A DNA stretch of 48,151 bases. Origin: Actinocatenispora comari (GTDB lineage Bacteria; Actinomycetota; Actinomycetes; Mycobacteriales; Micromonosporaceae). A model generated the notes under the pieces. That model had not been told where the DNA came from. It did not search any database and saw nothing but the letters and a program-made list of their open reading frames with translations. Positions 1 to 48,151 of this stretch are shown in pieces (the first letter of the stretch is position 1; every line of letters begins with the position of its first letter). The stretch covers positions 1 through 48,151 of the forward strand of contig NZ_BOPO01000123.1 in the NCBI RefSeq assembly GCF_017312725.1. The letters run 5' to 3'. The position numbers and the translations under genes are program-made.

Positions 1-2
1 CG

Positions 3-425
3 CTGCGTACCCGGCGGCGCCGGCACCGGGCGCGCCGGCTGGTGCGCAAGGCGGTACGGCGGGAGGCTCGCGGCTCGGCGAACCGGCGGGGCGCCAAGGC
101 GCGCGGCCGGCAGGCGAGCCGGCTGACCCGCCGGTTGCAGCGGGCGCAGGGCTGGATCGCGATCACCGCGGCGACCGCGCCCGACCAACTGCCGGCGCTG
201 CGGACCCGGATCACCAGCCTGCGCATCGATCTCGCCCGGTTGGGCGTCGCGCCCGGCGCCAGCGGTACCGAGCGGCGCCGCCGGCACCGCCGCGCCGACC
301 GACAACGCGCCCGCCGCGACGTCAACCGGCAGCGCGAGCAACGCGGTACCGACTGGCAGGGCGACGCCCGGCTGCGGGAGCCGTCCGGCACCGACGCGGC
401 GAACACCGAGCGCGGGGAGCGGTAG
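3..425 (+). CDS. Arg-rich basic protein, C-terminal part (5' end outside window)
   Basis: The reading frame is open from the left edge, so the true start lies upstream; an internal GTG at 42 is only a possible start. About 140 residues are visible. They are extremely rich in arginine, with a central stretch (ITAATAPDQLPALRTRITSL) that looks helical, and the tail is again basic and hydrophilic. G/C is strongly preferred at third codon positions, as in neighbouring genes, which supports real coding. No catalytic motif, membrane segment or known domain was recognised, so no function is assigned. It converges on the ABC permease gene whose stop lies about 20 bases away. Confidence 0.5.
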   Translation: MRTRRRRHRARRLVRKAVRREARGSANRRGAKARGRQASRLTRRLQRAQGWIAITAATAPDQLPALRTRITSLRIDLARLGVAPGASGTERRRRHRRADRQRARRDVNRQREQRGTDWQGDARLREPSGTDAANTERGER

Positions 426-445
426 CCGGTCGTCGCCGGGTGCGA

Positions 446-1153
446 TCAGATCTGCAGCCGGCGGACCGTGACCAGTCCGCCGGCGAGCAGCAGCGCGGCC
501 AGGCCGGCGAGGATCGCGGCGATCGGGCTGGTGGCGAGCAGGTGACCGAGGCGCAGCCAGTTGTGCGTCCAGGTGACGACCGCGGCGAGCAGGGTGAGCA
601 GGACGCCCTGCGCGGCACCGAACACCACGGTGCCGATCAGGCCGGCCCGGCGGTGGACCAGGCCGTACCACATGCCGTAGGCGAACACGAGCACGAACGC
701 GGCGGAGGCGGTCAGCCAGGTCTGCCACCAGGCTCCGTCCAGCACACCGGGCGCCCGGAAGTACGCCATTCGGATGCCCCAGCCGCCGGTGCCGCGCTCG
801 ACGAGCTGGCCGATGGTGACGACGGTACCGAAGCAGCCGGCCAGCCCGGCGGCCAGCGCGCTGGCGCCGAGGAAGTAGGTGCGGCGGCTGACGCCGAGTG
901 CCAGGCCGAACGGCAGGGCTCGGGCGACCGTCTGGATGCCGAGAACGAACACCACGGCGAACGCGGCGAGCAGGCCGCCCACCCAGCGCTGCGCGGAGTG
1001 GTCGTCGGGGACGAGTTGGAGGATGACGACGTCGAGGCCGAAGGCGAACGCGGCCCACAGCCAGGGCAGTGCCAGGTAGGTGACGCGATCCAGCAGCAGG
1101 TAGCGGGCCACGGTGAGGATCGGCGGAACACGCGGTGCGGCGGTGGTGGTCAC
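446..1153 (-). CDS. ABC transporter permease, six-TM membrane protein
   Basis: The 235-residue protein is mostly hydrophobic, with about six membrane helices (clusters near residues 17-47, 58-78, 85-115, 135-185 and 205-230). It has no EAA loop or binding-protein partner, so it fits the ABC-2-like permeases that pair with YtrA-regulated ATPases. The GTG start overlaps the stop of the upstream ATPase gene by four bases (GTGA), indicating translational coupling. It is the last gene of a regulator-ATPase-permease operon. The substrate cannot be read from sequence; family precedents include drug or peptide export and cell-envelope stress response. Confidence 0.8.
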   Translation of the reverse strand: MTTTAAPRVPPILTVARYLLLDRVTYLALPWLWAAFAFGLDVVILQLVPDDHSAQRWVGGLLAAFAVVFVLGIQTVARALPFGLALGVSRRTYFLGASALAAGLAGCFGTVVTIGQLVERGTGGWGIRMAYFRAPGVLDGAWWQTWLTASAAFVLVFAYGMWYGLVHRRAGLIGTVVFGAAQGVLLTLLAAVVTWTHNWLRLGHLLATSPIAAILAGLAALLLAGGLVTVRRLQI

Positions 1154-2058
1154 GATGCCCCCGTCGGGATGAGGGTGGCGCCCGCCGCGGAGTCCACGGC
1201 GTGCATGGCCAGCTGTTGCAGGGTGAGGTAGTCGACGTCGAGGTGCAGGTGCTCGGCGAGCTGCCGGTCACGCTGGTCGAGCCGGCCGGCCATCACCACG
1301 GTGGTCCGCGCACCGAGGGCACGCCGGCTCAGGGTCGCGCGGTCGGCGACGAAGCGGTCGACGTCGGCGGTGCGGCCGGTGACCGTGACCGCGTTGCCGC
1401 GCAGGTCGTCGGTGAGCGCGTCGATCACCAGCCGGCCGTGGTCGATGACCAGGACCCGTTCCAGCAGGTCGGCGACCTCGTCGATGAGGTGCGTCGAGAG
1501 CACGATGCAGCGCGGATGCGCGGTGTAGTCGGCCAGCAGGTGCTGGTAGAACATGTCCCGCACGACGGCGTCGAGACCGGCGACCGGCTCGTCCAGCAGG
1601 GTCACCTCGGCGTGCGCGGCGAGGCCGAGCACGATGCCCAGCGCGGCGCGCATGCCGCGGGACAGCTTCTTGATGCTGCGCCGCACCGGCAGCTCGTACG
1701 CGTCGAGCAGGGTCGCGGCGAGCGCGGCGTCCCAGTTCGGGTGGAACAGCGCGGCCGCGGCGAGCGCCTGCTCGATCTTCAGGTCCGGATAGGTCTGGTC
1801 CTCGCGGATCAGCACCATCCGGCGCAGCACCGCGTCCCGCTCCAGCGGCGGGGAGCCGAAGACCCGCACACTGCCGGTGCTGGCGAACCCCTGGCCGGTC
1901 AGGATGCGCAGCAGGGTGGTCTTGCCGGCGCCGTTGCGGCCCAGCAGACCGACGATCGACGGGCTCGGGATCTCGAAGCTGACCTCGGACAGCGCCTGGT
2001 GCCCGCCGCGTCCCGGGTATCGCAGGCCCAGGCCCGCCACCGCGATCGCCGGCGTCAC
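1150..2058 (-). CDS. ABC transporter ATP-binding protein
   Basis: This 302-residue nucleotide-binding subunit has Walker A GRNGAGKT at about residues 40-47, an ABC signature variant LSRGM near 132-136 and Walker B LLDEP near 154-158, followed by a D-loop (AGLD) and a switch histidine (STHL). It would hydrolyse ATP on the cytoplasmic face to drive the permease encoded next. The GTG start was chosen because it overlaps the stop of the GntR gene by four bases and gives the N-terminus VTPAIAVAGLGLRYPG, a normal first beta-strand for this family. Upstream reading in the same frame is only the shadow of other genes. Confidence 0.9.
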   Translation of the reverse strand: MTPAIAVAGLGLRYPGRGGHQALSEVSFEIPSPSIVGLLGRNGAGKTTLLRILTGQGFASTGSVRVFGSPPLERDAVLRRMVLIREDQTYPDLKIEQALAAAALFHPNWDAALAATLLDAYELPVRRSIKKLSRGMRAALGIVLGLAAHAEVTLLDEPVAGLDAVVRDMFYQHLLADYTAHPRCIVLSTHLIDEVADLLERVLVIDHGRLVIDALTDDLRGNAVTVTGRTADVDRFVADRATLSRRALGARTTVVMAGRLDQRDRQLAEHLHLDVDYLTLQQLAMHAVDSAAGATLIPTGAS

Positions 2059-2450
2059 GACGTGCTCCGGGCGGGTGCCGGGGCAGCCGCGGCGAGGTCG
2101 GCGAGCTCGTCCCGCACCAGCGCCAGCAACTCCTGCCGGCCGAGCCCGAGCCGGTGCGCCTCGGTCACCAGCGGCCGCACGTAGCTGTCGGCGAACTGGC
2201 GCCGGCGTACCCGCATCAGCCGCTCGCGCGCCCCGGCGGCCACGAACATGCCCACGCCGCGTCGCTTCTCCGCGATCCCCTCGTCGACCAGTACGGACAG
2301 GGCACGGGCGGCGGTGGCCGGGTTGACCCGGTGGAACGTCGCGAGCTCGTTGGTCGAGGGGATGCGCTCCCCCTCGGCGAGGGTGCCGTCGGCGACCTCG
2401 TCGGTCAGCCGGTCGGCGATCTGGGCGAAGATCGGTCCACTGTCTCTCAC
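2055..2450 (-). CDS. GntR-family transcriptional regulator, YtrA subfamily
   Basis: The 131-residue protein starts at GTG with GGGAG upstream. The N-terminal winged helix-turn-helix is clear (PIFAQIADRLTDEV, then IPSTNELATFHRVNPATAARAL and a GIAEKRRGVGMFV wing). The C-terminal part is only about 60 residues and helical, which is the hallmark of the YtrA subgroup that lacks a large effector domain. YtrA regulators usually repress their own operon with an ABC ATPase and permease, which is exactly the gene order here, with four-base overlaps throughout. The inducer is unknown. Confidence 0.9.
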   Translation of the reverse strand: MRDSGPIFAQIADRLTDEVADGTLAEGERIPSTNELATFHRVNPATAARALSVLVDEGIAEKRRGVGMFVAAGARERLMRVRRRQFADSYVRPLVTEAHRLGLGRQELLALVRDELADLAAAAPAPARSTS

Positions 2451-2478
2451 GCGTCACTCCCGCGGGGCAGAGCTGGAT

Positions 2479-2513
2479 TGGTTCATTAGTTGAGTAGCAT
2501 ACCCCATAACCAG
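2479..2513 (-). promoter_or_regulatory. Candidate promoter/operator of the GntR-ABC operon
   Basis: This AT-rich patch lies 30-60 bases before the GntR start and contrasts with the GC-rich surroundings. It is bounded by TGGTT (2479) and AACCA (ending 2513), a weak outer dyad. Read on the minus strand it contains TATGCT, a plausible -10. A YtrA-type regulator would be expected to bind its own promoter; the exact operator was not resolved. Confidence 0.35.
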
Positions 2514-2570
2514 TGAGCCAGCGAACCGCCTTCCCGCGCCGGCAGGGCCCGGGCGTCTCGACGCAATCTC

Positions 2571-2582
2571 TACAACGTTGTA
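2571..2582. promoter_or_regulatory. LacI-type operator in the GH43 promoter
   Basis: TACAACGTTGTA is a perfect 12-bp palindrome with a central CG, the usual geometry of LacI-family operators. It lies 38 bases before the GH43 start. TCGACG (2558-2563) and TACATT (2581-2586), spaced 17 bases, could be the -35 and -10, so the operator would overlap the spacer and -10 and a bound repressor would block polymerase. Closely related sites occur at 6500-6511 and 11772-11785. Confidence 0.7.
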
Positions 2583-2619
2583 CATTCCTGGCAGGACTTC
2601 TCGCCCCTCGGAGGTCGCC

Positions 2620-4344
2620 ATGGTCCTGCCCTCGTCGTTTCCGTTGCGCCGCTGGTCGACCAGACGAGCGCTGGCGGCGGCCGCACTGGTCACGGTCGCG
2701 CTGGTGACCGGAGTGCTGCTGTCCCCCGCCGGCCACGCCGGCACGCCGCCCGCCGACTCGCCGCGCGCGACCGGCACGTTCGCCAACCCGATCCGGGGCA
2801 CCACCAGCGATCCGTACCTCGTGCGCTGGAACGGGTACTACTACATGACCAGCACCGACGGCTGCGACGGCGGCTGGCTGTGCGTGTGGAAGTCGGCGAC
2901 GCTGACCGGGTTCGGCAGTGCGGAGAAGCACGACGTGTGGCAGATCCCCAGCGGCGCACCGAACTCCGCCGAGGTGTGGGCGCCGGAGATCCACCGGATC
3001 GGCGGCGCGTTCTACATCTACTACACCGCCGGAGCCGGTGCCGCACACCGGATCTACGTGCTGCAGGCCGACGGCGCGGACCCGACCGGCGGCTACCACG
3101 AGGCGAACACCGGCGCGGCGCACGGCCAGCTCACCGAGCCGAGCGGACAGTGGGCGATCGACCCGGACGTGTTCACCGGCGCCGACGGCACGCTGTACCT
3201 GACCTGGTCGGGCTGGCGGTCCACATCGGACACCGCGCAGCGGATCTACGTCGCGCCGATGAGCGATCCGCTGCACGTGTCCGGCAACCGGGTGGAAATC
3301 TCCGCGCCGACCCGACCGTGGGAGACGGTCGGCAACCCCGACCAGCCGGACCAGTCGTCGGTCGGGTACTTCCCGGTGAACGAGGGGCCGGTCGGCTTCC
3401 GGCACGGCGGGAAGACCTACCTCACCTACTCGGCGAGCTTCTGCGGCACCCGCAGCTACGCGGTGGGGCTGCTCACCAACGGCAGCAACGACGTGCTGAA
3501 CGCCGCGGCGTGGAGCAAGACCGGGCCGATCTTCAAGTACCACGGCGGGGTGATCGGATCGGCGTCGTTCCAACCGATCACGTCGGAGGACGGTACCGCC
3601 GACTGGTTCATCGTGCACGACAACACGACCGGCTGCGACCCGGGTCGTCGGCTGCGGGCGCAGCAGCTGTACTGGGATCCCCGGGACGGCTCACCGCTGC
3701 TCGGCTACCCGGTGAACGACGGCGTGCCGCTGCCGTTGCCCTCCGGTGAGCCGGGTTCGAGCCCGAACACCGACCCGTACGCCTCGGGCTGGGGCGACGC
3801 GTTCGGCGACGCGGCCGAGGGCGACACCACCGCGGGCCGGCGTACCGGAAGCTGGACGGTGACCGATCCGCACACCGCGGCGCTCACCTCGTTCGGCGGC
3901 ACCGGCTGGACCCAGCTGTTCTACGCGGCGAACCCGAACTACGAGAACTTCACCATGTCCGCGGACGTCGCCTGGCACGGCACCGGCACCACCTCCGCGT
4001 ACCCGAAGTACGGCATCTACGCCTCCTACGCCGATGCCGGCAACCACGTCGAGGTGTTCCTGGACCGGCAGTACGGCGTGCTCGCCACTCATGCGGTGGT
4101 GCAGGGCGTCGAGCAGCCGTGGCAGAACTCGCCGCTGCCCGCCGGGTTCGACCCGGCCGCGTACCACACGCTGAAGGTGGTGAAGTCGGGCGCGCACTAC
4201 ACGTTCTTCCTGGACGGCGCCCAGGCGCAGGACCGCACCTTCACCGGGGCGAGCTTCCCGGTGCTGCTCAACGGCCAGCCCGGGCTGGTCACCGAGGACA
4301 CCACCGCGGCCTACCGCAACGTCACCGTCACCGCCACGTACTGA
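2620..4344 (+). CDS. Secreted glycoside hydrolase family 43 enzyme with C-terminal LamG-like domain
   Basis: The ATG at 2620 has GGAGG five bases upstream; an upstream in-frame start at 2578 has no ribosome site and would lie in the promoter. The 574-residue protein has an Arg-rich N-terminus and hydrophobic signal segment (about 17-40). The GH43 five-bladed propeller follows (about 50-390): catalytic base candidate D64 (TSDPYLVRW), transition-state modulator D181/D183 (AIDPDVF) and acid E255 (NEGPVG). Residues about 400-574 form a beta-rich LamG/concanavalin-like module. GH43 enzymes are mostly alpha-L-arabinofuranosidases, arabinanases or beta-xylosidases; which one is not decided here. The shared operator links it to the importer at 6546-9888 and the GH2 enzyme. 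Confidence 0.88.
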   Translation: MVLPSSFPLRRWSTRRALAAAALVTVALVTGVLLSPAGHAGTPPADSPRATGTFANPIRGTTSDPYLVRWNGYYYMTSTDGCDGGWLCVWKSATLTGFGSAEKHDVWQIPSGAPNSAEVWAPEIHRIGGAFYIYYTAGAGAAHRIYVLQADGADPTGGYHEANTGAAHGQLTEPSGQWAIDPDVFTGADGTLYLTWSGWRSTSDTAQRIYVAPMSDPLHVSGNRVEISAPTRPWETVGNPDQPDQSSVGYFPVNEGPVGFRHGGKTYLTYSASFCGTRSYAVGLLTNGSNDVLNAAAWSKTGPIFKYHGGVIGSASFQPITSEDGTADWFIVHDNTTGCDPGRRLRAQQLYWDPRDGSPLLGYPVNDGVPLPLPSGEPGSSPNTDPYASGWGDAFGDAAEGDTTAGRRTGSWTVTDPHTAALTSFGGTGWTQLFYAANPNYENFTMSADVAWHGTGTTSAYPKYGIYASYADAGNHVEVFLDRQYGVLATHAVVQGVEQPWQNSPLPAGFDPAAYHTLKVVKSGAHYTFFLDGAQAQDRTFTGASFPVLLNGQPGLVTEDTTAAYRNVTVTATY

Positions 4345-4357
4345 GCCGAGGGCTCAG
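4341..4357. terminator. Short bidirectional hairpin over two convergent stop codons
   Basis: CTGAGCC-GAG-GGCTCAG forms a perfect 7-bp stem with a 3-base loop. The left arm contains the GH43 stop (TGA 4342-4344) and the right arm contains the stop of the convergent VOC gene (4354-4356). There is no T-tract, as is common for high-GC actinomycete terminators. Confidence 0.5.
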
Positions 4358-4716
4358 GAACGGCAGAGGCAGAACTCGTTGCCCTCCGGGTCCTGCCACA
4401 CCTGCCAGAGGTCCTCGTACAGCGGGCCGAGCGGGCTCGCGCCGAGCCGGGCGGCGCGGGCACCCGCCCGCTCGAAGTCGTCCGCGACGAGGTCGAGGTG
4501 GAGCCGGTTCTTCACCGTCCGGCGCTCCGGCACCCGCTGGAGCGCCAGGTCGGGGCCGAGACTGACCCAGTCCGGTTCGCGCCGGGTGACCGACCGGCCG
4601 AGCAGCGCCGCCCAGAACCCGGCCAGCAGGTCCAGATCGTTCGCGTCGATCACGACGCCGCCGATGCGCACCCGCGCGCCGTCGGCCGGTACCGCCCGTG
4701 CCTGGTCGTTGCTCAT
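4354..4716 (-). CDS. VOC-family (glyoxalase/bleomycin-resistance-like) protein
   Basis: The 120-residue protein has the beta-alpha-beta-beta-beta pattern of one VOC fold: RIGGVVIDANDLDLLAGFWAALLG at the start and a closing WQDPEGNEFCLC strand typical of this superfamily. A metal-site residue is plausible at H73 (LHLDLVADD). VOC proteins act as isomerases, dioxygenases or ligand-sequestering resistance proteins; the actual role is not predictable. Its ATG overlaps the stop of the upstream glycosyltransferase gene (ATGA), so the two are translationally coupled. Confidence 0.8.
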   Translation of the reverse strand: MSNDQARAVPADGARVRIGGVVIDANDLDLLAGFWAALLGRSVTRREPDWVSLGPDLALQRVPERRTVKNRLHLDLVADDFERAGARAARLGASPLGPLYEDLWQVWQDPEGNEFCLCRS

Positions 4717-5903
4717 CCGTCCGCTCCGATCCGGCTCCCGGTGGTGGCAGTCGCGACGATCGCCGCCACCGCCCGGTCGGGATCCTCGGCGGCGATCGCG
4801 GTGCCGAGCCGCCGGGCCGCACGCGCGTACGCCGGTCCGGTCAGCACCCGACGCGCGCCGTCGGCCAACGCCGCCACCGATGCATCGGCCGGCAACACGA
4901 TCCCGGCACCATGGTGGGAAACCCGGGCCGCCACGTCGTACTGGTCGCGGCCCATCGGCACGCACACCAGCGGTACGCCGGCCCGCAGGGCGGCGAGCAC
5001 CGTGCCGTGCCCGGCGTGCGTGATCACCAGCTCGGCCCGGTCGAGTACCGCCGCGTGCGGCACGAACCGCTCCACCGCCACGTTGTCCGGCGGGTCCAGC
5101 CGGGCGGGATCGACGACCGGACCGACCGTGACCAACCCCCGTACCGGCAGCCGCTCGAGCGCCGCGACCAGCCGCCGCAACAGCGCGAGCTGGTCCTGTT
5201 CCTCGGTGCTCAGGCTGGCGAGCACCAGTGGCCGGTCACCGCGCGGCGGCCGCCAGTCGCCCGTACCGGTGGCGGAACCGAGCTGCGGGCCGACGTACTC
5301 GACGTGCGGCGGCGGCTGCACGGTGGGCAGCTCGAAGGCGCGGCTGGTGAGCACCAGTACCCGGTCGACGGCGAGGATCTGGTCGGTCACCGAGTCGACG
5401 GCGGGTAGCCGCACCGCGCGCCGCGCCGCGTTGATCCCGGTCAGCACCGTCGCCCAGTGCGGTTGCGCGGCGAGCGCGGACCCGGCGAGCCGGTCGGCGA
5501 GGTACACGGTCGGCATCAGGGCCGCGGAAGGCAGCCCGGCGACGGTCGCCGCGATCGGCGCGCCGTGGAGCAGGCAGTCGGCGACGACGATGTCCGCGCC
5601 GGACAGCAACCCGCCCGACGGCGGCGTCCGCGCACCGGCCGGGGCCCCGTCGGTGCCGCGCGAAGCGGTGCCGCGCGAAGCGGTGCCGCGCGAAGCGGTG
5701 CCGCGGCCGAGCAGTGCCGCGCACAGCGGGGTCGGCGCGAGGTCGGCGAGTGGGTGGAAGGGCAGGCCGGATGCCAGCGGGGCGATGCCCGGCGGCCCGG
5801 CGACCCGGACCCGGTGGCCGTGCGCGACCAGCCGGCGGGCGAGCCGCAGCTCGGCCGGGGCGGTGCCGCCGCCGTCTCGTACCACGAACAGTGCGTCGGT
5901 CAT
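4713..5903 (-). CDS. GT1/UGT-like glycosyltransferase (macrolide glycosyltransferase type)
   Basis: The 396-residue GT-B protein begins MTDALFVVRDGGGTAPAE, followed by a glycine-rich N-terminal lobe. The C-terminal lobe has the nucleotide-sugar signature: FVPHAAVLDRAELVITHAGHGTVLAALRAGVPLVCVPMGRDQ, with the HAGHGT motif and a Gln at the expected donor-sugar position. These enzymes move a sugar from a nucleotide donor to small hydrophobic acceptors, in biosynthesis or drug inactivation. A GTASR repeat (about residues 67-84) lies in the acceptor-side lobe. It is divergent from a MerR gene, and the shared spacer carries a MerR-type dyad, so MerR probably controls it. Confidence 0.85.
   Translation of the reverse strand: MTDALFVVRDGGGTAPAELRLARRLVAHGHRVRVAGPPGIAPLASGLPFHPLADLAPTPLCAALLGRGTASRGTASRGTASRGTDGAPAGARTPPSGGLLSGADIVVADCLLHGAPIAATVAGLPSAALMPTVYLADRLAGSALAAQPHWATVLTGINAARRAVRLPAVDSVTDQILAVDRVLVLTSRAFELPTVQPPPHVEYVGPQLGSATGTGDWRPPRGDRPLVLASLSTEEQDQLALLRRLVAALERLPVRGLVTVGPVVDPARLDPPDNVAVERFVPHAAVLDRAELVITHAGHGTVLAALRAGVPLVCVPMGRDQYDVAARVSHHGAGIVLPADASVAALADGARRVLTGPAYARAARRLGTAIAAEDPDRAVAAIVATATTGSRIGADG
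5652..5705 (-). repeat. 15-bp tandem repeat inside the glycosyltransferase gene
   Basis: The unit ggtgccgcgcgaagc occurs three times in perfect tandem, followed by a partial fourth copy. It is in frame and encodes (GTASR)n. The unit is a multiple of three, so copy-number change would leave the enzyme in frame. Confidence 0.9.
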
Positions 5904-5918
5904 GGCGGATAGGCTGGC

Positions 5919-5938
5919 ACTTGAACCGCGATTCAAGT
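5919..5938. promoter_or_regulatory. MerR-type operator between the glycosyltransferase and merR genes
   Basis: ACTTGAACCGCGATTCAAGT is a perfect dyad with 7-bp arms and a 6-base centre, in the 45-base spacer between divergent genes. On the minus strand TTGACT (5941-5936) overlaps the dyad and could serve as -35 for the glycosyltransferase. MerR proteins bind such dyads inside long promoter spacers and untwist them when a ligand is present. Confidence 0.65.
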
Positions 5939-5948
5939 CAAGGGGCGG

Positions 5949-6344
5949 ATGATGGCCGAGCTGCTGGACATCGCCGAGGTGGCGCGACGCGGCGGGGTGT
6001 CCGCCTCGGCGTTGCGCTTCTACGAGCGCCGGGGGTTGATCGAGGCGGACGCGCGGCACGGGCTGCGCCGGGCGTACCGGCCGGAGGTGCTGACCCGGCT
6101 GGCCCGCATCCGGGCCGCCCAGACCGCCGGGTTCACGCTGCGGCAGATCGCCGAGATCCTCGCCGACCGGCCCGCCGACGCGGCGCTGCGCCGGCTGCTG
6201 CGCGAGCAGGCGGACAAGGTGGACGCGCAGATCGAGCGGCTGACCGAGATCCGGGACGGCCTGCGGCACGCGACGACCTGCCGGCACCAGCCGTTGAGCA
6301 GCTGCCCGCACTTCCTCGCCGCCGGCACCGACGCGAGCCGCTGA
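5949..6344 (+). CDS. MerR-family transcriptional regulator
   Basis: This 131-residue protein has an N-terminal MerR winged helix (LDIAEVARRGGVSASALRFYERRGLI, then AYRPEVLTRLARIRAAQTAGFTLRQIAEIL), a helix for the antiparallel coiled-coil dimer (about 80-112), and a short C-terminal tail with two cysteines (C115 and C123, CRHQPLSSCPHF). That Cys pair is common in small MerR regulators and may bind a metal or sense thiols, but the four-Cys cluster of SoxR is absent. Starts at 5949 or 5952 are both possible. It is divergent from the glycosyltransferase, its likely target. Confidence 0.9.
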   Translation: MMAELLDIAEVARRGGVSASALRFYERRGLIEADARHGLRRAYRPEVLTRLARIRAAQTAGFTLRQIAEILADRPADAALRRLLREQADKVDAQIERLTEIRDGLRHATTCRHQPLSSCPHFLAAGTDASR

Positions 6345-6358
6345 CCCGAGCGTCGAGG

Positions 6359-6385
6359 CCGGCGGCGGGTCGTGAGCGCCGCCGG
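6359..6385 (+). terminator. Hairpin downstream of merR
   Basis: CCGGCGGCG (6359-6367) and CGCCGCCGG (6377-6385) form a perfect 9-bp stem with a 9-base loop, 14 bases after the merR stop. There is no T-tract. Confidence 0.55.
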
Positions 6386-6499
6386 TGGCGAGCCCGGCAC
6401 CGACGCTGACCGTACCGGCTCGACACGGTGTGCGACCACCGGTGCGCGGATGCCCGGTCGGTACTGCAACGAGCGGCGGCATGGTCTTTACAGGAAATG

Positions 6500-6511
6500 T
6501 ACAACGATGTA
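6500..6511. promoter_or_regulatory. LacI-type operator before the first ABC importer
   Basis: TACAACGATGTA is a 12-bp near palindrome with a central CG, 35 bases before the binding-protein start. It is the exact reverse complement of the core at 11773-11784 and differs at one base from 2571-2582. An outer dyad TTTACA (6487-6492) / TGTAAA (6508-6513) surrounds it, so a second overlapping half site may exist. Confidence 0.7.
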
Positions 6512-6545
6512 AAAACATGGTCACCCGCTCCGGCTGGAGGCCGCC

Positions 6546-7901
6546 ATGACCGTGTCGTACCCGCAGGGCACCTCCCGGCGCGCCGCTCTCGGCGCACTCG
6601 GGCTGGCCGGAGTCGGCGCGCTGACCGCCGGCTGCGGCAGCCCGATCGCCGCTGGGATCGCCGGCACCGGGCCGAATGCCACCTCGCTGACCTACTGGAA
6701 CCTGTTCACCGGCGGCGACGGCATCAACATGGTCGCGATGACCGACCGGTTCCGGGCCGCGCACCCGAGCGTGCACGTCGACGCGGTCACCCTGGCCTGG
6801 GGTACGCCGTACTACACGAAGTTGGCGCTGGCCGTCATCGGTGACCGGCCGCCGGACGTGGCGATCACCCACCTGTCCCGGCTGCCCACGCTCGCCGAAG
6901 GAAACCTGGTCGAGCCGCTGCGCGCCGACGACCTGGCGGCGCACGGGCTGACCGGCGACCGGTTCACCGCGGCTGCCTGGCGCAAGGGGCAGGTCGGCGG
7001 GCAGCAGTACGCGGTCCCGCTGGACACCCACCCGTTCGTGATGTTCTACCGCACGGACGTGTGCAAGAAGGCCGGGTTGCTCGACGCGACCGGGAAGCTG
7101 AAGCCGATCGAGGGTACCGACGGGCTGGTCGCGGCGCTGTCGGCGTGCGCGAAGGTGACCGGCGGGTACGGCGGGGTGGTCAACGTCAACGCCGACCCGG
7201 CGACCTGCTGGCGCTGGTTCGACACGCTGTACGGGCAGCTCGGCGGCCAGGTGCTCGCCGACAACGGCACCCGCATCGTGCTCGACGACGCGAAGGCGGA
7301 GAAGGCGCTGTCGTTCGCCCGGGAACTCACCGTGCAGCGCAAGCTGATGCCGTCCAACATCGACGGTTCCGGGGTCACCCAGCTGTTCGCGTCCGGCAAG
7401 GTGGGGCTGCTGTTCGACGGCGAGTGGCAGATCCCCACGTACCAGGGTGCCAAGACGCCGTTCTCGGTGGCGCCGGTGCCGAACCTGTTCGGCGGCACGT
7501 ACCACTGCTTCGCCGACTCGCACGCGCTGATCCTGCCGCGCAACGGCCGCCGCGACGCGCGGCGCCGGGACGAGAGCCTGACCCTGGTCCGCGGGCTGCT
7601 CGACAACAGCCTGGTCTGGGCCAAGGGCGGGCACATCCCGGCCTTCCGCGAGGTCCAGGACTCGGCCGCGTTCCGGAAGATGCAGCCGCAGGCGCAGTAC
7701 GTGCCGGCGGCGAAGGCGGCGATATACGACCCGGCCGGCTGGTACTCCGGTGCCGGCTCCGACTTCGAGAACATCATGGGCTTCGCGGTGTCGGCCGTCG
7801 AGGCGGGGCAGCTGCATCCGGCCGCCGCGATCGCGCAGCTGCGCCAGAAACTGGCCGACTACGCGAGCAAGCCGGCCCCGGTGGGAGGGACGGGTTCATG
7901 A
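6546..7901 (+). CDS. Sugar ABC transporter substrate-binding lipoprotein (family 1)
   Basis: The 451-residue protein has a twin-arginine signal (SRRAALGALG, R11-R12) and a lipobox ending at C30 (LTAGC), so it should be exported by Tat and anchored outside the membrane. The mature part follows the family-1 extracellular solute-binding pattern: LTYWNLFTGGDG, a MTDRFRAAHP segment, and GKVGLLFDGEWQIP late in the fold. GGAGG five bases before the ATG supports the start. It heads an importer operon without a dedicated ATPase; such systems normally share a general MsiK-type ATPase encoded elsewhere. Substrate is probably an oligosaccharide released by the GH43/GH2 enzymes of the same regulon. Confidence 0.9.
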   Translation: MTVSYPQGTSRRAALGALGLAGVGALTAGCGSPIAAGIAGTGPNATSLTYWNLFTGGDGINMVAMTDRFRAAHPSVHVDAVTLAWGTPYYTKLALAVIGDRPPDVAITHLSRLPTLAEGNLVEPLRADDLAAHGLTGDRFTAAAWRKGQVGGQQYAVPLDTHPFVMFYRTDVCKKAGLLDATGKLKPIEGTDGLVAALSACAKVTGGYGGVVNVNADPATCWRWFDTLYGQLGGQVLADNGTRIVLDDAKAEKALSFARELTVQRKLMPSNIDGSGVTQLFASGKVGLLFDGEWQIPTYQGAKTPFSVAPVPNLFGGTYHCFADSHALILPRNGRRDARRRDESLTLVRGLLDNSLVWAKGGHIPAFREVQDSAAFRKMQPQAQYVPAAKAAIYDPAGWYSGAGSDFENIMGFAVSAVEAGQLHPAAAIAQLRQKLADYASKPAPVGGTGS

Positions 7902-8044
7902 GCGGATCGCGGGTGCGTGCCCTGGCAGGGCGGCAACGCCCCGACGAAGGGCGAACGGGTCACGAGCGAGCGTCAGCGCGCGAGTCATGGGCATCGCGGG
8001 TTCGGTGCCTCGTGAGCGTTCCGACGAAGGAGGAAGGTTCATGA
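7898..8044 (+). CDS. Possible 48-residue linker ORF in the importer operon
   Basis: An ATG overlaps the stop of the binding-protein gene (ATGA) and opens 48 codons that end where another ATG overlaps (ATGA at 8041). The peptide is highly charged and matches no known family. The DNA looks like degenerate dispersed-repeat material (CACGAGCGAGCG, GCGCGAGTCATGG), so it may serve to carry ribosomes rather than make a functional peptide. A strong AAGGAGGAAGG lies just before the next start. Confidence 0.35.
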   Translation: MSGSRVRALAGRQRPDEGRTGHERASARESWASRVRCLVSVPTKEEGS

Positions 8045-8073
8045 GTACTCCACCGAGGGAGGACCCGTCGTGA
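8041..8073 (+). CDS. Possible 10-residue coupling mini-ORF before the permease
   Basis: ATG AGT ACT CCA CCG... encodes MSTPPREDPS and stops at TGA 8071-8073, overlapping the permease GTG at 8070 by four bases. It has its own strong ribosome site (AAGGAGGAAGG, about 8026-8036), and GGGAGGA within it serves the permease. The same kind of MST-starting mini-ORF precedes the permease of the second importer at 33285. Confidence 0.4.
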   Translation: MSTPPREDPS

Positions 8074-9005
8074 CTTCCACCGTTGCGGCGCCGCCGGCCG
8101 GCGCGTTGCCCGGCGTCAAGGACGAGCCGCGCGCCGCCGGCGCGATCGGCCAGACCCGCGCCGGCTGGGGGCTGCTGACCCCGTTCCTGGTGCTGTACCT
8201 GGCATTCCTGATCGGCCCGGCGGTCTACGGGCTGGTGATGAGCTTCTTCGACGGCAGCTCGGTGCGGAGCGGGCTCGGCCCGTTCGCCGGGCTGGACAAC
8301 TACACCGAGGCGCTGACCAGCGGCGACTTCTGGTCGTCGATGTGGCACACGGTGCTGTTCACCATCCTCACCACACCGCCGCTGGTGATCGTGGCGCTGC
8401 TGCTCGCGATGCTCACCGACCGGATCCGGCGCGGCAAGTGGTTCTTCCGGCTGGTGTTCTTCGCCCCGTACGTGATGCCGGTGACCTGCGTCGGTCTCGT
8501 CTTCACCTGGATGTACGTGCCGCAGACCGGGCTGTTCGCCTCCTGGCTGAGCGCGCTGGGGCTGCCGGCGCCGGCCTGGCTGGCCGACCCGAACTGGGCG
8601 ATGATCGCCGTCGCGCTGATGACCGTGTGGTGGACGATCGGCTTCAACTTCGTGCTCTACCTGGCCGGCCTGCAGGACATCCCGCGCGAGCTGTACGAGG
8701 CGTCCGCGGTGGACGGCGCCGGCCCCGGCGCGCAGTGGTGGCGGATCACCGTACCGCTGCTGTCACGGACCACGGTGCTCGTCACGATGCTGCAGATCAT
8801 CGCCTCGTTGAAGGTGTTCGACCAGATCTACCTGCTCACCGCCGGGGGTCCGAACTACTCGACCCGGCCGGTGATCGAGTACATCTACGACGTCGGGTTC
8901 ACCGACTTCCGCACCGGTTACGGCGCTGCCGCCTCGATGCTGTACTTCGTCGTCATCCTCGCGGTGTCCGCAGTCTGGTTCGCGATCAGCCGCAGGAGGG
9001 CCTGA
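8070..9005 (+). CDS. Sugar ABC transporter permease (MalF type)
   Basis: The 311-residue inner-membrane protein has about six helices, the first at residues 35-55 (GLLTPFLVLYLAFLIGPAVYG). The EAA loop that contacts the ATPase is clear: YEASAVDGAGPGAQWWRITVPLL. The GTG start was chosen from the four-base overlap with the preceding mini-ORF and a GGGAGGA ribosome site. It pairs with the permease encoded one base downstream to form the transport channel for the sugar delivered by the binding lipoprotein. Confidence 0.9.
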   Translation: MTSTVAAPPAGALPGVKDEPRAAGAIGQTRAGWGLLTPFLVLYLAFLIGPAVYGLVMSFFDGSSVRSGLGPFAGLDNYTEALTSGDFWSSMWHTVLFTILTTPPLVIVALLLAMLTDRIRRGKWFFRLVFFAPYVMPVTCVGLVFTWMYVPQTGLFASWLSALGLPAPAWLADPNWAMIAVALMTVWWTIGFNFVLYLAGLQDIPRELYEASAVDGAGPGAQWWRITVPLLSRTTVLVTMLQIIASLKVFDQIYLLTAGGPNYSTRPVIEYIYDVGFTDFRTGYGAAASMLYFVVILAVSAVWFAISRRRA

Positions 9006-9006
9006 C

Positions 9007-9888
9007 ATGGCGACGCTGACCGTACCCGAGGCACCGACCCGCCGCGCGCCGGCCAAGGCGCCGACCGATCCCCGGCACCGCGCCTTCACCGTGCTGTGCG
9101 TGGTGGTACTGGTGATCCTCGCGGCGCTGTGGCTGGTGCCGATGCTGTGGGCGGTGGACACCTCGATCCGACCGGAGAGCGAGATCACCACCTCGCCGGC
9201 GACCTGGTGGACCAGCCACCCGAGCCTGGACGCCTACCGCCAGGTGCTGTCGGCCGGCCGGATGCCGGTGTGGTACCTGAACAGCTTCCTCGTCGCGCTG
9301 CTCACCGCGGTGTTCGCGGTGGTGGTGTGCTCGATGGCCGGCTTCGCGGTGGCCCGGGTGCGCTTCCGCGGCCGGCGGATCGTCACCGGGCTGGTGCTGG
9401 CCGGGCTGCTGATCCCGCCGCAGACGCTGATCATGCCGCAGTTCCAGGAGTTCGCCGGGCTGCACCTGCTCAACACGTACTGGGCGCTGATCCTGCCGTC
9501 GGTGCCCACCTCGGTGGCGGTGTTCGTGTTCGCGTCGTTCTTCTCCGGGCTGCCGGGCGAGCTGGCCGAGTCGGCGCGCATCGACGGCGCGGGCTGGTTC
9601 CGGGTGTACTCGCGGATCTTCCTGCCGCTGTGCAAACCGGCGGCGTCCGCGGTGTTCATCTTCACGTTCGTGTGGAGCTGGAACAACTTCCTGTGGCCGC
9701 TCTTGACGATGACCTCGACCGAGGTGATGACGATCCCGGTCGGCCTCAACGTCGTGCAGGACTCCTACGGCATCCGGTACGCGCAGGTGATGGCCTCCGC
9801 GGTGCTCGGCGCGCTGCCGCTGTTCGCGGTCTTCCTGATCTTCCAGCGCCGCATCGTCGAGGGCATCGCCAACACCGGCATCAAGTAG
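9007..9888 (+). CDS. Sugar ABC transporter permease (MalG type)
   Basis: The 293-residue protein has about six helices, the first at residues 29-50 (VLCVVVLVILAALWLVPMLWAV), and an EAA loop ESARIDGAGWFRVYSRIFLPL. A GGAGG overlaps the end of the preceding permease gene, and the two genes are one base apart, so they are co-translated. It ends the importer operon and is followed by a strong hairpin. Confidence 0.9.
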   Translation: MATLTVPEAPTRRAPAKAPTDPRHRAFTVLCVVVLVILAALWLVPMLWAVDTSIRPESEITTSPATWWTSHPSLDAYRQVLSAGRMPVWYLNSFLVALLTAVFAVVVCSMAGFAVARVRFRGRRIVTGLVLAGLLIPPQTLIMPQFQEFAGLHLLNTYWALILPSVPTSVAVFVFASFFSGLPGELAESARIDGAGWFRVYSRIFLPLCKPAASAVFIFTFVWSWNNFLWPLLTMTSTEVMTIPVGLNVVQDSYGIRYAQVMASAVLGALPLFAVFLIFQRRIVEGIANTGIK

Positions 9889-9893
9889 CGCCT

Positions 9894-9921
9894 CGTGGGG
9901 AGGGCGGGCGCCCTCCCCACG
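9894..9921. terminator. Strong bidirectional terminator hairpin
   Basis: CGTGGGGAGGGC (9894-9905) pairs perfectly with GCCCTCCCCACG (9910-9921), a 12-bp stem with a GGGC loop. It lies between the convergent permease and GH2 stops and can serve both. Confidence 0.8.
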
Positions 9922-9929
9922 TCGCCGGG

Positions 9930-11726
9930 TCAGGCCCCGGTCTCGCTGGCCGCCGGCTGTTGCTGCGCGGCCCGCAGCCGGTCCATGTCGACGCCGGGCT
10001 TGACGGTCCGGTCGAAGCGGTAGACGCCGTTCTGCTCCTGGAACACGTCGGTCAGCTGGGTGTAGCAGTAGCCGAACATCCGCGGGTCGGCGAGCAGCGC
10101 GCCGACCAGTCCCTCGAACCGCTGGTGGAACTCCTCCACAGTGGACGGACGTTCGCCGTAGCCCCAGGAGTACTCGTCCTCGCCGGCGTCCGGGTTCCAC
10201 CAGATGCCGCCGAACTCGCTGACGAAGTACGGCTGCCCCGCGTACGGCAGCGACCACGAGCCGGCCTGCTCGCCGCCCGGGTTGGTGTACGGGAAGCCGT
10301 CCACCACCTCGGCGGTGAACGTCGCCGGGTCCTGCGTGTAGTTGTGCGAGTCGTACACGTCGGCCGCCGGGACGCGGTGCGAGTAGCCGGAGGCGTCCAG
10401 CACCGGCCGGCTCGGGTCGGCGAGCTTGGTGGCGAGATACATCGCCCGGGTCACGTCGTCGAGCACCGTGATCCGATCCGTGCGGCGCTGCCAGGTCTCG
10501 TTCAGCGGGCACCAGCCGACGATCGACGGGTGCGAGTGGTCGCGCTCCAGCGCCTCCAGCCACTGCGCCACGTAGCTCGCGTCCGGCCGCTGGTTGTCGC
10601 CGTCCGGGCCGTAGCCGTTGCAGCCCCAGTCGCCGAACTCGCCCCACACCAGGTAGCCGAGCCGGTCGGCGTGGTAGAGGAACCGCTCCTCGAACACCTT
10701 CTGGTGCAGCCGGGCGCCGTTGAACCCGGCCGCCATCGACAGCTCGATGTCGCGGACCAGCGCCGCGTCGTCCGGCGCGGTGAGGATGCCGTCGGCGTAG
10801 TACCCCTGGTCGAGGACCAGCCGCTGGAACACCGGCGCGCCGTTGAGCCGTACCGCGGTGCCGTCGATCGACACCGACCGCAGCCCGGCGTAGCTGTCCG
10901 CGGTGTCGACGACCGCGCCGGCCGCGTCGAGCAGCTCCAACCGCAGCTGGTACAGGTGCGGGTCGCCCGGCTGCCACACCCGGCGCCGCTCTTCCGGTAC
11001 GGCGAGCCGCAGCCGCGGCGCGAGATCCAGGTCGGCGGCGGCGTCGGCGAGGGCGACCGTCCCGTCGGCATCGGCCAGCGTGGCCCGCACCCGGTACCCG
11101 GACCGGTTCGCCGACAGCGGCAGCACGACCTCGAACGCGGAGCCGGCGAGGTCCGGGGTGATCCGGGGTCGGCGCAGGTGCACCTGCGGCACCGGTTCGA
11201 GCCAGACGGTCTGCCAGATGCCGGTGGTGCGGGTGTAGTCGCAGTCGTGGTTGGCGTACCGGGTGGACTGCTTGCCGCGCGCCTGCGGCCCGGTGCGCGG
11301 ATCGCGGGCCCGGACCACGATCGTGGCGGTCTCCCCCGGCGTCGCCACGTCGGTGAGATCGACGGTGAAGCCGGTGAAGCCGCCGCGGTGCCGGCCGACC
11401 TCGGTGCCGTCGACCCAGACCGTGGCGTCGTGGTCGACGGCGCCGAAGTGCAGCAGGGTACGGCGGCCGGCCCAGTCGGCGGGCAGCTCGACGTCCCGGC
11501 GGTACCAGACGGCGGTGAGGAAATCGGTGTCGCCGACGCCGGACAGACTCGACTCGGGGCAGAACGGCACGGTGATCTCGCCGGCCAGCTCGCGGCCGAC
11601 CAGGCCGCGCTCCAGGCCGCTGTCGCCGCGGTCCGTCTCGAACTGCCAGTTTCCGTTGAGGTTGAGCCAGTCCGCCCGGACGAACTGGGGCCGCGGATGT
11701 TCCGGGCGCGGTACGGGGTGGGGCAC
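9930..11726 (-). CDS. Glycoside hydrolase family 2 enzyme, no signal peptide
   Basis: The 598-residue protein has the GH2 order: jelly-roll sugar-binding domain (about 1-190, ADWLNLNGNWQFE), an Ig-like domain (about 190-285) and a TIM barrel. The acid/base is E410 in PLNETW and the nucleophile is E504 in VSEFGG. At about 600 residues it belongs to the compact GH2 group (beta-galactosidase, beta-glucuronidase, alpha-arabinopyranosidase and similar); the exact specificity is uncertain. Without a signal peptide it should cleave imported oligosaccharides in the cytoplasm. GTG with GAGGAG upstream sets the start. The operator at 11772-11785 lies 46 bases upstream. Confidence 0.88.
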   Translation of the reverse strand: MPHPVPRPEHPRPQFVRADWLNLNGNWQFETDRGDSGLERGLVGRELAGEITVPFCPESSLSGVGDTDFLTAVWYRRDVELPADWAGRRTLLHFGAVDHDATVWVDGTEVGRHRGGFTGFTVDLTDVATPGETATIVVRARDPRTGPQARGKQSTRYANHDCDYTRTTGIWQTVWLEPVPQVHLRRPRITPDLAGSAFEVVLPLSANRSGYRVRATLADADGTVALADAAADLDLAPRLRLAVPEERRRVWQPGDPHLYQLRLELLDAAGAVVDTADSYAGLRSVSIDGTAVRLNGAPVFQRLVLDQGYYADGILTAPDDAALVRDIELSMAAGFNGARLHQKVFEERFLYHADRLGYLVWGEFGDWGCNGYGPDGDNQRPDASYVAQWLEALERDHSHPSIVGWCPLNETWQRRTDRITVLDDVTRAMYLATKLADPSRPVLDASGYSHRVPAADVYDSHNYTQDPATFTAEVVDGFPYTNPGGEQAGSWSLPYAGQPYFVSEFGGIWWNPDAGEDEYSWGYGERPSTVEEFHQRFEGLVGALLADPRMFGYCYTQLTDVFQEQNGVYRFDRTVKPGVDMDRLRAAQQQPAASETGA

Positions 11727-11771
11727 GGTGGCGCTCTCCTCGGCTGGTGTGCGGCAGGTCCGGGCAGTCTA

Positions 11772-11785
11772 TTACATCGTTGTAA
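11772..11785. promoter_or_regulatory. LacI-type operator in the GH2 promoter
   Basis: TTACATCGTTGTAA has a CG centre. Its core (11773-11784) is the reverse complement of the importer operator at 6500-6511. Read toward GH2, TAATAG/TAGACT immediately follows and could be the -10. The LacI gene that probably encodes its repressor begins 227 bases away on the other strand. Confidence 0.7.
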
Positions 11786-11949
11786 AGAGGTCCTGGCAGG
11801 AAGGCGTCGGATGCCCAGCGAGGCTCAGAGCGGGGCTGCCAAGGCGGAAGTGCGAGTGCATACCGGTGTTGTATGCGCTCGTGCCGACAACGCCGGCAGC
11901 GTCGTTCTGAGTCCGCTGGGCGCCGACAGTCCTTCCTGCCAGGACCTCT
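11786..11949. repeat. 164-bp imperfect palindrome between GH2 and lacI
   Basis: The outer 19 bp are a perfect inverted repeat: AGAGGTCCTGGCAGGAAGG at 11786-11804 and its complement at 11931-11949. Pairing continues inward with few gaps through GTCGG, GCCCAGCG, CTCAGA and GCTGCC blocks to about 11846/11888. The centre is a second dyad, CGAGTGCATAC (11853-11863) against GTATGCGCTCG (11871-11881), with one wobble. The whole segment can fold as one long hairpin or cruciform. It starts directly beside the GH2 operator. No transposase and no target-site duplication were seen. Symmetry gives the GH2 and lacI promoters the same upstream sequence. Confidence 0.85.
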
Positions 11950-12011
11950 CCACTGCCAGCGGATCGCAGCTGTGACGAGCGGGATACCCTGCGGGGCAGG
12001 GTGGGGGTGAG

Positions 12012-13022
12012 ATGGGGAGCAACCTGAAGGACGTGGCGGCACTCGCCGGCGTCTCGGTCAAGACCGTGTCCAACGTCGTCAACGGGTACGTGCACGTGTC
12101 CGCCACGACCCGGGAACGCGTTCAGGCCGCCATCGACGAGCTCGGCTACCGGCCCAACGCGACGGCGCGCAGCCTGCGCTCCGGGCGCAGCGGGGTGCTG
12201 GCGCTGGCCGTACCGGAGCTCGGCGTGCCGTACTTCGCCGAGCTCGCCAGCCTGGTGGTGGACGCCGCCGCGACCCACGGGTACACGGTGCTGATCGACC
12301 AGACCGCCGGCGCCAAGGACCGGGAACTGGTCGTGCTGGGCGGTATCCGGCACCACCTGGTCGACGGGGTGCTGTTCAGCCCGCTCGCGCTGGGCGTCGC
12401 CGAGCTGCGCCGGCGCACCGACGCGACGCCGATGGTGCTGCTCGGCGAGCGCGGCCTGCGCGGCCCGACCGATCACGTCGGCATCGACAACATCCGGGCC
12501 GCCCGGCAGGCCACCCGGCACCTCGCCGAGCGCGGCTGCCGGCGGATCGCCGCGATCGGCGTGCAGTCGGTCGGTACCGGCGCCACCGCCCGGCAGCGCT
12601 ACGCCGGCTACCGCAAGGGGCTCGCCGACGCCGGGCTGGAGCTCGACCCGGCCCTGGTGCTGCCGGCGCCGCGGTTCCACCGCGCCGAGGGGTACGCGGC
12701 GATGGCCACCCTGCTGGAGCTGCCCGACCCGCCGGACGGGGTGTTCTGCTTCAACGACCTGCTCGCCCTCGGCGCGCTGCGCTGCCTGCACACCCGCGGC
12801 GTGCCGGTGCCCGAGCAGGTCGCGCTGATCGGGTTCGACGACGCCGAGGAGGGCTCCTACGCGACGCCGTCGCTGTCCACGATCGCGCCGGACAAGGCGG
12901 CCATCGCCACGACCGCGGTCGAGCTGCTGCTGTCCCGGATCCGCGCCGGCGAACCGCCGGACCGGCCGCGCCGGCTCACCGCCGGCTACGCCCTCGTCGC
13001 CCGCGAGTCCTCCGCCCGCTGA
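12012..13022 (+). CDS. LacI-family transcriptional repressor of the first sugar regulon
   Basis: The 336-residue protein has a LacI helix-turn-helix (NLKDVAALAGVSVKTVSNVVNG) and hinge helix (YRPNATARSLRSGRSGVLAL), followed by a periplasmic-binding-protein-like sensor domain (FCFNDLLALGALRCL, LIGFDDAEEGSYATPSLSTI). It is divergent from GH2. The three CG-centred palindromes at 2571, 6500 and 11772 are the natural binding sites, making it the probable repressor of GH43, importer and GH2, released by an imported sugar. No such palindrome lies directly before its own start; a CCCTGC-GGG-GCAGGG hairpin (11987-12001) sits in its leader. Confidence 0.9.
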   Translation: MGSNLKDVAALAGVSVKTVSNVVNGYVHVSATTRERVQAAIDELGYRPNATARSLRSGRSGVLALAVPELGVPYFAELASLVVDAAATHGYTVLIDQTAGAKDRELVVLGGIRHHLVDGVLFSPLALGVAELRRRTDATPMVLLGERGLRGPTDHVGIDNIRAARQATRHLAERGCRRIAAIGVQSVGTGATARQRYAGYRKGLADAGLELDPALVLPAPRFHRAEGYAAMATLLELPDPPDGVFCFNDLLALGALRCLHTRGVPVPEQVALIGFDDAEEGSYATPSLSTIAPDKAAIATTAVELLLSRIRAGEPPDRPRRLTAGYALVARESSAR

Positions 13023-13032
13023 TCGCCGGACG

Positions 13033-14400
13033 TCACGCGCCGGTGCTCCTCCGGCGGCGCAGGATCAGGGCGCGGCCGGCCAGCCCGACCGCGAACAGCA
13101 GCACGCCGGCCAGCACCGAGGGCCAGGGCAGCGTGACCACCAGCGTCAGGCAGCCGACCATGCCGAGCACCTGCAGCGCCCGCGGCCAGCGCCGGTCGGT
13201 GGCCGGTTGGGTGAACGCGGACGCGTTCGCGATGCCGTAGTAGACCAGCACACCGAAGGACGAGAAGCCGATCACGCCGCGCAGGTCGACGCCGAGTACC
13301 AGCAGCGACACCACCACCGCGAGCGCCAGCTCGGCATGGTGCGGCACCCGGTGGCGCGGGTGCACCGCGTCGAGCCACCGGGGCAGGTCGCCGTTGCGGG
13401 CCATGGCGAGGCTGGTCCGGCCGATGCCGGCGATCAGCGCCAGCAGCGCGCCGAGGCTCGCCAGTGCGGCACCGACCCGTACCACCGGGGACAGGCCGCC
13501 CGCGCCGGCGTCGGTGACCGCCTCGGCCAGCGGCGCGACGGCGGCGGCGAGCCGGTCGGGTCCGGCGGCGAGCAGCGCCGCAACGCCGACCACCGCGTAC
13601 ACCACGACGACGATGCCCAGCGCGGCCGGGATCGCGCGCGGGATCGTCCGGCGCGGATCGCGCACCTCCTCGCCCAGCGTGGCGATCCGGGCGTACCCGG
13701 CGAACGCGAAGAACAGCAGCCCGGCCGACTGCAGGATCCCGTACGGACCACCGACCGTCACCGCCGACCAGCCGCCCAGGTGCGCGGTCGACGCGCCGCC
13801 GCCCACGCCGACCCCGACCACCAGTACGGCCAGCGCCACCAGCGTCGCGGCCACCAGGATCCGGGTCAGCAGCGCGGTCTTCGTCACGCCCCGGTAGTTG
13901 ACCGCGGCCAGCGCCAGCACCGCGACGACCGCCACCAGCCGCTGGATCAGCGCGTGCCCGGGGATCGCGTACGCGGCGAAGGTGAGCGCCATCGCCGCGC
14001 AGGACGCGGTCTTGCCGACCACGAACCCCCAGCCGGCGGTGAACCCGAACCAGTCGCCGAGCCGCTCCCGGCCGTACACGTAGGTGCCGCCGGAGGTCGG
14101 GTAGACGGCGGCCAGCTGCGCCGAGGAGGTGGCGTTGCAGTAGGCGATGGCAGCGGCGATCGCGAGCCCCACCAGCAACCCGGTGCCGGCGGCGCGGGCG
14201 GCCGGGCCGAACGCGGCGAACACGCCGGCGCCGATCATCGAGCCGAGCCCGATGACCACCGCGTCGCCGGTGCCCAGCCGGCGAGCCAACCGTGCGGGCG
14301 GATCCGTGGCGTCCGTGCCGCCATCGTACGGGTCGCCCGGCGCCTGGGCCGCCCCTTCGGTCAGCGCGCGACCGGGCGGCGGGACAGCCGGCCCGGCCAC
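13033..14400 (-). CDS. APC-family amino acid permease
   Basis: About 430-455 residues form 11-12 helices. The first helix has the APC signature GDAVVIGLGSMIGAGVFAAFGPAA, and later segments include PTSGGTYVYGRERLGDWFGFTAGWGFVVGK, typical of amino acid/cationic amino acid transporters. The start is uncertain: the GTG at 14400 overlaps the MMPL gene by 40 bases, while a CTG at 14364 would overlap its stop by four (CTGA). The gene follows the MMPL exporter on the same strand and converges on lacI with only 10 bases between stops. The substrate is unknown. Confidence 0.82.
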   Translation of the reverse strand: MAGPAVPPPGRALTEGAAQAPGDPYDGGTDATDPPARLARRLGTGDAVVIGLGSMIGAGVFAAFGPAARAAGTGLLVGLAIAAAIAYCNATSSAQLAAVYPTSGGTYVYGRERLGDWFGFTAGWGFVVGKTASCAAMALTFAAYAIPGHALIQRLVAVVAVLALAAVNYRGVTKTALLTRILVAATLVALAVLVVGVGVGGGASTAHLGGWSAVTVGGPYGILQSAGLLFFAFAGYARIATLGEEVRDPRRTIPRAIPAALGIVVVVYAVVGVAALLAAGPDRLAAAVAPLAEAVTDAGAGGLSPVVRVGAALASLGALLALIAGIGRTSLAMARNGDLPRWLDAVHPRHRVPHHAELALAVVVSLLVLGVDLRGVIGFSSFGVLVYYGIANASAFTQPATDRRWPRALQVLGMVGCLTLVVTLPWPSVLAGVLLFAVGLAGRALILRRRRSTGA

Positions 14401-16463
14401 CAGCTCGCCCGGCCGAGGTCCAGGATCGCCGCCGGTACCAGCAGCGAGCGCACCAGGATGGTGTCCAGCAGGACGCCGAACGCGACCAGGAAAGCCACCT
14501 GCACCAGGAACAGGATCGGCAGCACCGCGAGCGCGGCGAAGGTCGCCGCGAGCACCACGCCGGCGGAGGTGATGACGCCGCCGGTGGCGCGCAGCGCGTG
14601 CAGCGTGCCGTCCCGGGTGCCCCGCCGTACCGACTCCTCCCGGACCCGGCTCATCAGGAAGATGTTGTAGTCCACCCCGAGCGCGACCAGGAACACGAAC
14701 GCGAACAGCGGTACCGCCGGGTCCGCGCCGGGGAAGTCGAACAGGTGGTTGAACACCAGCGCGGCCACCCCGAGCGTGGCGGCGAACGACAGCACCACGC
14801 TCGCGATCAGCACCAGTGGCGCCACCACCGCCCGCAGCAGCAGGACCAGCACCACCAGCACGACCGCGAGCACCAGCGGGATGACCACCGTACGGTCGTG
14901 CTCGGAGGTGGCGTTGGTGTCGGCCTGGATCGCGGTGAACCCGCCGACCTTCGCGTCGGCACCCGGTACCGACGCGAGCCGGTCCCGCAGCCGGTGCACG
15001 GTGTCGATGGCGGCCGCCGAGTCGGGCGCGTCGGCGAGCGTCGCCTCCACCAGTACCCGGCCGTCGACCACCTTGGCCGGTCCGGCACCGGGCCGGCCGC
15101 CGGCGCCGACCACCGCCACCGACGTCGGCGCGACACCGGGCACCGACCGGGTCACCGCGACCACCCGGTCGGCGGCGCCGGCGCGGGCGGTGATCTGGGT
15201 CGGGTTGCCGGCGCCGGCCGGGAAGTGTTCGGCCAGCACCTGCTGCCCGGTCACCGAGTCCTCGGTGTGCAGGAACACGTCGGTCTGCTTGGTACCGCTG
15301 GCGTGCAGCTGCGGCAGGAACGCCACCGCGACGACCAGCAGCACGCCGCCGACCACCAGCCAGCAGCGTCGCGGGTACCGGCCGACGAACGCGGCGATGC
15401 GGCCCCACAGCCCCGCACCGCCCGACCCCGCACGGCCCCGGGTGCGGGACGTGCCGTACCGGGGGGCGAACGGCCAGAACGCGGCCCGGCCGAGCAGCAG
15501 CAGGCAGGCCGGCAGGAAGGTGAGCGCGGCGAGCAGCGAGGCGCCGATGCCGATCGCCGCCACCGGCCCGAGGTCGTGGGTGGACTTGAGGTTGGTGACG
15601 AGCAGGCAGAGCACGCCGAGGATCACCGTGCCGCCGCTCGCCGCGATCGGCTCCAGCGCCGCCCGGTACGCGGCGGTCAGGGCCCGGCGCCGATCCGCGT
15701 GCCGGTGCAGTTCCTCCCGGAACCGGGCGACGAGCAGCAGCCCGTAGTCGGTACAGGCGCCGATCACGAGGATGAACAGGATGCCCTGGCTCATCCCGCT
15801 CAGTTCCAGCACGTCGTGCCGGGCGAGCTGGTAGATGACCCCGCCGGCGGCGGCCAGCGCCAGCGTCGCGGTGGCCAGGACGACCACCGGCAGCAGCGGC
15901 GAGCGGTAGACCACGATCAGGATCAGGAACACCAGGACGCCGGTGACCAGCAGTAACCGCCCGTCGATGCCGGCGAACGCGGCGCCTAGGTCGGCCGACA
16001 GCCCGGCCGGCCCGGTCACGTGCGCCCTCAGGCCGGCGCCGTCCCGGGCGGTGTGCCGGATCGTGTCCACCGCGCCGGCCACGTCGCCGGCCGAGTCGAG
16101 CGGCACGACCAGCTGCGCCGCGCGGTGGTCGGCGCTGAGGAGCGGGCCGACGACCGCGCCGCGCAGGCCGGGCAGCCGGCCCAGCGACCTCGCGTCGGCG
16201 GCGACGCGCGCCCGCTGCGGGCCGGTCAGCGGCGCGGCCGCCGAGTACACCACGACGGCGGGCACGACGCCCGGCTCGGTGAACCGGGAGACCTGGTGCG
16301 CGACCTCGGTCGACTCCGACGAGGTGGGCAGGAACGAGGAGTTGTCGTTGGTCTGCACGTCGGCGAGCTTGCCGATGCTCGCGCCCTGCGGACCGGCGCC
16401 GACCAGCCAGAGCAACACCAGCAGCGCGGGCACCACCCACCACACCACCCGCCTGGCCGACAC
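14361..16463 (-). CDS. MMPL/RND-family transporter
   Basis: The 700-residue protein has the two-fold RND layout: TM1 (residues 4-24), a long extracytoplasmic loop (about 35-165), five helices (about 165-320), TM7 (around 365), a second loop, and five more helices (about 530-680). Motifs include TDYGLLLVARFREE in the first half and VDYNIFLMSRVREES in the second, as in MmpL/YdfJ proteins that export lipids or drugs using the proton gradient. The start is the GTG at 16463, preceded by GAGGGGG. The cargo cannot be inferred; no lipid biosynthesis genes lie beside it. Confidence 0.88.
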   Translation of the reverse strand: MSARRVVWWVVPALLVLLWLVGAGPQGASIGKLADVQTNDNSSFLPTSSESTEVAHQVSRFTEPGVVPAVVVYSAAAPLTGPQRARVAADARSLGRLPGLRGAVVGPLLSADHRAAQLVVPLDSAGDVAGAVDTIRHTARDGAGLRAHVTGPAGLSADLGAAFAGIDGRLLLVTGVLVFLILIVVYRSPLLPVVVLATATLALAAAGGVIYQLARHDVLELSGMSQGILFILVIGACTDYGLLLVARFREELHRHADRRRALTAAYRAALEPIAASGGTVILGVLCLLVTNLKSTHDLGPVAAIGIGASLLAALTFLPACLLLLGRAAFWPFAPRYGTSRTRGRAGSGGAGLWGRIAAFVGRYPRRCWLVVGGVLLVVAVAFLPQLHASGTKQTDVFLHTEDSVTGQQVLAEHFPAGAGNPTQITARAGAADRVVAVTRSVPGVAPTSVAVVGAGGRPGAGPAKVVDGRVLVEATLADAPDSAAAIDTVHRLRDRLASVPGADAKVGGFTAIQADTNATSEHDRTVVIPLVLAVVLVVLVLLLRAVVAPLVLIASVVLSFAATLGVAALVFNHLFDFPGADPAVPLFAFVFLVALGVDYNIFLMSRVREESVRRGTRDGTLHALRATGGVITSAGVVLAATFAALAVLPILFLVQVAFLVAFGVLLDTILVRSLLVPAAILDLGRASWWPGRLSRRPVAR

Positions 16464-16582
16464 GGCCGGACCCCCTCGTCTCTCCGTCGTGTCGACGATC
16501 CTGGCACATCCGCGGCGTCCGGGCGCGCCCGAACGCCGACGGGGGCGAGGTGTCTCACCCGGCAGGCGAGATAACGTTCCGT

Positions 16583-16614
16583 GGTGGAAGTCGGGCGTAT
16601 CGTGGTCTTCCACC
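16583..16614. promoter_or_regulatory. Inverted repeat upstream of the GGDEF-EAL gene
   Basis: GGTGGAAG (16583-16590) and CTTCCACC (16607-16614) are perfect 8-bp arms separated by 16 bases, ending 46 bases before the GGDEF-EAL start. The spacer holds the AT-richer GTATCG. It could be an operator or a leader hairpin; no regulator is identified. Confidence 0.4.
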
Positions 16615-16660
16615 GGTGCCGCTCGCCGTGGTACCGGCAGCCGGCGTCGGGGGGTAGCGC

Positions 16661-19600
16661 ATGGCCGCACGGCCGGAGCTGACCTGGCGGCTGGCCGCCG
16701 GGTACTCGGCGTGGATGGTGGTGCTCGCCGCCGGATACTTCGCCCGCCCCGACTGGCACCTGGTCACCTGGGGGTTGATCGGCCTCACCTGCGTCGGCGG
16801 CATCATCGCCGGCATCGTGCTGTACCGACCGGCGCGGATCTGGCCGTGGCTGCTGCTGGCCGCCGCCAACCTGGCCTACAGCTCCGGCGACACCGTCTAC
16901 AACGTGCTCACCACCTACTTCGGCGCGGTGAACCCCTACCCGTCCGCCGCCGACGTGCTGTACCTCGCCACCTATCCGCTGTTCGCGATCGGTCTCACCG
17001 GTTTCAACCGGTACCGCACCGGCCGCGACATGGGTGCGGTGATCGACGCGCTGATCGTCACCGGTGGCGTCGCCCTGCTGTCCTGGGTGTTCCTGATCCG
17101 TCCGTTGCGCGCCGAGGACGATCCGCTCAGCCGCATCGTCGGCATGGCGTACCCGCTGGGCGACGTGCTGATGCTGCTGATGCTGGCGCGGCTGGTGTTC
17201 TCCCCGGACGGCATCCGCAACCCGTCCGTACGGCTGCTGACCATCGGCACCGCCGGCATCCTCGGCTCCGACGTGGTGTACGGACTGCTGCAGCTCAACG
17301 GCCGCTGGGCGGTCGGCAGCGGCGTCGACATCGGCTGGCTGCTGTTCTACTGGGCCTGGGGGCTCGCCGCCCTGTGGCCGTCCATGGTGGGCCTCACCAG
17401 ACCGTTGCCGCACAAACCGGCCGGCCTGCTCCCGCTGTACCGGCTGATCCTGATCAGCGCCGCGGCACTGATCCCGCCGGTGCTGTTGCTGGTCGAGGTG
17501 GTCATCCACGACCAGTCGTTCATCCGGGCCGGCATCGGCGCGACGATCGTGCTGTTCACGCTGGTCATCCTGCGGCTGGCCGGGGTGGTCCGGACGCATC
17601 GACGGGCGGTGGAACGCGAGCGTGCGCTGCGGGCCTCCGCCGCCGACCTGGTCGGCGCCCTGGACCACGGTCAGATCCGGGACCGGATGCAGCAGGCGGT
17701 CGGCCGGCTGGTACCCGCCGGCGTCCCGCACCGGACCCTCGCCGCGGTCGGCCGCGACGACCGGATGGTGGAGGTCACCGACGATCCGGAACCGCTGACC
17801 TGGCCACGCGGCAGCATCGCCGCCGTCCGGGAGGTGCGGCTCGGCGAGACACCGACGACCATCACGCCGGCCGCCGGGCTGCCGGCGCCGCTGGCCGACC
17901 GGTTCCGCGGCTCCGGCAGCGTACTGATCTGCGCGCTCGCCGCGCAACGCGTGTCGGCGACGCAGCCGGGCGGGGTGCTGATGGTCGGAGCGGACAAGGT
18001 GGCGCTCGCCGCGAGCCAGGACGCGCTGGAGACGCTCGCCGCGCAGATCGCGCTCGCGGTCGGCCGGGTCGATCTCGCCGAGGAGGTCGGCCGGCGCAAG
18101 AGCGAGGCGTACTTCCGGACCCTGGTGCACAACTCGTTCGACGTCATCCTGATCGTCGACGAGGGCGACATCGTGCGGTACGCGAGCCCGTCGGCGGCGG
18201 CGATGTTCGGCGAGCCGCCGCTGCCCGGGCAGCCGCTGCCGGAGCTGGTCGGGGGTACCGACCGGGGCCGGGTGGTGGCCTCGCTGGGCCGGATGCGCGC
18301 GTACGACTCGGCCGAGGGACACGAGGAGTGGCGGCTGTCGGCCGACAGCGACGGCGAGGTCTTCTGGGAGGTCCGCTACGCCAACCTGCGTTCCGATCCG
18401 ACGGTCAAGGGGCTGGTGTTGACCCTGCGCGACGTCACCGCGCGTCGCCGGCTGGAGGCCGAGCTGCGGCACCGGGCGTTCCACGACCCGCTGACCGGCC
18501 TCGCGAACCGGCCGCTGTTCGCCGACCGGGTGGCGCACGCGCTGGCCCGCTCCCGGCGTACCGGCAAGCTCGCCGCGGTGATGTTCGTCGACCTGGACGA
18601 CTTCAAGATCGTCAACGACACGCTGGGACACTCGGCCGGCGACGGGCTGCTGGTCGCGGTCGCCAACCGGCTCGCCGGTTCGGTCCGCAGCGCCGACACC
18701 GCGGCCCGACTGGGCGGCGACGAGTTCGCGCTGCTGCTGGAGGACGTCGACTCGGTGGCCGACCTGGAACGCATCGCCGCCGGGCTCACCGACACGCTGG
18801 CCCTGCCGTACACGCTGACCGACGGGACCACCCGGGCCACCGCCAGCGTCGGGATCGCCACCTCCGCCGAGTCCGGCGACGTGGACGAGATGCTGCGGCA
18901 CGCCGACCTCGCGGTGTACGCGGCGAAGGCCGCCGGCCGCCGCCAGTGGTGCCGGTTCCAGCCGGAGCTGCACACCGGGATGCTGGAGAGCCGGGCGCTG
19001 TCCGCGCAGCTGGAGGAGGCGGTGCGCGGCGACGAGTTCCGGCTGAGCTACCAGCCGATCGTGGAACTGGCCGACGACCGGATCGTGGCGATGGAGGCGC
19101 TCGCCCGCTGGCCCACCCGGCGGCACGGCGTGGTGCTGCCGGAGCGGTTCATCACGCTGGCCGAGGAGACCGGGCACATCGTGCAGCTCGGCGCCTGGGT
19201 GCTGCAGCGCGCCACCGCCGACCTGGCCGGCTGGCGGCGCGCCGGCAACTGGCCGACCCCGCCGTACGTCAGCGTCAACGTCTCGGCCCGGCAGCTGCAC
19301 GACGGCGGGTTCGTCGCCGGGGTCCGCGCGGCGCTGGACTCCGCGCAGCTGCCCGGCGAGGCGCTGGTACTGGAGCTGACCGAGAGCGTGCTGATGGGCC
19401 GGCACGACCAGGTCGAGGCCGACCTGCGCGCGTTGAAGGCGCTCGGGGTGCGGCTGGCCATCGACGACTTCGGCACCGGGTACTCCTCGCTGAGCTACCT
19501 GCGCGAGCTGCCGATCGACGTGATCAAGATCGACAAGTCGTTCGTCCGCGGGATCGCCCGCAACCAGCAGGATCTGCGCCTGATGGAGGGCATCATCCGG

Positions 19601-19768
19601 ATCACCGACACGTTCGGGGTGCAGCTGATCGCCGAGGGCATCGAGACCGCGCAGCAGCGCGACCTGCTCATCGAGATCGGCTGCGGATTCGGCCAGGGGT
19701 ACCTGTTCTCCAAGCCGGTGCCGCCGGGCGAGGCGCAGCGGCTGCTCGCCGCCTCCAACGACCGATGA
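16661..19768 (+). CDS. Membrane GAF/PAS-GGDEF-EAL cyclic-di-GMP protein
   Basis: The 1035-residue protein has about nine to ten N-terminal helices (residues 8-310), a GAF-like region (about 340-470), a PAS domain (about 485-600, FRTLVHNSFDVILIVDE), then GGDEF and EAL. The diguanylate cyclase signature is intact (RLGGDEF, G685-F689; NDTLGHSAGDGLL). The phosphodiesterase domain keeps the EAL motif (E812-L814), ELTES, DDFGTGYSSL, KIDKSF, AEGIET and QGYLFSKP, so both activities are possible. It resembles streptomycete RmdA/RmdB/CdgA-type proteins that set c-di-GMP during development. The oxoamine synthase gene follows 29 bases downstream. Confidence 0.92.
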   Translation: MAARPELTWRLAAGYSAWMVVLAAGYFARPDWHLVTWGLIGLTCVGGIIAGIVLYRPARIWPWLLLAAANLAYSSGDTVYNVLTTYFGAVNPYPSAADVLYLATYPLFAIGLTGFNRYRTGRDMGAVIDALIVTGGVALLSWVFLIRPLRAEDDPLSRIVGMAYPLGDVLMLLMLARLVFSPDGIRNPSVRLLTIGTAGILGSDVVYGLLQLNGRWAVGSGVDIGWLLFYWAWGLAALWPSMVGLTRPLPHKPAGLLPLYRLILISAAALIPPVLLLVEVVIHDQSFIRAGIGATIVLFTLVILRLAGVVRTHRRAVERERALRASAADLVGALDHGQIRDRMQQAVGRLVPAGVPHRTLAAVGRDDRMVEVTDDPEPLTWPRGSIAAVREVRLGETPTTITPAAGLPAPLADRFRGSGSVLICALAAQRVSATQPGGVLMVGADKVALAASQDALETLAAQIALAVGRVDLAEEVGRRKSEAYFRTLVHNSFDVILIVDEGDIVRYASPSAAAMFGEPPLPGQPLPELVGGTDRGRVVASLGRMRAYDSAEGHEEWRLSADSDGEVFWEVRYANLRSDPTVKGLVLTLRDVTARRRLEAELRHRAFHDPLTGLANRPLFADRVAHALARSRRTGKLAAVMFVDLDDFKIVNDTLGHSAGDGLLVAVANRLAGSVRSADTAARLGGDEFALLLEDVDSVADLERIAAGLTDTLALPYTLTDGTTRATASVGIATSAESGDVDEMLRHADLAVYAAKAAGRRQWCRFQPELHTGMLESRALSAQLEEAVRGDEFRLSYQPIVELADDRIVAMEALARWPTRRHGVVLPERFITLAEETGHIVQLGAWVLQRATADLAGWRRAGNWPTPPYVSVNVSARQLHDGGFVAGVRAALDSAQLPGEALVLELTESVLMGRHDQVEADLRALKALGVRLAIDDFGTGYSSLSYLRELPIDVIKIDKSFVRGIARNQQDLRLMEGIIRITDTFGVQLIAEGIETAQQRDLLIEIGCGFGQGYLFSKPVPPGEAQRLLAASNDR

Positions 19769-19797
19769 CCGACCCGACCCCCAGGAAGGACACCGCC

Positions 19798-21015
19798 ATG
19801 GCCCTCCCCTCGACCCGCTGGCCGGACCTCGCCGAGCTGCAGCGGACCCACCCGATGTGCGACGCGGTGATCGACGAGATCGACGGCCGCCGGATCAGGA
19901 TCGGCGACGACTGGCTGATCGACTTCGCCTCCTGCAACTACCTCGGCTTCGACCTGGAACCGGAGATCCAGGCCGCGATCGCACCGGCGGTGCGCCGCTG
20001 GGGCACCCACCCGAGCTGGTCCCGGCTGCTCGGCAGCCCGCGCCTGTACGTCGACGTCGAGGACCGGCTGACCGAGCTGCTGCACGCCCCCGACGTGCTC
20101 GCACTGCCCACCATCACGCTCATCCACGACGCGGTCGTACCGGCGCTGGCCGCCGGCGGCACCGTGTTCGTCGAGGCCCGCGGCCACCGTTCCCTCTACG
20201 ACGCGGCGAAGGCGGCGACCACCACCGGCGCCACCCTGCAACGCTTCCGCGCCGAGGACCTGGACGGGCTGCGTACCGCACTGGCGCGGGCCGCGGCGCC
20301 GCGTCTGGTATGCCTGGACGGGGTCAACAGCATGACCGGCAACCTGCCGGACCTGGCGGACATCGCCGCGGTCTGCGCCCGCTACGACGCCACCTGCTAC
20401 GTCGACGACGCGCACGGCTTCGGCGTGATCGGTGAGCGGCAGCCGGGCGAGACCAGCCCGTACGGGATGCGCGGCAACAGCGTGCTGCGCCACCTCGACG
20501 TGGGCTACGACCACGTGATCCTCGTCGGCGGCTGCTCGAAGGCGTACTCGTCGCTGCTGGCGTTCCTCGCGCTGCCCACGCCGGTCAAGGAGCACCTGAA
20601 GATCGCGGCCGCCCCGTACCTGTACTCCGGGCCGTCGCCGACCGCGTCGCTGGCGACCGTGCTCGCCGGGCTGGACGTCAACGAGCGGCGCGGCGACGCG
20701 CTGCGCGCCGACCTGTACCGGCGCACCGCCCGGGTGCTCGACACGGTACGGACGCTGGGGCTGGTCACGCCGAACCGCAGCGGGCTGCCGGTGATCGAGC
20801 TGCCGATCGGCGCCGCCGGGATCGCCGAGGTGGGCCAGTTCCTGTACGACCGCGGCATCTACGTCACGCTCGCGCCCTACCCGCTGGTACCGCGGGACGA
20901 GGTCGGCGTCCGCATCCAGGTCACCGCGGCCAACACCGACGCCGAGATCGACACGCTCAACGCCGTGCTGATCGAGCTGGCGGACCGCTTCAAGCTGCCC
21001 CGGGAGCAGGCATGA
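19798..21015 (+). CDS. PLP-dependent alpha-oxoamine synthase-like enzyme
   Basis: The 405-residue protein has fold-type-I PLP features of the oxoamine synthase family (BioF, Kbl, SPT, CqsA): FASCNYLGFDLEPEI near 43-57, SRLLGSPRLYVDVEDRL, a PLP-stacking H130 (GHRSLYDAAK), D203/H206 in YVDDAHGFG and the Schiff-base lysine K248 in GGCSKAYSS. These enzymes condense an amino acid with an acyl-CoA and lose CO2. The usual glycine-rich GY.AN segment is replaced by LPTITLIHDAVV, so it is a divergent member. No biotin genes are nearby, so BioF is unlikely. AGGAAGGA precedes the ATG. The stop overlaps the methyltransferase start (ATGA), which suggests a two-step pathway. Confidence 0.82.
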   Translation: MALPSTRWPDLAELQRTHPMCDAVIDEIDGRRIRIGDDWLIDFASCNYLGFDLEPEIQAAIAPAVRRWGTHPSWSRLLGSPRLYVDVEDRLTELLHAPDVLALPTITLIHDAVVPALAAGGTVFVEARGHRSLYDAAKAATTTGATLQRFRAEDLDGLRTALARAAAPRLVCLDGVNSMTGNLPDLADIAAVCARYDATCYVDDAHGFGVIGERQPGETSPYGMRGNSVLRHLDVGYDHVILVGGCSKAYSSLLAFLALPTPVKEHLKIAAAPYLYSGPSPTASLATVLAGLDVNERRGDALRADLYRRTARVLDTVRTLGLVTPNRSGLPVIELPIGAAGIAEVGQFLYDRGIYVTLAPYPLVPRDEVGVRIQVTAANTDAEIDTLNAVLIELADRFKLPREQA

Positions 21016-21749
21016 CCGCGGAGCCACGGCGCAACGCCGACGCGGACTGGGACGCCTGGCCGGTCGAGCAGTACCTGGCCGAGAACTACCGCACCCTGCA
21101 TCCCAGCGACGCGGCGGTGATCGCCGCGCATTCGGCGCTGTACCAACGGATCGAGCCCGGGTCGCTGCACCGCACGGTGGAGTTCGGCGCCGGGCCCAAC
21201 CTGTACCCGCTGCTGCTGGCCGCGGCGGCGAGCCGGCACATCGACGCGGTCGAGCCGGGCGCCGCCGGGGTGGCGTACCTGCGGCGTGCCCTGGCGGACG
21301 GACCGGAGCCGAGCTGGCAGCCGTTCTACGCGGAGTGCCGGCGGCTCGACCCGGCGCTGCCGGCGACCATGCGGGAGGCACTGTCGGTGGTGCACGTGCA
21401 CCGCGCGCCGCTGACCGCGCCGCCGGCCCCGCCGTACGACCTGGCGTCGATGCACTTCGTCGCGGAGAGCGTGACCGCCGAGCCGGCCGAGTTCCGGTCG
21501 CTGTGCGACAGCTACGTCGCCGCGGTACGCCCGGGCGGGTACCTGGTGGCGGCGTTCATGGCCGGGATGCCGACGTACCGGCTGGGCGACGGATCGGTCT
21601 GGCCCGGGCTGCCGGTCACCGCCGAGACGCTGCACGAGGTGTTCGAGCCGCTGGTCGACGACCTGCAGATCACCGCCGTCGGGCGCGACGACACCCTGCC
21701 GGCCTACGGTGACGAGGGCATGCTCGTCCTGCACGCCCGCCGCCGCTGA
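21012..21749 (+). CDS. SAM-dependent methyltransferase-like protein
   Basis: The 245-residue protein has a class-I methyltransferase motif I at TVEFGAGPNLYPLLLAAA (about 55-72), an acidic IDAVEPG after the second strand, and YDLASMHFVAESVTAEP at the motif IV/V position. Residues PGGYLVAAFMAG form the usual post-motif. The glycine loop resembles the NNMT/PNMT/TEMT small-molecule N-methyltransferase group, an assignment made by eye. The ATG overlaps the stop of the oxoamine synthase gene. The amine or ketone made by that enzyme is the obvious candidate substrate, but this is inference. Confidence 0.7.
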   Translation: MTAEPRRNADADWDAWPVEQYLAENYRTLHPSDAAVIAAHSALYQRIEPGSLHRTVEFGAGPNLYPLLLAAAASRHIDAVEPGAAGVAYLRRALADGPEPSWQPFYAECRRLDPALPATMREALSVVHVHRAPLTAPPAPPYDLASMHFVAESVTAEPAEFRSLCDSYVAAVRPGGYLVAAFMAGMPTYRLGDGSVWPGLPVTAETLHEVFEPLVDDLQITAVGRDDTLPAYGDEGMLVLHARRR

Positions 21750-21799
21750 CCCTGCCGGCCACCACCGCGGCGGCGCACCGATTGCGCCGCCCGGCGATC

Positions 21800-24295
21800 A
21801 TGGATGGCGTGCCCGCCCGCCGCCGCTGGTTCGTCGTCTCCGTCGTCCTCGCCGCCACGTCGATCGGGCTCTACCTGCTCGGCGGCTACCTCTACCGGCG
21901 CGGGCTGAGCCAGGCCGACCAGCTGGCCAGCGTCGGCGCGTTCTTCCTGGCGCTGCTCGCGTTGCTCGGCCCGCTGGTGCTGCGACTGGTGGGCTGGACT
22001 CGCCGCCCGCCGCCGCTCACCGACGTCGACGTGCCCGCCATCCTCGACCAGCTGGCCGCCGACCTGGACGCCCGCTGGGCGGGCGAGGAACGCATTCGCC
22101 GCATCCACGACCCGGCACCGCTCACGGTGCGCTGGCGGCGCACCGATGGTGCCGACCACGCCGGCTCGCTCGCCGAGGAGTACCTGCGCGCCGAACCGGC
22201 CCGGCTGGTCGTGCTCGGTGCGCCGGGAGCGGGCAAGAGCGTCCTGGTGATCCGCCTGCTGCGGGAGCTGCTGGCCCGCCGACCGGGCGGCCGGGTGCCG
22301 GTGATCGTCCCGGCGACCGGCTGGGACACCGGATCCGAGCTGGACGAGTGGCTGGCGGCGGAACTGGGCCGCGGGCACCCCGGGCTGTCCCGGCCGGTCC
22401 GCACCGCGACCGGCACCCGTACGACGGTCGCCGCGATGCTGGTGACCGGCGGCCACGTCCTGCCGATCATCGACGGGCTGGACGAGGTACCGCCGACCCG
22501 ACACCCGACGCTGATCGCCCGGATCAACGACGCCGGCTCCACCACGCCGCTGGTGGTCACCTGCCGCACCGAGCAGTACCGGGTCGCGATCGAGCACGGC
22601 GGGCGGCCGATCGGCCGGGCCACCGAGGTCGAGCTGCGCCCGGTCGACCCGGACCAGCAGCGCGCCTACCTGTCCGAGGCGACGGCGGTGGTACCGGCGG
22701 ACCGGTGGTCGGCGGTGTTCGATCGGCTGCGGGACGAACCCGACGGTCCGCTCGCCCGGGCGCTCAGCACCCCGCTGATGCTCTGGCTGGCCCGCACCGC
22801 GTACGAGTCGCCGGCCAGCTCGCCGAGTGTCCTGGCCGACCGGGACGCGCTGCCGGACCGGGACGGCATCGAGGGCCACCTGCTCGACACGTTCGTCGCC
22901 GCCGCGTATCGCTCCGGCACACCGCGGGCGTGGCCACCGGGCCGGATCGGTCGCTGGCTCGGGTTCCTCGCCACCCAGGCCGACGGCGCGCGTACCGGTG
23001 GGCTCACCTGGTGGCAGCTGCGGCGCGGCATGCCCGCCGGCCGGATGCTGTGGCGGGCGATCCGGTTCGGTCTCGCGGCCGGCCTGGTGTGGGGGTTGGC
23101 CGGGCTGCTGACCGGCATCGTCGACGCTGCCGCGCGGGGACGCCCGGGCACGGCGCTCGGCGCGCTGCTGGGCGGCCCGCTGGGTACGCCGTTGCGGGCG
23201 GAGCTGGCGCTGCTCACCGCGGGAAGCAGCGAGCGGTACGCGGATCGCGGCTGGGCATGGACCACCGTGCAGCTGCGCAGCGCCCCGGTACTCGCCGTCG
23301 TCCTGCTGGCCGCCTTCGTCGCGGTCATGGTCGAGCTGGTGGCGGAGGATGCCGAGCCGGTGCCGCGGCAGCTGCGGTGCTCGGCCGCCCGGGTACCGGA
23401 ACGGTGGCTGTCCGGTGTCGTCGGCTCCGTGTTCCTGGTGACGGGCCCACCGTTCCTGGCGCTGATGCTGTACGAGCCGCAGACGGCGGCTGCACTCGTC
23501 GCCGCGACCCTGGCGCACGGGCCTGGCATCGCCGGTGCGACCGTCCTGCTGGGACTGCTCGCGCCGCTCGGGCTCCGGCGGCCGGGCCGGTTCGTGCTCG
23601 CGCCGGCCGACGACCGGGCCGCCGACCCGCTGGCGGTGGCGCGGGCCGATCGGCGCGCCGACCTCGCCGACTCGGTGCTCGGTGCGATCGCGCTGGTCGG
23701 CCTCACCGCACTGTACGCGGGGCCGATCGTCGTGCTGTTCGTCGCCGGTTACACCGCGGTCATGCTGCCGTTGCGGCTCCTGCTGGGCGGCTCGTCCTCC
23801 GCGCCGTCCCAGGCGTACCTGTCGGCCCGGCTGTGGCTCGCCCTGCGCGGGCGGCTGCCGTGGCGCACGCTCGACTTCCTGTCCGACGCGCACCGCCGCG
23901 GCGTGCTGCGCCAGGTCGGCACCGAGTACCAGTTCCGGCACGAGCGGCTGCGCGTCCGGCTGCGGGACGACTACCAGCGGTCCCGCTGGTACGAGCGGGT
24001 CGTCCCGGCGGCACTGGCCGCGGTGCCGCCGCGGTGGGCGTGGGCGGCGACGGCCGCCCGGCGGTGGGCGGCGGCACCGGCGGCGCAGCGCGAGGCGTAC
24101 CAGCGGTTCCTCGCCGCGTCGTCGGCGCGCCCGGGCTGGCCGGTCGGGTGGCCGGCGCGCCCGGACGACGCGGACGACGACTTCTGGGGCTCGCTCACCG
24201 TCGACACGGCGACGCTCACCGAGCGCGCGGTCGCCGCCGCCCGACACCGGAGCCGCTCGCCGGGGTCGTGGCAGGCGGGCCGGAGCGACCGGTGA
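21800..24295 (+). CDS. Membrane-anchored NACHT-domain NTPase (STAND family)
   Basis: The approximately 831-residue protein begins with two helices (about 10-60), then a NACHT NTPase: Walker A GAPGAGKS (140-147) and the diagnostic Walker B IIDGLDEV (D225, D228, E229), followed by VVTCRTEQYR (sensor) and ALSTPLMLWLARTAYE. A C-terminal region holds several membrane segments (about 410-640), and FLSDAHRRGVLRQVGTEYQFRHERLRVRLRDDY closes the helical NACHT-associated part. Such membrane NACHT proteins are abundant in actinomycetes; some bacterial NACHT proteins are antiphage, but none of this layout is assigned with confidence. Starts at 21782 (TTG), 21800 (ATG) and 21809 (GTG) are possible; none has a clear ribosome site. 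Confidence 0.85.
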   Translation: MDGVPARRRWFVVSVVLAATSIGLYLLGGYLYRRGLSQADQLASVGAFFLALLALLGPLVLRLVGWTRRPPPLTDVDVPAILDQLAADLDARWAGEERIRRIHDPAPLTVRWRRTDGADHAGSLAEEYLRAEPARLVVLGAPGAGKSVLVIRLLRELLARRPGGRVPVIVPATGWDTGSELDEWLAAELGRGHPGLSRPVRTATGTRTTVAAMLVTGGHVLPIIDGLDEVPPTRHPTLIARINDAGSTTPLVVTCRTEQYRVAIEHGGRPIGRATEVELRPVDPDQQRAYLSEATAVVPADRWSAVFDRLRDEPDGPLARALSTPLMLWLARTAYESPASSPSVLADRDALPDRDGIEGHLLDTFVAAAYRSGTPRAWPPGRIGRWLGFLATQADGARTGGLTWWQLRRGMPAGRMLWRAIRFGLAAGLVWGLAGLLTGIVDAAARGRPGTALGALLGGPLGTPLRAELALLTAGSSERYADRGWAWTTVQLRSAPVLAVVLLAAFVAVMVELVAEDAEPVPRQLRCSAARVPERWLSGVVGSVFLVTGPPFLALMLYEPQTAAALVAATLAHGPGIAGATVLLGLLAPLGLRRPGRFVLAPADDRAADPLAVARADRRADLADSVLGAIALVGLTALYAGPIVVLFVAGYTAVMLPLRLLLGGSSSAPSQAYLSARLWLALRGRLPWRTLDFLSDAHRRGVLRQVGTEYQFRHERLRVRLRDDYQRSRWYERVVPAALAAVPPRWAWAATAARRWAAAPAAQREAYQRFLAASSARPGWPVGWPARPDDADDDFWGSLTVDTATLTERAVAAARHRSRSPGSWQAGRSDR

Positions 24296-24304
24296 CGGCG
24301 GCGG

Positions 24305-25351
24305 TCAGCCGGGCAGCAGCGCGACCTTGCCGCGGTGGCCGGTGTCGGCGACGCGGTAGGCGGTGGCGGCGTCGGCGAGGTCGAACCGGTCGGTGACCAC
24401 GACCTCGGGGTGCAGCCGCCAGCGGGCCAGCCGGTCGAGCAGCTCGGCCATCCGGTACGTGCTGGTCACCCAGGACCCGTGCACGGTCAGCTGCCGGTGC
24501 AGCAGCAGCGGGCTCGCCTCGACGTCGAGCCGGGCGCCCTCGCCGAGCAGGACGACCCGTCCGCGGCGGGCGGTGCCGCGGACCGCGAGGGTGCGGCCGG
24601 CGGTGGCACCGGAGCAGTCCACCGCCACCTCGCAGCCCGCTCCCCCGGTCAGCTCCGCGATCGCGGTGTCCGCCGCATCGACGGTCACCGCGTGGTCGAT
24701 CGCACCCAGCTCCAGGGCGGCGGAGAGCCGGCGTTCGTCGACGTCGACGCCGATCCGCAGCGGCGCACCGAGCCGGCCGCCGAGCAGCCCGACCGCCTGC
24801 CCCACCGGGCCGAGCCCGACCACCAGCAACCGGTCCGCACCGCAGACCGCGGCGCGGCACAGCCCCTCGTACGCGGTGCCGAAACCGCACGCGACGCAGG
24901 CACCGTCCACCATGGACAGTTCCGGGGGCAGCGGCAGGCAGTCGCGCGCCTGTGCCAGCAGGAACTGCGCGTGCCCGCCGTCGCGCTGCCAGCCGTACGC
25001 GGCGCGCTCCGGCGAGGTGCAGCTGATCTGGTACCCGAGCCGGCAGTCGGCGCACCGCCCGCACCCGCTGATGTGGTAGACCACCACCCGGTCGTCCACC
25101 GCCAGCCCGCGCACCTGCGGCCCGACCTCGACCACGGTGCCGGCCGGCTCGTGCCCGGCGATCACGTCCTGGTACGCCTCCGGGCCGGCGCCGAGGTGCT
25201 CCCGGTAGATGGCGCGCAGGTCGCTGCCGCAGATCGTGGAGGCGCCCACCCGCAGCAGCACCTGACCCGGCCCGGGCACCGGTACCGGCACCGAAGCGAG
25301 ACGCACGGTGCTCCCGCCCGGCAGGTACACCCCGGTCATCGTCTCGCCCAT
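24305..25351 (-). CDS. Zinc-dependent medium-chain alcohol/polyol dehydrogenase
   Basis: The 348-residue MDR protein has a catalytic zinc site C41 (TICGSD) with H67/E68 (GHEPAG), and a complete structural zinc loop C97, C100, C103, C111. The Rossmann motif is GLGPVGQAVG, followed by an acidic DVDERR that favours NAD. This layout fits threonine, sorbitol or other secondary-alcohol dehydrogenases. GGGAGG five bases before the ATG at 25351 fixes the start; a further in-frame extension upstream lacks such a site. It is followed closely by the convergent NACHT gene. The substrate is not determined. Confidence 0.88.
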   Translation of the reverse strand: MGETMTGVYLPGGSTVRLASVPVPVPGPGQVLLRVGASTICGSDLRAIYREHLGAGPEAYQDVIAGHEPAGTVVEVGPQVRGLAVDDRVVVYHISGCGRCADCRLGYQISCTSPERAAYGWQRDGGHAQFLLAQARDCLPLPPELSMVDGACVACGFGTAYEGLCRAAVCGADRLLVVGLGPVGQAVGLLGGRLGAPLRIGVDVDERRLSAALELGAIDHAVTVDAADTAIAELTGGAGCEVAVDCSGATAGRTLAVRGTARRGRVVLLGEGARLDVEASPLLLHRQLTVHGSWVTSTYRMAELLDRLARWRLHPEVVVTDRFDLADAATAYRVADTGHRGKVALLPG

Positions 25352-25455
25352 GCGCCCTCCCACCTCGCCGGCCCCGAGGGCCCGCATCCGTGCAGCCGCC
25401 ACGGCCCTCCCATCGACCCTAGGGTCCGTACCGGCCGGTGGCGGTGTGCAGGTGG

Positions 25456-26355
25456 TCACGCCGCGGCGACGTCGGCGAGCAGCTGGGCGGCGTTGTCGTG
25501 CAGCACCGCGCGCAGCCAGTCCGGCCCGAGGCCGAGCCGGTGCAGCACGGCGAGCTGGTGCGCGTACGGGTACGGGATGTTCGGGAAGTCGGAGCCGAGC
25601 ACGATCCGGTCGGCCAGTGCGTCGAGCCGCGGCACCAGCTCCGCGGGGAATGGCGCGATCCGCTCGGTGAAGTCGGTGAACGCCATCGTGGTGTCCAGGT
25701 ACACGTGCTCGTGCTGCTGGGCCAGATCGAGGAAGTCCGCGTAGTCCGGCATGCCCAGGTGCGCCACCACCAGCCGCAGGCCGGGATGGCGGGCCAGCAC
25801 CTCGGCGATCGGCCCGACGCCGGTGAACGCGCCCTCCTCCGGGCCGCGGCCGCAGTGGCAGACCACCGGGATCCGGTGCGCGGCGAGCAGCGCCCAGACC
25901 CCGTCGAGCAGCGGGTCACGCGGGTCGTACCCGCCGACCTGCAGGTGCGACTTGACCACCACGGCACCGCGGCGCAGCGCGCCGGTCAGGTAGCCGACCG
26001 CGTCCGGCTCGGGGAAGAACGTCGCCGACGGCAGGCAGTCCGGCGTCGCCGCGGCGAAGTCCAGCGCCCAGTCGTTGAGCCAGCGCGCCATGCCGGGCTT
26101 GTGCGGGTAGACCAGCGCCGGGAACCGCAGCACGCCCAGCGAGCGCAGGTGCGCCAGCCGCGCCGGCTGCGCCCAGCGGTACGTGATCGGCCAGTCCACC
26201 CCGAGCAGTGACCCCGCACCGTCGAAGTAGCGCCACACCTTGTGCAGCACCCGGTCCGGCAGGAAGTGCACGTGCAGGTCGATCGCGCCGGGCAGGCCGA
26301 GCGAGCGCAGGTAGCCCGGCACCGCCCCGTCGTCGTCCGGCGGCAGGATCGGCAT
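25456..26355 (-). CDS. Amidohydrolase family 2 (ACMSD-like) metal-dependent hydrolase
   Basis: The 299-residue TIM-barrel protein has the N-terminal metal motif DLHVHFLP (H28, H30), then VVCHCG and VVAHLG histidines in the middle, and a terminal GSDFPNIPYPY aspartate. The pattern matches the amidohydrolase_2 group that includes decarboxylases such as ACMSD and lactone hydrolases. It starts at the ATG of MPILPPDDDG. It lies between the dehydrogenase and stress-protein genes on the same strand, with 41 bases to the latter's stop, but no pathway is evident. Confidence 0.82.
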   Translation of the reverse strand: MPILPPDDDGAVPGYLRSLGLPGAIDLHVHFLPDRVLHKVWRYFDGAGSLLGVDWPITYRWAQPARLAHLRSLGVLRFPALVYPHKPGMARWLNDWALDFAAATPDCLPSATFFPEPDAVGYLTGALRRGAVVVKSHLQVGGYDPRDPLLDGVWALLAAHRIPVVCHCGRGPEEGAFTGVGPIAEVLARHPGLRLVVAHLGMPDYADFLDLAQQHEHVYLDTTMAFTDFTERIAPFPAELVPRLDALADRIVLGSDFPNIPYPYAHQLAVLHRLGLGPDWLRAVLHDNAAQLLADVAAA

Positions 26356-26396
26356 CGCCCGATCGTACGAGCCGGCCCGCCCCGGCCACCCACCGG

Positions 26397-27290
26397 TCAG
26401 CGCGAGCGGAGCACGGCGACCGGGCACGGCGCCCGGTGCAGCAGCGAGCGGCTGGTCGAGCCGAGTACCAGTCCGGCGAAGCCGCCGCGGCCGCGCGAGC
26501 CGACCGCGAGCAGCCAGGCGTCGGCGCTGCGCTGCAGCAGCTCCGGCACCGGCGTGCCGTGCACCAGCACCGGTTCGACCGGCACGTCCGGGTACTCGGC
26601 CCGCCAGCCGGCGAGCGACTCGGAGAGCATCCGCCGCTCCTCCTCGGCCACCTCGTCGAGGTTGTAGTACAGCGGGACGCGGTCGTGCGGGCGGTCGGAG
26701 CCGGGCGCCATCCAGGCGTGCACGGCGACCAGCCGGGCCCGCCGCCAGGACGCCTCGGCGAACGCGAACTCGATCGCCGCCTCGGACAGCGCCGAGCCGT
26801 CCACCCCGACCACGACCGGGCGGTCGGCGTCGGACGGCGGTACGTTCTCGGTCGCCGGGACGACCACGACCGGGCCGCTGGCGTGCGCGGCGACCTGGGC
26901 GCTGACCGAGCCGAGCAGCAGCCCGGACAGGCCGCCGAGGCCGCGCTGACCGACCACGGTCAGCGCCGCATCGGCGGAGCGCTCCACCAGCACCCGGGCC
27001 GGCGACGCCTCGACGAAGTCACCGTCGATCGCGATGTCCGGGTACTCGCCGCGCAGCCGGTCGACCTCGGCGGCGAGCTGCCGGCGGGCCTCGTCCCGGA
27101 TCGCTTCGGTGTCGGGCAGCTCGCCCCGGGCCCGCACCGTGTACGCCTGGGCGGGCCAGCGGAACGCGGCGACCAGCCGCAGCGGGTGCCGGCGCAGCGT
27201 CGCCGCGTCGGCGGCCCACCGTGCGGCCGCCAGGCTCGCGGGCGAGCCGTCGACGCCGGCCAGGATCGGCGGGTTGGCGGTACCGGTCAT
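26397..27290 (-). CDS. Universal stress protein with two USP domains
   Basis: The 297-residue protein contains two tandem UspA domains. Each starts with a PILAGVDGS or PVVVGVDGS strand and ends with the ATP-binding pattern: VGQRGLGGLSGLLLGSVSAQV in the first and VGSRGRGGFAGLVLGSTSRSL in the second. Both keep the G-x2-G-x9-G-S/T spacing, so both should bind ATP. GGGAGG precedes the ATG. Tandem USPs are typical dormancy or hypoxia genes in actinobacteria, where they often belong to the DosR regulon together with Acg nitroreductases like the one at 28524. A perfect 18-bp palindrome lies 57 bases upstream. Confidence 0.92.
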   Translation of the reverse strand: MTGTANPPILAGVDGSPASLAAARWAADAATLRRHPLRLVAAFRWPAQAYTVRARGELPDTEAIRDEARRQLAAEVDRLRGEYPDIAIDGDFVEASPARVLVERSADAALTVVGQRGLGGLSGLLLGSVSAQVAAHASGPVVVVPATENVPPSDADRPVVVGVDGSALSEAAIEFAFAEASWRRARLVAVHAWMAPGSDRPHDRVPLYYNLDEVAEEERRMLSESLAGWRAEYPDVPVEPVLVHGTPVPELLQRSADAWLLAVGSRGRGGFAGLVLGSTSRSLLHRAPCPVAVLRSR

Positions 27291-27346
27291 GTCGTTGCCT
27301 CCCTACCAACCGTCGGTCTCGTGTTCGTCGGTGCTGCCGACCAGCG

Positions 27347-27364
27347 GTCCGGTCCGGACCGGAC
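27347..27364. promoter_or_regulatory. 18-bp perfect palindrome upstream of the USP gene
   Basis: GTCCGGTCCGGACCGGAC is fully self-complementary and lies in the spacer between the divergent USP (27290) and VOC-domain (27535) genes. It could be an operator for either. It does not match the classic DosR box (GGGACT..AGTCCC), so the regulator is unknown. Confidence 0.5.
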
Positions 27365-27534
27365 GACGGGGGGGTGGGTACCCATGATCGTACCGGCGCG
27401 GCGGCCCGCGGACCCGGTCCTCGCGGCGACGACACCGGCCGATCGGGCGCCGCACCTCGCCCGTTCGGCCGAACGCCGCACCGCGCGGCAACCCCGATAC
27501 TTGCCCAGGCAAAAATGAGAGGGGATTCAGGCCG

Positions 27535-28122
27535 GTGACAGCTTTGGGCGCTAGCTGGGTGGTTCCGGCCTTCGGGGCCGTCGCCGGCGCCTATCTGCTT
27601 GCCATCGCCACCTGGGTGGTCTTTGAGCTGGTGCAGGATCGCCGCCGCGGCGGCACGGTCGAGGCGACCGACCCGGACGATCCCCGGATCTGGTTCCGCA
27701 CCGGTACGGTGCGCTGGCTGCCGGAGTCGACCGACGGCCCGGCGCCACCCGCCGGGTCGCAGCTCGGGATGTCGCTGACGCTGTGGCGCGACGTGCTCGG
27801 GTTCGACGTGACCGCGGCGAGCGGCCCGGCCGGCCCCTCCGGTACGGGCGGGGCGCCGTCGCTGCACGTGGTGCTCAGCGCCGGTGGCCGCCGCATCGAG
27901 CTCGCGCCGGGCCCGCCCGGCCGGTACCGCGCGTTCGACGTCAAGGGCATGCGGCTCGCGCTGATGGTGGACGACCTCGACGCGGTGCTCGCCGCGGCCG
28001 ACGACGCCGGCTGGCACCGGACGGACCCACCGGTACCGGGTGAATTCGCCGGGCCCGGGCCACGGTACGGCTACCTGCACGACCCGTCCGGCGCCACCGT
28101 GGAGCTGATCCAGCCGGCCTGA
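27535..28122 (+). CDS. Membrane-tethered VOC-domain protein
   Basis: The 195-residue protein has one N-terminal membrane helix (about residues 8-32, VVPAFGAVAGAYLLAIATWVVFELV), a short basic link (QDRRRGG), and a cytoplasmic domain from about 75 with VOC features: MSLTLWRDVLGFDVTAA, MRLALMVDDLDAVLAAADDAGW and the closing YLHDPSGATVELIQPA. GTG with GAGAGGGG upstream is the start. The region just before it is unusually AT-rich for this window (AAAAATGAGA) and probably holds the promoter. A membrane anchor on a VOC protein is uncommon. Role unknown; the neighbours suggest stress response. Confidence 0.72.
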   Translation: MTALGASWVVPAFGAVAGAYLLAIATWVVFELVQDRRRGGTVEATDPDDPRIWFRTGTVRWLPESTDGPAPPAGSQLGMSLTLWRDVLGFDVTAASGPAGPSGTGGAPSLHVVLSAGGRRIELAPGPPGRYRAFDVKGMRLALMVDDLDAVLAAADDAGWHRTDPPVPGEFAGPGPRYGYLHDPSGATVELIQPA

Positions 28123-28523
28123 CCGGCGCCCCGCCGCCGAGCGGATCCGCGCCCCGCCGCCCCGCCGCCGCGCCGCCGACCCGGCCCCGCACCCGCCGCC
28201 TCGCCGCCGACCTGATCGCGCAGCCGCCGCCTCGCCGCCGACCCGGCGCCGCGCCGCCGCGCCGATCCATCCCGTCCGGGCCGCGCCCGGGCCGTCGCCG
28301 GCGGTTCGCGCCGAGCGGTGTGGCCTGGGTCGCCGGGTGCCGCGAACCGGCCCGCCACCACCGATCCGGCCGCACAATGGAGCCACGGACTCGCCCGGGT
28401 CCGCGCGCACCGAGACCGGTGCACCCAGCCGGCGGGAGCCGGCAGCCAACCGAGGGCCCCGCGACGACACCGCCGGCCGGGCGGTGCCCGACGACGCGGC
28501 GGCGCGGCGTGGGAGGAGTGCGG
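28123..28523. repeat. Intergenic region with GC-rich tandem repeats
   Basis: This 401-base gap before the nitroreductase gene starts with low-complexity CCGCCG runs (about 28130-28275). Within them a 20-bp unit (CCGCCGCCTCGCCGCCGACC) occurs at 28193-28212 and 28224-28243. The right part (28320-28510) has ordinary composition and presumably holds the nitroreductase promoter; no clear -10/-35 or DosR box was found. An in-frame open extension of the nitroreductase runs back to about 28320 but lacks ribosome sites. Confidence 0.6.
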
Positions 28524-29693
28524 ATGAGCGAGCTCCGCGACCTGCTGCGGCGGGCCGAACGCGATCTGCAGCGCGGGCCGCGCGGCGCCGAGCACTCCGA
28601 CCCGGCCCGGCTCTGGCGCGAACTGGTCGAGCTGCGCGAACGGGCCGCGCACGTCGACGACGACACGCGGCTGCTCGGCGCCGCCCGGCAACTCGCCGAG
28701 CGCGCCTCGGACGTGGCCACCGGCCCGCCGGTGTCCGCCGAGACACTGGCCGGTACGGTCGGCGCGGCGGTCCTGGCGCCGTCGATGCACAACAGCCAGC
28801 CCTGGCGGTTCGCCGTCGGTACCGGACGGGTCGAGGTACGGCTGGATCTCCAGCGGCGGCTGCCGGTCGCCGACCCCGACGACATCGCGGCGCGGATCGC
28901 CTGCGGCGCCGCGGTGCACAACCTGCGGCTGGCGTTCCCCGTCCGGCTGGGCCGCGCCGCCGAGGTGGCGCTGCTGCCCGACCCGGCCGACCCGACGCTG
29001 CTCGCGGTGGTCCGTCCCGGAGCCGCCCGGCCGGCCGCGCCGCGCGAGCACGCGCTGCACGCCGCGATCGCCCGCCGGCACAGCAACCGGTACCCGTTCC
29101 GGGACGACGTGACGGTCGAGCCGGCGCTGCGTGCCGCGCTGACCGAGGCGGCCCGTACCCGGGGGTGCTGGCTGGATCTGGTGGTGGAGCCGGCCGCCCG
29201 GCGGCTGCTGGGCGAGCTGGTCACCGACGCCGACCGGGTGCTGCGCGCCGACCCGGCGTACGAGCGGGAGCTGTCGGGGTGGATCCGGCGCGAGGCGGGA
29301 GCCACCGACGGCGTACCGGGTGGTGCCGCCGGGCCGCGGCCGGAGCCGGGCGACCCGCTGCCGGGCCGCGACTACGGTGGCGCACCGCGGCGGCCGGACC
29401 GCGGGTTCGAGCCGGCGCCGCTGGTGGCGGTACTCGGCGGGCCGGGCGAGCATCCGGCCGACCAGCTCGCGGTCGGCGAGGCGCTGCAGGCGGTACTGCT
29501 CGCCGCCACCGACGGCGGTCTCGCGGCGTCGCTGTACTCGCAGGTGCTGGAGGTGCCGGAGGCACGGTCCCGGCTGCGGCGGATGGCCGGCCGGCTCGGC
29601 TCGCCGTACCTGGTGCTGCGGATCGGCTACCCGTCGCGCCCGATGTTCGCCACCCCGCGTCGCCCGGTGGACGAGGTCGTCGACCGGCTCTGA
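28524..29693 (+). CDS. Acg-family nitroreductase-fold protein
   Basis: The 389-residue protein starts at an ATG preceded by GGGAGGAG. It carries the Acg/Rv3131-type signature APSMHNSQPWRFAVG, IACGAAVHNLRLAF, and HAAIARRHSNRYPF, and ends with the second half of a duplicated nitroreductase fold (EALQAVLLAATDGGLAASLYSQVLEVPEAR). Known family members are hypoxia-induced DosR-regulon proteins that bind FMN poorly and may sequester it. The preceding USP and VOC genes fit a stress setting. Confidence 0.85.
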   Translation: MSELRDLLRRAERDLQRGPRGAEHSDPARLWRELVELRERAAHVDDDTRLLGAARQLAERASDVATGPPVSAETLAGTVGAAVLAPSMHNSQPWRFAVGTGRVEVRLDLQRRLPVADPDDIAARIACGAAVHNLRLAFPVRLGRAAEVALLPDPADPTLLAVVRPGAARPAAPREHALHAAIARRHSNRYPFRDDVTVEPALRAALTEAARTRGCWLDLVVEPAARRLLGELVTDADRVLRADPAYERELSGWIRREAGATDGVPGGAAGPRPEPGDPLPGRDYGGAPRRPDRGFEPAPLVAVLGGPGEHPADQLAVGEALQAVLLAATDGGLAASLYSQVLEVPEARSRLRRMAGRLGSPYLVLRIGYPSRPMFATPRRPVDEVVDRL

Positions 29694-29734
29694 CCGCGCG
29701 CACCGCTGCCGCCAGCGACCGCCCCGCTCGGCGC

Positions 29735-29840
29735 GGTCAGCGGCCCTTGACGCCCCGTCAGACAGGGTCAGCGGCTCTCGACCCCGAAGGCGGGGCAGCG
29801 GCTCTCGACGCCGCCGGAGGCGGGGTCAGCGGTCGTCGAC
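29735..29840. repeat. 30-bp degenerate tandem repeat at the 3' end of the MFS gene
   Basis: Units of about 30 bp beginning GGTCAGCGG..CTCTCGAC occur at about 29735, 29765, 29794 and 29824; the last overlaps the MFS stop codon and C-terminal codons. The sequence therefore looks like repeated copies of the gene's 3' end. One copy contains the hairpin CCCCG-AAGG-CGGGG (29782-29795), so the array may act as a stack of terminators between two convergent genes. Confidence 0.7.
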
Positions 29841-31301
29841 GACCGGGAAGCGGCGCGGCGCGATCAGCACGCACGCCACGCCCAGTACGGCGGTGCCCAG
29901 CAGCGCCAGGAACACCTGATGGCTGGCGTCGTGCACGGCGGTACGCAGGTAGTGCGCCACCGCGGAGTCGGGGTGGGCGGCGAGGACCCGGCCGATCCCG
30001 TCGACCTGCTCCGGCCGCGGCCCGAGGTCGGGTACCGGCCGGGTCAGCGCCGCGGCGAGGCTGGCGTTGCTGATCGCCGCGTACACCGCGGCGCCGATGC
30101 TCTGCCCCAGGTAGCGGCCGAACATGGTGCCGCCGGTGACCACCCCGCGCCGGCCGTAGTGCACCGTGGACTGGGTGCCGACCAGCATCGAGGTGGACAT
30201 CAGCCCGAAGCCGCCGCCCATCACCACGGTCGCGACCACCAGCTGCCAGGCCGGCCCGCTCGGCGGCACCAGCACCAGCACGCCGGTGGCGAGCACCACC
30301 AGCAGCGTCCCGGCCAGGGCGGTGTCCCGGAACCCGACCCGCAGGTACAGCCGGTTGGACAGGCTGGACGAGATCGGCCAGGTGATGCTCATCGCGGCGA
30401 GCACGAACCCGGCCGCGGTGGGCGACAGCCCGGACACCTGCTGCGCGTAGGTGGGCAGCACGGTGTTCATCCCGATCACGATCAACCCGAGTACGACCAT
30501 GGTCAGGTTCGCGCCGACCAGGGTGCGGCGGGTCCACAGCCAGCCCGGCATCACCGGCTCGGCCGCGTGCCGCTCCACCACCACGGCCACCCCGGTGAGT
30601 ACCGCCGCGACGGCGAACACGCCGATGCTTCGCGCAGACAGCCACGGCCACCGGCTGCCGCCGGACAGCAGGCCGACGATCAGCGCCGCGGTCGCGCCCA
30701 GCACCAGCGCGGCGCCGGCGTAGTCGATCTTGTGTTTCTTCCGCTCGATGCGTTCGCGCAGGTGCCGCAGCAGCATCCACAGCGCGAACCCGCCGAGCGG
30801 CAGGTTGATCAGGAAGATCCACCGCCACGACACGTACTGGCTGAACAGGCCGCCGGCGGCCGGCCCGACCAGCGCCGAGATGCCCCACACGCTGGACAGC
30901 CAGCCCTGCACCCGGCCGCGCTCGGCGATCGAGTACAGGTCACCGGCGACGGTGGCGACGGTCGCCTGGATCGAGCCGGCGCCCAGCCCCTGGACGCCAC
31001 GGAACACGATCAGCGCCAGCATGCTCGGCGCCGCCGCGCAGGCTGCCGAGGCGACGAGGAACGTGGCCACCCCGGCGATCAGCACCGGCTTGCGGCCGTA
31101 CAGGTCGGCGAGCTTGCCGTACAGCGGGATCGTCACCGTCTGCGCCAGCAGGTAGGTGGAGAACACCCAGGCGAACAGGTGCTGCCCGCCCAGGTCCGCC
31201 ACCACCGAGGGCAGCGCGGTCGCCACGATCGTGGTGTCCATCGCGGCCAGCCCCATGGTCAGCACCAGCGCGACGAGCACCCGGGCCCGACGGTCGGCCA
31301 T
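29826..31301 (-). CDS. MFS drug exporter, DHA2 (EmrB/QacA) type
   Basis: The 491-residue protein has about 14 helices. The first carries motif D1 (LTMGLAAMDTTIVATALPSVVADLGG), and GKLADLYGRKPVLIAG is motif A. VWGISALVGPAAGGLFSQYVSWRWIFLINLPLG is the antiporter motif C region typical of DHA2 proteins. It should export hydrophobic or cationic compounds with proton antiport. The ATG at 31301 has GGAG five bases upstream. No dedicated TetR/MarR regulator is adjacent. Upstream (31302-31439) there are several CGACC repeats and no gene. Confidence 0.9.
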   Translation of the reverse strand: MADRRARVLVALVLTMGLAAMDTTIVATALPSVVADLGGQHLFAWVFSTYLLAQTVTIPLYGKLADLYGRKPVLIAGVATFLVASAACAAAPSMLALIVFRGVQGLGAGSIQATVATVAGDLYSIAERGRVQGWLSSVWGISALVGPAAGGLFSQYVSWRWIFLINLPLGGFALWMLLRHLRERIERKKHKIDYAGAALVLGATAALIVGLLSGGSRWPWLSARSIGVFAVAAVLTGVAVVVERHAAEPVMPGWLWTRRTLVGANLTMVVLGLIVIGMNTVLPTYAQQVSGLSPTAAGFVLAAMSITWPISSSLSNRLYLRVGFRDTALAGTLLVVLATGVLVLVPPSGPAWQLVVATVVMGGGFGLMSTSMLVGTQSTVHYGRRGVVTGGTMFGRYLGQSIGAAVYAAISNASLAAALTRPVPDLGPRPEQVDGIGRVLAAHPDSAVAHYLRTAVHDASHQVFLALLGTAVLGVACVLIAPRRFPVVDDR

Positions 31302-31439
31302 CAGTCTCCATTCGTCCGCGGCGGCATCCCCGCCACCCGCGAACCTATCGACCGACCACCGACCGGCCGACCGGACCCTCCGGTGACGTCGCACCGACGG
31401 CCGGTGTCGGCAGGACAGGGCTCGCGCCGCGGCGACGGG

Positions 31440-32258
31440 TCAGCGGCCGAAGCCGGCGGCGAGGCCGCGGAGCAGGTGCCGGCGGCCGAACAGGTAGAGG
31501 GCGAGCATCGGCAGCGCGGACAGCACGACGGCGGCCATCAGGCCGGGCACGTCGGTACCGTGCTGGCCCTGGAAGTTCCACAGTCCCAGCGGCAGCACCC
31601 GCCAGCGGGAACTCTGCGTCAGCACCAGCGGGAACAGGATGCCGTTCCAGGCGTTGAGACCGCTGACGATCCCGACGGTGATCAACCCTGGCCGGGACAG
31701 CGGCAGCACCAGCCGGAGGAACACCCGGCCGTTGCCGGCGCCGTCCAGCTCCATCGACTGGTACAGCTCGTCCGGGATGTCGCGCAGCGAGCTGGTCAGC
31801 ACCACGATCGCCAGCGGCAGCGAGAACGCCGCGGTGGGCAGCACGATCGCGGTGAGCGAGTCGTACAGCTTCAGCCGGGTGATGATCAGGTACACCGGGA
31901 CGATCACCGCCTGCGCCGGGATCGCGAGGCCGAACAGGAACACCGACAGGCCGGCCCGGACCAGCCGGCTGCGGTTGCGCACGATCGCGTACGCGGCGGG
32001 CAGCGCGGCGCCGAGGGTGAGCGCGATCGTCGCGACGGTGACGATCGCGCTGTTGCGCAGGAAGCCGCTGAACCCCAAGCGCAGCGCCCGGCCGTAATTG
32101 TCCAGGCTCAGGTCGGTCGGCACCGGCAGCGCGCCGTGCGACAGGTACGCGTCGGCCGGCCGCAGGCTGGTCACCACGATGAAGTAGACCGGGATCGCCA
32201 CCACCAGCAGCCACAGCACCAGCGCGACCGCGGCCGGTACCCGGGCGCGGCCCCTCAC
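31440..32258 (-). CDS. Sugar ABC transporter permease (MalG type), second importer
   Basis: The 272-residue protein has six helices, the first at residues 8-30, and the EAA loop YQSMELDGAGNGRVFLRLVLPLS. It starts with GTG. It lies last in the minus-strand order binding protein, permease, permease, and 70 bases separate it from the previous permease. The channel it forms with that partner should carry a small oligosaccharide, by analogy with the bxlEFG system probably xylobiose. No ATPase gene is nearby. Confidence 0.88.
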   Translation of the reverse strand: MRGRARVPAAVALVLWLLVVAIPVYFIVVTSLRPADAYLSHGALPVPTDLSLDNYGRALRLGFSGFLRNSAIVTVATIALTLGAALPAAYAIVRNRSRLVRAGLSVFLFGLAIPAQAVIVPVYLIITRLKLYDSLTAIVLPTAAFSLPLAIVVLTSSLRDIPDELYQSMELDGAGNGRVFLRLVLPLSRPGLITVGIVSGLNAWNGILFPLVLTQSSRWRVLPLGLWNFQGQHGTDVPGLMAAVVLSALPMLALYLFGRRHLLRGLAAGFGR

Positions 32259-32328
32259 GGCCGCCCGCCCTGCCGAGCGCCGGCAGCCGACCCGGGCGGC
32301 CGGGCGACGGTTCGACGCCCGCGGCCGT

Positions 32329-33285
32329 TCACAGCCCCTCCCGATCGCTGTCCATCCGGGCGAAGCCGCTGGCCCGCACGATCAGGACGGACAGCCCGGC
32401 GCCGACCACCACCAGCAGCAACGCCAGCGCGCTCGCGTAGCCCATGTCGAAGCCGACGAAGCCGGTGCGGTACATGTGCAGCGGCAGCACCTCGGTCGCG
32501 TCGCCCGGCCCGCCACCGGTCAGCAGCAGGATCGTCTCGAAGTAGGTCAGCGACCCGATGATCATCAATACCGAGGAGGCGACGATCGTGTGCCGCAGCT
32601 GCGGCAGCGTCACCGAGACGAACTGCCGCGCGCGGGTGGCGCCGTCCAGCGCGGCCGCCTCGTACAGCTGGGTCGGGATCTGGCGGGCCGCGCCCTGGTA
32701 GATCAGCGTGTGGAACGGCACCCACTGCCAGGCCAGCACCGCGACCACCACGTACAGCGCGCGGTGCGGGTCACCGAGCAGGTTCGGCGCCGGGACGTGC
32801 AGCGCGCTCGCGAGCGCCGCCGGTACGCCGAAGTTCGGGTCCAGCAGCGCCTGCCAGCTCAGCGCGATCGCGGCGAGCGACAGCAGCAGCGGCAGGAAGA
32901 ACACCGCCGACAGCACCGCCCGGTGCCGCTGCGGGCCCGCCGACCAGACCCCGAGCAGCAGCGCCAGCGGCGTCTGTACCAGCCAGGACACCACGGTCAG
33001 CAGCACCGTGATGCGGATGCCGTGCGGTATCTCGGAGTCGTGCAGCAGCGTCCGCCAGTTCGCCAGGCCGGCCCAGTGCGGTGCGCCCAGCCCGTTCCAC
33101 TCGGTCAGGCTCAGGTAGGCCACCACCACGATCGGCAGCAGCGCGAACACCGCGAACAGCACCGCCGCCGGCGCCAACCAGCCGAGCCCCGGCCGCTGCC
33201 GGTACGCCGCGGACCCCACGCCGCCCGCGGGCGACCGGTCACGGCGCCGGGATCCGCGCGACAGGATCGCGCTGCCGGTACTCAC
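32329..33285 (-). CDS. Sugar ABC transporter permease (MalF type), second importer
   Basis: The 318-residue protein has an N-terminal cytoplasmic tail, six helices from residue 34 (LGWLAPAAVLFAVFALLPIVVVAYLSL) and an EAA loop YEAAALDGATRARQFVSVTLPQL. The GTG start overlaps the stop of the third upstream mini-ORF (GTGA at 33282-33285), and its first codons (MSTGSAI) are a diverged copy of the repeated mini-ORF start MSTGDVI. GGAG lies five bases before the GTG inside the repeat. Confidence 0.88.
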   Translation of the reverse strand: MSTGSAILSRGSRRRDRSPAGGVGSAAYRQRPGLGWLAPAAVLFAVFALLPIVVVAYLSLTEWNGLGAPHWAGLANWRTLLHDSEIPHGIRITVLLTVVSWLVQTPLALLLGVWSAGPQRHRAVLSAVFFLPLLLSLAAIALSWQALLDPNFGVPAALASALHVPAPNLLGDPHRALYVVVAVLAWQWVPFHTLIYQGAARQIPTQLYEAAALDGATRARQFVSVTLPQLRHTIVASSVLMIIGSLTYFETILLLTGGGPGDATEVLPLHMYRTGFVGFDMGYASALALLLVVVGAGLSVLIVRASGFARMDSDREGL

Positions 33286-33323
33286 GCCGGCTCCGCGGGA
33301 ACGATCACGTCGCGGGTACTCAT
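33282..33323 (-). CDS. Mini-ORF 3 (13 residues) of the coupling repeat
   Basis: ATG at 33323 opens MSTRDVIVPAEPA and stops at 33282-33284, overlapping the permease start. It is the most diverged of three tandem 38-bp copies. Probably a coupling device rather than a functional peptide. Confidence 0.4.
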   Translation of the reverse strand: MSTRDVIVPAEPA

Positions 33324-33398
33324 GCCGGCTCCGCGGGAGGAATCACGTCGCCGGTACTCACGCCGGCTCCGCGGGAGGAATCACGTCGCCGGTGCTCA
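33285..33398 (-). repeat. Three 38-bp tandem repeats between binding protein and permease
   Basis: The unit (minus strand RTGAGYACCGGCGACGTGAT followed by TCCTCCCGCGGAGCCGGC) occurs three times with a 38-bp period; the third copy differs at a few positions. The period is not a multiple of three, yet each copy is a self-contained ORF whose stop overlaps the next start, so reading passes to the permease whatever the copy number. Confidence 0.9.
33320..33361 (-). CDS. Mini-ORF 2 (13 residues) of the coupling repeat
   Basis: GTG at 33361 opens MSTGDVIPPAEPA and stops at 33320-33322, overlapping the start of mini-ORF 3 by four bases. GGAG lies five bases before the next start. Confidence 0.4.
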   Translation of the reverse strand: MSTGDVIPPAEPA

Positions 33399-33399
33399 T
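33358..33399 (-). CDS. Mini-ORF 1 (13 residues) of the coupling repeat
   Basis: ATG at 33399 overlaps the stop of the binding-protein gene (ATGA) and opens MSTGDVIPPAEPA, ending at 33358-33360 over the start of mini-ORF 2. The peptide is identical to that of mini-ORF 2. Confidence 0.4.
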   Translation of the reverse strand: MSTGDVIPPAEPA

Positions 33400-34700
33400 G
33401 CCGCGGCGTCCATCGCCTTGACGAAACCGGCCGGGTCGAGCTGCTTGACGAACAGCTTCTGCACGTTGGTGTTCACCGCGGTGCCGACCGACGGGGACAG
33501 CGCCTGGTCCCAGGCGAGCTGGAAGTGCGGCGCCGCGGACACCAGGTCGTAGCAGAACGTGGCGAAGTCGGCGGCCTTGCTGGCGGCGAGCTTCGGCTTG
33601 ATCCCGTTCACCGGCGGGATCTCACCGATGCCGATCATGGCGTCGACGTACGGGTCGCCGGCGAGCGTGTCGAGCAGGAACCTCGTCGCCTGCTCGACGT
33701 GCTTGCCGCCCTTGACCACCGAGAAGTAGTTGGTGGGCACGCCGACCACGTTCTTCGCGTCGCCCTTGCCACCGGGTACCGACGGGAACGGCACCCAGCC
33801 GAGCTGGTGCCCGGACACGAACTTCGGGCTGGACGCGACCTGCGTCTGGTACTCCCAGGAGCCCATCACGTGCATCGCGCACTTGCCGGTCGCGAGCAGC
33901 TTCGAGGCGGCCTGGTTGTCCGAGCTGACCGACGGGTAGTTCGTGCCGAAGGCCCCCCGCTCGACCAGCTCCACGCAGTGCTCCGCGGCGGCGCGGATCG
34001 CCGGATGCCGCCAGGCGCCGGGCTTCTTCGCCACCAGCGCGTCCACCACGTCGGGGCCGCCGATCCGGTCGGTGAAGTACATCAGGTAGATCAGCTCGGT
34101 CCAGCCCTGCGCGCCGGCGAGCGCGATCGGGGTGATCCCCTTGCGCTTGAAGGTGTCCACCAGCTTCAGCAGGTCGGAATAGCTGGCCGGTGGCTTCGCG
34201 CCGGCCGCGTCGAACACCGTCTTGTTGTAGAACAACACCTCCGGCTGCATGCCGGACATCGGCAGCCCGTACCGCTTGCCGCCGAGGGTGGCGCCGGCCA
34301 GCACGCTGGGCAGGAACGCCTTGGCGACGGCGGGATGATCGGCGAGGGCGGCGTCCAGCGGCTGCACCTGGCCGGCGTCGACGAACTGGGCGAGGTTGCC
34401 GCCACCCCAGTTGAAGAAGATGTCCGGCGCGTTCGGCGAGCCCATCGCCACCTGGAGTTTCTGCTTGTACGGGTCGTTGACGTAGGTGGTCATCGCGACC
34501 TTGACCGAGGAGTGCTTGTCGAACGCGTCGATGCGCTTTTTCAGCACCGGGTTCTCGGTGTCGCTCTGCAGCACCCACAGCTGGATCGCGCCGCCCCCAC
34601 GGCCGGCCGGTCCCGAGGTGCCGCAGCCGGCCACGGTGAGCCCGGCGGCGGCCGCGCCGGCCAGGCCGAGTACCGAGCGTCGGGTCATCCGCATGGTCAT
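33396..34700 (-). CDS. Sugar ABC transporter substrate-binding lipoprotein, second importer (BxlE-like)
   Basis: The 434-residue protein has a twin-arginine motif (MTRRSVLGLAG, R7-R8) and lipobox LTVAGC with the lipidated C26. The mature part is a family-1 solute-binding protein (IQLWVLQSDTENPVLKKRIDAF, DIFFNWGGGNLAQFV, ATGKCAMHVMGSWEYQ). The order binding protein-permease-permease divergent from a GH3 gene followed by LacI matches the streptomycete bxl cluster, in which the lipoprotein binds xylobiose; this is inferred from context. GGGAGGGCGAG precedes the ATG. Confidence 0.88.
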   Translation of the reverse strand: MTMRMTRRSVLGLAGAAAAGLTVAGCGTSGPAGRGGGAIQLWVLQSDTENPVLKKRIDAFDKHSSVKVAMTTYVNDPYKQKLQVAMGSPNAPDIFFNWGGGNLAQFVDAGQVQPLDAALADHPAVAKAFLPSVLAGATLGGKRYGLPMSGMQPEVLFYNKTVFDAAGAKPPASYSDLLKLVDTFKRKGITPIALAGAQGWTELIYLMYFTDRIGGPDVVDALVAKKPGAWRHPAIRAAAEHCVELVERGAFGTNYPSVSSDNQAASKLLATGKCAMHVMGSWEYQTQVASSPKFVSGHQLGWVPFPSVPGGKGDAKNVVGVPTNYFSVVKGGKHVEQATRFLLDTLAGDPYVDAMIGIGEIPPVNGIKPKLAASKAADFATFCYDLVSAAPHFQLAWDQALSPSVGTAVNTNVQKLFVKQLDPAGFVKAMDAAA

Positions 34701-34767
34701 GTCTCGCCCTCCCGCGGGATCGGGCCACCCACCGTGCCGGCGGGCGTGACTTACATCCGAAAACTCA

Positions 34768-34780
34768 CCGAAAGTTTCGG
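34768..34780. promoter_or_regulatory. CGAAA-type operator before the second importer
   Basis: CCGAAAGTTTCGG is a perfect 6-bp-arm palindrome with one central base, 68 bases upstream of the binding-protein start. A further half site TCCGAAAA lies at 34756-34763. CGAAA repeats and palindromes are known operators of xylan genes in streptomycetes. Confidence 0.75.
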
Positions 34781-34876
34781 ATCGCTCGTAAGCTACGTCG
34801 AGGAGAGCCGCCGGTCAAGACCTCCCCATCGCCCGATTCTGCCGGTATGTTGGGTCCGGTTTGCCCATCGCGCCGC

Positions 34877-34891
34877 ACCGAAACTTTCGGT
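34877..34891. promoter_or_regulatory. CGAAA-type operator before the GH3 gene
   Basis: ACCGAAACTTTCGGT is a perfect palindrome with 7-bp arms, 27 bases before the GH3 start. Its centre is 110 bases from that of the companion site at 34768, so a LacI-type tetramer could bridge both. The LacI regulator at 37536 is the obvious ligand. Confidence 0.78.
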
Positions 34892-34917
34892 CCGGCACCG
34901 CGGCCGGGAGGAGACGG

Positions 34918-37449
34918 ATGGCCACCTGCGACAAGGACACCGCGGTGTGGCGGGACGCGTCCCGGCCCGTCGCCGAGCGGGTCGCGGACCTGCTCGCCCG
35001 GCTCACCCCGGCCGAGAAGATCGCCCAGCTGTACGGGGTGTGGGTCGGCGCCGACGCCGACGGTGCCGGCGTCGCGCCGTACCAGCACGACCTCACCGAC
35101 GAACCGGTCGACTGGCCGGTGCTGATCGCCGACGGGCTCGGCCACCTGACCCGGCCGCTGGGTACCGCACCGGTCGAGCCGGCCCGCGGTGCCGCCGCGC
35201 TCGCCGCCGCGCAGGCGGAGATCGTCGCCGCCGGCCGGTTCGGCATCCCGGCGATCGCGCACGAGGAGTGCCTGTCCGGGTTCACCGCCTGGGGCGCCAC
35301 CGTCTACCCGACGCCGCTGGCCTGGGGGGCGAGCTTCGACGCCGAGCTGGTCGAACGGGTCGGCGCCCGGATCGGTACCGCGCTGCGCTCGGTCGGCGTG
35401 CACCAGGGCATGGCGCCGGTGCTCGACGTGGTCCGCGACCCGCGCTGGGGCCGTACCGAGGAGACCATCGGCGAGGACCCGCACCTGGTCACCGCGATCG
35501 GCACCGGGTACGTGCGGGGTCTGCAGTCCGCGGGCGTGATCGCCACCCTCAAGCACTTCGCCGGGTACTCCGCCTCCCGCGCCGGCCGCAACCTCGCGCC
35601 GGTACCGATCGGGCCGCGCGAGCTCGCCGACGTGATCCTGCCGCCGTTCGAGGCCGCGGTGCGGGAGGCGGGCGCCGGCTCGGTGATGCACTCGTACGCG
35701 GAGCTCGACGGGATGCCGGTCGCCGCCGACCCGGCGCTGCTCACCACCCTGCTGCGGGACCGCTGGGGGTTCACCGGCACCGTCGTCGCCGACTACTTCG
35801 GGGTGTCGTTCCTGCAGACGCTGCACGGCGTCGCCGCCGACCCGGCGCACGCGGCGGCGCTCGCCCTCGCTGCCGGGGTGGACATCGAGCTGCCCACCGT
35901 CCGCTGCTACGGTGCGCCGCTGCGCGCCGCGCTCGCCGCCGGCCGGGTACCGGCGGAGCTGATCGACCGGGCCGCCCGGCGGGTGCTGACCCAGAAGTGC
36001 GAGCTGGGACTGCTCGACCCCGACTGGGACCCCGCTCCCCCGGCACCGGATGCCGGCTCCGGCGCGGGCAGCCCCGCCGCCGGCGGCCCGATCGACCTGG
36101 ACGGCCCGGCGGACCGGCGGCTGGCGCGCCGGCTCGCCGAGGAGTCCGTGACCCTGCTGCGCAACGAGGGCGCCGCGCTGCCGCTGCCGCCGGCGGCCCG
36201 AATCGCCGTGGTCGGGCCCAACGCCGACGACCCGCGGGCGATGCTCGGCTGCTACTCGTTCCCGAACCACGTCGGGATCCACCATCCCGAGCTGCCGCTG
36301 GGCATCCCGGTACCGTCGCTGCTCACCGCGCTGCGGGCCGAGCTGCCGGACGCCACGATCGCGTACGCCCGCGGCTGCGCCGTCGACCCCCGCCTCGACG
36401 CCGCCGCCGGCACCGACGACGCGGACGGTCCGGACGCGGGAACCGACGACGCGGACGGTCCGGACGCAGGCACCCACGACGCGGGCGGTCCGGACGCGGG
36501 CACCGAGGACGCGGGCGATCCGGACGCGGGCACCGACGACGCGGGCGGGCCGGCGCGGGCCGCTGCGCTGGCCGCGGACGCGGACGTGTGCGTCGCGGTG
36601 CTGGGTGACCGCGCCGGGCTGTTCGGCCGCGGTACCTCCGGCGAGGGCTGCGACGTGGGCGACCTGCGGCTGCCGGGGGCCCAGCACGAGCTGCTCGCCG
36701 CGCTGGTCGCGACCGGTACGCCGGTGGTGGCGGTGCTGCTCACCGGCCGGCCGTACGCGCTGGGCGAGCTGGACGAGCGGCTCGCCGCCCGGGTGCAGGC
36801 GTTCTTCCCCGGCGCGGAGGGCGGCCCGGCGCTCGCCGGCGTGCTGTCCGGCCGGGTCAGCCCGTCCGGCCGGACCCCGGTGTCGGTGCCGCACCGGCCG
36901 GACGGCCAGCCGGCCACGTACCTGGCGCCGCCGCTCGGCCACCGCACCGAGGTGTCCAGCATCGACCCGACCGCCCGGTACCCGTTCGGGCACGGCCTGT
37001 CCTACACCCGGTTCCGCTGGTCGGAGCTGCTCGTCGACGGCCGCCCGCCCGGCGACGAGCCGCCCCGCGTCCGGACCGACGGCACGCTGCGGCTGTCGGT
37101 GCTGGTACGCAACGTCGGCGACCGCACCGGCACCGAGGTGGTCCAGCTGTACCTGCACGACCCGGTGGCCGAGGTGACCCGGCCGGTGGTCCGGCTGATC
37201 GGCTCGGTGCGGGTCCCGCTGCCGCCCGGACACGCCGCGCGGGCCCACTTCACCGTCCCGGCCGAGGCCGCCGCCTACACCGGCCGGGACCTGTACCGGC
37301 TGGTCGAGCCGGGCGAGCTGGAGCTGCGGCTGTCGGCCTCCAGCGCCGAGCACCGGTACGCCGTGCCGCTGCGGCTCACCGGGCCGCACCGCCGGCTGGA
37401 CGACCGGCTGCCCGGCGCGGTGCGCGCCCGGGTCGAGGGCGCACCGTAA
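34918..37449 (+). CDS. Glycoside hydrolase family 3 enzyme, probable intracellular beta-xylosidase/beta-glucosidase
   Basis: The 843-residue protein has no signal peptide. The ATG at 34918 has GGGAGGAG; an upstream in-frame start (34861) would place the operator inside the gene. Domain order: TIM barrel (about 20-360) with the nucleophile D292 in VVADYFGVSF, alpha/beta sandwich (about 390-640) with the probable acid/base E576 in TSGEGCDVGDLRLPG, and a fibronectin-III-like C-terminus (about 705-820). The VVADYFGVSFLQ nucleophile segment, rather than SDW, is found in bxlA-type beta-xylosidases. Five 10-residue repeats (498-547) sit in a surface loop of the second domain. Confidence 0.88.
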   Translation: MATCDKDTAVWRDASRPVAERVADLLARLTPAEKIAQLYGVWVGADADGAGVAPYQHDLTDEPVDWPVLIADGLGHLTRPLGTAPVEPARGAAALAAAQAEIVAAGRFGIPAIAHEECLSGFTAWGATVYPTPLAWGASFDAELVERVGARIGTALRSVGVHQGMAPVLDVVRDPRWGRTEETIGEDPHLVTAIGTGYVRGLQSAGVIATLKHFAGYSASRAGRNLAPVPIGPRELADVILPPFEAAVREAGAGSVMHSYAELDGMPVAADPALLTTLLRDRWGFTGTVVADYFGVSFLQTLHGVAADPAHAAALALAAGVDIELPTVRCYGAPLRAALAAGRVPAELIDRAARRVLTQKCELGLLDPDWDPAPPAPDAGSGAGSPAAGGPIDLDGPADRRLARRLAEESVTLLRNEGAALPLPPAARIAVVGPNADDPRAMLGCYSFPNHVGIHHPELPLGIPVPSLLTALRAELPDATIAYARGCAVDPRLDAAAGTDDADGPDAGTDDADGPDAGTHDAGGPDAGTEDAGDPDAGTDDAGGPARAAALAADADVCVAVLGDRAGLFGRGTSGEGCDVGDLRLPGAQHELLAALVATGTPVVAVLLTGRPYALGELDERLAARVQAFFPGAEGGPALAGVLSGRVSPSGRTPVSVPHRPDGQPATYLAPPLGHRTEVSSIDPTARYPFGHGLSYTRFRWSELLVDGRPPGDEPPRVRTDGTLRLSVLVRNVGDRTGTEVVQLYLHDPVAEVTRPVVRLIGSVRVPLPPGHAARAHFTVPAEAAAYTGRDLYRLVEPGELELRLSASSAEHRYAVPLRLTGPHRRLDDRLPGAVRARVEGAP
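36409..36558 (+). repeat. 30-bp in-frame tandem repeat in the GH3 gene
   Basis: Five 30-bp units (36409, 36439, 36469, 36499, 36529) encode (G-T-x-D-A-x-x-P-D-A)n, with units GTDDADGPDA, GTDDADGPDA, GTHDAGGPDA, GTEDAGDPDA and a partial GTDDAGGP. The result is an acidic, Asp/Gly/Pro-rich loop between conserved parts of the second GH3 domain. Confidence 0.92.
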
Positions 37450-37515
37450 CCTGCGACAGCAGTACCGTGCGCCGCCGACCGGCTGCCGCCGACGGCGACC
37501 TGCGACACCAGTACC
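37449..37515 (+). repeat. 18-bp direct repeat before the second lacI gene
   Basis: ACCTGCGACAGCAGTACC (37449-37466) recurs as ACCTGCGACACCAGTACC (37498-37515) with one mismatch, 49 bases apart, in the GH3-lacI spacer. The first copy begins at the last base of the GH3 stop. It is not palindromic; function unknown. Confidence 0.7.
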
Positions 37516-37535
37516 TCGTCTGCGAAGGAGGCAGC

Positions 37536-38549
37536 GTGGCCGACGACTCCCGCGTCACCATCACGGCGATCGCGCGCGAGGCGGGCGTGTCCGTACCGAC
37601 GGTGTCCCGGGTCCTCAACGGCCGCTCGGACGTCGCACCGGACACCCGTGAGCGCGTCGAGCAGCTCCTGCACGCCCGCGGGTACCGGCGTCGCCAGTCC
37701 AGGTCGCGGCCGGCGGCGGGGCTGATCGACCTGGTGTTCAACGACCTGGACAGCCCGTGGGCGGTCGAGATCCTGCGCGGCGTCGAGGAGGTCGGGCACG
37801 CCGCCGGCGCCGGGACGGTGGTGTCGGCGCTGCACCGGCGCACCGGCCCGACCCGGCAGTGGTTGGAGAGCGTGCGGGACCGGTCCACCGACGGGGTCAT
37901 CCTCGTCACCTCCGACCTGGAGCCCACGCTGCGGGCCGAGCTGCACCGGCTGGACGCGCCGGCGGTCGCGGTCGACCCGGCCGGTACGCCGGCGCTGGAC
38001 GTGCCGACCGTCGGCGCGACGAACTGGGCCGGCGGGCTGACCGCCACCGAGCACCTGCTCTCCCTGGGGCACCGGCGGATCGGGCTGATCGCCGGGCCGC
38101 CGCGGCTGCTGTGCTCCCGGGCCCGGCTCGACGGGTACCGGGCCGGGTTGGAGTCGGCCGGCATCGCGGTCGACGACGCCCTGATCGCACCGGGCGACTT
38201 CTACCACGAGTCCGGTTTCCGCGGCGCCGACGCGCTGCTGGACCTGCCCGACCCGCCCACCGCGATCTTCGCCGCCAGCGACCAGATGGCCTTCGGCGTG
38301 TACGAGGCGGTCCGGCGCCGTGGCGCCCGGGTACCGGACGACGTCAGCGTGGTCGGCTTCGACGACCTGCCGGAGGCGCGCTGGGCCAGCCCGCCGTTGA
38401 CCACCGTGCGCCAGCCGCTGGCCGACATGGGGCGGGTCGCCGCCCGTACCGTGTTGCAGCTCGCCGCCGGGCAGGCACCGGACAGCCGGCGCGTCGAGCT
38501 GGCCACCGAACTGGTCCGGCGGGAGAGCACCGCCCCGCTCGGCCGCTGA
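37536..38549 (+). CDS. LacI-family regulator of the GH3/importer cluster (BxlR-like)
   Basis: The 337-residue protein starts at GTG with AAGGAGG just upstream. It has a LacI HTH (TAIAREAGVSVPTVSRVLNGRSDVAPDTRERV) and a sugar-binding core (LIDLVFNDLDSPWAVEILRGVEE, ATEHLLSLGHRRIGLIAG, AIFAASDQMAFGVYEA, VVGFDDLPEARWASPPLTTV). It lies 86 bases downstream of the GH3 gene on the same strand. Its position matches BxlR in streptomycete bxl clusters, and the paired CGAAA palindromes at 34768 and 34877 are the probable operators. Confidence 0.9.
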   Translation: MADDSRVTITAIAREAGVSVPTVSRVLNGRSDVAPDTRERVEQLLHARGYRRRQSRSRPAAGLIDLVFNDLDSPWAVEILRGVEEVGHAAGAGTVVSALHRRTGPTRQWLESVRDRSTDGVILVTSDLEPTLRAELHRLDAPAVAVDPAGTPALDVPTVGATNWAGGLTATEHLLSLGHRRIGLIAGPPRLLCSRARLDGYRAGLESAGIAVDDALIAPGDFYHESGFRGADALLDLPDPPTAIFAASDQMAFGVYEAVRRRGARVPDDVSVVGFDDLPEARWASPPLTTVRQPLADMGRVAARTVLQLAAGQAPDSRRVELATELVRRESTAPLGR

Positions 38550-38604
38550 CCGCCGCAGGTCCCGCGTCGCGCACGTCTCTCTCGCGTCCCGGGCGGCGGG
38601 CGGT

Positions 38605-38687
38605 CGGACTGCGTCCCGGCCAGCGCGCACCTCGACTGCCTCCCGGATGGCGCGAGCCTCGGCTGCGCCCAGGCCGGCGCGGGGCCG
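38605..38687. repeat. 27-28-bp degenerate tandem repeat downstream of lacI
   Basis: Three units, 38605-38632, 38633-38659 and 38660-38687, share the pattern CGRCTGCSTCCCGGnnnGCGCGnnCCT. They fill the space between the stop codons of the convergent lacI and small membrane protein genes. Confidence 0.65.
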
Positions 38688-38691
38688 CGGC

Positions 38692-38889
38692 TCAGCGGTA
38701 CAGGGTGCGCATGCTGACCTCGTCGCCGCCGCGCCGGGGCGTGGTCGGCGCGGCGCGGGCGTAGCGCCGGGCGGTGGCGTCGGCGTAGCGGCGCAACCGC
38801 CGCTCGGTGCGCCACGCGCTGTACAGGACGACCGTCGCCGCGATGTCGACGCACAGCAGCGTCACCAGAAGCACGATCGCGAGCCGCAT
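38692..38889 (-). CDS. Small single-helix membrane protein
   Basis: The 65-residue protein starts at an ATG with GGGAGGG upstream and has one membrane helix (residues 3-25, LAIVLLVTLLCVDIAATVVLYSA) followed by an Arg-rich cytoplasmic tail (WRTERRLRRYADATARRYAR). The positive-inside rule fits a C-in topology. No family was recognised. Good third-position GC and the ribosome site support real coding. Confidence 0.65.
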   Translation of the reverse strand: MRLAIVLLVTLLCVDIAATVVLYSAWRTERRLRRYADATARRYARAAPTTPRRGGDEVSMRTLYR

Positions 38890-39430
38890 CTGCAGACCCT
38901 CCCGAGGTGCCGCCGCGCGTGGGGACCTCGCGCGGCGGGCTGGCGCACATCGGGGCGGGTGGGGCCGGGCGCGGTCGGGGTCGGCGGCGCACCGGACGAA
39001 CCGGTACGGCCGGCGAGCGCATCGGCGGAGGCCGCTTCGATGGGCGTCGGTATGAATCGCGCGGCGGCGGGGGCGCGTCGGACAGGCTCGGCACCGAACC
39101 GTTCGGGCCCACCCGCGCCGGGGCGTTGGACACGGCAGCTTAGTACCAGAAACGCTGGGTGACCAGCGACGTGCCGGCGAGCCGGGCGAAACCCGCCCGA
39201 AGATCACGTTTGGTGATCGACACCGCGCCGCCCAGTCACCGCACCGGATCCACCCGCATCGGGTCGCAGCCGACCGGTCGGGTGGCGCGTGTATCGACGC
39301 GCGCCGGGCGCGGCTGGGGTGTGTCCGGCGCGCACCTCGGGGGCGGGGATGGTCGGGTCGCGGGCCGCGGGGAGGACGGCCCGCGACCCACCCACCCGCC
39401 GCGGTCGCCGGAATCGGGCATGCTTGCGCC
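38890..39430. other. 541-base intergenic region with a candidate operator dyad
   Basis: No convincing gene was seen. GATCAC-GTTTG-GTGATC (39202-39218) is a perfect 6-bp-arm dyad about 210 bases before the DUF574 gene. TTAGTACCA (39139-39147) is an AT-richer patch. Small open frames on both strands lack ribosome sites and look like GC-rich shadows. The region must hold the promoters of the small membrane protein (minus) and the DUF574 gene (plus). Confidence 0.5.
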
Positions 39431-40216
39431 ATGGCGGACAGCGACGACCAGCGGCCCAACGCCGCCCGGATGTACGACTACTTCCTCGGCGGTGCGCACA
39501 ACTTCGCGGTGGACCGGCAGGCGGCCGAGGCGGCGAGGTCCGCGTTCCCGGCCCTGCCGGCGACGATGCGCGCCGGCCGGGCGTTCCTGCGCCGCGCGGT
39601 GCACTTCCTGCTCGACACCGGCATCGACCAGTTTCTCGACCTGGGCTCCGGCATCCCGACCGTCGGCAACGTGCACGAGATCGCCCAGCAGGCGAGCGTC
39701 CAAGCACGCGTCGTGTACGTCGACGTGGACCCGATCGCCGTCGCACACTCCCATACGCTGCTCGCCGACGAGCCGGCCACGGTGATCATCGACCACGACG
39801 TCCGCGACGTCGCCGGGGTGCTGGCCGATCCGCAGACCCGCCGCATCCTCGACTTCGACCGGCCGATCGGGCTGCTGTTCAACGGCGTGCTGCACTTCGT
39901 CCCGGACGCCGACGACCCGGCCGGCCTGGTCGCCGCGTACCGGCAGGCGGTGGCGCCCGGCAGCTACCTGGTGATCGGTCACGCCACCGGTACCCGGCGC
40001 AGCGCCGACGGCGAGGCCGAGATCGGCCGCGCCCGCAAGGTCTACTCCGACGCCGGCGAGCGGGTCAGCCTGCGCAGCCGGGACGAGATCGCGGCGCTGT
40101 TCACCGGTACGACGCTGGTGCCGCCCGGCGTGGTCGAGGTCGACCGGTGGCGGCCGGACGAGGCCACCGAGACGTTCGGCCTCGCCGGCTACGCCGGCGT
40201 CGCCCGCATCGACTGA
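39431..40216 (+). CDS. DUF574 S-adenosyl-methionine methyltransferase-like protein, copy 1
   Basis: The 261-residue protein has the DUF574 (Methyltransf_19) N-terminus ARMYDYFLGGAHNFAVDR, then the SAM-binding region FLDLGSGIPTVGNVHEIAQ and VVYVDVDPIAVAHS, and the later IGLLFNGVLHFVPDADDPAGLV. The family is nearly restricted to actinomycetes and its substrate is unknown. A second copy lies at 45352. The last 27 coding bases before the stop are repeated at 40357-40383. Confidence 0.88.
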   Translation: MADSDDQRPNAARMYDYFLGGAHNFAVDRQAAEAARSAFPALPATMRAGRAFLRRAVHFLLDTGIDQFLDLGSGIPTVGNVHEIAQQASVQARVVYVDVDPIAVAHSHTLLADEPATVIIDHDVRDVAGVLADPQTRRILDFDRPIGLLFNGVLHFVPDADDPAGLVAAYRQAVAPGSYLVIGHATGTRRSADGEAEIGRARKVYSDAGERVSLRSRDEIAALFTGTTLVPPGVVEVDRWRPDEATETFGLAGYAGVARID

Positions 40217-40258
40217 CCACCCGCACGCCGGCGACACCGCCAGCGCCGGCGCCAGCGC

Positions 40259-40383
40259 CACGATCGCCGCACCGGCCACAGCGCCACGATCGCCGCACCG
40301 TGCGCGGCGCAGCGATCGCCGCACCGGTCGTCGTGCCGCGATCGCCGCGGCGCGCGGGCTATGCCGGCGTCGCCCGGGGCGAC
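40259..40383. repeat. 26-bp tandem repeats and a duplicated gene end
   Basis: CACGATCGCCGCACCG occurs at 40259-40274 and 40285-40300, with degenerate copies near 40310 and 40338, at a period of about 26-28 bp. At 40357-40383, GGCTATGCCGGCGTCGCCCG and the following bases are a near copy (4 mismatches in 27) of the last codons of the DUF574 gene at 40187-40213. The copy reaches into the 3' end of the convergent gene. Confidence 0.75.
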
Positions 40384-41531
40384 GTACCGCCCGCACCGCG
40401 GCGCCGGCGGTACCAGAGCGCCCCGGCCGCGCACAGGATCGCGACGAGCAGCGCCACCCCGCCGACGACGGTACGCAGCCACCAGGCGGGCGGCGGCCCG
40501 TAGTCGGCGGCGGCACCGGTCACGGCCAGGTGCCGCGAGTCGATCAGCGCAACGGCGACGTCGTCGAGCGTGGCGCCGGCCGGCACGGTACCGATCCGCC
40601 GGACGGTACCGGTGTGCGCCAGCGGTTGCCGCAGCAGCGCCCCGCCGTCGGTGACCAGCAGGGTCTGCGCGTCGGCCCAGCCGACGAACCGGGCGTGCTG
40701 GTCGCCGAGCGGCGCCGGGGGTGTGTCCCCGCTGCCCGGGTCGGTGGACGCGAAGTGCACCGACCGGCCGTCCGCGCCGGCCAGGGCGAGCCAGCGGCCG
40801 TCCGGCGACCAGGCGTGCGGCCCCGCGAGCGTGCCGCCGATGTCGGGCAGCCGCCCGGCAAGCACGCCGCTGCTGTGCGCGACCTGGATGTCACCGCCGA
40901 GCTGCACCGCGATGCTGCCGCCGTCCGGGGAGAACGCGGCGCCGCGGGCGGTGCCGGTCGCCAGCGGCACGCTGGTGCCGGCCTTCGGGTCGAGCAGGAC
41001 CACGCTGTCCGGGCCGGAACCGGCCGCGGTCACCGCGCAGACGATCCGGGTGCCGTCCGGAGCGAACGCCAGCGCGCGCACCCGCCTGGCACCGTGGATC
41101 CGGTACGAGCGAACCGATCCGTCGCCGAGCCGGACCAGCCGCAGCACGTCGTCGATGCCGCCCACCGCGACGCTGCGCCCGTCCGGGCTGAGCAGGCCGT
41201 CCCCGTCGGTGTGCCCGGTGAACACGTGCCCGCCGAGCACGCTGCGGTAGTCGGTGCCGTCCGCACCGATCACGAGCTGCCCGGAGTCGCCGTACCCGAC
41301 GAGCGCGATCGCCGCCCCCAGCGGCGCCCGCCGCACCGACGAGGCGGTCGACGACCAGCCCCCGACCGTACGGGGAAAGGACGGTCGCCGCGGCGCCGGC
41401 TGCCGCCCCGGATCGGCCGCCAGCCACGGCACCAGCACCAGCGCCACGACCACCACCAGTACCCCGGCCGCCACGAGCAACGGAGTCCTGACCCGCCGAG
41501 CCGCCGCCGGCGCCTGCTCAACCAGTTGCAT
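40359..41531 (-). CDS. Membrane-anchored WD40/TolB-like beta-propeller protein
   Basis: The 390-residue protein has an N-terminal helix (residues 18-39), about 300 residues of repeated propeller blades with SPDG/APDG turns (LSPDGRSVAVGG, FAPDGTRIVCAV, FSPDGGSIAVQL, WSPDGRWLALAG), and a second helix near 353-376 followed by a short basic tail. The blades should face the outside, held by helices at both ends. The last residues (SPRATPA) are read from DNA that looks copied from the neighbouring DUF574 gene. No function is assigned. Confidence 0.75.
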   Translation of the reverse strand: MQLVEQAPAAARRVRTPLLVAAGVLVVVVALVLVPWLAADPGRQPAPRRPSFPRTVGGWSSTASSVRRAPLGAAIALVGYGDSGQLVIGADGTDYRSVLGGHVFTGHTDGDGLLSPDGRSVAVGGIDDVLRLVRLGDGSVRSYRIHGARRVRALAFAPDGTRIVCAVTAAGSGPDSVVLLDPKAGTSVPLATGTARGAAFSPDGGSIAVQLGGDIQVAHSSGVLAGRLPDIGGTLAGPHAWSPDGRWLALAGADGRSVHFASTDPGSGDTPPAPLGDQHARFVGWADAQTLLVTDGGALLRQPLAHTGTVRRIGTVPAGATLDDVAVALIDSRHLAVTGAAADYGPPPAWWLRTVVGGVALLVAILCAAGALWYRRRRGAGGTSPRATPA

Positions 41532-41693
41532 TGCCCCATCTTGCCCGGATCAACCCCCACGAGTGACCCCGCACCCGCCCACCGTCCACCGGGCCAGCGG
41601 CAACGTGCGCCGGCGGCAGCACCTTGCGCAAGTACGGAGCCAGACTGCCGCGACCGACCGGACGCCGGATGCCTCACCCCAGGGCGCCGCTGG

Positions 41694-41990
41694 TCACCCG
41701 GCGTGGCGACTCAAGAACTTCACGAAAGCGTAGAGCGCACAGAGGAAAGCGACGACGCCCACCGATGCCAGCACCATGGCAACCACCTCGCCCGAGAACA
41801 TCGACGGCCGTGCACCGAAGTCACTCAGACCCGACGCTCGCCGCTCGCCGTCTCCCGTCCTTCGCCAGTTCCGCCAAACCAGCCAACCGCCGACGATCGC
41901 CAGGCAGGCCACGATCATCCCGGTCAGGCTCGGCCACATCGTCGTGGTGTCCATCAGGTCGATCGAAGGACGGGAAGACGGGCCCATCAT
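41694..41990 (-). CDS. Small two-helix membrane protein
   Basis: The 98-residue protein has helices near 22-41 (LTGMIVACLAIVGGWLVW) and 69-92 (VVAMVLASVGVVAFLCALYAFV), separated by a basic loop. Starts at 41990 or at internal Met13 are both possible. It is the last of four small genes of lower GC on the minus strand. No known family recognised. Confidence 0.55.
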   Translation of the reverse strand: MMGPSSRPSIDLMDTTTMWPSLTGMIVACLAIVGGWLVWRNWRRTGDGERRASGLSDFGARPSMFSGEVVAMVLASVGVVAFLCALYAFVKFLSRHAG

Positions 41991-42071
41991 CCATCACATC
42001 CCCACCCGGCAACGCAGCGTCGAACTCGCACCGTTACCCCCCTTGGACCGAACACGAAAGCAATCAACGGA

Positions 42072-42437
42072 TCAATTCCGGCCGGAGTGTGGATCGAAGG
42101 ACTTCCACCGTCTCAAGCTCGAAACGTCTTCGATCAAGGCCGAGAAGAAGTCCGCCTGAACAGACATGTCACTCAGGTTTCTCACGATGTCCACGCTGTT
42201 CATGACGGGATTGATCACGGCAACGACCACGGTGCCGAAAGAAATGATGGAGATTACGGCGACGAATGCCCCAAACCCCATGAGATAGACGAAGAACTTG
42301 CCCTGGCATCCGAGCAAGATCGCTGTCATGCCAGTTGCCGCGACGGCGACTCCGAGGATGGCGAACCGAGCGGAGATGATGAACACCGACCACTCGGGGC
42401 GCCTTCTGATACGCGGAATGCCGTCATCAAATCCCAT
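42072..42437 (-). CDS. Small membrane protein, about three helices
   Basis: The 121-residue protein has hydrophobic segments near 18-43, 46-66 and 67-85, then a polar C-terminus (SVQADFFSALIEDVSSLRRWKSFDP). The ATG at 42437 overlaps the preceding gene by 11 bases. Third-position GC is much lower than in the rest of the window. Not recognised. Confidence 0.6.
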   Translation of the reverse strand: MGFDDGIPRIRRRPEWSVFIISARFAILGVAVAATGMTAILLGCQGKFFVYLMGFGAFVAVISIISFGTVVVAVINPVMNSVDIVRNLSDMSVQADFFSALIEDVSSLRRWKSFDPHSGRN

Positions 42438-42678
42438 CGGCGCGGCCCCTGTCTGTCTCGTGGAACTCAGAACCGTCGGTCGGGCCAGGACGAGAACGTG
42501 TCGACAAGCGTCGGCACAGCAGGTTCACGCCGAGCCCTACGACTCCACTGAATACGGCGATCAGCATGGTGATCGGATTCAGTCGCCTGCCGATCACGAA
42601 GCAAGCGATGAGAACGACCGCTATCCCGGGAACGCCCGAGCCAGCCAACCTGCGCAAGAGCCGCGTCCAGTTATTCAT
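42427..42678 (-). CDS. Small two-helix membrane protein, holin-like in size and topology
   Basis: The 83-residue protein has a basic N-terminus, helices near 14-34 (GVPGIAVVLIACFVI) and 36-55 (PITMLIAVFSGVVGLGVNLL), and a charged C-terminal tail. Its ATG overlaps the preceding stop (ATGA). The size and topology resemble class II holins, but no homology is claimed. Confidence 0.55.
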   Translation of the reverse strand: MNNWTRLLRRLAGSGVPGIAVVLIACFVIGRRLNPITMLIAVFSGVVGLGVNLLCRRLSTRSRPGPTDGSEFHETDRGRADGI

Positions 42679-42941
42679 CGATCACCCGAGTCGCGACCGA
42701 TCGCCAACGGCGGCGGTCGGAGAACCACCGCTCCAGCGGGCACACCCGTCGCTGCAGTCTTGTTCGCAACTCTTACCTTCGCTTCGTGCGGCAACCGAGA
42801 TTCTTCGAGCACAGATAGCGTGCTGATTGTCGCGAGCGATGGGCTGTCGGCGCGACCCGGCTGGTCGATATGCCGCGAAGGACGCAATCTCGCCATGTCC
42901 GTGACTAGCAGCCCAGGTTCGTCAGGAACCATGACCGTCAC
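42675..42941 (-). CDS. Small hypothetical protein of low GC
   Basis: The 88-residue soluble frame starts at GTG 42941 (or ATG 42932) and overlaps the next start by four bases. Codon use is unlike the neighbours, with many A/T-ending codons. No motif was recognised. It could be a decayed remnant, but the overlapping stop/start argues for coding. Confidence 0.4.
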   Translation of the reverse strand: MTVMVPDEPGLLVTDMARLRPSRHIDQPGRADSPSLATISTLSVLEESRLPHEAKVRVANKTAATGVPAGAVVLRPPPLAIGRDSGDR

Positions 42942-43035
42942 TCGGACCGATGCTTCGTCTCCGCACCGTCACGCCGGCCGTGGCGGCCCGGCGCGGTCGA
43001 GGACCGCACCGCGCACGTTTCGTCGACGCGTTGGG

Positions 43036-44109
43036 TCAGGTGGCGCGTTGGGCGACGCGGAGGCTGGCGCCGGAGAGTACCGGTGCGGCCCGGTCGGTGC
43101 CGCCGCCGTCCGGGAAGACCGCGACGTCGAAGTAGAGGTGCTGGCCGTGGTGGGCGTAGCGGCGCACGGGCACGTTGACGTACTGGTCGCCGGTGGTGCA
43201 GACGCCGTCGTCGAGCACGTCGATGCCGGCGATGCGCTTGGACTTGTTGTGCGTGGTGTCCCAGTCGTGGATCACCAGCCGGGTCTGGTAGTGGTCGCCG
43301 GGCTTGGTTCCGGTGATCCGCAGCAGCAGTACACCATCCACATAGGACGAGACCGGTGCGACGTAGCCGGGGTAGGTGCCGTTCTCGTGCGCGTTGCCGG
43401 GGTCGGCGTACTCCTTGCTCCACCGGATGAGGGTGAAGTCGCCGAACGACAGCGTGGTGTCGCTCGCGCCGAGGCTGGTCTCGATCATCTGCTCCTCCTC
43501 GTCGACCAGCTGCCGCAGTGCGGCCAGCGAGCCGGCGTACTCGTTGGTGTCACCGATCGACGGCCGCGCGTCGTACTGCAGGATGGTGAGCTTGTCGTAG
43601 CCGCCGTAGCCGGCGACCCAGTCGCTGGTGCGCACGTTCTCGGCCTTGCCGACGTAGCCGCGGTTCGGCGCCGCCCACAGCCCGGCGAAGCCCAGGCTCG
43701 CCACGTTCCAGCCGCGCGGCCGCAGCCACCAGTCGCCGGTGTAGAACAGGATCGGCGCACCGCCGCTGAGCGAGTCCCAGCGGTGCTTGAACGCCTTCAC
43801 GTCGGCCCATCCGGCGTCGTCCTCGCAGTCGAGCTGCCACAGGAACCCGCGCAGCTCGTGCCCGAACAGTGCCCGGGCCCGCGCGACGAAGTGGTCGGCC
43901 TGCCCGGACCCGTTGCCGGACCGCACGTAGTGGTAGCCGCCGAGCACCGGCACGTGCCGGCCGCGGGCGAACGCCAGGTTGTGCGACGCGTACGGGTCGG
44001 TGTAGGTGGTGCCCTCGGTCAGCTTGTGGCACAGGAACGAGGTCGCCACTCCACCGAACCCGGTCATGTTGCCCTGGTGGTTCGAACAGTCGATGCCGTA
44101 CAGGGTCAT
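43036..44109 (-). CDS. GH25 muramidase (endolysin-like lysozyme) with an unknown C-terminal domain
   Basis: The 357-residue protein has GH25 motifs: YGIDCSNHQG with D7, the catalytic DxE in WQLDCED (D94, E96), GGYHYVRSGNG and PILFYTGDWWL. It would cut the MurNAc-GlcNAc bond of peptidoglycan. There is no signal peptide, as in phage endolysins that need a holin. Residues about 220-357 form a beta-rich module (SFGDFTLIRWSKEYADP, DHYQTRLVIHDWDTTHNKSKRI) of unknown type. GAGGAG precedes the ATG at 44109. It is followed on the same strand by four small genes, three of them membrane proteins. Confidence 0.85.
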   Translation of the reverse strand: MTLYGIDCSNHQGNMTGFGGVATSFLCHKLTEGTTYTDPYASHNLAFARGRHVPVLGGYHYVRSGNGSGQADHFVARARALFGHELRGFLWQLDCEDDAGWADVKAFKHRWDSLSGGAPILFYTGDWWLRPRGWNVASLGFAGLWAAPNRGYVGKAENVRTSDWVAGYGGYDKLTILQYDARPSIGDTNEYAGSLAALRQLVDEEEQMIETSLGASDTTLSFGDFTLIRWSKEYADPGNAHENGTYPGYVAPVSSYVDGVLLLRITGTKPGDHYQTRLVIHDWDTTHNKSKRIAGIDVLDDGVCTTGDQYVNVPVRRYAHHGQHLYFDVAVFPDGGGTDRAAPVLSGASLRVAQRAT

Positions 44110-44159
44110 GACGACTCCTCGCCGCCGGTGTCCATCGTCCCGCTCCCCCACACTGTCAT

Positions 44160-44215
44160 CACGGACCTGACCGTACTGAACAACAAATAGCTGTTAAGTA
44201 GCCTATGTCCGATAA
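44160..44215 (-). promoter_or_regulatory. AT-rich promoter region of the GH25 gene
   Basis: This patch is sharply AT-richer than its surroundings. On the minus strand TTAACA (44197-44192) could be a -35, with TACGGT as -10 about 16 bases on. AACA..TGTT (44182-44195) forms a small dyad. Confidence 0.35.
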
Positions 44216-44264
44216 CGACGACCGGCGAGCCGGGGCACCGTGCCGCGCACGACGATCATCCGAT

Positions 44265-44289
44265 CGGTACCGGCGGAGCGCCGGTACCG
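44265..44289 (-). terminator. Terminator hairpin downstream of the Sir2 gene
   Basis: CGGTACCGGC (44265-44274) and GCCGGTACCG (44280-44289) form a perfect 10-bp stem with a 5-base loop, 38 bases beyond the Sir2 stop. Confidence 0.65.
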
Positions 44290-44327
44290 GCCGCGCGCGC
44301 TGCGGTGCCGGACCGGTCTGGCAGGTC

Positions 44328-45209
44328 TCAGGCGCAGCCGAGCCGGGTGGTCAGCTCGGTGAGGGCGGCGCCCAGGGGCCGGTCGACCCGGACCGCGGCG
44401 AGCGGGTCGCCGCGGGTCTCGCCCCGGTTCACGATCAGGATCGGGATGCCGCGCTTGCCGGCGTGCCGGACGAATCGCAGGCCGGACATCACCGCGAGCG
44501 AGGAACCCAGTACCAGCAGCGCCTCAGCGGAGTCGACCAGGCGGTAACAGTGGTCGACCCGATCGCGCGGTACGCCCTCGCCGAAGAACACCACGTCCGG
44601 TTTGAGCACGCCCGATCCGCAGACCTCGCAGTCGACCAGCCGGAACCGGCGGACCTGGTGCTCGGCCAGCTCGACGTCACCGTCCGGGTTGACCGCGCCG
44701 GCCGCGGCGGTGAAGTCCGGGTTCGCGGCGCGCAGCCGGTGCTCCAGCTCGACCCGGTCGCTGGTGGCGCGGCAGCCCAGGCAGATCACCCGGGACAGGC
44801 TGCCGTGCAGTTCGGTGACCTCGCGCGCGCCGGCGGCCTGGTGTAGGCCGTCCACGTTCTGGGTGATGATCCCGGTCAGCCGGCCGGTGGCCTGCAGCGC
44901 GGCCAGCGCGCGGTGCCCGGCGTTCGGTGCGGCGCCGGTGATGGTGCGCCAGCCGAGGTGGCTGCGCGCCCAGTACCGGCGGCGGCCGTCGACGCTGCCG
45001 ACGAACTGCTCGTACGTCATCGGGGTGTGCCGCCGCAGCGTGCCTGATTCGCCGCGATAGTCCGGGATTCCGGACTCGGTGGACAGCCCGGCGCCGGTCA
45101 GCACCAGCACGTTCCCGGCCTCGACCACCTCGGTCAGTTCGGTCAGGCTGGTGGTCGCCGGCACGGCGTCGCCGGACGGCGCCCAGGTCAGGGTGGGTCG
45201 GATGCGCAC
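44328..45209 (-). CDS. Sir2-family NAD-dependent protein deacylase
   Basis: The 293-residue sirtuin has GAGLSTESGIPDYRG (39-53), TQNVDGLH (N118, D120), catalytic H135 (ELHGS) and a complete zinc site C143/C146 (CLGC) and C194/C197 (CEVC). PDVVFFGEGVP and VLGSSLAV complete the NAD pocket. It should remove acyl groups from lysines using NAD. GTG start; it is divergent from the second DUF574 gene, separated by about 140 bases. Confidence 0.92.
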   Translation of the reverse strand: MRIRPTLTWAPSGDAVPATTSLTELTEVVEAGNVLVLTGAGLSTESGIPDYRGESGTLRRHTPMTYEQFVGSVDGRRRYWARSHLGWRTITGAAPNAGHRALAALQATGRLTGIITQNVDGLHQAAGAREVTELHGSLSRVICLGCRATSDRVELEHRLRAANPDFTAAAGAVNPDGDVELAEHQVRRFRLVDCEVCGSGVLKPDVVFFGEGVPRDRVDHCYRLVDSAEALLVLGSSLAVMSGLRFVRHAGKRGIPILIVNRGETRGDPLAAVRVDRPLGAALTELTTRLGCA

Positions 45210-45351
45210 GATCGCAGCCTACGTCGGCCCGCGCGCGCAACTCCCCTCGACGAGCGCGGGCCCCGAACGAGCACGGTGCCCGTTGCGACGACGCGAGCAC
45301 CCATGGAAGTGGCGTACGTTGCTGCCCAGCAGGGCCGATCGGGAGGACGAG

Positions 45352-46194
45352 ATGGCAGCTGAACCACACGGTGCGCCGACACCGCCACCCGGCGCGGTCG
45401 ACATGTCGGTACCCAACCCGGCCCGCATCTACGACTACCTGCTCGGCGGGGCGCACAACTTCGCCGTCGACCGGGAGACCGCCGACCGGGTGATGGCCGC
45501 CGGCCAGGTCGGCCCGAAGATCGCTTGGGCGAACCGCTCGTTCCTGCGCCGCTCCGTGCGGTACATGATCGCGAACGGGATCGACCAGTTCCTCGATCTC
45601 GGCTCCGGGATCCCGACCGTCGGCAACGTGCACGAGATCGCGCAGGCGGCCGACCCGGCGGCCCGGGTGGTGTACGTGGACAGCGATCCGGTCGCGGTCA
45701 CCCACGCCCGGCAGCTGCTCGCCGGCAACGCCAACGCCACCATCCTGGACGCCGACCTGCGCGACGCGGACGCCGTACTGCGGGCCGCCGACGCCACCGG
45801 CCTGCTCGACCTGTCCCGGCCGGTCGGCATCCTGCTCGTCGCGGTCTTCCACTTCATCCCGGACTCCGCCGACCCGGCCGGCATCCTGCACCGGTACTGC
45901 GACGTCGCCCGCGGCGGCGGCCTACTCGCGCTGTCGCACTACACCGACGAGGCGTACACGGCGGAGAAGCGCGAGCGGTCCAGGGTCGGCGTGCGGGAGT
46001 ACCAGCAGCGCACCAGGACGGCGCCGATCTCGCGCGACGGCGACCAGCTGGCCGCGCTGCTCACCGGGCTCGACGTGGTCGAGCCCGGCATTGTCTGGGC
46101 GCCGCAGTGGCGGCCCGACCCCGGCGACGAGGTACCGGACGACCCGTCCGACACCGAGATCCGCGCCCTGGTCGCCCGCATCCCCGCGCACTGA
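45352..46194 (+). CDS. DUF574 S-adenosyl-methionine methyltransferase-like protein, copy 2
   Basis: The 280-residue protein shares long blocks with the copy at 39431: YDYLLGGAHNFAVDR, NGIDQFLDLGSGIPTVGN and VHEIAQ. Identity is clearly high over the first 150 residues; the C-terminal third differs more. GGGAGG precedes the ATG. The substrate is unknown. Divergent from the Sir2 gene. Confidence 0.88.
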   Translation: MAAEPHGAPTPPPGAVDMSVPNPARIYDYLLGGAHNFAVDRETADRVMAAGQVGPKIAWANRSFLRRSVRYMIANGIDQFLDLGSGIPTVGNVHEIAQAADPAARVVYVDSDPVAVTHARQLLAGNANATILDADLRDADAVLRAADATGLLDLSRPVGILLVAVFHFIPDSADPAGILHRYCDVARGGGLLALSHYTDEAYTAEKRERSRVGVREYQQRTRTAPISRDGDQLAALLTGLDVVEPGIVWAPQWRPDPGDEVPDDPSDTEIRALVARIPAH

Positions 46195-46223
46195 CCGGGC
46201 CGGCCGACCCGAGCGACCGGCCG

Positions 46224-46272
46224 CCCGGCGCGGCGTGGCCGGCACTCCTCGCACCGGCCACGCCGCGCCGGG
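46224..46272. terminator. 19-bp perfect terminator hairpin between convergent genes
   Basis: CCCGGCGCGGCGTGGCCGG (46224-46242) has its exact complement at 46254-46272, with an 11-base loop. It lies between the DUF574 stop and the stop of the DUF58-partner gene and should terminate both. Confidence 0.85.
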
Positions 46273-46293
46273 AGCCGCACCCGCAGCGGCCCC

Positions 46294-46761
46294 TCACGGC
46301 GCCAGCGCGAGCCACCCGGCGCCGACGAGGGCGACGGCGCCCACGGCGAACAGCAGCAGCGAACCCGGTACCGGCAAGGCTTCCAGCGCCACCAGGACCA
46401 GCACCGCGGCCAGCACGACGAGCAGCGGTCGACCGCGGCGGCGCAGCCAGGGCCGCAGGCCCGGCCAGTGGTCGTCGGCCGCCTCGGCGGACAGCAGGTA
46501 GCCGGTCAGCGCGAACCCGCTGCAGCAGCCCAGCAGCGCACCGGCCAGCGGGGAGGACGCGCCGGCCACCGCGAGACCGCCCAGCAGTACGCCCTGGACC
46601 GCGGTCAACGTCACCGCGGCGCCGCGGTGCCACAGCGCACCCAGTACCAGGGTGAGGGTGCCGGTGATCAGCAGCAGCCGGCCGCTGGTCGGCCCGAACA
46701 GCGCCGGTACCACCAGCAGCACCGCACCGGTGAGCAGTTGCGCGACCCGTACCGCCCTCAC
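46294..46761 (-). CDS. Small multi-helix membrane protein downstream of the DUF58 gene
   Basis: The approximately 155-residue protein starts at GTG 46761, overlapping the DUF58 stop by four bases (GTGA). It has about five to six helices (LTGAVLLVVPALFG, LLLITGTLTLVLGAL, VQGVLLGGLAVAGA, LLVVLAAVLVLVALEAL, LLFAVGAVALVGAGWLAL). A longer in-frame extension upstream overlaps DUF58 and is not credible. No family is named; the coupling suggests it works with the DUF58 protein. Confidence 0.7.
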   Translation of the reverse strand: MRAVRVAQLLTGAVLLVVPALFGPTSGRLLLITGTLTLVLGALWHRGAAVTLTAVQGVLLGGLAVAGASSPLAGALLGCCSGFALTGYLLSAEAADDHWPGLRPWLRRRGRPLLVVLAAVLVLVALEALPVPGSLLLFAVGAVALVGAGWLALAP

Positions 46762-48086
46762 CGCGACCGCCCCCGCGGCGGCATCCGGCGGGCCAGTTCC
46801 AGCGCCGCGGACAGGCTCGCCGGCTCCGCCGCCGGCAACGTCATCCCGCCCAGCGCGGCGATCTCCCGGGCCACGATCGCCCGCTCCGAGCGCCACAACC
46901 GCAACGCCGCGCCAGCCGGAAACGACTCGTCACCCGCCGGGCGTGCACCGGCCGCCGGCAGGGCACCGATCGCCGGCAGGGCACCGATCGCCGGCTCGGC
47001 CGGGAGGGTGTCCAGGACCAGCATGGCCATCCCCCGCTCCCCCAGCCGCTGGACCACCTCGACGATGCGGTCGGACAGCAGCGGCGTCAGCAGTACCACC
47101 AGGGCGCCGGGCGGCAGCGCCGGCAGCGGGATGCGCGGCGGCCCGGCGATCGGCACCGCGCGGTCTCGACGCACCGACAGCACCGAGTCGACGATCGGGT
47201 ACAGGGTGCGCCGGCCCAGGCCGACCGGCAGCCAGCGCAGCAGACCGGACAGCGTCACCACGCCGACCCGGTCACCGGTCGCGAGCCACGACTCGGCCAG
47301 GCTCGCCGCGGTCCGTACCGACACGTCCAGGCTGCTGCCGCCCGGCGGCCCGACATCGGAGTACCCGTCGATCATGAGCACCACGTCGGCCAGCCGCTCG
47401 GCGTGGCGCAGCACCACGTGTGGCCGGCCGTACCGGGCGCTCGACGCCCAGTGCACCTGCCGCACCGGGTCACCGGCCTGGTACGGGCGGATCCCGGCGA
47501 ACTCCACGCCGGTACCGGTGCCGGCCACCACGTGCTCGCCGACCAGCTGCGGCAGCCGGGCCGGGCGCGGCGGTGCGGCCGGCGGCGCGGTCCGCGGGTA
47601 CACCGTCAGCTCGCCCAGCGGTACCCGCAGCCGGGCCCGGTCCAGGCCGCCCGGGGCGAGCAGCGTCACCAGCGCGGTACCCAGGTCCAGCCGCGCCCAG
47701 CGCTGCGGGGCCAGCGTGAACCTCAGTACGGTCGACGCGGTCTGCACGGCGACGCCGTCGTCCGGTCCGTCCACCGGGAGTCCGTCGCCGAGCGTCACCG
47801 ACAGCTGGTCGACCGGCGCCGGCAGCGTCAGCCGCACCGAGAGGGTGACCCGGTCGCCCTCGATGCAGCGAGGCGGATCGAGCGACACCGTCGCGGTCAG
47901 CGTGTCCGGCCGCTCCCGCCGGGAGCGCAGCGCGAGCAGCAGCAACGGCGGCGCGGCGAGCGCGAGCACCGCCGCGTGGTCGACGATCAGCGCGACCACC
48001 ACCGCGGCGACCGCGAGCACGCCGAGCCGGGCGGCGGCGAGCGTGCGCCCGAACCGTACCGGCAGCGTCACCTGCGCCCCGGCCAT
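46758..48086 (-). CDS. DUF58-domain protein (5' end possibly beyond the window)
   Basis: The 442-residue protein has two N-terminal helices (about 15-55), a beta-rich region, and the DUF58 core EFAGIRPYQAGDPVRQVHWASSARYGRPHVV followed by a vWA-like part (VVLMIDGYSDVG). DUF58 genes usually follow a MoxR AAA ATPase; that gene would lie just outside the window. The frame stays open to the right edge, so the ATG at 48086 (GGAG nearby but close) may not be the true start. Residues near 365-385 contain a short PAIGAL repeat. Confidence 0.82.
   Translation of the reverse strand: MAGAQVTLPVRFGRTLAAARLGVLAVAAVVVALIVDHAAVLALAAPPLLLLALRSRRERPDTLTATVSLDPPRCIEGDRVTLSVRLTLPAPVDQLSVTLGDGLPVDGPDDGVAVQTASTVLRFTLAPQRWARLDLGTALVTLLAPGGLDRARLRVPLGELTVYPRTAPPAAPPRPARLPQLVGEHVVAGTGTGVEFAGIRPYQAGDPVRQVHWASSARYGRPHVVLRHAERLADVVLMIDGYSDVGPPGGSSLDVSVRTAASLAESWLATGDRVGVVTLSGLLRWLPVGLGRRTLYPIVDSVLSVRRDRAVPIAGPPRIPLPALPPGALVVLLTPLLSDRIVEVVQRLGERGMAMLVLDTLPAEPAIGALPAIGALPAAGARPAGDESFPAGAALRLWRSERAIVAREIAALGGMTLPAAEPASLSAALELARRMPPRGRSR
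46954..46999 (-). repeat. 18-bp direct repeat in the DUF58 gene
   Basis: GCCGGCAGGGCACCGATC at 46954-46971 is repeated exactly at 46972-46989 with a partial third copy, in frame, encoding PAIGAL units in a C-terminal loop. Confidence 0.85.
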
Positions 48087-48151
48087 CGGCTCCGGCGGGG
48101 TACCCGGCTCCGACCGGCCGGCGCGCGGCGTGGCCGGCCCGACCGGCGACG

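Follow-up and report, generated by a model that had tools for sequence, protein, structure and literature searches.

Why should two genes of one ABC importer operon be separated by a row of very short open reading frames (ORFs) that overlap end to end? In the window (the whole 48,151-nucleotide stretch of Actinocatenispora comari DNA analysed here), three tandem 38-bp units stand on the minus strand between the genes for the solute-binding protein and a permease (Table 1). An earlier note on this DNA had taken them for a neutral or tunable translational relay that could set the ratio of binding protein to permease. Its description of three 38-bp repeats with 13-codon ORFs, two of them encoding identical peptides, was confirmed and its coordinates were exact. 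The binding-protein gene ends in GCATGA, its TGA (33398-33396) lying inside the first ATGA, and each of the four joints from this stop to the permease GTG is ATGA or GTGA (hereafter RTGA); stop and start do overlap by four bases at every joint, as the note had claimed, and GGAG does lie five bases 5' of the next start in all three units. Tracing a ribosome across the 4-bp joints by script gives ORFs of 13, 13, 13 and 318 codons.

Table 1. Features of the binding-protein/permease junction and its context (positions in the window)
Feature	Position	Strand	Basis or detail
Upstream gene, solute-binding protein of ABC importer	33396..34700	-	Pfam SBP_bac_1, E 2e-35
38-bp unit 1	33362..33399	-	With the next 4 nt, mini-ORF 1 (33399-33358), ATG, MSTGDVIPPAEPA
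38-bp unit 2	33324..33361	-	Mini-ORF 2 (33361-33320), GTG, peptide again MSTGDVIPPAEPA
38-bp unit 3	33286..33323	-	Mini-ORF 3 (33323-33282), ATG, MSTRDVIVPAEPA
GGAG, Shine-Dalgarno-like, 5 nt 5' of unit 2 start	33367..33370	-	Sequence
GGAG, 5 nt 5' of unit 3 start	33329..33332	-	Sequence
GGAG, 5 nt 5' of permease GTG	33291..33294	-	Sequence
Predicted small hairpin, unit 1 (CCGGC GA CGUG ... CGCG GA GCCGG), 3' arm holding part of GGAG	33363..33392	-	Folding and pair counts
Downstream gene, ABC permease, GTG at 33285 in last GTGA	32329..33285	-	Pfam BPD_transp_1, E 3e-15
Second operon permease (context)	31440..32258	-	Pfam BPD_transp_1, E 2e-14

Tandem Repeats Finder gave the array a period of 38, 3.4 copies, 90% matches and a score of 211, and the first codons of the permease (MSTGSAI) resemble a further, degenerate copy of the unit. 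As 38 is 2 mod 3, once a 38-bp stretch spanning an ATGA is duplicated the overlaps of the later copies are automatic. A weight matrix of the unit core scored 34.8, 34.8 and 29.7 at the array, against 9.4 at the next-best site in the window and a maximum of 13.9 in 12 first-order Markov versions of it; this chance test is partly circular, since the matrix was partly trained on the array's own units, and the independent evidence is the copies found elsewhere. The window holds a second tandem repeat, of 30 bp and 5.2 copies, inside a glycoside hydrolase family 3 gene (36405-36560).

Copies of the unit are dispersed within the genus. With the array as DNA query, four genus genomes (G000 to G003) gave 22, 10, 21 and 15 matches at E ≤ 1. 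Weak matches among these are close to the chance level; at the strong ones, chained units likewise precede other genes. There are two unit types, both of 38 bp: A (RTGAGYACCGCCGACGTGATCCTTCCCGCGGAGGCGGC) and B (RTGACCGACGACGCACTCNCCGCCGCGGAGGAGGCGGG). A model of the 28-nt core alone (R2), built from 23 known units, keeps RTGA out of the search; it gave 65 matches at E ≤ 0.003, which fall into 34 loci (12 in G000, 7 in G001, 10 in G002 and 5 in G003). At 22 of the 34 the core is in the sense orientation where a downstream gene starts (11, 0, 7 and 4, in the same order), and these genes are mutually unrelated. In the genus or beyond it, units occupy a kinase/response-regulator junction, stand between TrpB- and TrpA-like genes and between GatC and GatA genes, and precede CbiX, trehalose-phosphatase and ClpS genes. 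In G001, where R2 found no start-site copy, one match to a second model, R1, lies just 5' of an ATG (C13:108654). The 12 R2 loci away from starts comprise 11 inside scored ORFs (7 antisense, 4 sense) and one intergenic. Core copies inside genes, with 39-bp steps where they are tandem, were seen at L170, L171, L174, L175, L177, L204, L210, L211 and L293. Two other origins of the array were dropped: an assembly artefact, as the units are present in several genomes, and a chance duplication, as its unit occurs elsewhere.

Most loci outside the genus came from R1, a model biased towards intact joints because it contains the RTGA ends; filters were also stricter in searches of more than 40 genomes, and for both reasons weak or end-less copies were missed. 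Among 397 genomes of the order, 27 had an R1 match at E ≤ 2e-5: 19 in family f15, three in f1 and one each in f8, f10, f12, f14 and f16. The three in f1 are the window's own genome and two whose matches resemble ordinary coding sequence, and those in f8, f10 and f16 are weak single matches, counted as matches only. Arrays read from f12, f14 and f15 have RTGA joints as in the genus, and the chain of stops and starts with its Shine-Dalgarno-like GGAG is conserved between families. Qaidamihabitans albus carries three 39-bp units, a Saccharothrix MAG has one unit between GatC and GatA genes, and an f15 genome (G529) has three units between a TrpB-like C-terminus (Pfam PALP, by our reading TrpB) and TrpA (Pfam Trp_syntA). 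Among the named genomes behind 15 loci, three of 15 had a match at E ≤ 1e-4, the third of them (Saccharothrix ALI-22-I) as a match alone. In the class (394 genomes) only two genomes had a match at E ≤ 1e-6, both from this order. In the family (300 genomes) 66 had one at E ≤ 0.001; those outside the genus we take as mostly noise, accepting only G088 and G008, by their anatomy. Six other family matches were read, and the strongest, G139 and G216, were rejected as resembling ordinary coding sequence. Matches per genome outside the genus reach 17 with R1. That number occurs in G047, a 3.0-Mb genome of another family, and is dense for its size. The spread of the unit through the order (27 of 397 genomes) shows it to be no peculiarity of this operon.

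Comparison of species reveals the same junctions with and without the unit. For 14 junctions, orthologs were looked for with a joined query and read; at eight junctions the unit is missing in at least one species (12 empty rows in total). In all 12 a single RTGA closes an upstream ORF and opens another that is 98 codons long or more. As far as the fetched piece shows it, the upstream ORF has at least 193 codons in 11 of these rows; that of J11, of 85 codons, is not an established gene. In the unit-bearing rows (15/15) the upstream ORF still closes in RTGA, which opens the first mini-ORF, the exception among them being the binding-protein/permease junction of G002, where it opens a 60-codon ORF. 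The cleanest case is J06, which reads GGAGCGACATGAGTACGACC in G002, is nearly identical in G003 and holds three 39-bp copies between two ATGAs in G000; at J11 the difference is exactly one 38-bp unit. Candidates for J14 from G001 (L199 and L203, 78% identity) and weaker matches for J02, J12, J13 and J15 were excluded from the ortholog counts. J15 in G003, which looks empty and is without the upstream gene, falls outside the counts of empty and filled rows.

Tandem copy number also varies at the species level, from 4 to 2 to 1 at J04 and from 3 to 2 at J01. The kinase/response-regulator junction (J14) has no unit in G003, one in G000 and five in G002 by eye (the scan counts three cores against five mini-ORFs), and the last joint in G002 is ATGG, with no overlap. 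Dispersal together with empty sites suggests that the unit may move; alternatively, the empty sites could stem from units that were precisely deleted.

In tandem arrays of the unit the step length follows a frame rule. In 36 arrays examined, translation stays linked over 66 of 67 unit-to-unit steps; 64 of the 67 measure 38 bp, or 39 bp where units are read on in frame. In the 31 arrays at start sites (at least two cores each), every one of the 37 steps of 38 bp has an RTGA stop/start, and every one of the 19 steps of 39 bp lacks a stop and stays in frame; of the other three, the steps of 41 and 45 bp have RTGA and the last, of 37 bp, belongs to the decayed array of G002. In the five arrays away from starts all eight steps are 39 bp and in frame. 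The spacer from GGAG to the start is 5 nt in 50 of 66 scored units. Such a pattern would be the expected remnant of selection for unbroken or coupled translation. It also agrees with the earlier proposal that coupling survives any copy number despite the change of frame: the anatomy of the relay, and its independence of copy number, hold here and in other genomes.

A stricter chain test required RTGA at most 14 nt before the first core and a terminal ORF of at least 60 codons. It was passed by 42 of 58 start-site rows (18/30 in the genus and 24/28 in other genera and families). Among the 16 that failed, J05, J07 of G002 and J09 of G003 read on by another route when inspected by eye; J15, the last joint of J14 in G002 and G404 are decayed or have lost the joint. 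J05 of G000 and J09 of G003, with no core above threshold, were scored as failures within the 58, as were J12 of G000, J14 of G002, G047b and G342, in which the ORF is reached and a full pass was not scored.

The best explanation, to which we give a probability of about three in four, is that a dispersed family of mobile-looking 38-bp repeats, of which the array would be one site, settles in the RTGA stop/start overlaps of neighbouring genes. A unit would open with the old start codon, hold a 13-codon ORF and a GGAG, and close in a new RTGA. A ribosome finishing the upstream gene would then restart at the unit, stop 13 codons on and restart again until it reached the real gene, probably by serial termination-reinitiation as reviewed for -4 overlaps (PMC12548453), and in passing it may open the small hairpin that holds part of the GGAG. 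Because each unit rebuilds both start and RTGA, insertion and the later gain or loss of whole units should keep the genes coupled, presumably with a small effect on expression. Arrays that lack an internal RTGA would instead be read through in frame with their 39-bp step. Counting against this explanation are the 16 rows that fail the stricter chain test, a break in the chain of G002 at the binding-protein/permease junction, and the 12 of 34 core loci in the genus that lie away from starts.

The alternative that survives best, and which is nonetheless improbable, is that an RNA hairpin is the functional part, hiding the GGAG or protecting the upstream mRNA, and that the ORFs are incidental. 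In 33 of the 44 distinct type-A units the bases of the helix are paired in 92.9% of cells, compared with 89.4% in shuffles, and the covariation score is 0.158 compared with 0.087; in neither measure did any of 500 shuffles reach the observed value, and of five units folded singly, three did better than their shuffled versions (z about -2). The covariation comes mostly from one pair, however, and related sequences can beat such shuffles without any structure. Furthermore, the signal was weaker in an earlier test on 16 units, unit 2 folds like unit 1 but unit 3 folds otherwise, and the fold of the whole region is not special (z -0.27). Support for the hairpin is moderate and chiefly from one pair, and a hairpin alone leaves the frame rule unexplained. 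A search of Rfam over 32000-35000 gave nothing at gathering scores.

Slightly less probable still is a local tandem duplication of the first codons of the permease, kept since its copy number tunes the ratio of binding protein to permease. The resemblance of the permease start to the unit agrees with this, as does the copy number at this junction, which is three in G000 and two in G003. A search with the binding protein gave a match at E ≤ 1e-60 in 21 of 61 genomes (its own counted). In G003 the junction holds two identical 38-bp units (MNTADVICPAEAA twice), which the start of that permease again resembles. G002 has a single decayed unit. Upstream of a conserved motif, the frame of its permease stays open over 55 codons, none of which is ATG, GTG, TTG or CTG; either the chain is broken or the sequence has an indel. 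The binding-protein search gave no such match in G001. Against a tuning duplication, the unit recurs at numerous unrelated junctions and outside this bacterial family as well, and the more distant relatives of the operon (L005-L022), read by eye, carry no unit between binding-protein and permease genes. It is also missing from orthologous junctions in some species, and its number varies at several; the suggestion that the array sets the ratio is therefore unsupported, though the array may still have some effect on it. What stands of the neutral or tunable relay is its anatomy, for which neutral is the best-fitting label, and not a tuner dedicated to these two proteins.

Two other features were noted at these junctions. 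In G003 the ortholog of the binding protein is broken into two frames (C1:2073567-2074130 and 2074115-2074864), by a sequencing indel or by real decay. In several of the distant relatives (L009, L013-L022) inverted repeats were seen by eye shortly 3' of the permease start.

Selection for the peptide itself, or for a sensing leader peptide, is very improbable: a pattern does recur, M(S)T.D..x.AE.A, but copies also lie antisense inside genes, and mean entropy by codon position (0.67/0.57/0.45 in type A, 0.64/0.49/0.50 in type B) lacks the third-position excess of a selected peptide, so that the peptide is unlikely to be the conserved feature. Equally implausible is a role of the units at the DNA level, such as that of a promoter for the downstream gene. 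Excerpts of a 2014 paper offer a precedent, stating that the senX3-regX3 region, which contains mycobacterial interspersed repetitive units (MIRUs), can drive regX3 expression (PMC4213456); a scan of 33200-33600 for sigma-70-like promoter and terminator-like consensus patterns only found neither.

Short dispersed repeats that can fold and have in-frame copies inside genes include REP and the Rickettsia palindromic elements, and in these respects the 38-bp units resemble them; we know of no tie between those elements and stop/start overlaps. A closer parallel is found in the MIRUs. Excerpts of a review describe these as short, seemingly mobile repeats, present in many mycobacteria, whose insertions lie at start codons and couple an internal ORF at -4 nt (PMC12548453). 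Other excerpts give a length of 40-100 bp and 41 locations in one genome (PMC2734929), and units of 77 and 53 bp at senX3-regX3 (PMC4213456). As far as these partial accounts go, the likeness includes short length, dispersal, tandem arrangement, position at start codons, an internal ORF joined by -4 overlaps, differences in copy number and a kinase/regulator junction among the sites of both. In contrast, the unit here has 38 bp (39 bp in frame), below the 40-100 bp that the excerpts give for MIRUs, and the family occurs in several families of the order; the likeness is one of descriptions. The 38-bp family appears to work like a MIRU and is not filed as one, as its length is out of range and it is likened by description only. 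RTGA joints with a Shine-Dalgarno sequence nearby, which it also has, liken it to termination-reinitiation at 4-bp gene overlaps; unlike the ordinary case in the excerpted text (PMC12548453), its joints run in series through 13-codon ORFs that come from a repeat. A literature search that covered few subscription papers found no report of the 38-bp family.

An unrelated element of about 80 bp (GAGCGAGCG...GGAGCGAAGCG) occupies J05 and J06 in G001. With its J06 copy as query, matches were found in 18 of 61 relatives; loci include L188, L202, L255 and L271, besides other matches. A fixed motif recognised it in 7 of the 28 loci given to a script. In two of the seven (L255 and L271) the element lies between long ORFs, is bounded by ATGA on both sides and has a mini-ORF of 27 or 26 codons; the other five gave no full chain by the script test.

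More broadly, though this is put forward tentatively and at somewhat short of an even chance, an order-wide family of minimal mobile elements may target the stop/start overlap, rebuild it at both ends and so enter operons with hardly any penalty for expression. It would have two frame-safe forms, one of 38 bp with RTGA for overlaps and one of 39 bp in frame for overlaps and gene interiors, and the unrelated element of about 80 bp would represent the same solution in the same bacterial family. If the chains of the latter hold more widely, insertion into RTGA overlaps would be a common mode of existence among the small repeats of these bacteria.

MIRUs have been described as a mycobacterial trait; here a shorter family, whose empty sites are clean and whose frame rule is strict, turns up elsewhere in the order. 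Two old questions become testable with it: by what route repeats of this kind spread, and whether a ribosome's passage through mini-ORFs by serial reinitiation is really neutral. The orthologous junctions, ranging from 0 to 5 units, form a natural series in which the cost of a single reinitiation step could be measured, and the arrays might also be used as variable-number markers to type these actinobacteria.
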